Source: Chamaesiphon sp. 341R_metabat_111 (GTDB taxonomy: Bacteria > Cyanobacteriota > Cyanobacteriia > Cyanobacteriales > Chamaesiphonaceae). Taken from it: 33,822 nucleotides of DNA. The stretch's first letter is position 1. Each line of letters starts with the position of its first letter. The stretch is from assembly GCA_025351825.1 (NCBI GenBank), contig JANXVE010000123.1:1-33822 (forward strand), written 5' to 3'. The notes beneath the pieces are model-generated. The model had not been told where the DNA came from and did not search any database. It saw only the letters and a program-made list of their open reading frames with translations. This document shows positions 1-33,822 of this stretch, in pieces. Both the position numbers and the translations under genes were made by a program.

Positions 1-7
1 TCGATTC

Positions 8-77
8 GCCCCCCAGCCCCCAATTCTGGGGGAGCCAATCTCTGGAAAGTCCCCCAGAATTGGGGGATTTAGGGGGC
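8..77. repeat. Dispersed palindromic repeat (CCCCCA family)
   Basis: Two perfect 17-base arms (CCCCCAATTCTGGGGGA at 17-33 and its complement at 50-66) are flanked by further C-rich (8-16) and G-rich (67-77) blocks. This matches the look of a dispersed repeat common in cyanobacterial intergenic DNA. It lies about 165 bp beyond the 3' end of the minus-strand receiver-HlyD gene and could end that transcript, although no clear T-run follows. Confidence 0.75.
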
Positions 78-241
78 AATTAACCTAGAAACGAAGCAAA
101 TAAAACTTGTGTATACACGGTAGCCTTGGAAAGGGGAGGAGCCAATCTGTCAGTTCTCCAATTTAATTTGGTATTACTAATAACTCTTCAAGTACTCGCT
201 TAAAATCAGCCGATTTATTTCTATTCACTATTCACGATCCA

Positions 242-2164
242 CTACTTCGGAAAATAAACCGTACCAATTTGCCCAATCAAAGCAGTTGGTTTGGGATTGG
301 TGAATTCGACTTCAATCCGTTGAGTGGATCGATCGGATTGTGGTATAATATTAGCAATTATCCCGCCTATTTCTTGGCTGTCGATCGCCATTCCGACTTT
401 GACGATCGTGCGTTGGCCAATTTTGAGCAGTCTAGCTACTTGGGGTTCTAGATCTAGACCGATTTTGAGTTTACGAGGGTTGGTAATACTGACTAATCTG
501 ATTCCAGTGGATACTCGATCGCCTGTGGATAGAGCAACCTCGGTGGTAGTGCCAGCAATTGGTGCGGTAATATTGACGGTTGTAGGTTCGAGAACTGGCT
601 TCTGAGTAATTGGTAGATTTTTGGCCGCAATCGGCAGGGTTTTGGGACGTTGGAGTTGTTGCAACCTAATTCCGATCTGTTGGCTATCTGCTTGGGCGGC
701 TTGGAGTTGTGCTTGGAGCTGATGGAGTTGCCCTGCTTGTTCTTTGAGTGCAAGCTGTTGCTGTAGCTGAGTGGATTTAGCTTGAGCGGCTTGTTTGGTA
801 GTCGCGACTTCGGCAGCAGCGATCGCACTATCATAGTCAGACTGGGCAATATTTAGATCGGCTTGGGCGACTGTCATCTCTTTTTCTGCTTGCTCCAGCC
901 GCTCTAGGGAAATTGCACCTTCACTTTGATACTGAGCCAATCGATCGTAGGTGGCTAATGTTCGATCGTAGATTGCTTGAGCACGAGTAATCGCCTCGCG
1001 CTTTTGGTTGAGCACAAATTGTTCTGGTCGATCTGCGCTAACTGTGGTGAGCACATTAGCCTTGGCAACTTGGGCGCGGAGGGGTGCAATATTGCGCTGA
1101 TAATTGACGATTGCTAATTGGATTGTTTTGATGCGTCCGAGAGCTGCTTGCTGTTCGCCCATGAGTAGTTGTTCTTGCTGGCGGACTTGCTGCTGCTGCT
1201 GAAATACTTGTTGCTGCTGCTGGGAGGCTTGCTGAAGTACTGTTTGCTTTTGTCCGGCGACAGCTTGCTGTTGCTGAAGGATCTTGGCTTGGTTAGCTTG
1301 TTCGGCATCAACGTTCCGAATCGTCAATAATGGATCTCCAAGTTGAACCGACTGTCCCACTTTGACATGGGTTGCCACGATCGATCCTGGCATAGTTGCA
1401 TCGATTTTAGTCACATGCAATGGTTCAATTTTGCCCGTAAAGGGGAGATTACCAATTTGCTGAGATCGATCCTGATTGCTAGGCGGATTAGCAGGTTTTT
1501 TTAAGCCCTGTCGGAGTAAATAGAGCGAAAACGTCAGCCCCAATCCCGCTAATACCAGTGCCGCAGCCTGATACCACCCGATTGATTTGCGTGCTTGTCG
1601 GGTTGCCGTAACATCTAAAATTAATTCTGAAGGTAGATCGAATTCGGAATTTGGGGCAATCGACTTATGCTTATTGATGCCAGTTAATTCCAAGCCGCCA
1701 GGATAGTCCATCGGATCTAGCTTCGATTTTCGATCTGACAATCCTGCAACAGCTTTATTTGGAATAAATTTTTCAAATAATCCAGGCGCAATCTGCATAT
1801 AGCCCCGATTGACAAACCGTACCGCATCACAAATTTCTTGAGCTGGGGCACCTTTTAGAATATAACCATTGGCTCCGGCATAGAGCGATTTCGCGACATA
1901 CTCATCGCTATCGTGACTACTTAGGACGAGTACTTTGGTTTTGAGCGAGCTGTGAGAAATAATTTTGGTGGCAAGTACCCCATCTATATCGGGCATCTCC
2001 ATATCCATGAGCACGACATCAGGGAGCAGTAATTTTACCTGCTCGATCGCATCATAGCCATTGTCTACCATGCCGACGATATCAAAGTCTGGCTCAGTCT
2101 CCAATAGGGACTTTAGCCTTTCTCTAATGCTCTTCTGGTCATCTACCAGGAGAATGCGAATCAT
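242..2164 (-). CDS. Receiver domain fused to HlyD-type membrane fusion protein
   Basis: A 640-residue protein. Residues 1-120 are a complete CheY-like receiver of the NarL/FixJ style: acidic pair D8/D9, phospho-acceptor D54 in LMDMEMPD, S82 and K104. A linker follows, then one membrane helix near 197-218. The rest is a periplasmic adaptor of the HlyD/RND-MFP type: first lipoyl-like half near 248-285, a long Gln-rich coiled-coil hairpin about 290-505, second lipoyl half near 527-556, and a beta-barrel C-terminus. The helix-turn-helix usually found after such receivers is absent. I chose the ATG at 2164 because AAGGAA lies six bases upstream; a TTG two codons earlier is the alternative. Inference: a histidine kinase may control assembly or activity of an exporter through this adaptor. 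No ABC or RND partner and no kinase is visible nearby. Confidence 0.88.
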   Translation of the reverse strand: MIRILLVDDQKSIRERLKSLLETEPDFDIVGMVDNGYDAIEQVKLLLPDVVLMDMEMPDIDGVLATKIISHSSLKTKVLVLSSHDSDEYVAKSLYAGANGYILKGAPAQEICDAVRFVNRGYMQIAPGLFEKFIPNKAVAGLSDRKSKLDPMDYPGGLELTGINKHKSIAPNSEFDLPSELILDVTATRQARKSIGWYQAAALVLAGLGLTFSLYLLRQGLKKPANPPSNQDRSQQIGNLPFTGKIEPLHVTKIDATMPGSIVATHVKVGQSVQLGDPLLTIRNVDAEQANQAKILQQQQAVAGQKQTVLQQASQQQQQVFQQQQQVRQQEQLLMGEQQAALGRIKTIQLAIVNYQRNIAPLRAQVAKANVLTTVSADRPEQFVLNQKREAITRAQAIYDRTLATYDRLAQYQSEGAISLERLEQAEKEMTVAQADLNIAQSDYDSAIAAAEVATTKQAAQAKSTQLQQQLALKEQAGQLHQLQAQLQAAQADSQQIGIRLQQLQRPKTLPIAAKNLPITQKPVLEPTTVNITAPIAGTTTEVALSTGDRVSTGIRLVSITNPRKLKIGLDLEPQVARLLKIGQRTIVKVGMAIDSQEIGGIIANIIPQSDRSTQRIEVEFTNPKPTALIGQIGTVYFPK

Positions 2165-2637
2165 GTCCAATTCCTTAATATTGTGATACTCATTACCAAT
2201 TGACTGATGCTGTTGTTATTCGGTTCACTTACAAGGTTTGAAAATATATGCCTACAACACACAACCATATTATTACCGATCTAGGTGATCTCGATCGCTT
2301 ACATTTGCTACTTAAGGGTTCATTTTTTACCACTCTAAAGTATTGTTCGACAGACAGCCTGTTATGGAGACATTACAAATACTATTATTGTGCTTGTAGC
2401 AATTATCACTCAAGCCATGAGATTTGCGATGGGGATGAGATCACAGCTTACTACTTTTCGGTCAAGTGGCGGAGTAGGGGATGGGAGACTGGGGGACTGG
2501 GAGACTGGGGTAGGTTTCTGTTGCATGTCGATCGGGGATTCTCGATCGACACATCATATATTTATTTTGATAAATTTAGCTGGTGAGCAATTTAGGGCAA
2601 TGCCCACCCTCGTTAGCTAAAGTTTAAGGTCTAAATC
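2165..2637. other. Intergenic gap with short G-rich tandem repeat
   Basis: No convincing gene is present. Short open frames here have random-looking composition. At 2481-2513 there is a degenerate tandem repeat built on GGGAGACTGG, a low-complexity type also seen reverse-complemented before nadB. The gap separates the ExbB-like gene from the receiver-HlyD gene on the same strand, so co-transcription is possible but not shown. Confidence 0.6.
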
Positions 2638-3309
2638 TTAGAATCTGTCGTCTGCTTGTCGATCGATCGATTTGCCTTTGATATTGAGCCAATGTTCTCG
2701 GTAGAGTAATTCTAGCTGATTTCCCGCGCCGCGAAATAAGTTGATTTGACCAAATATCAATCCTTGAAATAGCCGATAAAAGCCGAGACTGACGATCGCG
2801 ACGATCATGCCAGTCGCTGTGGAAATTAAGGATTCGCTAATCCCCAAAGTTACCGTGCCACCAGCGGAGGTGCCCAAATCGCCTAGTTTGATCCCACTGA
2901 GCGATCGAATCAAGCCTAATACTGTTCCGAGTAATCCCAGCAAGGGAGCCAGGGCGATGATTGATTCCAAGGATTTATCACCCTTTCGCATCTTGGCAAT
3001 TTCTTCCTCTGCTGATGCTTCGAGGGCGAGTTTGAATGTCTCAGGATCGGGATTTGTGCGCTTGAGCGGAGCGTAGAGAAATCTGCCAATTGGTTTGCGA
3101 TTGCGTTCTTGTTTGGCAATTTGGGCAGCGGTGTCCCATTCATCATTGGCACTAGCTTCTAATACCCGCTCGATCAGTTCTTCTTCTTTCCTAGTCGTTT
3201 TGAACCAAAACCACAGCCGTTCAAAGATTGTCGCTAATGATAAAATTGACAACCCAAATAATGGCCACATCGTTGCACCACCTTTCTCAAACAATTCTCT
3301 AGCATCCAT
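2638..3309 (-). CDS. MotA/TolQ/ExbB proton channel family protein
   Basis: A 223-residue membrane protein with the TolQ/ExbB layout: one helix near residues 14-34, a cytoplasmic stretch of about 80 residues, then two helices near 115-180. The second helix holds APLLGLLGTVLGLI, the family signature, and the third holds GISESLISTATGMIVAI, where ExbB/TolQ have their conserved Thr and small residues. Proteins of this family form the ion channel of motors that energise outer-membrane transport or cell-envelope processes together with an ExbD/TolR subunit. No ExbD/TolR gene is adjacent; the next gene downstream on the same strand is the receiver-HlyD fusion, 473 bp away. Exact role unknown. Confidence 0.88.
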   Translation of the reverse strand: MDARELFEKGGATMWPLFGLSILSLATIFERLWFWFKTTRKEEELIERVLEASANDEWDTAAQIAKQERNRKPIGRFLYAPLKRTNPDPETFKLALEASAEEEIAKMRKGDKSLESIIALAPLLGLLGTVLGLIRSLSGIKLGDLGTSAGGTVTLGISESLISTATGMIVAIVSLGFYRLFQGLIFGQINLFRGAGNQLELLYREHWLNIKGKSIDRQADDRF

Positions 3310-3311
3310 AG

Positions 3312-3337
3312 GTTAGTTGTTAGTTGATAGTTGATAG
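3312..3337. repeat. Heptameric tandem repeat (STRR type)
   Basis: Four near-copies of a seven-base unit (GTTAGTT/GATAGTT) just upstream of the ExbB-like gene. Short tandemly repeated heptamers of this kind are a known feature of cyanobacterial genomes. Confidence 0.7.
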
Positions 3338-3571
3338 TCGATCGTTAAAGAACTATGGCAATCCTATTTAATTTTCCCGTAGTAACGTTAACCTGTAGAA
3401 ATAATGCTTCGTTTGTAATAAGCATAGACAAATGATACCTGCCCAAAGATCCACGCATCTGACTTGGAATCGCTATTGAGTTAAATGTATCTCCACTTAC
3501 AGTAACATCTGACTTGCCCAAGCTGTGCAACAATAGTTCAAATAAAGATTTAGATTTTCCCTCATAAAGTG

Positions 3572-4318
3572 ATGAATATGTTGAATAGTCTGCAAACAGC
3601 CTTTGCTAGTAACCAAGTCCTCAAAGTCATCAGTGGGCTAAATAATTTTGATGTCGATCGAGTTGCTGCTGTGGTTCGAGCTGCCGATCGAGGTGGTGCT
3701 ACATTCTTAGATATCGCTGCCGATGCTGATTTAGTGCGGATGGCGCGTCAGCTCACCAATTTACCAATCTGCGTTTCTGCTGTTGACCCCCAATTATTCG
3801 TCGCTTGTGTCGAAGCTGGTGCGGACTTAATTGAGATCGGTAACTTCGATAGTTTCTACGCGCAAGGTATCCGATTTGAAGCTGATGAAGTTTTAGACCT
3901 GACTGTGGCTACTCGTGCCTTGTTGCCTCATATTACCCTGTCTGTGACAGTTCCCCATATCTTGACGCTGGACAAGCAAGTTGAGCTAGCTCAAGCTCTC
4001 GTCGCAGCGGGTGCAGATATTATCCAAACCGAAGGTGGTACTAGCAGTGCGCCAACTCATTCAGGTACCCTGGGTTTAATTGAAAAGGCGGCACCTACCC
4101 TGGCTGCTGCTTATGAAATCTCTCGTGCAGTGAGCGTACCCGTACTCTGTGCGTCTGGTTTGTCTAGCGTGACTGCACCGCTGGCAATTTCGGCTGGTGC
4201 GGCAGGTATCGGCGTGGGTTCGGCAATCAATAAGCTCAATGATGAGCTGGCAATGATTGCGGTTGTTCGTAGTTTGGTTGAAGCTTTGGCTGCTACCCGT
4301 GCTGCTGTCAGAGTTTAG
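3572..4318 (+). CDS. ycf23: Ycf23-like DUF561 TIM-barrel protein
   Basis: About 248 residues. The alternating pattern of short hydrophobic strands and helices, with glycines at strand ends (ADLIEIGNFD, AGADIIQTEGG, VPVLCASGLSS, GAAGIGVGSAI), indicates a TIM barrel like NanE or ThiG. The sequence fits the DUF561 family, represented in algal plastids by ycf23, whose biochemical role is not established. Three start codons cluster here (GTG 3569, ATG 3572, ATG 3578) with no clear ribosome-binding site; I chose ATG 3572. It appears to be a single-gene unit ending at a hairpin at 4347-4373. Confidence 0.85.
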   Translation: MNMLNSLQTAFASNQVLKVISGLNNFDVDRVAAVVRAADRGGATFLDIAADADLVRMARQLTNLPICVSAVDPQLFVACVEAGADLIEIGNFDSFYAQGIRFEADEVLDLTVATRALLPHITLSVTVPHILTLDKQVELAQALVAAGADIIQTEGGTSSAPTHSGTLGLIEKAAPTLAAAYEISRAVSVPVLCASGLSSVTAPLAISAGAAGIGVGSAINKLNDELAMIAVVRSLVEALAATRAAVRV

Positions 4319-4346
4319 TCTACTAGTGCTAGCGTAGTCGATCGGG

Positions 4347-4373
4347 TACCCCTACAGATTAGTTGTGGGGGTA
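4347..4373 (+). terminator. Hairpin after ycf23-like gene
   Basis: TACCCCTACA pairs with TGTGGGGGTA across a 7-base loop with one wobble pair, followed by AGATTT. It is a plausible rho-independent terminator, probably derived from the dispersed GTAGGGG repeat family found elsewhere in the window. Confidence 0.5.
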
Positions 4374-4401
4374 AGATTTAAGATTGGCAATGTTAACCTG
4401 T

Positions 4402-4425
4402 AGGGGCGGTGCTTCATGCCCGCCC
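4402..4425. repeat. Dispersed GTAGGGGC-type repeat copy
   Basis: TAGGGGCGG followed by CCCGCCC forms a short GC-rich inverted repeat. It resembles the GTAGGGG elements at 16585-16642 and 26624-26684. Confidence 0.55.
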
Positions 4426-4514
4426 TCTAGGGTTCAAGCTAACCCCCAATCCCTAGATTGACAAATATCAACTAAAATACAGATTAGTCTCCTCGTGATA
4501 ATGGAACACTTTCT

Positions 4515-5270
4515 GTGATTTCTAACCTAATTGCTGACTTTCGGATTATCTTCGATCGCGATCCCGCTGCGCGTAACTGGGTAGAGGTTCTATTTTGTTA
4601 TCCAGGACTACAAGCGTTGTCGCTACATCGTTTTGCCCATTTACTCCATACATTGCGGATACCATTTGTTCCCCGATTTATCTCTTATTTATCGCGATTT
4701 TTTACGGGAATTGAGATTCATCCAGGTGCGACGATCGGCAAGGGCGTATTTATCGATCATGGCATGGGTGTAGTAATTGGTGAAACCGCAATTATTGGTG
4801 ATTATGCTCTAATTTATCAGGGCGTTACCCTCGGCGGTACGGGTAAAGAAAGTGGCAAACGCCACCCAACCCTGGGCGAAAATGTGGTGGTTGGGGCAGG
4901 TGCGAAGGTATTGGGCAATCTGCAAATCGGTAGCAATGTCAGAATTGGGGCGGGTTCGGTAGTACTGCGTAGTGTACCTTCGGATTGCACGGTAGTCGGG
5001 ATTCCAGGTCGGATTTTGTATCGAGCGGGTGAGAAAATGGGGCCATTGGAGCATGGTAATCTCCCCGATACTGAAGCAGAAGTAATTCAGGCACTACTCG
5101 ATCGAATTGAGAGTTTAGAAAAACAAGTTCAGAAGATCCAAGTCGAACAAACTTGCAATGCGATCGCCCAAGGGATTGAAACACCCTCAGCAGAAGGGAT
5201 TGAGCTACCGCCAAGCTGTCAATTAAACGATAAAGTTATTCGCCAATTTTTGGACGGTGCGGGGATTTAG
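4515..5270 (+). CDS. cysE: Serine O-acetyltransferase
   Basis: A 251-residue enzyme that acetylates L-serine with acetyl-CoA, the first committed step of cysteine synthesis in the cytoplasm. The N-terminal helical part contains [16 protein letters not shown], typical of the shorter (non-enteric) SATs. It is followed by hexapeptide repeats of a left-handed beta-helix with the active-site blocks [10 protein letters not shown] and [12 protein letters not shown] and the closing VVGIPGR. A roughly 60-residue C-terminal tail with a short coiled coil extends past the conserved core. The start is a GTG: the ATG at 4501 runs into a stop in its own frame, and no in-frame ATG precedes the conserved region. 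No ribosome-binding site is obvious. No regulatory element was recognised. Confidence 0.93.
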
Positions 5271-5290
5271 CTTCGGTGAGATTCTCCCAA

Positions 5291-5390
5291 TAGGGGTAAC
5301 TCATGAAGCGGCGGTTTTATTCTCCTGGGGGAGAGGCTCCGCCAACGGAGGTTCCCTCCGAATAAAAAAACCGACAAGACATTACCCCTA
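5291..5390. repeat. Long interrupted palindrome between convergent genes
   Basis: Nested inverted repeats: TAGGGGTAA (5291-5299) with TTACCCCTA (5382-5390); CGGTTTTATTC (5312-5322) with GAATAAAAAAACCG (5360-5373, three extra A); and a GC-rich inner stem (GGCTCCG / CGGAGGT). The whole can fold into one long hairpin. It sits between the convergent cysE and coiled-coil genes and probably serves as a two-way terminator. MITE-like origin is possible but no terminal target duplication was identified. Confidence 0.65.
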
Positions 5391-5414
5391 CCTGTGAATT
5401 AAGATTGTCAAGAA

Positions 5415-5735
5415 TTACTTATCTTCTTTGTCTTTACCTTCCAATCGAATTACTCGCCGTTTCAACAACCGAGTTTGTCGAGAGTTGTCAGCTAGCTCAT
5501 AGTTGAGGTCATCATTGTAAGACATCAAAGATTTAAACCCCTCACGGATCATCACGCTTTGAGTACCTTCGATACTGTCAATTCGGTGACGCAGATCTGT
5601 TACATCTTCACGCAGGGCATTGACATTCTGGTTGATAGCAGTAATTTGCTGGTGTGTCGCTGACATACTCTGTTGCATGAGATCGCGCAACTGAGCAATT
5701 TGAGACTCGATTCGATCGAAACGTTCTTCTGACAT
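5415..5735 (-). CDS. Small coiled-coil protein of unknown function
   Basis: A 106-residue soluble protein with no signal peptide or membrane helix. Residues 1-60 show heptad spacing of hydrophobic residues (FDRIESQIAQLRDLM, INQNVNALREDVTDL), suggesting a parallel coiled coil. The C-terminus is strongly charged (RLLKRRVIRLEGKDKEDK). Short proteins of this kind are widespread in cyanobacteria without an assigned role. ATG start at 5735. It is divergent from the FAD oxidoreductase gene, with a strong hairpin between the two. Confidence 0.7.
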   Translation of the reverse strand: MSEERFDRIESQIAQLRDLMQQSMSATHQQITAINQNVNALREDVTDLRHRIDSIEGTQSVMIREGFKSLMSYNDDLNYELADNSRQTRLLKRRVIRLEGKDKEDK

Positions 5736-5770
5736 ATGCTATGGTGAAATTAAGAATTGAGAATTGTTTT

Positions 5771-5807
5771 GAAATACGGCTTTAGGTATCAGCTAAAGCC
5801 GTATTTC
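5771..5807. promoter_or_regulatory. Perfect 15-bp inverted repeat between divergent genes
   Basis: GAAATACGGCTTTAG and its exact complement are separated by seven bases (GTATCAG). It lies 36 bp upstream of the coiled-coil gene start (minus) and about 190 bp upstream of the FAD oxidoreductase start (plus), so it is not at the end of either gene. It could be an operator, a leader hairpin or a dispersed repeat; the sequence alone does not decide. Confidence 0.5.
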
Positions 5808-5992
5808 TATTGTAAGCCAAGATTGCGAAGTATCTTAATCAGGAACTTGTAAGCTAGATCGATCGTCGCAATGTGCTGGACGCTGGCGATCGATTCTCCA
5901 AGTCAGAAGCTATTGCTAAGACATGGTGGCGGGTGCCAGGTTGCATTACACTAAGTTCAAACCCCGCATTTACCCTTCGTAAAATTTCGACA

Positions 5993-8041
5993 ATGATAAA
6001 TAAACCATTAGCAGCTCTGTGTTTGGGCTTAGTTTTGCAATTAGGTTATTTACCAGTTAGTCTGGCTGCTAATGAGAATAAACCTGTCGATCGAATTATC
6101 GGTTGCGATCTGATGATTGCGGGTGGTGGATTGAGTGGTACGGCAACGGCTTATGAGAGCTTACTCGCTGGCAAAACAGTCTGCATGACAGAAATCACTG
6201 ACTGGGTAGGTGGACAGATTACCGCCCAAGGTGTGTCAGCTCTGGACGAACGCCCGACTCAACGCGCCAAGAAGTATTTCCCACGGGGCTATTTGGAATT
6301 TCGGCAAAAGATTCAGGACTATTATGGCAAGCTCAATCCTGGTGATTGCTGGGTGAGTGAGGCTTGCTTCCTGCCCAAGGATGCTAACAATATTTTGTAT
6401 GGGATGTTGCGGACAGCCGAGCGCAAGGGTAAAGGAAAATTACACTGGTATCCCAATACTGTGGTCAAAAATCTGATCGTCGGCAAACGCGGTGATGGAC
6501 AGCAAATTAACGGAGTGGTGGCAATTCAGCACACACCTCAGCCTGGAGCTGCGCCTTTAAATACTGAAACCTTATCGCAAACGATCGAAGATTCTTACAG
6601 TTATCGCGATTCGCCCAAGTTTCAGAAGCAGAAAATTATCTTTATCCCACCCTATCGCACCGCCAAACAGCAAGCATCTACCCCTGCAAATTGGTATGTA
6701 GTAGATGCCACGGAAACTGGTGAATTGGTGGGTTTAACCGATGTCCCCTATCGGCTGGGACTCGATCCGCGCACGGCGGAAGAACCTTCATCCGCTAGTA
6801 CTACTGGCGATCCTTACTGCACCCAGGGATTTACCTATCCCTTTGCAATGGAAACCACTGCAACTCCCCAACCTCAGGTGCCACCAGCTTTCTATGCACA
6901 GTATGCCCCCTACTATAGTTACGAACTCAAACGATTGGCTGATTTTGGGGTAGTTTATAGCTATCGGCGGATCTGGAGTCCAGGGGAAGGTAAGCCAGCC
7001 AAATTCGGTGGAATTAACTATGCCGCTCCTACCACTGGCGATATCTCGATGCAAAACTGGACATGGGGCAATGATTATCGCCCTGGTAGTGCCCAGGATA
7101 ACTTAATTCTCGATCGATCCCAGCTCCAAATCGGCAAACAACTAGAGCCAGACGGCTGGATGGGTGGACTCCGCACTGATACCCTTCGTAAAGGCGAAGA
7201 AAATGCTCAAGGGTTCTATTATTGGTTAGTTGCTGGCGAAACTGATTCCCGCGCCAATCCCGATCCAAAATCGCCTAACCACTGGTTGAAAACACCCAAT
7301 CCGAATCAACGTTACCTGGCTGGCTTGAATTCGCCAATGGGTACAGCCCACGGTTTATCCAAGTATCCATACATTCGCGAAGGGCGAAGAATTATCGGTA
7401 GACCTAGCTATGGATACAAAGATGGGTTTATGGTATCAGAGGTAGATATGAGCCGCAACAACCTGCTCGATTCCAAAAAGTTAGCCAAACTCACTCCAGC
7501 ACAACAGCGTCAGTTACGGGCAGATTTAGCTGGTGATAAAGCCTTAAATGTCTTGACTGGAGATCCAAAGGTACCGACTCGCAATCGATCGACTATTTAT
7601 GCCGATACAATTGGAATTGGGCACTATGCGATCGATTTCCATCCCTGTATGCAAAACAGCCCCCACGAATCCCCCAACAATGTGGAACGAGCGGGTTCGC
7701 GCAATGGCGAAGGACAAGCCTACCCCTTCCAAATTCCGCTTCGCGCCATGATTCCCCAAAAAATTGATAACATGTTGGTAACTGGTAAAAGTATTGCCAC
7801 CAGTCATGTCGCTGCTGCCGCCTACCGGATCCACTCCTTTGAATGGTCGGCTGGTGCCGCTGCTGGTACTACCGCCGCATTTGCCCTCGAACGGGGCGTG
7901 ACACCCGCTCAAATCGTCGAATCGCTCCCGAACCCATCACCCGCGATCGTCGAGCTACGCAAGCGGCTAGAAGCCAACAACAACCCGACTTCCTTCCCGA
8001 ATACTTCGATTCTGAATAATAATTGGCAAGATTGGAAATAA
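5993..8041 (+). CDS. Exported FAD-dependent oxidoreductase
   Basis: 682 residues from the ATG at 5993. An upstream in-frame extension exists, but the chosen start gives a clean Sec signal peptide (residues 1-25, hydrophobic LAALCLGLVLQLGYL, cleavage after SLA). The FAD-binding Rossmann motif follows immediately: CDLMIAGGGLSGT near 38-50, with an acidic strand end at CMTE, then WVGGQ as in the FAD_oxidored family. The C-terminal FAD contact region NMLVTGKSIATSHVAAAAYR is intact. The substrate is unknown; location is inferred to be periplasm or thylakoid lumen. The stop is six bases before clpS, so the two are likely co-transcribed, an unexpected pairing of an exported flavoprotein with a cytosolic protease adaptor. 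Confidence 0.85.
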   Translation: MINKPLAALCLGLVLQLGYLPVSLAANENKPVDRIIGCDLMIAGGGLSGTATAYESLLAGKTVCMTEITDWVGGQITAQGVSALDERPTQRAKKYFPRGYLEFRQKIQDYYGKLNPGDCWVSEACFLPKDANNILYGMLRTAERKGKGKLHWYPNTVVKNLIVGKRGDGQQINGVVAIQHTPQPGAAPLNTETLSQTIEDSYSYRDSPKFQKQKIIFIPPYRTAKQQASTPANWYVVDATETGELVGLTDVPYRLGLDPRTAEEPSSASTTGDPYCTQGFTYPFAMETTATPQPQVPPAFYAQYAPYYSYELKRLADFGVVYSYRRIWSPGEGKPAKFGGINYAAPTTGDISMQNWTWGNDYRPGSAQDNLILDRSQLQIGKQLEPDGWMGGLRTDTLRKGEENAQGFYYWLVAGETDSRANPDPKSPNHWLKTPNPNQRYLAGLNSPMGTAHGLSKYPYIREGRRIIGRPSYGYKDGFMVSEVDMSRNNLLDSKKLAKLTPAQQRQLRADLAGDKALNVLTGDPKVPTRNRSTIYADTIGIGHYAIDFHPCMQNSPHESPNNVERAGSRNGEGQAYPFQIPLRAMIPQKIDNMLVTGKSIATSHVAAAAYRIHSFEWSAGAAAGTTAAFALERGVTPAQIVESLPNPSPAIVELRKRLEANNNPTSFPNTSILNNNWQDWK

Positions 8042-8047
8042 ATTTCT

Positions 8048-8338
8048 ATGGTGTTTACGACGGATCGATCGAGTCAAGCAGTTCTCTCACCGCCCAAGCC
8101 TTACCCAAATTTTAAGGTGATTGTGTTGAATGATGATTTCAATACATTTGAGCATGTCAGTACAACGTTGATGACTTACTTACCTGGGATGGGTGAAGAG
8201 CGGGCGTGGGAACTCACCAATCAAATCCACTTCGAGGGACAGGCGATTGTCTGGGCTGGCCCTCAAGAGCAAGCGGAGCTGTATCACCAGCAGCTTCAGC
8301 GAGCTGGCTTGACGATGGCTCCGTTGGAGGGGGCTTAA
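8048..8338 (+). CDS. clpS: ATP-dependent Clp protease adaptor ClpS
   Basis: A 96-residue protein with the ClpS core: FKVIVLNDDFNTFEHV, containing the Asp pair that contacts N-degron substrates, then an amphipathic helix region and a C-terminal FEGQAIVWAGPQEQAELYHQQL strand-helix unit. ClpS binds the N-domain of ClpC/ClpA and delivers N-degron proteins for degradation. Cyanobacteria often have two ClpS paralogues; I cannot tell which this is, although the divergent NDDFNTF reading, compared with the commoner NDD-Y-TP, hints at the second type. It lies six bases after the FAD oxidoreductase and is followed by a hairpin terminator. Confidence 0.88.
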   Translation: MVFTTDRSSQAVLSPPKPYPNFKVIVLNDDFNTFEHVSTTLMTYLPGMGEERAWELTNQIHFEGQAIVWAGPQEQAELYHQQLQRAGLTMAPLEGA

Positions 8339-8350
8339 GCAGTTTAGATT

Positions 8351-8390
8351 AATTGAGAATTGAGAATTGAGAATTAAGAATTGAAAATTG
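8351..8390. repeat. Heptameric tandem repeat (ATTGAGA)
   Basis: Five degenerate copies of ATTGAGA in a row after clpS. A shorter relative occurs near 5752-5766. Confidence 0.75.
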
Positions 8391-8397
8391 GGTTTTT

Positions 8398-8428
8398 AGA
8401 GTAGGGATTTGAACTCCTACTCTTTGTT
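8398..8428 (+). terminator. Terminator after clpS
   Basis: AGAGTAGG pairs perfectly with CCTACTCT around a 10-base loop and is followed by TTGTT. It fits a rho-independent terminator for the oxidoreductase-clpS transcript. Confidence 0.65.
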
Positions 8429-8505
8429 AAGTGCAATGGTAAAAATCTGCGCTAATTACCGATCTTCTATTGGTGCAAGATGTGAGTTAATTTAAGCAGA
8501 TCGAA

Positions 8506-9957
8506 TCAATCGTTGTGGGCATGTTCAAATTCATAGACATAAAATAAACCAATTAATTTGTGAATACCATAGCCTACTGCGGTTAATCCCAACGAAATTG
8601 CCACCCGCCCAGCAAATGCGATCGAAATGAGCGCGGTTTGGTGAGATTGGGCAAGAGATTGAGATTCTAATAGAATTGCGATCGCCAGTACCACAATTGC
8701 CAATCCATAGCTGCCAGCTCGTGCCCACTGCAACCGTTTGAGAGCTGTTTGGCAATATTGACAATTGAGAGTATGTGTCTGCCAAACATCAAATAATACT
8801 CGTTTATCCCGTTCCACAGGCGGTAAACTGCGATCGCAATCGGGATCCCAATCTACGCCGCCACCAGCTCGATATTCGAGCCACTGCCGGAAAGTAACGA
8901 TCATTTTATCTTGAGGATTGGGTGTGTAAACCGCATTTAGCCACCGATCTTTGGTGGCAATATTTCGCTCCTGATAATGTAGGAAAACTAAATCCTGATG
9001 GAGAAAAACTGATGCGAGAATATGTCCCAACCAAGTTGGCATTGGGAGGGCAAATAAGCCCAATCCTGGCGGTAATTTCCCCTGAGGATTTTTGACTAAG
9101 ATCTGCGCGCCGATATGCCGACACCAGCCAGGGCGAGTCGGTGTAGCATACAATACTAAGATTAGCTGACCTTCGTCGCTAAAAGTAGTCGTGATCTTCA
9201 TCAGACAGGGGGGTTGAAAATCATGCTCAGTGCCGACAGTTGACACTTCTTCACCCTGACTCACTCCAAACGAAAACCCCTCTTGGGTCGAAATTTCTCG
9301 CAGTCGGGGCATATCATAATACTTTGCATCACGATATCGATCGCCAACGATGCCATGATGAGATACAGGCACATGAGCGGGATCGGCGACATTTTCCATA
9401 AAATAGTCCCAACCATAGGGCATGTCCCGAATATTCCAGAATAACTTGACGATGCGATCTGACTGTCCTTCAAGTTCGGGAATCAGTCTCGGCGATCGAT
9501 TTTTACTCTCACTCTCACCCTTTGCCCCAGGTTCCGCCCATACCCAGAGCAGTCCCTGGGCTGCCTGAGTCGGATATGCGATCGCGCAGGACTTTGGATT
9601 GGCACGGTGTCTAGCTTCTAATTCTGGATTTTGGGATTGGGGAATTTTGACACAGTTGCCATCACCATCAAATCGCCAAGCATGGTAAGCACATAGCAAC
9701 GTCCCATCAGCCTCAATTCGCCCTTCTGATAGTGGAGCCAACCGATGGGGACAAGCATCGACAAAACATCGCCACTGCTGAGTGCCATCCCGCCATAGCA
9801 CCACATCTTTCCCCAATAACTGAAATGCATGAGGTTTCTGGGGATCCAAGAATTCAATTACGGCAACTGGATACCATTGCTGCGTCCATTGAAAAGTCTC
9901 GGATTCGCTCTGGTTATTTACTTCAGATTCATCAGCAACGATCGAAATAGCTGTCAT
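8506..9957 (-). CDS. Rieske oxygenase of the pheophorbide a oxygenase family
   Basis: A 483-residue protein. The Rieske [2Fe-2S] motif is C69-x-H71 and C89-x2-H92. The mononuclear iron site is in ENVADPAHVPVSHHG (D192, H195, H200). The C-terminal part has the CQYC motif found in the PAO/TIC55/PTC52 branch, followed by two hydrophobic helices (LAIVVLAIAILLES and AISLGLTAVGYGI) that would anchor it in a membrane. Relatives in plants open the pheophorbide macrocycle or oxidise chlorophyll-like substrates; the cyanobacterial substrate cannot be assigned from sequence. All catalytic ligands are present. It is transcribed alone, divergent from the DUF3352 gene. Confidence 0.88.
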   Translation of the reverse strand: MTAISIVADESEVNNQSESETFQWTQQWYPVAVIEFLDPQKPHAFQLLGKDVVLWRDGTQQWRCFVDACPHRLAPLSEGRIEADGTLLCAYHAWRFDGDGNCVKIPQSQNPELEARHRANPKSCAIAYPTQAAQGLLWVWAEPGAKGESESKNRSPRLIPELEGQSDRIVKLFWNIRDMPYGWDYFMENVADPAHVPVSHHGIVGDRYRDAKYYDMPRLREISTQEGFSFGVSQGEEVSTVGTEHDFQPPCLMKITTTFSDEGQLILVLYATPTRPGWCRHIGAQILVKNPQGKLPPGLGLFALPMPTWLGHILASVFLHQDLVFLHYQERNIATKDRWLNAVYTPNPQDKMIVTFRQWLEYRAGGGVDWDPDCDRSLPPVERDKRVLFDVWQTHTLNCQYCQTALKRLQWARAGSYGLAIVVLAIAILLESQSLAQSHQTALISIAFAGRVAISLGLTAVGYGIHKLIGLFYVYEFEHAHND

Positions 9958-10246
9958 ACTCAGGGGGTTTGATGCTGAAGTTTGTACCTCTATATTGAAA
10001 CAGATTTATTCAGTTGCGGTCAATATGAATTATCTACAATACGATCGGGACTTTGAATTAGTGTTGCTGTCATAACTGCTCCCACGCAAAACGGTCGCTA
10101 CAGCTATTTTACTCAGAAATGCGATAGTTTAGTGATTGCAATCGAAATCTTCCGGAACCAGAGCTACATCGATTGAATACCATACATATATCCGCGTTTT
10201 TTGCCTAATAGTAATTTCGCGATCTGACACTCATCATCTAAAATAT

Positions 10247-11884
10247 ATGGCGAAGAAAGGCATTGTAGCAGCGGCACTATTAGCAGCCTCTGCTGGAGCG
10301 GGTTTTGCAGGTTATCGATATGTCTACGGCGGTGATACCAATCCTAGCGATCTAGCAGCAGTGATTCCCGCAGACGCATACGCAGTGGCTTATATTTCCA
10401 ATGAACCAGAAGCTTGGGCAAAGCTAGAAAAATTTGGAAATCCAGCCGCTCAAAATATCATCAAACAGCAAGTAACTGAGGCGCAACAAAAATTACTCGC
10501 TCAGACCAAAATGGATTTCAACACAGATATTCAACCGTGGTTGGGTAATACGATCGTTGCCATTTTGCCAGATGCTGGTAGTAAGTCTAATAAACCCCAT
10601 CTGTTAATTGCGATCGGGATTAAAGATAAACTCAAGGCTCTAGACTTTGCGAATAAACTCAAAGCACAGAGCAAAGAAGCTACTAAAGAATTTGACTATA
10701 AAGGCATCAAAATTACTGACAGTGGTAAAGGCAGTGGCGAAACATTTTCGGCAATCGTAGACGACAGGTTGGTGATTGCACCAGAGCAGCATAGTCTAGA
10801 ACTAGCCATCGACACCGCCAAAGGACAACCATCCCTCACTAGTAAAGCGGGTAACGATTGGTTCAAGGGTGATAAGGTCGGACTTCAGCAGCCAATTATG
10901 GCATTTTATATTCCTGATTATGTCTTAGCAGTTCAGCAATTACTTAAAGCTGGCAAACAACCTGCCACCCTCGATGCAGTTACCCTGACTCAGTTGCGAA
11001 AGATTCAATCTTTTGGTGGCGGGATTGCGATCGAAGATGCTGGAATTAGGATGAAATTAGTCGCCAAAACTGATGGCACTACGCTAAATTTACCCAAAAC
11101 ATCTGCTAAATCGATCGGTAGTTTTCCGGCTGAAACCTTTGCTGTATTTGGTGGTACTGGATTGAACCAAATTTGGACAGAAACAAACAAAATTGTGGCG
11201 GCTCAACCAGCTACTCAACAAGTTTTCACCCAGATGCGTCAAAGCTTTACTCAGTCCACCCAACTAGATTTGGATAAAGATGTATTTAGCTGGATGGGTG
11301 GTGAATATACTCTGGGGATGATGCCCGTTAGTCAAGGGATGATGGCTCAGGCGGGCTTTGGCGGTGCCTTGACGATCGATAGTACCGATCGAGCCGTTAC
11401 CGACAATACGATGACTAAGCTGACCAATTTAGCCAAGGGTGCGGGCTTGAGTGTCGAGCCACGTCAAGTCGGCAGTACTCAGATTATCGATGTCAAAGCC
11501 CCAATGGGACAAGGGACGATTTTTAGCTATGGCTGGTTGTCCGACAAATCCTTATCCGTGACTATGGGCGATGGATTGATGGACAAGATTGCCACCCACT
11601 CCGGCGAATCGATCGATCGAACCTCCAATTTCACCACCGCACTGGGGGCAATGCCAAGTGATAAACAAAGTTACGCCTATATCGACATCGAAAAAATCTT
11701 TGGTTTATTCAATGGCAAAATGAGTGCGGCAATGATGGGCAAAGCAATTCCCGCCGATGTCAATGCGCTGATTACTTCTGTGCAGGGAGTAGGCATGAGT
11801 TCGACTCAATCAGACAAGAACACCAATCAGTTTGAAGCACTACTTACTTTAAAGCCAGCTACTGCTGTTCAGGTGTCAAAGTAG
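10247..11884 (+). CDS. DUF3352 domain protein
   Basis: 545 residues from the ATG at 10247. The longer upstream frame is rejected because this start places an N-terminal hydrophobic anchor (GIVAAALLAASAGAGFAGYRYV) at the very beginning, followed by the family-typical LAAVIPADAYAVAYIS. The remainder alternates strands and helices with repeated features such as AFYIPDYVL, FGGGIAIEDAGIRMKL and QSYAYIDIEKIF. The family is common in cyanobacteria, is thought to be envelope- or lumen-located, and has no known function. The gene is followed by a hairpin in the first copy of a 75-bp duplicated segment. Confidence 0.85.
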   Translation: MAKKGIVAAALLAASAGAGFAGYRYVYGGDTNPSDLAAVIPADAYAVAYISNEPEAWAKLEKFGNPAAQNIIKQQVTEAQQKLLAQTKMDFNTDIQPWLGNTIVAILPDAGSKSNKPHLLIAIGIKDKLKALDFANKLKAQSKEATKEFDYKGIKITDSGKGSGETFSAIVDDRLVIAPEQHSLELAIDTAKGQPSLTSKAGNDWFKGDKVGLQQPIMAFYIPDYVLAVQQLLKAGKQPATLDAVTLTQLRKIQSFGGGIAIEDAGIRMKLVAKTDGTTLNLPKTSAKSIGSFPAETFAVFGGTGLNQIWTETNKIVAAQPATQQVFTQMRQSFTQSTQLDLDKDVFSWMGGEYTLGMMPVSQGMMAQAGFGGALTIDSTDRAVTDNTMTKLTNLAKGAGLSVEPRQVGSTQIIDVKAPMGQGTIFSYGWLSDKSLSVTMGDGLMDKIATHSGESIDRTSNFTTALGAMPSDKQSYAYIDIEKIFGLFNGKMSAAMMGKAIPADVNALITSVQGVGMSSTQSDKNTNQFEALLTLKPATAVQVSK

Positions 11885-11896
11885 ACATCGGAGTAC

Positions 11897-11971
11897 TAAT
11901 TTAACCAATTGTTAACCGTGATTTTAGCCGATCGCGGTTTACTATTTGTGCCCGAACCCGATCCATTGAGC
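11897..11971. repeat. 75-bp direct repeat, copy 1 (with hairpin)
   Basis: 70 of 75 bases are identical to 12792-12866, in the same orientation. It contains a hairpin, AACCGTGATT (11914-11923) / GATCGCGGTT (11930-11939), with a 6-base loop and a T-rich tail. In plus-strand RNA the two stem substitutions relative to copy 2 keep pairing as G-U wobbles. Its location directly after the DUF3352 stop suits a terminator for that gene. Confidence 0.9.
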
Positions 11972-11992
11972 AACATTAATTTGAACCGATAC

Positions 11993-12418
11993 TCATAAAG
12001 ACCAATCTTCGTTCTTTAATCCTGGCACCTGCTCAAAATCTTTGCGATTGCGGGTGATAACAATGCCATCGTGGGCAAGAGTAATGGACGCAATACGGAG
12101 ATCTTGCGTTCCAATCCGAATTCCCATTTGTCGAAACTGTCTAAAATAATCGTCAGCCACGAGACTATATGGCAGAATTTCCAACTCAGAGAAAAAAGAA
12201 ACCGTTGCAATGAGTCGATTGTAAGCAGCAACCAAAACTTCAGGCGTTCTTGCCTTCCTAATCTGAGCTAACCGCCCAGTACATTGTTCCTCGACTGTAA
12301 TTGCAGTCGTTTTGATGATTACACCATTTGCTCTTGCGATCCTAATGCGATTGAAAAGCTGTGAATGATTACGTTGATAAAGACTCAAAAGATCGGTATC
12401 AATAACGTATAAGGTCAT
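11993..12418 (-). CDS. PIN-domain toxin (VapC-like)
   Basis: A 141-residue PIN-domain nuclease. The expected acidic residues are present: D7 in YVIDTDLLSLY, E43/E44 in TVEEQC, D106 in GTQDLRIA, and D127 in TRNRKDF. VapC-type toxins cleave tRNA or rRNA when freed from their antitoxin. Its ATG overlaps the antitoxin stop by four bases (ATGA), the usual translationally coupled arrangement. The module lies opposite to the genes on both sides and is bracketed by the 75-bp direct repeat, consistent with later arrival. Confidence 0.88.
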   Translation of the reverse strand: MTLYVIDTDLLSLYQRNHSQLFNRIRIARANGVIIKTTAITVEEQCTGRLAQIRKARTPEVLVAAYNRLIATVSFFSELEILPYSLVADDYFRQFRQMGIRIGTQDLRIASITLAHDGIVITRNRKDFEQVPGLKNEDWSL

Positions 12419-12732
12419 CGATTAACCTCTGCTGCATCAACCTCATGACGATAGGCTTTCATTTCTGCTAAAAAATCATCAAAAGTCGGATCGTCTTTGA
12501 AAATTCCGGCATTGGCAATCCAGGGGTCACTTTTTTCCAACGATTTCTCACTGAGCACATCAATATCGATTGTGACTAGTTTTCCATTCTTAAACTGAGC
12601 ATCAAGAATGTCTTTGAGTCTATCGATTGCCTCTTTCTCTGTGATCCCATTGGCGGTTACATTTGGCAATCCCACGACAGAAGCCATGAAATTTCGATCT
12701 GTGGGATTTTGGACAAATACTTGATACTGCAT
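12415..12732 (-). CDS. Antitoxin of the PIN toxin, HicB-like N-terminal fold
   Basis: A 105-residue protein, first gene of the two-gene module. The N-terminus (MQYQVFVQNPTDRNFMASVVGLP, shared pattern with ITEKEAIDRLKDIL) resembles the HicB/UPF0150 partial RNase-H fold. The C-terminal part (DPTFDDFLAEMKAYRHEVD) is acidic and helical, as expected for a segment that wraps a PIN active site. No DNA-binding motif of the AbrB, RHH or Phd type is seen, so autoregulation may use another route. A possible promoter in the minus direction is TTGGTT, 16 bases, TAAAAT, with the -35 inside copy 2 of the 75-bp repeat. Confidence 0.75.
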   Translation of the reverse strand: MQYQVFVQNPTDRNFMASVVGLPNVTANGITEKEAIDRLKDILDAQFKNGKLVTIDIDVLSEKSLEKSDPWIANAGIFKDDPTFDDFLAEMKAYRHEVDAAEVNR

Positions 12733-12791
12733 CGTCGAAACCTACTCTGAGGATTGGAAGGACGGTTGTAAGTACATTTTAACTTAAAAAG

Positions 12792-12866
12792 TAATTTAAC
12801 CAATTGTTAACCGCGATCTCAGCCGATCGCGGTTTACTATTTGTGCCCGAACCTGATACATTGAGC
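12792..12866. repeat. 75-bp direct repeat, copy 2 (with hairpin)
   Basis: Second copy of the segment at 11897-11971, lying between the antitoxin start and sqdB. Here the stem is perfect: AACCGCGATC (12809-12818) / GATCGCGGTT (12825-12834). It now forms the upstream region of sqdB and probably part of the toxin-antitoxin promoter region. Confidence 0.9.
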
Positions 12867-12882
12867 GAATAGTGACCGATGA

Positions 12883-14064
<1,182 letters not shown>

Positions 14065-14070
14065 GATTTG

Positions 14071-14163
14071 GGCGTTAGGCTTTAGGGAAGAAGAAAGACG
14101 CTCGATCTGACTCCTAAAGCCTAATCTCTAAAGCCTAAAGCCTAATCTCTAAAGCCTAACGCC
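14071..14163. repeat. Heptad tandem repeat with long inverted arms after sqdB
   Basis: Tandem copies of CTAAAGCCTAATCT and its variants run from about 14112 to 14170. The outer arms GGCGTTAGGCTTTAG (14071-14085) and CTAAAGCCTAACGCC (14149-14163) are exact complements, so the array can fold back on itself. It lies seven bases after the sqdB stop and may act as its terminator. Confidence 0.75.
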
Positions 14164-14235
14164 TAACCCCTAACTTCCCCCCGATTGATGTAAAATAGTA
14201 AAAAATAAGATGCTGTGTTCGGAGAAATAGATTTT

Positions 14236-14652
14236 ATGAAACGGTTTGCTCGTCTGCTCGTTGTCTTCAGTCTTTGCTTGACTTGCTTTGTTGGTGTTTC
14301 TCAACAAGCAATGGCAGCTAGTTTGAATAGCTCCACAATTTTGGCTGCTGCGCCTGAAGCAGTAATTACCAATAGTGCTGATGATAAATTAAGTACAGAC
14401 TTTGGTAAGAAGATTGACTTGAATAACACTAACGTTCGCTCTTTCCGTAAGTTTGCAGGACTCTATCCTACCATCGCCAAGAAGGTAGTAGACAATGCTC
14501 CTTACAAGGCTATCGAAGATGTGCTGAATATTCCTGGTTTAAGCGAGAAGCAAAAGGAAACGCTCACAGCCAACCTCAACAACTTCACCCTGACTGCTAC
14601 AGATGATATCTTCAACGAAGGTGGCGATCGCTATAACAATGGTTATTACTAA
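14236..14652 (+). CDS. psbU: Photosystem II 12 kDa extrinsic protein PsbU
   Basis: 138 residues from the ATG at 14236, which follows GGAGA by ten bases; a GTG seven codons earlier is less likely. A signal peptide (MKRFARLLVVFSLCLTCFVG, cleavage near AMA) directs it to the thylakoid lumen. The mature part has the two helix-hairpin-helix-like segments (IDLNNTNVRSFRKFAGLYPTIA and EDVLNIPGLSEKQKETL) that define PsbU. It stabilises the oxygen-evolving cluster with PsbO and PsbV. A terminator follows at 14690-14718. Confidence 0.96.
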   Translation: MKRFARLLVVFSLCLTCFVGVSQQAMAASLNSSTILAAAPEAVITNSADDKLSTDFGKKIDLNNTNVRSFRKFAGLYPTIAKKVVDNAPYKAIEDVLNIPGLSEKQKETLTANLNNFTLTATDDIFNEGGDRYNNGYY

Positions 14653-14680
14653 CAGTTATCACTAATTGATAGTAATAACC
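14641..14680 (+). promoter_or_regulatory. Inverted repeat over the psbU stop codon
   Basis: GGTTATTACT (14641-14650, the last codons and the start of the stop codon) is perfectly complementary to AGTAATAACC (14671-14680), with a 20-base loop. It stands before the proper terminator, so it may protect the 3' end of psbU mRNA or compete with termination. Function is inferred only. Confidence 0.45.
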
Positions 14681-14689
14681 TCGTCATCT

Positions 14690-14718
14690 CCCACCCTGAA
14701 TTCAAGGTGGGATTTTTT
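14690..14718 (+). terminator. psbU terminator
   Basis: CCCACC and GGTGGG flank a loop that itself contains TGAATTCA, and six T follow one base later. This is a good rho-independent terminator. Confidence 0.8.
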
Positions 14719-14744
14719 GTGCCGTCGATCGCAGATAATGGGAA

Positions 14745-14850
14745 TTAGTGGTTTAGTGACTAGTGGTTTAGTGGTTTAGCGAGTAATCAATTGAGTCCCC
14801 CAGTCCCCACACCTCCCACACTCCCCACCCTCCCCACACCCCCACCCCTC
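14745..14850. repeat. Low-complexity region before nadB
   Basis: Tandem TAGTGGTTTAG units (14745-14782) are followed by a C-rich tract built on CTCCCCACAC (about 14794-14850) that runs almost to the nadB start. The tract leaves no recognisable ribosome-binding site. Confidence 0.7.
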
Positions 14851-14852
14851 CC

Positions 14853-16571
14853 ATGCCCCTACCTACTAGCTTTGATGTCATCGTCGTTGGAGCGGGAGCG
14901 GCTGGATTATACTCTGCATTGTGTCTACCATCCGCTCTGAGGGTGGCAATTGTGAGCAAGGCTGACTTACCACTATCGGCTAGTGATTGGGCACAGGGGG
15001 GGATTGCGGCGGTAGTGGATCCACAGGACTCGGTGGGTTTGCATATTGCGGATACTTTACGGGCGGGGGCGGGACTGTGCGATCGATCTGCCGTAGAATT
15101 TTTAGTAACTCATGCCGCGCCTTGTATTGATTCGCTGGTAGAGTTTGGAGTAGCCTTTGACAGAGTGAGCGTACCGTCAAGTGGTAGCGTAAGTAGCAAA
15201 TTAGCATTGACTTTAGAAGCCGCTCATTCTCGTCCGCGCGTATTACATGCGGCTGACACTACGGGACGAGCCTTAGTTAGTACTTTAGCCGATCGAGTAT
15301 TAGCACAACCAAATATCACCGTATTTACCCATGCTTTCGCGCTAGATTTGTGGCTGGAAGCTGAAGCGTGCAAGGGAATTAGTCTGCTGTACCAGGGCGA
15401 AATTAGTTGGGTTACAGCTACTGCCGTCGTCTTGGCGACTGGTGGCGGTGGACAAGTATATGCTCAAACTACCAATCCTGAAGTCAGTACTGGAGATGGA
15501 GTCGCAATGGCATATCGGGCAGGCGGTGGACTGCGCGATTTGGAATTTGTCCAGTTTCATCCGACAGCCCTCACAAAAGCTGGTGCGCCGAGATTTTTGA
15601 TTAGTGAAGCGGTGCGGGGTGAAGGTGCTCATTTAGTCGATGACAACGGCTATCGGTTTACCTTTGACTACCATCCAGCCGGAGAACTTGCCCCCAGGGA
15701 TGTCGTCAGTCAGGCGATTTTTAGTCATTTACAAAAAAACAGTGCCGATCCGACTAAAGGCTGCGTCTGGCTCGATCTCAGCCCGATTCCTGAAGCTCAG
15801 ATTCGCCATCGCTTCCCGAATATTATCCAAGTTTGTCAACATTGGGGGATTGATATTCTGCACGAGTTGATTCCGGTTGCGCCAGCAGCACACTATTGGA
15901 TGGGTGGAGTCCAGACGGATTTGATGACGCGAACAAGCATTCCTGGGGTGTATGCAGTGGGTGAAACTACCAGCACTGGAGTGCATGGAGCCAATCGGTT
16001 GGCGAGTAATTCCCTATTAGAATGTGTGGTATTTGGTGCTCAATTAGCTCAACTCCCAGTTGAGCCACTAGCAGCAGTTGAGAGCGGGTCGATCGATTCT
16101 CTGCTAGAGCCGCTGTGCGATCGAGTAGAGTTGAATCTACCCTTGGAGAAGCAATTAGAACACGATTGCAATTGGGTAGATATTGTTGAAAATATCCGCA
16201 AAGAATTACCGATTTTAATGTGGCAGGCGGCGGGAATTTGTCGAGAGCAGCGTAGTCTAGAACTAGCCATCGATCGAGTTAAACTGCTCCAATTAGAATT
16301 TAATAATTTACCGATTAGTCAATTAATTGTCCAGATTTTACCACCGCAGACTAGAGTTTTATCGCCCAAAATATCAGAACAAGAACTAGAAGTTTGGGGC
16401 GAAACTCGCAATTTATTAGATATTGGACTACTAATTTTAACTGGTGCTATGATCCGAACTGAAAGTCGCGGAGGGCACTATCGTACTGATTTCCCATCGA
16501 TCGATCCAGCGTGGCAACTACATACCCTAGTCAGTGGAGATCTATGGTCTAAGTCTGAATTACTGGAATAA
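14853..16571 (+). CDS. nadB: L-aspartate oxidase
   Basis: A 572-residue flavoenzyme that oxidises L-aspartate to iminoaspartate, the first step of de novo NAD synthesis. The FAD motif VIVVGAGAAGLYSAL is at the N-terminus. DWAQGGIAAV, ATGGGGQVYAQTTNP, FVQFHPTAL and GLHGANRLASNSLLE-type blocks (here GVHGANRLASNSLLE) are the family signatures shared with succinate dehydrogenase flavoprotein. The C-terminal helical domain contains MWQAAGICREQRSLELAI. ATG start directly after a C-rich tract. It is convergent with gshB, with a long perfect palindrome between them. Confidence 0.94.
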   Translation: MPLPTSFDVIVVGAGAAGLYSALCLPSALRVAIVSKADLPLSASDWAQGGIAAVVDPQDSVGLHIADTLRAGAGLCDRSAVEFLVTHAAPCIDSLVEFGVAFDRVSVPSSGSVSSKLALTLEAAHSRPRVLHAADTTGRALVSTLADRVLAQPNITVFTHAFALDLWLEAEACKGISLLYQGEISWVTATAVVLATGGGGQVYAQTTNPEVSTGDGVAMAYRAGGGLRDLEFVQFHPTALTKAGAPRFLISEAVRGEGAHLVDDNGYRFTFDYHPAGELAPRDVVSQAIFSHLQKNSADPTKGCVWLDLSPIPEAQIRHRFPNIIQVCQHWGIDILHELIPVAPAAHYWMGGVQTDLMTRTSIPGVYAVGETTSTGVHGANRLASNSLLECVVFGAQLAQLPVEPLAAVESGSIDSLLEPLCDRVELNLPLEKQLEHDCNWVDIVENIRKELPILMWQAAGICREQRSLELAIDRVKLLQLEFNNLPISQLIVQILPPQTRVLSPKISEQELEVWGETRNLLDIGLLILTGAMIRTESRGGHYRTDFPSIDPAWQLHTLVSGDLWSKSELLE

Positions 16572-16584
16572 ATGCTTATGGTTT

Positions 16585-16642
16585 ATCACAATTATTTAAG
16601 TAGGGGCAATTCATGAATTGCCCCTACTTAAATAATTGTGAT
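16585..16642. repeat. 58-bp perfect palindrome (GTAGGGGC repeat)
   Basis: Each arm is 29 bases and there is no spacer. The arm starts ATCACAATTATTTAAG and continues through TAGGGGCAATTCA. It sits between convergent nadB and gshB, where it can end transcripts from both sides. The GTAGGGGC core is a dispersed cyanobacterial repeat family. Confidence 0.9.
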
Positions 16643-16656
16643 GTTAAAACTGCTGA

Positions 16657-17619
16657 TTATTTCCGTGCTACCAACCACTCCATTACTGACTGACCCAAAC
16701 TAACATTATTAAACCTGTCGATCTCGCGAATTCCAGTCGGACTAGTGACATTTATTTCAGTCAAATAACCACCAATCGTATCAATACCTACAAAATACAA
16801 ACCAGCAGCTTGCAACTTCGGCGCAATCTCCGCACACATCTGATATTCTCGATCGGTAATATCGACTTTTTCACTTCGTCCACCCACCGCCATATTCCCC
16901 CGAAACTCCTTCCCTGTCGGAATCCGATTCACAGCACCGATGGGTTTGCCGTCGAGTAAGATAATCCGCTTATCCCCATCTGTTGCCGCAGGTAAAAACT
17001 TCTGAATCATCAGTGGCTCCCGTGCTCGTCCAGTGCTAACTTCAATCAGCGAATTGAAATTGCGATCGTCAGGAGTCAGAAATAGAATCCCCTCCCCACC
17101 CTTCCCGCCCAGAGGTTTCAGTACTGCGGCACCGTGGGTTTCCACAAACTGCCGGATCACCACCTTATCTCGCGACACGATCGTTTCGGTCATCCAGCGC
17201 GCAAATTGCAGGGCAAACATTTTCTCATTGGCATTGCGGAGTCCAGACGGGCTATTTACTACCAGCGTCTTCGCCGGATCGAGACAATCGAGAATATAAG
17301 TAGCGTAGAAATAAGCCACATCCGCAGGTGGGTCTGTCCGCATGAACACGGCATCCATTTCACCCAAAGGCTGGAATTCTACATTTCCAAGCTGATACCA
17401 GTCTGGTTGAGCCACCCAGCGGCCATCCTGAAGCTGGACGGGTACGAGCTTCACCTGCTGGACAAATGCCCAGGCTTCCCCACCCACTACACTCAATTTC
17501 TCAGCCTGAGTAATCCACACCTGATGTCCGAGTCGATCGGCTGCTTCCATCAATGCCACACTAGTATCGTGAGTAGGATCTAATTTGCCGATCGGGTCGA
17601 TAATAAATGTTAGTTTCAT
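16657..17619 (-). CDS. gshB: Glutathione synthetase
   Basis: A 320-residue ATP-grasp enzyme that joins glycine to gamma-glutamylcysteine in the cytoplasm. The N-terminus MKLTFIIDPIGKLDPTHDTSVALM is the GshB opening. The glycine-rich ATP loop KPLGGKGGEGILFL, the RIILLDGKPIGAVNRIP strand pair and the metal-binding end YLTEINVTSPTGIREI are all intact. Length equals the family norm. ATG start at 17619. No partner gene adjacent (gshA is not in the window). Confidence 0.95.
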   Translation of the reverse strand: MKLTFIIDPIGKLDPTHDTSVALMEAADRLGHQVWITQAEKLSVVGGEAWAFVQQVKLVPVQLQDGRWVAQPDWYQLGNVEFQPLGEMDAVFMRTDPPADVAYFYATYILDCLDPAKTLVVNSPSGLRNANEKMFALQFARWMTETIVSRDKVVIRQFVETHGAAVLKPLGGKGGEGILFLTPDDRNFNSLIEVSTGRAREPLMIQKFLPAATDGDKRIILLDGKPIGAVNRIPTGKEFRGNMAVGGRSEKVDITDREYQMCAEIAPKLQAAGLYFVGIDTIGGYLTEINVTSPTGIREIDRFNNVSLGQSVMEWLVARK

Positions 17620-17706
17620 CAGGTCAGGAATTAAGATAGCTCTAGCTAAAATTCTAGGTGTTATTGGTGTTCAGATGCAAGATCTGTGTGCGTTGTGATT
17701 AATTAC

Positions 17707-17712
17707 AGGAGG
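17707..17712 (+). promoter_or_regulatory. Ribosome-binding site deciding a TTG start
   Basis: AGGAGG lies five bases before the TTG at 17718. There is no in-frame ATG before the conserved acetyltransferase core, so this site supports TTG as the start. Confidence 0.7.
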
Positions 17713-17717
17713 ATTTA

Positions 17718-18269
17718 TTGGAGTTTATCAAATGTACATATCTAGCCCATGCTGATGCCATTTTAGACATCTTCAATGAGGCGATCGTCAATTCGACTGC
17801 ACTATATGATTATCAGCCGCGTCAGCCTGAAAGCATGATCGGTTGGTTTGAAGCAAAAGAGATGGGTAATTTCCCAGTGATTGGCGCGATCGATCGGTTC
17901 GATTGCCGAAGGCAGACCAAAGGTCAACGACTACTAGGATTTGCCAGCTATGGCACGTTTAGAAATTGGCCAGCTTATAAGTATTCGATCGAGCATTCAG
18001 TCTATATCCATCCTGATTATCGTCGTCAGGGAATTGGGTCGGCACTGATGCAGCAGCTTATTCTCGCCGCCACCGAACAACAATACCACACGATGATTGG
18101 TGGCATCGACATGACAAACACCAGCAGTATTGCCCTCCATGAAAAGTTAGGATTCACCCATACAGGTACAATTCAACATGCAGGTTTTAAATTTGGACGG
18201 TGGCTCGATCTGGGCTTCTATCAGTTATTACTAGAAACACCATTGGAGCCAACTGATGGCGATTGCTAG
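17718..18269 (+). CDS. GNAT acetyltransferase, phosphinothricin-acetyltransferase-like
   Basis: A 183-residue GNAT enzyme of the Pat/MnaT type. Visible are the N-terminal HADAILDIFNEAIVNSTALYDY block typical of this group, and the acetyl-CoA loop DYRRQGIGSALMQQL (motif A, R/Q-x-x-G-x-G/A). NTSSIALHEKLGF follows, and then GFKFGRWLDLGFYQLLL. Members acetylate small amines such as methionine sulfone or phosphinothricin; the natural substrate here is not known. The start is TTG with a strong AGGAGG site. It stands between gshB (divergent) and fic (convergent). Confidence 0.87.
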   Translation: MEFIKCTYLAHADAILDIFNEAIVNSTALYDYQPRQPESMIGWFEAKEMGNFPVIGAIDRFDCRRQTKGQRLLGFASYGTFRNWPAYKYSIEHSVYIHPDYRRQGIGSALMQQLILAATEQQYHTMIGGIDMTNTSSIALHEKLGFTHTGTIQHAGFKFGRWLDLGFYQLLLETPLEPTDGDC

Positions 18270-18311
18270 AGCTGGCTATCTCGATCGTAGAATTAATCCG
18301 ATCTGAACGCT

Positions 18312-19664
18312 TCAAGATTTAGTTAATTTCGATTTTAGGTTTGCTGGAGCTATATAAATCAATGCTTTGCCAACCTTTTTTGTCGATTCCACCAATAAAT
18401 CTAGATCTACCAGTTGATTCAAATATTTCCTGGCGGTATTACTAGTTATGCTAAAATCACCACTCATCTGCCTGGCAGTAAATTCTCGACCTGGCGATCT
18501 TACGGCTTCCTTCAATATCTCTAATTGCTCCCAATTTAGTTTTTTTGATACTGGACTCTTTTTCACCCAATCCATGAATTCATAAAAATCTTTCTGCTTT
18601 TTATTTACGTATTCATTGAGAAGTTGAACTGCTCTGCTAATTGTTTCAACTTGATTGTAAATAAAATAAGTAACATCAAAATCATCAGTTTCTGTATAAA
18701 CAAAAGATTTGTCATAGTCACTGCGCTTTTCTTGAATTAGCTTACTAATTGAGACATATTCAAACAGCCAGTAGCCAGACTTGATAATACTCCAGTAAAA
18801 AATTGCCCTCGCAGTTCGACCATTGCCATCACCAAAAGGATGAATGTATCCAATCATAAAATGAAGGATAATCGCTTTGACGATCGGATGAATAAAATTG
18901 TTGGGATCTCGATCTCTGTGATCGGTATTAGCAAAATCACATAAGTCATTCAGCCTATCGATGAGAGTATCTACAGCAGGTGGATAAAAGGGATTTTCAT
19001 CATACGAGTTGGTGATGACAATATTATCATGCTGCCTCAATTCTCCAGCTATTGCATTATTTTCAATTGCTTGATGAGTAGCAATTTCGTGTAGTTCTAA
19101 AATCAGCTTAATCGACAAATCCTCATCTTTCTGCTCTAATGCTTTTTTCATCAATAAATAATTATTGAGAATCATCTGCTGAGATTTGTCTTTTGGCTGC
19201 AAGCCTTGTTGGAGCATTTCTTTGGCAATTTCTCGCGTAGTCGAAGCTCCTTCTAGTTGCGCTGAAGTTATTGCTTCCTCGAACATCAAGCTTTTGACTA
19301 AATATCGATTTTTATCATCACGAGACATTGATAAACCGTCGCTAATTTTACGACCGCCACCAGTCATCGTGTCGATCGAGTGCAATTTAGCAGCCAATGA
19401 ACTAGGAACACAGTAGCTAAAATGTCGATTTCCTTCAGCTTGCAATGTGCTTAAATGCTTGGCAATGCCCTGACGCAAAATCTTTGTGGCTGTCCATGCC
19501 GCCACTTCTTCATCACCTTTCTCAACCCGCCACTTAAATTCATCCCAATGCAGATATTTCCCTTGAGAATTGGTAATTTGGTATTTACCCATCAATGAAA
19601 ATATTTCGGGTTTTATCTCTCTGACTAGCTCCAAATAAGGCTTGGGAACTCTAATCCTGGGCAT
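18312..19664 (-). CDS. Fic family protein (AMP transferase type)
   Basis: A 450-residue protein. The catalytic motif HPFGDGNGRTAR (residues 275-286, H275) is complete. Residues 134-139, SAQLEG, match the (S/T)xxxE(G/N) inhibitory motif located N-terminal to the core, so this is a class II, self-inhibited Fic. The N-terminal part is a Fic_N-like domain, and residues about 375-445 form a winged-helix (LNWEQLEILKEAVRSPGREFTARQMSGDFSITSNT region). Such proteins usually adenylylate target proteins, often topoisomerases or themselves. No separate antitoxin is present, as expected with an internal inhibitory helix. Confidence 0.9.
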   Translation of the reverse strand: MPRIRVPKPYLELVREIKPEIFSLMGKYQITNSQGKYLHWDEFKWRVEKGDEEVAAWTATKILRQGIAKHLSTLQAEGNRHFSYCVPSSLAAKLHSIDTMTGGGRKISDGLSMSRDDKNRYLVKSLMFEEAITSAQLEGASTTREIAKEMLQQGLQPKDKSQQMILNNYLLMKKALEQKDEDLSIKLILELHEIATHQAIENNAIAGELRQHDNIVITNSYDENPFYPPAVDTLIDRLNDLCDFANTDHRDRDPNNFIHPIVKAIILHFMIGYIHPFGDGNGRTARAIFYWSIIKSGYWLFEYVSISKLIQEKRSDYDKSFVYTETDDFDVTYFIYNQVETISRAVQLLNEYVNKKQKDFYEFMDWVKKSPVSKKLNWEQLEILKEAVRSPGREFTARQMSGDFSITSNTARKYLNQLVDLDLLVESTKKVGKALIYIAPANLKSKLTKS

Positions 19665-19714
19665 AAGTAGTCATTGCGGTTGAACTAATTATTCCAGTAT
19701 ATCAACTTTCAGGG

Positions 19715-19750
19715 ACACAAAACGCAAAATTGCGGTTTTGCGTTTTGTGT
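19715..19750 (-). terminator. 15-bp hairpin between icd and fic
   Basis: ACACAAAACGCAAAA and its exact complement are separated by six bases. On the minus strand the right arm is T-rich (TTTTGCGTTTTGTGT), so the hairpin can end the icd transcript. It lies 85 bp beyond the icd stop and 51 bp before the fic start. Confidence 0.6.
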
Positions 19751-19835
19751 TTTGTGCTCATCCTGTTATCCTTTCAGAGCAACGGTTTTAGACAAATTAG
19801 ATCGATTGCATTATCACGATCGTCTGGCGATCTAG

Positions 19836-22070
19836 TCAGTTGGTAAGCTGAGACAACGCCCTATTGAAGATTTGACTGGGGCGCATTGCTTGAGTTGCTT
19901 TCTCGCTATTTAGATGATAGTAACCACCCAGATCGATCGAGTTACCCTGAGACTGATTTAATTCAGAAACGATCGCACTCTCATTCTCACTCAATTGTTG
20001 TGCTAGCACCCCAAACTTTGCTTTAAGTTCGGGATTTCGATCTTGCTCAGATAGAGCCTGTGCCCAATACATTGCCAGATAAAAATGAGTACCCCGATTA
20101 TCTAATTCATTGACTTTGGTAGAGGGAGATTTACCACGATCTAAATACATGCCATTGGCTCGATCGAGTGTTTCAGCCAAAATCAGCGCGTCGGGATTAT
20201 TTGTCTTTTGCCCCAAATCTTCTAACGCTACTGCCAGAGCCAGAAATTCGCCCAAAGAATCCCAGCGCAAGTGTCCTTCAGTCACAAACTGCTGGACATG
20301 TTTGGGAGCTGAACCGCCTGCACCTGTCTCAAATAAACCACCACCAGCGAGCAGTGGTACGATCGATAGCATCTTGGAACTAGTACCCAGCTCCAGAATC
20401 GGGAACAGATCGGTGAGGTAATCCCGCAACACATTTCCAGTTACTGAAACTACATTTTCACCAGCTTTAATGCGATCGCAAGTAAACCGCATCGCCGCTA
20501 CAGGTGACATGATTTCAATCTCTAATCCAGTTGTATCATGATTGCCAAAATATTCATTCACTTTCACAATTAAATTAGCATCATGAGCGCGATGTTCATC
20601 TAACCAAAAAACTGTCGGACAACCCGTAACTCTCGCCCGATTTACGGCTAATTTTACCCAATCCTGAATCGGCAAATCCTTGGTTTGGCACATCCGCCAG
20701 ATATCACCTTTGTCCACCCGATGTTCCATCAATGTCTCACCAGTAGCGGCTAACACCCGCACCACCCCACCTACTGAAATTTCAAAGGTTTTGTCATGGG
20801 AGCCATATTCCTCAGCCTTCTGAGCCATCAAGCCCACGTTGGCGACATTCCCCATCGTTGTCACATCGAACGCACCATGCTCTTGACAGAATTTGATACA
20901 TTCTTGGTAAATCGTCGCGTAGCATCGATCGGGAATCATCGCTTTGATATCGTGCAGATCACCATCCGCGCCCCACATTTTGCCGGAACTGCGAATCGCC
21001 GCCGCCATCGATGCATCGATAATTACATCGCTAGGAACGTGGAGATTGGTAATGCCTTTGTCAGAATTGACCATGGCGAGTTGAGGGCGACTGGTATAAA
21101 CAGCTTGGAGATCGGATTCGATCGCAGCTTTTTCTGCCGCTGGTAAAGCTTGAATCTTGGCATAGACATCACCAATCCCATTGTTAGGATTTACGCCTAG
21201 TTTGGCAAATGTATCGGCATATTTGACAAACGCATCCTGATAATAAACCGTGACAGCGTGCCCGAAAATAATCGGGTCAGAGATTTTCATCATCGTTGCT
21301 TTGACATGAAGCGATAGCAAAACATTTTCAGCTTTGGCGGCACTGATTTGTCGATCGTAGAACTCCCGCAACGCCTTGACACTCATCACACTCGCATCGA
21401 TGACTTCCCCTGCCGAGACAGTAGTTTGCGCCTTCAGCACTGCGATCGAACCATCTGTGGCGACTAGCTCGATCGATACTTGTCCAGCTTGCTCAATTAC
21501 TACCGACTGCTCACTGCCATAAAAATCACCGCTCTCCATATGGGCAACGTGAGTCTGGGAATCTGGTGTCCAAGCACCCACCCGATGGGGATGCTTTTGA
21601 GCGTATTGTTTAACTGATGCCGCAACCCGCCGATCCGAATTGCCCTCTCGTAACACCGGATTGACAGCACTACCCAAAACCTTGGCATACCGCGCCTTAA
21701 TCGCTACTTCTGCTTCGTTCTGTGGCTGGGCGGGATAGTCGGGAAGATCGTAACTCTGGGACTGCAACTCCTTAATTGCGGCATTCAATTGGGGCGTAGA
21801 AGCACTGATATTCGGCAGTTTGATAATGTTCGCTTCAGGTGTTTTCGCCAGTTCACCCAGTATCGCCAGCGCATCGGGTTGCTGCTGGGCGGGGGTCAAC
21901 CTGTCAGGAAATGCCGCGATAATCCTCCCAGCCAAGGAAATATCAGCAGTCTCGATCGATACATTAGCAGCTTTGGTAAATGCTTGGACGATCGGCAAGA
22001 ATGAATATGTTGCCAAAGCCGGAGCTTCATCGGTCAGGGTATAGACGATTTTCGATGATTGGGCTGTCAT
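19836..22070 (-). CDS. icd: Monomeric NADP-dependent isocitrate dehydrogenase
   Basis: A 744-residue protein of the monomeric IDH (IDH-II) family, about 80 kDa, which converts isocitrate to 2-oxoglutarate with NADP. Signature blocks include [77 protein letters not shown] and [11 protein letters not shown]. Length matches the family and no key block is missing. 2-oxoglutarate is the carbon skeleton for ammonium assimilation and a nitrogen signal in cyanobacteria. Most cyanobacteria I know use the shorter homodimeric enzyme, so this type is notable. Monocistronic, ATG start. Confidence 0.95.
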
Positions 22071-22249
22071 GGCAGTTGTTGGTATGGGCGACTTCAGACC
22101 ACCATTTTGACATCTCTAGGGGATTTAGTGGTAGTGAAGTTGACTGAATGGAGTATTTATTATTCAACTCAAATCAAATTGCGTCTCTAACTTGTTGAGA
22201 TCGAGAGTAGAATACTTGAGAACATCTTGAATCCATCCCTGTTTAAGCA

Positions 22250-22727
22250 ATGAAAGTCAGATCTGCCACCCCTGATGATGTAGCTGTTATTTTCCAATTT
22301 ATTCAGAAGAAAGCAGAATTTGACCGAAGCATCGGGGCATTTTCTGGAATATTTCAAGCTTCGGAAGAAAAAATACGCAAAACACTTTTTGGGAATATTC
22401 CTTTTTCCTACGTTTTATTTGCAGAATCTTCAGGGTGTAAGGTTGGTTTTGCACTATACGGATTTAGATGTTCATCATTTATCGGACAGCCAAGTATTTG
22501 GCTTGACGATCTATACATAGATGAGGATTCGAGAAGTCAAGGCGCAGGAGCAATATTAATGGATCGTCTCGCTCAAATTGCCCATGAAAATGACTGCACT
22601 CATCTTGCTTGGAATGCTGATGCGAAATATTCGTGGACTTAGTTTTTATCATCGACTAGGTGCAGAAATAACTGAGCAGCATGGAAATCAATGTTTTCTG
22701 AGGTGGGTTCCTAGCTCGACTATGTAA
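22250..22727 (+). pseudogene. GNAT acetyltransferase with a late frameshift
   Basis: The first frame gives 130 residues of a small GNAT enzyme (MKVRSATPDDVAVIFQFI at the start, then WLDDLYIDEDSRSQGAGAILMDRL with the acetyl-CoA loop) but ends early after WNADAKYSWT. From 22623 another frame continues with RNIRGLSFYHRLGAEI and on to a stop at 22725-22727. That is exactly the missing GNAT C-terminus (strand 6-7 with FYHRLGA). Removal of one base near 22622 would restore a protein of about 158 residues. It is either a recent pseudogene or a sequencing error. Confidence 0.85.
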
Positions 22728-22763
22728 ATTTAGGTCTGCGTATGCCGATCGAATCAGTTAAGA

Positions 22764-23108
22764 CTACAAATACAAAATAATTCTGATGCCGTCGTCTACC
22801 TCCAATTGCAAGTCATCTGGAAGTGAACCAATTCTCTCCACTAAGAATTTCTTGTCTAACGTGAGAATCTGAGATACATTTGCTACTGAATCTTTCGGTA
22901 AACCCGATGCAGCTCGTGGCAACAACACATTGCCTGGAGCTGCTGCCAAATTAAGGTTGGAAGTTATAATCACCACGATGACGGTATTGATGTTGCTTTG
23001 AGTAAAAGTGTCATCTTGAATCACCAACACAGGACGATTATACCCAGGCTCCGAGCCTACTGGTTCTGGTAAGTTTGCCCACCAAATTTCTCCTCGATAC
23101 ATTACCAT
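22764..23108 (-). CDS. MazF/PemK-type mRNA interferase toxin
   Basis: A 114-residue protein with the MazF/PemK opening YRGEIWWANLPEPVGSEPGYNRPVLVIQ, including the RGEI-W and G-R-P-V-L-V-I-Q motifs, a serine/threonine strand (VVIITSNL) and VANVSQILTLDKKFL. These toxins cut mRNA at short recognition sites. The ATG at 23108 overlaps the antitoxin; a second ATG at 23102 (TAATG overlap) is equally plausible. It is the second gene of a two-gene operon. Confidence 0.9.
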   Translation of the reverse strand: MVMYRGEIWWANLPEPVGSEPGYNRPVLVIQDDTFTQSNINTVIVVIITSNLNLAAAPGNVLLPRAASGLPKDSVANVSQILTLDKKFLVERIGSLPDDLQLEVDDGIRIILYL

Positions 23109-23338
23109 TCCTCACGTGGTAGAGACATGAATTGCATGGTGGCGATCGTTGGATCTAGATCCGATGATTCTTCACTGTAGACATTGTTTAATTTGCTCAA
23201 TATCTGTTGACGATTATATTTGGATAGATAAGCTTGTAACGCCGTTGAGTAAAGTTCGCTGCGGGAAAGTCCTAACTGTTGCGCGAGGGCTTCTGCTTCG
23301 GCAAAAACTGAGTCTGGCAGTGAGATCGCAGTTTTCAT
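23102..23338 (-). CDS. Ribbon-helix-helix antitoxin (MazE-like role)
   Basis: A 78-residue antitoxin. MKTAISLPDSVFAEAEALAQQLGLSRSELYSTAL is a clear RHH fold, which dimerises and binds DNA, and the acidic tail (YSEESSDLDPTIATMQF) would cover the toxin. The ATG at 23338 is preferred over the one at 23359 because the apparent -10 box at 23369-23374 would place the transcript start at or very near 23360, leaving no leader for the longer form. The toxin follows with overlap. Confidence 0.87.
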   Translation of the reverse strand: MKTAISLPDSVFAEAEALAQQLGLSRSELYSTALQAYLSKYNRQQILSKLNNVYSEESSDLDPTIATMQFMSLPREEW

Positions 23339-23349
23339 AATTGGATGAG

Positions 23350-23397
23350 CTAGAGTCACTATGCTCTAGTTATACTCTAGTTATACTAAGATTGCAA
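23350..23397 (-). promoter_or_regulatory. mazEF-like promoter with operator repeats
   Basis: On the minus strand TTGCAA (23392-23397) and TATAAC (23369-23374) are 17 bases apart. The -10 and spacer are made of two tandem 11-base units (plus strand CTCTAGTTATA at 23364-23374 and 23375-23385). CTAGAG at 23350-23355 is an inverted copy of CTCTAG. Eleven-base spacing puts the CTAG sites on one face of the helix, as expected for a ribbon-helix-helix operator. Confidence 0.7.
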
Positions 23398-23509
23398 TGG
23401 TCGATCGCGGTTGTGTAGACGATCGATCCACAATAGACCTCCTGTATGAATCAAGAAGCATGTGCCAGTTCATAATTGAGCAAGCCAGCAATGAGATTTA
23501 ATCGACAAC

Positions 23510-23545
23510 TTGACAACCCCTCTCTTTTTGAGAGATAATTGTCTC
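23510..23545 (+). promoter_or_regulatory. higBA-like promoter with palindromic operator
   Basis: TTGACA (23510-23515), 18 bases, GATAAT (23534-23539). The palindrome GAGATAATTGTCTC (23532-23545) covers the -10, and CTCTC-N5-GAGAG (23520-23534) covers the spacer. Both are good candidates for HigA binding and autorepression. Confidence 0.65.
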
Positions 23546-23570
23546 GTCTGAGTAAATCTGTCGAAACTTA

Positions 23571-23870
23571 ATGCATCTAATTTCGATTACCAATCTCCGA
23601 GAAGATGTAGCACAATATCCTGATGCTGATAGGGCAATTGGGAACTGGTTTAAAACAATCGAGGAGGCTCGATGGCAAAATCTTGAAGAAGTTCGTCAAT
23701 CATTTAAAGATGCTGAAGCTGTCGGCAATTTTACAGTCTTCAATATTAAAGGAAATAACTATCGATTAATAGTAGGAATAGATTATGAACGTCAGGTTAT
23801 CTATTACAAATATTTTTTGACTCACGCTGACTATAGCAAGGACAAGTGGAAAAATGACCCTTACTTTTAA
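23571..23870 (+). CDS. higB: HigB-type toxin
   Basis: A 99-residue RelE-fold mRNA interferase of the HigB_toxin family. Recognisable parts are DADRAIGNWFKTIEEARWQNLEEVRQSF, VFNIKGNNYRLIVGIDY and the C-terminal IYYKYFLTHADYSKDKW with the conserved H-x-x-Y/K end. These toxins cut mRNA on the ribosome. Its 3' end overlaps the antitoxin by 17 bases, giving the toxin-first order typical of higBA. ATG start at 23571. Confidence 0.9.
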   Translation: MHLISITNLREDVAQYPDADRAIGNWFKTIEEARWQNLEEVRQSFKDAEAVGNFTVFNIKGNNYRLIVGIDYERQVIYYKYFLTHADYSKDKWKNDPYF

Positions 23871-24261
23871 TCAAGAGCAATATACCGAACTGCTAATTAA
23901 GTATCAGCCTAAAATTATTGAAACGGAAGCAGAATACCGACAAGCTCTAGCCGTAATCGAACATTTCGTCTTCAAAAAAGAGCGGAGCTTAGAAGAACTG
24001 GCACTGTATGACTTAGCTCTGATGCTAGTCAAAGACTACGAATCTAAAACTTGTCTGATGGATGATTGGAGGTCGCAATCTCCAACCGAAATGTTGCAAT
24101 ATTTATTAGAATCCAGTGGCAAAAGGCAATCGGATCTGGTTGGTATCATCGGTTCAAGTGGCATCGTTTCGGAAGTCGTCAATGGTAAGCGATCGATTAG
24201 CAAATCTCAGGCTAGAAAACTTGGTGAAATATTCCAGGTTTCGCCGAGTTTATTTATTTAG
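23854..24261 (+). CDS. higA: HigA-type antitoxin
   Basis: A 135-residue antitoxin. The N-terminal half (QYTELLIKYQPKIIETEAEYRQAL) is the helical region seen in this HigA subgroup. The C-terminal half has an Xre-like helix-turn-helix (MLQYLLESSGKRQSDLVGIIG, then SEVVNGKRSISKSQARKL). It should neutralise HigB and repress its own promoter, where a palindrome overlaps the -10. Confidence 0.9.
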   Translation: MTLTFNQEQYTELLIKYQPKIIETEAEYRQALAVIEHFVFKKERSLEELALYDLALMLVKDYESKTCLMDDWRSQSPTEMLQYLLESSGKRQSDLVGIIGSSGIVSEVVNGKRSISKSQARKLGEIFQVSPSLFI

Positions 24262-24459
24262 TCGATCGCTAGCCAACTGCATATTCGGTAAATTGACGCT
24301 TAAAAGGAGAGTGGGCAGTGTATGGCGATTGACTCAGCAAAATCTTTGGAGCGTGGCAACAACCTTGTTAGGCTTGAAGTCAAGAGCAGGTGAGTCAAAT
24401 TTTGGATGTAGCCGAACAGATGGTCAGCACTAGGTGAGTAGAGTCGATCATCGCCTATA
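24262..24459. other. Gap upstream of mqsA-like gene
   Basis: I looked for an MqsR or other small toxin in the three plus-strand frames. Only a 23-codon frame starting MAIDSAKSLERGNNLVRLE with a GGAGAG upstream was seen. It is too short to assign. Confidence 0.4.
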
Positions 24460-24476
24460 TTAACCAAGTAGGTTAA
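24460..24476 (+). promoter_or_regulatory. MqsA-type operator palindrome
   Basis: TTAACC-AAGTA-GGTTAA is a perfect palindrome around a 5-base centre. Its core AACCA-AGT-AGGTT differs by one base from the AACCT-N3-AGGTT site bound by E. coli MqsA. It begins at the end of a TATATT -10-like box (24456-24461) and lies 14 bases before the mqsA-like ATG. A weaker relative (AACCT-N4-AGGCT) occurs at 24361-24374. Confidence 0.7.
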
Positions 24477-24490
24477 CATAAAGAAAAAGT

Positions 24491-24895
24491 ATGAAATGTC
24501 TGTCCTGTGGAATGGCAGAGTTGGTGAAGGACATTCGCGATCTGCCCTACACTTATAAAGGTGAATCAACGGCTATTACTGAGGTCGAGGGAGACTTCTG
24601 TGCGGCATGTGGCGAGTGTGTGCTAAACCCGCAGGAATCAGCGCGGGTAAGCATAGCGATGTTGGAGTTCAACAAACAAGTTAATGCTGCAATCGTCGAT
24701 CCGCTGTTTATTACTAGAGTTAGAAAGAAGCTCTCGCTCGACCAACAGGAAGCAGCAACGCTATTTGGCGGCGGGGTTAATGCTTTCTCTCGGTATGAGA
24801 CGGGCAAAACTAAACCGCCCCTAGCGTTGGTTAGGTTGCTTCAACTGCTCGATCTTCATCCCGATCTGTTGAGTGAAATCAGAACGTCGATTTAA
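24491..24895 (+). CDS. mqsA: MqsA-type antitoxin without adjacent toxin
   Basis: A 134-residue protein with the two-domain MqsA layout. The zinc knuckle cysteines C3, C6, C37 and C40 fall at the same positions as in E. coli MqsA. The C-terminal helix-turn-helix (VRKKLSLDQQEAATLFGGGVNAFSRYETGK) keeps N97 and R101, which contact DNA in E. coli. Length (134 versus 131) also agrees. In E. coli the toxin gene mqsR lies directly upstream; the 229 bp upstream here contain no recognisable MqsR. It may work as a stand-alone repressor, pair with another toxin, or be a leftover. Confidence 0.88.
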   Translation: MKCLSCGMAELVKDIRDLPYTYKGESTAITEVEGDFCAACGECVLNPQESARVSIAMLEFNKQVNAAIVDPLFITRVRKKLSLDQQEAATLFGGGVNAFSRYETGKTKPPLALVRLLQLLDLHPDLLSEIRTSI

Positions 24896-24946
24896 CTCAA
24901 AATATCAGACTCCAACTCAGACTTTTGCAGGAGGTCTATTGCTCCA

Positions 24947-26482
24947 TTAATTACATTGTTTCACTCTAGCCAACACCACCATAATCTCATCTACAACCTT
25001 AACCATTTGGGATGTGGATCGATCGTGTTGATTGAGAATCACACTAAATACTAACGGCGAGTATTTGGGTGGATTGATATACCCAGATAGGCTCACAACA
25101 CCACTCATGCTGCCCGTTTTCGCACTGATGATTCCTTGGGCTTGCGTTCCCTTCATCCGATTTCGCAAGCTACCGCTAATGCCCGAAATAGGCAGGGAAT
25201 CACGATAAACTTTCGCAGTGGGAGCGATCGCCATTGCTGATAATAGCCGGACGAATGCACTTGGTGCGACTAGATTGTGTCGCGATAAACCAGAGCCGTC
25301 ACTGAGCCGATAAGATTGAGGATCTATCCCCATTTCGGTTAGATTTTTCTTGACAAGGTTAATGCCTAGATTGGTAGTATCTTCATTACTAGTTGCATGT
25401 TCGGGATGGGTGCGTCCGATCGATTTCAGCAGCACTTCGGCGTAGACATTATTGCTTCTTTGGTTGGTTTCAAAGATTAATTCACTGACTGGGGGGGATT
25501 CGATCGAGGCCAATTCAGGGAGATTAAGGGTATTTTGCTTGGTGACAATATTGGTAGTTCCAACGGTGAGATCGGCTTTAGCTAAACTTTGACGAAATCC
25601 ACTGATAAATGATTCTGTCGGATTCAGAACTGGGAGATCGATTTGGGTTGGGGGTGCATTTTGAGCGAGGTTTCCAGTTAGTCTGACGATCGGTTTACCA
25701 AAGAGTGCGATCGCACTGACACCACTATTTTGACCAGATGGAAGTGTGGCGATTTGATTATCTACCTGCCAATTATTTAAGCTGGGATTTTTCCAGGTAT
25801 ATTGTAAGGGTACGCCGATTTTGGGGGTACTAATTGTGAGCGGATTAGAATTTTGATTGAGAATTAAGCTATTGATTGCGGGAGCATAATCTGTCGATAG
25901 ATCGCCCCATTCCCAATCGGAATTAATTGGTTCACCCCGAAAGTAACTATCGTCGAAACTAACTGTACCAATTTGTTTTTCACCGCGCTGTTTGAGCTGT
26001 TGGGCGATCGATTCTAGCCCTGTTATTTTCAAGCTCGGATCGCCTCGCCCAACTACTAATAGGTTTGAGATATTATTGCCCGTGCGGGGCAGTTGATAAA
26101 CCGAGGTGCGTAATTTGGTATTGGCACCAAGTTGACGCAGGGCGACGGCAGTAGTCGTCAGTTTGACGTTGGATGCAGGAATAAATAACTTGTCGCCATC
26201 TCGGTTGTACAGTGGAGTGTTGCTGCCCAAAGCTTGAACGACGATGCCCCACCGATAACGTCGCAATTCGGGTCGATCGATAATATCATTAATAGCTGTG
26301 CTGAGTTTGTTGGCACAAACCGCTGGTAGCGGTGGTAGTGGCGGTGGCGGTGCGTTGAATGTCGCAGGTGGCGCGATCTCTGGTGCCTGCTGTGCCTGGG
26401 CTGGATTGAATATCGATAGCTGGACTAATAACCATCCAATTGTTGCCGCTATTCGCTGCGACTTCTGAATTAACTGCTGCAT
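24947..26482 (-). CDS. dacB: D-alanyl-D-alanine carboxypeptidase/endopeptidase (PBP4 family)
   Basis: A 511-residue class C penicillin-binding protein (peptidase S13). A signal peptide (about residues 1-30, ending AQA) and a proline-rich linker (38-53) come first. The catalytic S104-x-x-K107 is in IPASNVKL. The block LSDGSGLSRHNLVAP and the late SAKTGSMSG (KTG motif) complete the active site. PBP4 enzymes trim pentapeptides and cut cross-links in periplasmic peptidoglycan. The length and the extra domain between SxxK and the SDGSG block are typical. It is convergent with the mqsA-like gene, only 51 bp away. Confidence 0.93.
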   Translation of the reverse strand: MQQLIQKSQRIAATIGWLLVQLSIFNPAQAQQAPEIAPPATFNAPPPPLPPLPAVCANKLSTAINDIIDRPELRRYRWGIVVQALGSNTPLYNRDGDKLFIPASNVKLTTTAVALRQLGANTKLRTSVYQLPRTGNNISNLLVVGRGDPSLKITGLESIAQQLKQRGEKQIGTVSFDDSYFRGEPINSDWEWGDLSTDYAPAINSLILNQNSNPLTISTPKIGVPLQYTWKNPSLNNWQVDNQIATLPSGQNSGVSAIALFGKPIVRLTGNLAQNAPPTQIDLPVLNPTESFISGFRQSLAKADLTVGTTNIVTKQNTLNLPELASIESPPVSELIFETNQRSNNVYAEVLLKSIGRTHPEHATSNEDTTNLGINLVKKNLTEMGIDPQSYRLSDGSGLSRHNLVAPSAFVRLLSAMAIAPTAKVYRDSLPISGISGSLRNRMKGTQAQGIISAKTGSMSGVVSLSGYINPPKYSPLVFSVILNQHDRSTSQMVKVVDEIMVVLARVKQCN

Positions 26483-26623
26483 ACTGTAGACTATTACCCA
26501 ATTTTGTAATCTCTAGTCTACATGGTGATTTAACTTTTTCTGTGGTTGGATTTTAAAACAGTACAGATGTTTCAAAATAGGCTGAGAACAACTAGAATGG
26601 TTAAGGTGCTAGTCGTAAACCCA

Positions 26624-26684
26624 GGGTACCCATGAAGGGCACCCCTACAGGTTAATTGTGTAGGGGTGCCCTTCACGGGTACCC
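26624..26684. repeat. Long hairpin element (GGGTACCC...TAGGGGTGCCC)
   Basis: Arms of 26 bases (26624-26649 and 26659-26684) pair at all but one position around a 9-base loop. Inside are GGGTACCC, TGAAGGGC and ACCCCTACA blocks. It belongs to the GTAGGGG family and sits between the divergent dacB and sbcC genes, not at a gene end. Confidence 0.85.
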
Positions 26685-26776
26685 AAAGATCTAAGCTTTT
26701 TACAAATATCGCCGTATTTGCCTAAAAGCAAGAATCAAGTATTTAGCAGAAACCCGATCCGCTCCCCCATTACACT

Positions 26777-29700
26777 ATGATCCCTCTCCACCTATCGCTC
26801 AAAAACTTCCTCAGTTACACGGAAGCTAGTTTAGACTTCTCCGGCTTGCATACTGCCTGTATTTGTGGTGCAAATGGCGCAGGCAAATCATCCCTGCTAG
26901 AGGGGATTACTTGGGCGATTTGGGGCAAATGTCGGGCGGTGAGTGAGGATGATGCGATTAGTACGGGGGCGATGGATGTGCGGGTGGATTTCACCTTTCG
27001 GATGCACAGTGAAACCTATCGGATTATTCGCTCTCGTCAGCGGGATGGGAGTGGAAATTTGGAGTTTCAGATTGAGACGAATGAGGATGGTTTTCGCACC
27101 CTGACGCAGCGGGGGATGCGATCGACTCAAGTATTAATCGATCGATACCTCAAAATTGACTATGATACTTTTGTGAATTCGGCTTATTTACGCCAGGGTA
27201 AGGCTGATGAGTTTATGCTTAAAAAGCCAGCCGATCGCAAACAGATTTTAGCAGATTTATTGAAGCTCGATCGCTACGAGCAGTTGGCCGATCGAGCTAA
27301 GGAGTCGGCGAAGCAATATAAGCTTCAAGCAGAGGTATTAACGGATAGCTTGGCAGGAGATCGGGCGCAACTAGCAGGGATTGAGGGGATTACGCAGCAG
27401 CGAGATGCCGCACAGATTGAGATCGACAGGTTGCAGCAGGTTCAAGTTGTTGAAGAGAAGGAGCTAGAAAGTTTTAAAGTGATCGTCAGACAGCGAGAAA
27501 CGTGGCAACAGCAGTTAAATTGGGAGCAGAAACGCGATCGAGAATTGACTCAAGCCGCAATTCAAATTCAGGCGGATCTACTAGTCGCAACTACGGATAA
27601 AAATCGGTTGAATGAGTTGTTAAATCAGGCAGATCGGATTGCTCTGGATTATCAGGCATATCTAGATTTACAGCAGCAATTAGAACAATTAGATCGCAAG
27701 TTTAATACCGATCGTCAAGCCCAATCCGATCGCCAAAAATTGCAGCAGCAATTGGATCGTCAAACCCAAACATTACAATTAACATTGGGCAAAAGTCAGG
27801 CAGAATTAGCTCTGACAATTAAGCAAGAGCAGGAGCTAATCGAGATTTTAGCTACTGCTGGAGATGTTAGTAAAGGTATCGCCGAATTGCATGTATGTCG
27901 GCAGCGATTGACAGAGTTGGATCGATTGCAGATCCAAGTATTACCACTGCAAAAGGAACAGCTAGAATTGACTGGTAAGATCGATCGAGAGACAGCAAAA
28001 GTTCAGGCTAAACTTAATGAGCTAGTCTTGCGGGAACAGCAGGTAAAAGCTAAAACCGAGCGACAGCCGCAATTAGTCGATCTATTGACAGGATTGGATC
28101 TTAAAATTATTGAATCAGATCGCAAGAAAGTCTATCAAAAGCGAATCGAGGAAAAAGGACTAGAAAAAAATGGTCATCTCCAACGGCTAGATGCTGATAC
28201 TCGCAATTATCAACGTCAATTAATTGAACTCGATCGCAAACTAGAGCTATTGGAAGTACCTGATGCTAGTTGCCCCTTGTGCGATCGAGCATTGGATGAA
28301 ATTCATTGGCAACAGATTTTAAGTGATGCCAAAACCGAGCGTGAAAATATCGAACAACAGATTTCGGCAACTCAAGAAGAACATTCCCGCTATACCCAAG
28401 AACGTCAGTCGCTCAGAGCTGAATATAAACAATTAGAATCAGAACTAATTGAATCTAAAAGTCTACCAGAACAGCGGGGAAAACTACAGGCTCAATTAGA
28501 TGCGATCGCGGAATTGCAACTTAATCTTCAAGAGATTGCGATTGAGAAAGATAAGATCGAACTAGCGATCGAATCAAAAAGTTATGCCAGTGAATTGCAA
28601 TCTCAGCTCGAAGAATTAGTCATTCAATTAGCCGCAACTAAATATAGTGAACAAAATCATGCACTAGCACGAGGTGATGTGGATAAGTTACGGTGGGCAG
28701 AGATTAAGCAGGCAAAAATCAAGGATGCCGAACAGAAGCAGCAGCAATTAATTGGGCAAAAAAGTGAATTGATATCCAAGATTGGCGAAACCGAACAAGC
28801 TATTAGTAAACTCCAAGCTGATTCAGATCTGCGGATTGAAATTATCGAACTAGACAAACAAATTGCCAAACTTGGATACGATCGCACCGAACACGATCGC
28901 GTCTCAACCAGTTTGCGTCAATCTCAATCAATCCAACTTCAGTATCAAGAAGTTCAGCAAGCCAAACAAACCCAGCCCCAATTATTAGCCAAAATTGAAC
29001 TGCTTGAAGCTAACGATCGCCAGAATCTAATCGATCGAGGGCAGTCCCAATTGGAGATCGATCGGATCAGTCTGGAGTTTGAAAAAATACCCGATAACGA
29101 CGACAAAATAGAATCGATCGAGCTGCAATTAGCCGAACGACGGCAACAGCTAGATACCAATCTGGCTAGTTTAGGTAGTCTGTCTCAACAGCTTACCCAG
29201 CTTAATAATATTCAAATCCAACTGCAATCCCAAGAGGAATTATTACATACCTATAAACAACAGCAAAAAATTTATGATGAACTCGGTAAAGCCTTTGGTA
29301 AAAATGGCATCCAAGCTCTAGTAATTGAAAATATTCTGCCTCAACTAGAAGCTGAGAGTAATCAAATCCTCTCAAAACTCAGTAACAATCAATTCCACGT
29401 TCAATTTATTACTCAAAAAGCTACTAAAGCCAGTCGGATGAAAAAAGCCAGCATCAAAAATGCCAAGTTCATTGATACCTTAGATATTGTGATCGGTGAT
29501 GCCAATGGCACCAGATCTTATGAAACTTATTCCGGTGGAGAATCTTTTCGGATCAATTTCTCCATTCGCCTCGCCCTAGCAAAGCTGCTCTCCCAACGTG
29601 CTGGTACACCGCTGCAAATGCTAATTGTGGATGAGGGCTTTGGTACTCAAGATCGGGAAGGCTGCGATCGATTAATTGCCGCGATTAATGCGATCTCTGC

Positions 29701-29815
29701 TGACTTTGCCTGTATTCTTGCCGTCACTCACATGCCCCAATTTCGCGAAGCTTTCCAAACCAGAATTGAGGTGCATAAGACCAAAAATGGTTCACAGCTC
29801 CAAGTGATAAGTTAG
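26777..29815 (+). CDS. sbcC: SbcC/Rad50-type DNA repair ATPase
   Basis: A 1012-residue SMC-like protein, partner of the SbcD/Mre11 nuclease in cutting DNA hairpins and ends. The Walker A motif GANGAGKS is at residues 31-38. Two long coiled-coil arms (very Q/E/L-rich, about 180-480 and 520-860) flank the zinc hook CPLC at 499-502. The ABC signature YSGGESFRINFS is near 917-928 and Walker B MLIVDEGFG near 948. The Q-loop LRQGKADEFM is also present. sbcD is not in the window. ATG start at 26777; no clear ribosome-binding site. Confidence 0.94.
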   Translation: MIPLHLSLKNFLSYTEASLDFSGLHTACICGANGAGKSSLLEGITWAIWGKCRAVSEDDAISTGAMDVRVDFTFRMHSETYRIIRSRQRDGSGNLEFQIETNEDGFRTLTQRGMRSTQVLIDRYLKIDYDTFVNSAYLRQGKADEFMLKKPADRKQILADLLKLDRYEQLADRAKESAKQYKLQAEVLTDSLAGDRAQLAGIEGITQQRDAAQIEIDRLQQVQVVEEKELESFKVIVRQRETWQQQLNWEQKRDRELTQAAIQIQADLLVATTDKNRLNELLNQADRIALDYQAYLDLQQQLEQLDRKFNTDRQAQSDRQKLQQQLDRQTQTLQLTLGKSQAELALTIKQEQELIEILATAGDVSKGIAELHVCRQRLTELDRLQIQVLPLQKEQLELTGKIDRETAKVQAKLNELVLREQQVKAKTERQPQLVDLLTGLDLKIIESDRKKVYQKRIEEKGLEKNGHLQRLDADTRNYQRQLIELDRKLELLEVPDASCPLCDRALDEIHWQQILSDAKTERENIEQQISATQEEHSRYTQERQSLRAEYKQLESELIESKSLPEQRGKLQAQLDAIAELQLNLQEIAIEKDKIELAIESKSYASELQSQLEELVIQLAATKYSEQNHALARGDVDKLRWAEIKQAKIKDAEQKQQQLIGQKSELISKIGETEQAISKLQADSDLRIEIIELDKQIAKLGYDRTEHDRVSTSLRQSQSIQLQYQEVQQAKQTQPQLLAKIELLEANDRQNLIDRGQSQLEIDRISLEFEKIPDNDDKIESIELQLAERRQQLDTNLASLGSLSQQLTQLNNIQIQLQSQEELLHTYKQQQKIYDELGKAFGKNGIQALVIENILPQLEAESNQILSKLSNNQFHVQFITQKATKASRMKKASIKNAKFIDTLDIVIGDANGTRSYETYSGGESFRINFSIRLALAKLLSQRAGTPLQMLIVDEGFGTQDREGCDRLIAAINAISADFACILAVTHMPQFREAFQTRIEVHKTKNGSQLQVIS

Positions 29816-29817
29816 GG

Positions 29818-29850
29818 ATTTGGTGAATGGTGAATGGTGGATGGTGAATA
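29818..29850. repeat. Heptameric tandem repeat (GGTGAAT)
   Basis: Four near-copies of GGTGAAT directly after the sbcC stop, another cyanobacterial short tandem repeat. Confidence 0.7.
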
Positions 29851-29860
29851 GATCTGTAGG

Positions 29861-29883
29861 TTGGGTTGAAGAATGAAACCCAA
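29861..29883. repeat. TTGGGTT/AACCCAA dispersed inverted repeat
   Basis: TTGGGTT, nine bases, AACCCAA. This small hairpin is of a type common in cyanobacterial intergenic DNA and may terminate sbcC. It overlaps a spurious upstream extension of cobM, which supports the later cobM start. Confidence 0.65.
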
Positions 29884-29925
29884 CAACACCAATATCGTAT
29901 TATTCTAATACCCAAAAAAGATCGC

Positions 29926-30717
29926 ATGAAATTATCCGAGCAACATATTACACCGCAAGTATATATTATCGGCGTTGGCCCTGGCGATCCTGACTTATTA
30001 ACCGTCAAAGGACAGCGGATCATTGCCACTGCGGACGTGATTTTGTATGCTGATTCATTGATTCCCGATCGAATCTTGCAGAATACTCGCGCAGATGCAG
30101 AAATTATTAAAACCAGCAGTCAAACCCTGGAAGAAATCGTTGAGACGATCGAGGATCGCGTCCAAGCGGGTCTAACGATCGCGCGACTGCATTCCGGTGA
30201 TTTGACCCTTTACAGTGCCATCACCGAGCAAATTCATGCCCTCAGAGCGGCTAAGATCGCGATCGAGCTGGTACCTGGAATCAGTGCTTTCCAAGCAGCA
30301 GCGGCGAAGCTGCAAGTCGAGCTGACAGTACCCGAACTCGTCCAGACGATTATCCTCACCCGTCCCACAGGGAGAGCTTCAGCGGTACCAACTGCCGAAA
30401 ATTTAGCTAGTTTAGCAGCTCACCAGTCGAGCTTATGCCTCTATTTAGCCGCCCGTCATGTCGCGACAGCGCAAGCCCAATTACTCCAGCATTACCCGCC
30501 CGAAACCCTGGTAGCAATCTGTTTTCGAGTGGGGTGGGAGGACGAGCAAATATTGGTAGTTCCGCTCACCGAGATGGCTGTGGTGACGGAGCGGGAAAAT
30601 CTAGTCCGATCGACGATGTATATTATCAGTCCAGCATTAACAGAAAATAAAGGTGAAGATGGTCAGACTCGATCGAGACTATATCATCCCCAACATCAGC
30701 ATCTCTTCAGACCCTAA
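29926..30717 (+). CDS. cobM: Precorrin-4 C11-methyltransferase
   Basis: 263 residues from the ATG at 29926. The 20-codon extension to 29866 is rejected because it reads through a dispersed repeat. Family blocks: VYIIGVGPGDPDLLTVKGQRII at the SAM-binding start, YADSLIPD, ARLHSGDLTLYSAITEQ, ELVPGISAFQAAAAKLQVELTVPE and a late TMYIISPAL. The enzyme methylates C-11 of precorrin-4 in cobalamin synthesis; the homologue CbiF uses the cobalt-containing intermediate, and sequence alone does not separate the two routes. No cobalamin riboswitch was recognised in the short leader. Confidence 0.92.
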   Translation: MKLSEQHITPQVYIIGVGPGDPDLLTVKGQRIIATADVILYADSLIPDRILQNTRADAEIIKTSSQTLEEIVETIEDRVQAGLTIARLHSGDLTLYSAITEQIHALRAAKIAIELVPGISAFQAAAAKLQVELTVPELVQTIILTRPTGRASAVPTAENLASLAAHQSSLCLYLAARHVATAQAQLLQHYPPETLVAICFRVGWEDEQILVVPLTEMAVVTERENLVRSTMYIISPALTENKGEDGQTRSRLYHPQHQHLFRP

Positions 30718-30729
30718 CGATCGACTAAC

Positions 30730-31836
30730 TTAACGCCGTTTGCGCGCGATCGCGCGATCGATCGCCTCTTGCCAGAGATCCATTACCCGTTCGACCCCAA
30801 ATCGATCGAGGATACTTGGCGCATTTTTTGCCAATTGCTGACGTTTAGCCGGATCGGACATCAGCTTGTCTAGCCCCGCTGCGAGGGCATCAATATCTTC
30901 TGTTTTTACCAGCACACCATTTACGCCATCCTCGATGATATCACGCGGCCCACTCAGACAGTCGGCAGCCAACACGGGCAAACCATAAGCCATCGCCTCA
31001 CACAAAGCCATTGGAAAACCTTCAAATCGCGATGGCATCACGAATAAATCGGCTCGATCGAGATACGTTGGCACATTGCTAACTAGTCCAGGCAGATGAA
31101 CCAGATCGACTAGTTTCAATTGAGATCGGAGCTGTTCGAGTTCCGCTCTCATCGCGCCTTCACCCAAAATAGTCAGCTCCCAATCAGGATATTTAGCGTG
31201 GATTTTGTGAAAAGCTTTTAATAACAGATCGAAGCCTTTCTGCGGGTGGAGTCTGCCGATCGCAATCAGACTGGGAGCATGTGATAACTCAGCTTCAGCC
31301 ACTGATGGCTCTGGTGCCACAACTGGATTTGGCATCACAATTGCGCGGTAGCCTGCTTTTGCCGGATAAAATGGGAGGGCGTTTTGGGTCAACACCGTGA
31401 CTAAATCGGCGTAGCGATAAGTCAATTTCATAATCAGTTGCCAGATTTTATTCGCGTCATTGGTGCCAGGATACATGTGCTCGCTGACAATCACCGGAAT
31501 GTTCGATCGCAAGCAAGCCAAAATAGTATAGACATTGACCGAATTCATAAAGCCGATTGCCACATCCGGTTTACTCGCAATAATTGCCCGTCTGAGTACT
31601 TGGATCCGGTTCCAGTTATTGGCGATTGCTGTCAATACATTGGTTGATTTGCTCGCTACGTCCAACGATTTGAGCTGAATGCGCGGATCCAGTGGGTAAA
31701 AAGGTTGGGTAGTCGGCGGGACTAGCATGAGCAACGTTACGTCCCAGCCGTTACTCACCCAGTAGTTGGCGACGATCGACATTACTCGTTCTGCACCGCC
31801 ACCAGTTAATCCATAAATGACTAAAGTAACTTTCAT
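30730..31836 (-). CDS. Glycosyltransferase family 4 protein
   Basis: 368 residues, GT-B fold. The N-terminal GLTGGGAERVMSIVANYW is the acceptor-domain opening common in polysaccharide GT4 enzymes. The C-terminal donor domain shows AIGRLHPQKGFDLLLKAF and then EGFPMALCEAMAYGLPVLA, the E-x7-E motif that holds the nucleotide-sugar. The ATG at 31836 is chosen over a TTG one codon earlier. The sugar and acceptor are unknown. The next gene upstream on this strand is a GINT1-like protein, which suggests a small surface-glycan locus. Confidence 0.9.
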   Translation of the reverse strand: MKVTLVIYGLTGGGAERVMSIVANYWVSNGWDVTLLMLVPPTTQPFYPLDPRIQLKSLDVASKSTNVLTAIANNWNRIQVLRRAIIASKPDVAIGFMNSVNVYTILACLRSNIPVIVSEHMYPGTNDANKIWQLIMKLTYRYADLVTVLTQNALPFYPAKAGYRAIVMPNPVVAPEPSVAEAELSHAPSLIAIGRLHPQKGFDLLLKAFHKIHAKYPDWELTILGEGAMRAELEQLRSQLKLVDLVHLPGLVSNVPTYLDRADLFVMPSRFEGFPMALCEAMAYGLPVLAADCLSGPRDIIEDGVNGVLVKTEDIDALAAGLDKLMSDPAKRQQLAKNAPSILDRFGVERVMDLWQEAIDRAIARKRR

Positions 31837-32095
31837 CAATATTAATTACACCTATAGCAGTTACTGTAATAAACTTTGAACGGATTGGATGTGAATAGAT
31901 CTGAATATTTTTTGCTCGACATTTATCTTAACAGGTAACAGAGAAATCTAAATAACTTTTAAATCTAGGATATGACAATGCTAGCGTAATTAGATATTTT
32001 ATAGATAAATTACTATAAGTACTACTACTCATGTAAGCTCAAAACTAGCTAGCAAGTATCATATTTTACCAGTCAACTAAATACAACTAGTTCAA
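31837..32095. other. AT-rich gap between two glycan genes
   Basis: About 260 bp with no recognisable gene, repeat or terminator. Composition is more AT-rich than its surroundings. Confidence 0.5.
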
Positions 32096-33052
32096 TTAAC
32101 GACAATCGACACAAGCTAGGCAGTGGTTATCATCCAACATGACAAAATCTAGATGATGCATCCCGACCTGATTGAATGACATTGTGCCCAGTTCAAATAG
32201 ATAATCTCGCTCGTGCTGGATTTTTGCTTCTACATATAGTTCTTTTGTCAGTAACTCAATCGGAATCGCCGCAACATTATAACCATAACTTACAGCACAA
32301 TCTTGGGCAAACCGGATGAGCCGACCATCGATCTCTCTTACTCTACCTGCTGGTCTGGAAATTGCCGAATTATTGCTCACAATCGGACTCATGGGATGCT
32401 CGACCCATTGCCCGAGTAAATCATCGGCATAATACAGTCTCAATGTATTGCAAGTTGCTTTTGCTGTCGGCTCAACACCCACAAATAGCCACCAGATTCC
32501 TTCAAAGTGCAGAATCGAGGGATCGACAAATCGATCGCCAACCAGGATTTCGGAAACAAGCTCCCATCGATCTGGAAAATTTGTGGCTTTGTACAGTCGG
32601 ACTGAATCTGCCTCGCATGACTCAGGAATCATATACCAATTAGATTCAAACTCAAACACATAAGGATATGAAAGATGAAAGTCTTCGGATAAGATCGTAT
32701 GTTGATAATCCCACGTTAATCCATCCTGACTGCGGGCAAATGAAATTTCACCCTTATTGCTACTAAGATTGAAAATTTCAAAGAACATCAACCATTCACT
32801 CTGAAGTCTGACGATAAAAGGGTCAGCTACAAATTCTGTATAAGCATCTGTTACGTCCTTTCTACTAATTGCCGGATTTTTAATACCTGGTATTGATTTT
32901 AAATTTAAAAAATTACTACCTTCATACATAGATATCGACCAATCTGTGTCACGATGAACCCAAATCAATTGGTTGGCAAGCTTAAGCGGTAGAAGGCGAA
33001 ATAAAGAATAGTAAGTTCTTAATATTTTGAATTTGATGGATGAAATAGTCAT
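32096..33052 (-). CDS. GINT1-like beta-propeller glycosyltransferase-associated protein
   Basis: 318 residues with five repeated blade-like units of aromatic strands, such as FVADPFIVRLQSEWLMFFEI, YPYVFEFESNWYMIPES and FVDPSILHFEGIWWLFVGV. The D-P-F/S-I/V pattern resembles GH43/GH32-like propellers and the N-terminal domain of glucosamine inositolphosphorylceramide transferase (GINT1) proteins. Bacterial relatives sit in polysaccharide clusters. The conserved VREIDGRLIRFAQDC and C-terminal GMHHLDFVMLDD fit this group. Hydrolase versus transferase activity cannot be decided here. No signal peptide is evident. Confidence 0.75.
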   Translation of the reverse strand: MTISSIKFKILRTYYSLFRLLPLKLANQLIWVHRDTDWSISMYEGSNFLNLKSIPGIKNPAISRKDVTDAYTEFVADPFIVRLQSEWLMFFEIFNLSSNKGEISFARSQDGLTWDYQHTILSEDFHLSYPYVFEFESNWYMIPESCEADSVRLYKATNFPDRWELVSEILVGDRFVDPSILHFEGIWWLFVGVEPTAKATCNTLRLYYADDLLGQWVEHPMSPIVSNNSAISRPAGRVREIDGRLIRFAQDCAVSYGYNVAAIPIELLTKELYVEAKIQHERDYLFELGTMSFNQVGMHHLDFVMLDDNHCLACVDCR

Positions 33053-33419
33053 TTAATTCGTTAAGGAAACATTGGAAATATTCAATTGAATCAGAATTGA
33101 CGACGGATGCTTTGACAACAATCGATTATTCGATCTCTTCAGATCGCAATTTCATCACAGTTGCTATTCTCCATCGATCGAAGCTTTAAGATGTATTTCT
33201 GGCCGATTACTCATACTAACTAGCCATACATCGAACTCATCCGTTTTGTGCTGCCACCGCCGACTAGACAAATGATCGAGGTGAAGTCTTAATGTAGCAT
33301 TATAACTGACAAAGCAAGGCCGATCCGTCTAATTGAGATCTAAATCCCTGTATGCTAATAATGCCCAAAACCTACGATCGAATCTACGATCCAATCTACG
33401 ATCTCAATCAGAAAACTAG
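33053..33419. other. Gap with possible gene fragment and 12-bp tandem repeat
   Basis: No complete gene is seen. On the minus strand 33164-33328 is open for 54 codons without a start codon. It reads with protein-like composition (CFVSYNATLRLHLDHL, then KTDEFDVWLVSMSNRPEI), perhaps a decayed gene end. At 33372-33407 a 12-base unit, CTACGATCGAAT, occurs three times with small changes. Confidence 0.35.
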
Positions 33420-33710
33420 TTAATTGGTATTTATCCTGCTGGAGGGTTGACAGGTAAATCCAGTTGCCTCGATCGTTTCCCGTAATGGATCGTCAGCTAC
33501 TACCGTCGTATACACTTGTTTTGCACCGTAAATAAATAAAGCATCATTGACAATCTGTTTTAGCAACAATCGACTGTAGCCCTGTTGCTGACCGATCGGA
33601 TCGACATAATAATCGTGAATCAATGCTGACTCTGGCTCAAGTGCATATTCTTGCTGTTCTGTCAAGACTAATTTTTCCTGCCCAGCAATTCTAAATTTAC
33701 GAATTGACAA
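33420..33710 (-). CDS. Short GNAT-like acetyltransferase, possibly N-terminally truncated
   Basis: 96 residues. HDYYVDPIGQQQGYSRLLLKQIVNDAL has the shape of GNAT motif A (strand 4, Q-Q-x-G-x-x loop, helix 3), and ETIEATGF is the usual GNAT ending. The part before strand 4 is only about 30 residues, shorter than in full GNAT enzymes. The only start available is TTG at 33710. The frame stays open upstream to near 33790 without ATG or GTG, so an N-terminal loss or an unusual start is possible. Confidence 0.55.
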   Translation of the reverse strand: MSIRKFRIAGQEKLVLTEQQEYALEPESALIHDYYVDPIGQQQGYSRLLLKQIVNDALFIYGAKQVYTTVVADDPLRETIEATGFTCQPSSRINTN

Positions 33711-33822
33711 GCAGTTCAGAGATCGGGGAGAAAATTTAGGGATAATGTGTGGGACGGAGGAGTTGGGACTAACTAATGAGAGAATTGCTAGGCATTAACA
33801 CCCTGTTAGGATATTTACAGGC
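33711..33822. other. Right end of window, no feature
   Basis: About 110 bp with no recognised gene; any gene further right is outside the window. Confidence 0.4.

Follow-up and report, generated by a model that had tools for sequence, protein, structure and literature searches.

Alg44, the regulatory subunit of alginate synthase, consists of a PilZ domain, a transmembrane (TM) helix and an HlyD part, in that order. Alg44 combines PilZ with HlyD_3, and the accessible part of one survey reports no PilZ+HlyD_3 protein in cyanobacteria (Pereira et al., 2015; PMC4594306). The Pel system, built on a PelDEFG core, is controlled post-translationally through PelD, as described in the available portion of one study (PMC7112168). 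In cyanobacteria, the HlyD-like protein XcsB of the XcsAB–TolC cellulose secretion route has been proposed, in the text available of that report, to work with a polysaccharide synthase (PMC12430437). The Alg44 homologues without PilZ in Phormidesmis priestleyi BC1401 are HlyD proteins considered to be parts of exopolysaccharide (EPS) machinery, and the accessible part of the source tabulates 14 HlyD genes with neither a PilZ nor a receiver domain listed (PMC4971617). Two-component control of a cyanobacterial EPS is known from the synechan system XssS–XssR–XssQ, in which, according to the excerpt available, XssR has no DNA-binding domain and the route acts on transcription (PMC13125312). Response regulators that fit no class exist (PMC9953108), and little is known of the cytoplasmic parts of adaptors (PMC8277102), as far as the accessible parts of both sources go.

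The protein described here is encoded at one end of a 33,822-nucleotide stretch of DNA (the window) from the cyanobacterium Chamaesiphon sp. 341R_metabat_111. Like Alg44, it joins a predicted cytosolic signalling domain, a TM helix and an HlyD part, and its family is encoded beside an exopolysaccharide glycosyltransferase; unlike Alg44, it carries a receiver in place of PilZ, its partner is a GT4 glycosyltransferase of PelF type instead of Alg8, and its signal would be a phosphoryl group instead of c-di-GMP. The likeness to the Pel system lies in PelF, recognised by a curated model, whereas no PelD is found over cut-off, the membrane partner is not PelG and an HlyD adaptor is present. With XcsAB–TolC the locus shares an HlyD-like adaptor proposed for a polysaccharide synthase, but there PilZ sits on the synthase and here a receiver sits on the adaptor; with the P. 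priestleyi proteins it shares HlyD proteins regarded as candidate EPS components. The receiver resembles those of NarL/FixJ regulators (VraR/LiaR, DesR and NarL) in sequence and fold, although their C-terminal GerE helix-turn-helix (HTH) is replaced here by a linker, a TM helix and an adaptor. Two-component control of EPS, as proposed here, would be shared with synechan, which is controlled via the transcriptional regulator XssQ, whereas here the target would be a part of the machine. Among the literature matches listed (titles and starts of abstracts, most subscription journals lying outside the coverage), no receiver-HlyD or receiver-co-polymerase protein is described, in agreement with the initial annotation, which knew of no characterised example. 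On balance, the protein is probably a membrane-anchored response regulator that also serves as adaptor in a Pel-like machine for exopolysaccharide synthesis and export, gated by phosphorylation.

The fusion gene and its protein

The start of the gene (Table 1) is preceded by AAGGA, 7 nt 5' of the ATG at 2164, on direct reading, whereas an ORF tool gave a TTG at 2170 as the start. In the 640-aa protein, the Pfam models above cut-off are Response_reg (91 bits at residues 4–116; cut-off 30.2), HlyD_3 (40.4 bits), HlyD_D23 (37.2 bits) and Biotin_lipoyl (22.4 bits against a cut-off of 22.1), and Biotin_lipoyl_2 stays below its cut-off (26.2 versus 29.8 bits). A hydropathy scan finds a single hydrophobic segment, at residues 199–217, and no HTH or PilZ model is found among six Pfam models up to E 1. 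The description from which the analysis started, an intact receiver carried on a TM-HlyD adaptor in one frame with no HTH output, is thus upheld by these matches, with the linker, TM helix and adaptor standing where the output domain would be.

Table 1. Features of the receiver-HlyD fusion gene and the adjoining contig end, in window coordinates.
Feature	Position	Strand	Basis
REC-TM-HlyD fusion protein, 640 aa	242..2164	-	ATG 2164, stop 242-244; frame read directly, Pfam, AlphaFold
Receiver and NarL-type tail, residues 1-135	1760..2164	-	Response_reg 91 bits; D8, D9, D54, S82, K104
Variable linker, residues ~136-195	1580..1759	-	56-75% identity in five Chamaesiphon pairs
TM helix, residues 198-219	1508..1573	-	Hydropathy 199-217; AlphaFold helix of low confidence
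HlyD adaptor, predicted periplasmic: lipoyl halves, helical hairpin 285-504, barrel	245..1420	-	HlyD_3, HlyD_D23, AlphaFold
Repeat at contig end	1..98	+	Identical to end of contig C197

An AlphaFold model built from 7 sequences gives a receiver fold at residues 2–119 (block pLDDT 63–86) and helices at residues 198–219 (the TM helix), 285–372, 380–414 and 420–504; its mean pLDDT is only 56.7, and therefore only local folds are used. The HlyD features present are the two models HlyD_3 and HlyD_D23 over cut-off, the TM segment and, in this low-confidence model, the hairpin. EmrA (4tko) is a weak structural match only (rmsd 26.6). The tip of the window adaptor, RLAQYQSEGAIS at residues 408–419, comes near the pattern RxxxLxxxxxxS, having Y for L. 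This pattern, which we take to be the TolC-docking tip motif of adaptors, is exact in genomes G091, G255 and G411, has Y for L in Chamaesiphon and has no match in loci L035 and L036.

The phosphorylation residues named in the initial annotation (D8/D9, D54, S82 and K104) are indeed present in the window receiver and are invariant in 7/7 aligned orthologues. The top curated models for this receiver are MctR, UvrY/SirA/GacA and NarL, all scoring far below their cut-offs because the output domain is missing, and the nearest solved structures are VraR/LiaR, DesR and NarL; judged by its sequence, this is a NarL-type receiver. The gene immediately upstream of the fusion gene belongs to the MotA/ExbB family (window 2638–3309, minus strand, 105.5 bits), and an ExbB-like and ExbD-like pair is seen by eye near a receiver-HlyD gene of G070 (L119:4643-5953); the occurrence of ExbB-type genes near both fusions may be a coincidence. 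Elsewhere in the window, toxin-antitoxin-like genes are seen by eye at 11993–12732 (minus), 22764–23108 (minus) and 23854–24895 (plus), their types being PIN-like with HicB-like, MazF-like and HTH antitoxin-like.

Recurrence and gene neighbourhood

The fusion is found in 10 genomes including that of the window, one of the 10 (G411) having a degenerate receiver. The nine further genomes are those of loci L031–L036, L127 (G391), L095 (G091) and L126 (G411); loci L031–L037, which come from a scan of one genome per species, belong to G386, G389, G387, G390, G395, G394 and G392, respectively, each counted once. Whole-fusion identities are 85% (L031), 80% (L032), 74% (L033), 70% (L034), 45% (L035) and 43% (L036). 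Separate receiver and HlyD genes in all close relatives, joined here by a local assembly error, had been considered in the initial annotation; instead, the fusion is kept in nine other genomes. In one relative, G255 (L094), the TM-HlyD protein is the same but its N-terminus is short, and the 16-kb stretch contains no receiver. A plasmid origin was rejected: seven plasmid records match, all in the receiver and none over 80% of the protein.

The gene downstream of the adaptor gene encodes a GT4 glycosyltransferase that the NCBIfam equivalog NF038011 identifies as PelF in 2/2 proteins tested (127.6 and 133.6 bits; cut-off 100). PelF-like genes at E ≤ 1e-30 occur in 3/386 genomes of the phylum sample, scanned with three candidates scored per genome, and in 11/60 relatives, namely 8/9 of the genus, 2/2 of the sister genus and G411. 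Among 13 distinct PelF-bearing genomes, the adaptor gene adjoins the PelF-like gene on the same strand in 10, a count that includes G393, where only the adaptor's last 187 residues are present. The three exceptions are G000, where the contig ends, G387, where the two genes are on separate contigs, and G388, where pelF is present and starts 108 bp from a contig end and the Pel-type adaptor was not found.

The pelF-like gene is followed by a gene for a polytopic membrane protein of about 513 aa (TM513), which is whole in seven of the nine loci that reach so far (L031, L032, L036, L061, L094, L126 and L127). In L035 it is split, and the G091 stretch does not contain it. At L035:9234-10786, a membrane gene of about 520 aa lies in frames of 157 and 360 aa, and it is whole in L036. 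No Pfam or NCBIfam model matches TM513 over cut-off, and its AlphaFold model is useless (pLDDT 43.8). Its identification with PelG was rejected, PF16933 being found in 0/6 genomes at E ≤ 10 and hhalign giving a probability of 1.3%. PelD (PF16963) is over cut-off in 0/9 genomes, with two weak matches (E 0.63 and 0.82); the 14 control genomes are also without a PF16963 match, and divergent PelDs can escape this model, according to the accessible part of one source (PMC7112168). A linked ABC or RND pump, as foreseen at the outset, is not what accompanies the gene: the partners are the PelF-type glycosyltransferase and the membrane protein of about 513 aa.

In the window genome, the pelF-like and TM513 genes lie at the end of contig C197, in the strand and order expected downstream, and the contig ends of the window and C197 share 98 identical bp. 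This stretch is a repeat, and adaptor-pelF adjacency in the window genome therefore rests on synteny; the joining of contigs C197 and C99 by the 98-bp identity is not claimed. Positions 1–141 of the window form a repeat with inverted halves, of which copies of 93–141 bp with 97–100% identity occur at 13 places outside the window, C197 among them and four at contig ends; it probably represents a MITE-like element at which the assembly broke off.

Other neighbours vary. In L031 the gene before the adaptor gene is GlcNAc-2-epimerase-like (PF07221), and L033, L034, L037 and L127 have such a gene by eye; none is seen by eye in L032, L035, L036 or the window. Locus L037 (G392) has a shortened fusion whose frame ends after the TM-equivalent region. 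The gene that follows, deoC-like by eye, is the one found next to TM513 in L127; the 3.9-kb stretch contains no TM513, and no PelF-like gene was found in the genome at E ≤ 1e-30. The G392 genome is 89% complete, so the joint loss is suggestive only.

Constraint on the receiver, its decay and its history

In five pairs formed by the window and Chamaesiphon relatives, constraint is strongest on the receiver. It is 96–100% identical with dN/dS of 0.000–0.015, against 64–84% and 0.117–0.165 for the HlyD part in the same pairs; PelF gives 0.054–0.076 (four pairs) and TM513 gives 0.051–0.095 (three pairs). These ratios are rough, since dS is above 1 in three of the five pairs for the receiver and in four for HlyD, but the least diverged pair keeps the contrast (0.000 versus 0.117). 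In a sixth pair, L035/L036, the contrast is small (0.041 for the receiver versus 0.059 for HlyD). Receivers evolve more slowly than coiled coils in any case.

This constraint bears on whether the receiver switches at all. It could be a structural module that dimerises or docks constitutively, or a phosphate sink, and pass on no switching signal. Such a role would accommodate the three receivers, out of 28 aligned across the wider class, that lack phosphorylation residues, namely L120 (N54), L126 (EQ for the acidic pair) and L201 (DAGGK), as well as the lack of any receiver in G255. It would also fit the scarcity of linked kinases: a co-conserved kinase gene, which the initial annotation suggested looking for, did not emerge, a kinase gene being found in 1/16 stretches scanned (three of them longer copies of others), beside an OmpR-type regulator in L032, by a phmmer scan with two query kinases that could miss HisKA_3 types. 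A structural role is nevertheless unlikely, because all five phosphorylation positions are kept in 25 of the 28 receivers (counting one with E for D8 and one with T for S82) and because the Chamaesiphon receiver hardly changes, beyond what docking alone would need.

A phosphorylation-gated adaptor is the preferred reading. In such a machine, the cytosolic receiver would lie beside the PelF-type glycosyltransferase and TM513, and the HlyD part would form a conduit in the periplasm that would probably lead to a TolC-type channel. D54 would receive its phosphoryl group from a histidine kinase encoded elsewhere, the ensuing change in receiver conformation or dimerisation would act on the linker and TM helix of an oligomeric adaptor, and the state of the adaptor would switch synthesis or export without transcription, much as c-di-GMP acts via Alg44 or PelD. 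A post-translational role is thus the favoured, though putative, function of the fusion. The computed parts of this explanation are the anatomy, conservation, gene linkage and strong constraint on the receiver in Chamaesiphon, and from these we infer phosphorylation, a kinase, gating, topology, complex formation, the identity of the polymer and the direction of control.

The receiver is not kept everywhere. The L126 (G411) receiver is degenerate: EQ replaces its acidic pair, and its score of 28.4 bits falls short of the Response_reg cut-off of 30.2; with an operon lacking the receiver in G255 and one lacking the acidic pair in G411, the receiver is therefore dispensable there. The HlyD tree pairs G411 and G255 as sisters (96/97), at an unresolved fork with receiver-bearing relatives; the PelF tree unites both with G091 (100/99), whose receiver is intact. 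The simplest history suggested by these trees would be one gain of the receiver with later decay and loss. The degenerate G411 receiver stands apart from the other Pel-type ones, so a separate gain is possible; in the two receiver trees that include it, of 57 and 89 rows, it groups with the C39-ABC-type receiver of G388 (89/85 and 93/86), both branches being long.

Receiver fusions on other envelope machines

Receiver matches at E ≤ 1e-30 in long TM-fused frames occur in at least 4/386 genomes of the phylum sample (G000, G091, G070 and G296); this is a minimum, scoring having covered three candidates in each genome. In total, 29 fusions in 19 genomes were collected, G411's degenerate one included; they were found by similarity and therefore give no frequency. 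Ten are of the Pel type. Eleven carry an HlyD of the type encoded beside C39-peptidase ABC exporters (L122, L123, L124, L125, L158, L194, L195, L196, L198, L200 and L201), an assignment based on Pfam for L122, L124, L125 and the L124 exporter and on similarity and inspection by eye for the others; L125 has no adjacent exporter. L119 carries another HlyD and has no hydropathy segment over threshold, its TM helix being assumed. L118 is DevB-like and accompanied by an FtsX-type permease and an ABC ATPase (Pfam). Five fusions in glycosyltransferase clusters (L121, L192, L193, L197 and L199) are co-polymerase-like, a naming drawn from GNVR scores of 24.5, 24.0, 15.3 and 12.2 below the cut-off of 27.7 (four loci, without L193), two TM segments, the cluster context and, for L199, a weak match to Wzz; L192 has a Wzx-like protein over cut-off and L199 a Wzy_C match below cut-off. 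The last, L120, is a BON fusion (27.2 bits; cut-off 27).

Two members with altered receivers are L201:5550-7448 (G436), a receiver-HlyD gene that lies next to a gene of exporter size and has lost D9, D54 and S82 from its receiver, and L120:5540-6544 (minus strand, G070), a REC-TM-BON protein with N at the phospho-acceptor position. Related receivers also occur at L203:4476-5492, L204:5076-6098, L205:1477-2553 and L090, followed by about 200 aa without HTH-like length or a TM segment; in L203–L205 the next gene encodes 193–215 aa, and the receiver has another unnamed output.

The fusions with exporter-type HlyDs raise the alternative that the window protein serves an ordinary protein or lipid exporter (ABC/T1SS-like), its place beside pelF being secondary. 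Other receiver-HlyD fusions do have C39-peptidase ABC exporters or DevCA-like genes as neighbours (confirmed by Pfam in L124 and L118, seen by eye elsewhere), and a divergently transcribed ABC exporter adjoins the Pel-type adaptor gene in L035 and L036, the only such cases by eye. This alternative is improbable, however, given pelF next to the adaptor gene in 10/13 genomes, the lack of an adjacent ABC gene by eye in L031, L032, L094, L095, L126 and L127, and an HlyD tree that sets the Pel-type HlyD part apart from the C39-ABC type, with weak support (78/97). It is highly improbable that annotation or assembly created the fusion artificially, or that processing yields two separate products: the window does end 241 bp past the gene, in a repeat, but direct reading finds no in-frame stop in the 242–2164 minus-strand frame, and an assembly artefact is ruled out by the same fusion in other assemblies, that of L127 (G391) on a 6.28-Mb contig.

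Whether the TM-fused receivers share one origin was addressed with trees of increasing scope. In a tree of 57 rows, all 18 rows labelled as fusions (one of them, L090, being a soluble helical protein) fall on one side of a branch (99/92). In a tree of 89 rows, the 27 rows labelled as TM-fused are not one clade and need 4 changes, the labels including a wrongly picked ORF for L126 and the intruding row L180 being a 145-aa fragment. With seven rows dropped (L126 twice, L180, L125, L201, L006 and L007), the resulting 82-row tree requires 2 changes for 24 TM-fused rows; a single clade is recovered in 10% of the bootstraps, and the AU test does not reject it (p 0.427). A single clade for all TM-fused receivers, which failed in the 89-row tree and appears in that small share of the 82-row bootstraps, is not claimed. 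The eight Pel and five co-polymerase receivers do group together (97/85 in the 82-row tree, 96/84 in the 89-row tree), so two polysaccharide machines share a receiver lineage.

The C39-ABC-type fusion used as a query matches 67/386 genomes at E ≤ 1e-42, and among the matches listed only those in G296 (three proteins), G000 and G070 begin ahead of query residue 142; HlyDs related to this fusion are thus mostly without a receiver. L158:6419-8560 (G296) combines the same kind of HlyD with a receiver that is clearly of another sort, scoring 24.6 bits with the Pel receiver profile and too divergent to be placed in the trees; it may be a separate fusion, which suggests that fusion occurred repeatedly. 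A wider proposal, possible and put forward tentatively, is that cyanobacteria have a class of response regulators with envelope-machine outputs, in which receivers derived from NarL-type regulators, after loss of the DNA-binding domain, became attached to adaptors and co-polymerases of at least four machines and gate these directly by phosphorylation: the Pel-like synthase, Wzx/Wzy-type polysaccharide clusters, C39-peptidase ABC exporters and a DevBCA-like exporter.

The possible polymer and the meaning of the fusion

The nearest PelFs in a plasmid collection are from Deinococcus and Streptomyces (30.5–32.6% identity). In all three of these loci that were read, an unnamed protein of 464–516 aa follows PelF, and two of these proteins align with TM513 at 18–19% identity, too low for proof of kinship. 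Genes for handling galactosamine polymers lie beside PelF in 2/3 of them: one locus has an Agd3-like deacetylase over cut-off, and another has genes annotated as spherulation-specific family 4 and endo-alpha-1,4-polygalactosaminidase; the part of the third locus seen has neither. Among the relatives, G091 has a spherulin-4 protein after pelF and a sugar epimerase further on, and G255 has a polysaccharide deacetylase with RTX repeats two genes upstream. Agd3 and spherulin-4 are presumed here to act on galactosamine polymers. Because Agd3-like, spherulin-4, deacetylase and epimerase genes occur near PelFs, one guess for the polymer would be a partly deacetylated galactosamine polymer.

A receiver of the kind used in gene switches, built through the membrane into part of a putative machine for making and exporting a slime polysaccharide, suggests that the cell may control this machine directly. 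D54 offers one mutable residue with which direct two-component control of slime or sheath formation could be tested, and the intact, degenerate and absent receivers of related operons provide a natural comparison. With the receiver recurring on several unrelated machines, the range of response-regulator outputs would grow to include export adaptors and co-polymerases.
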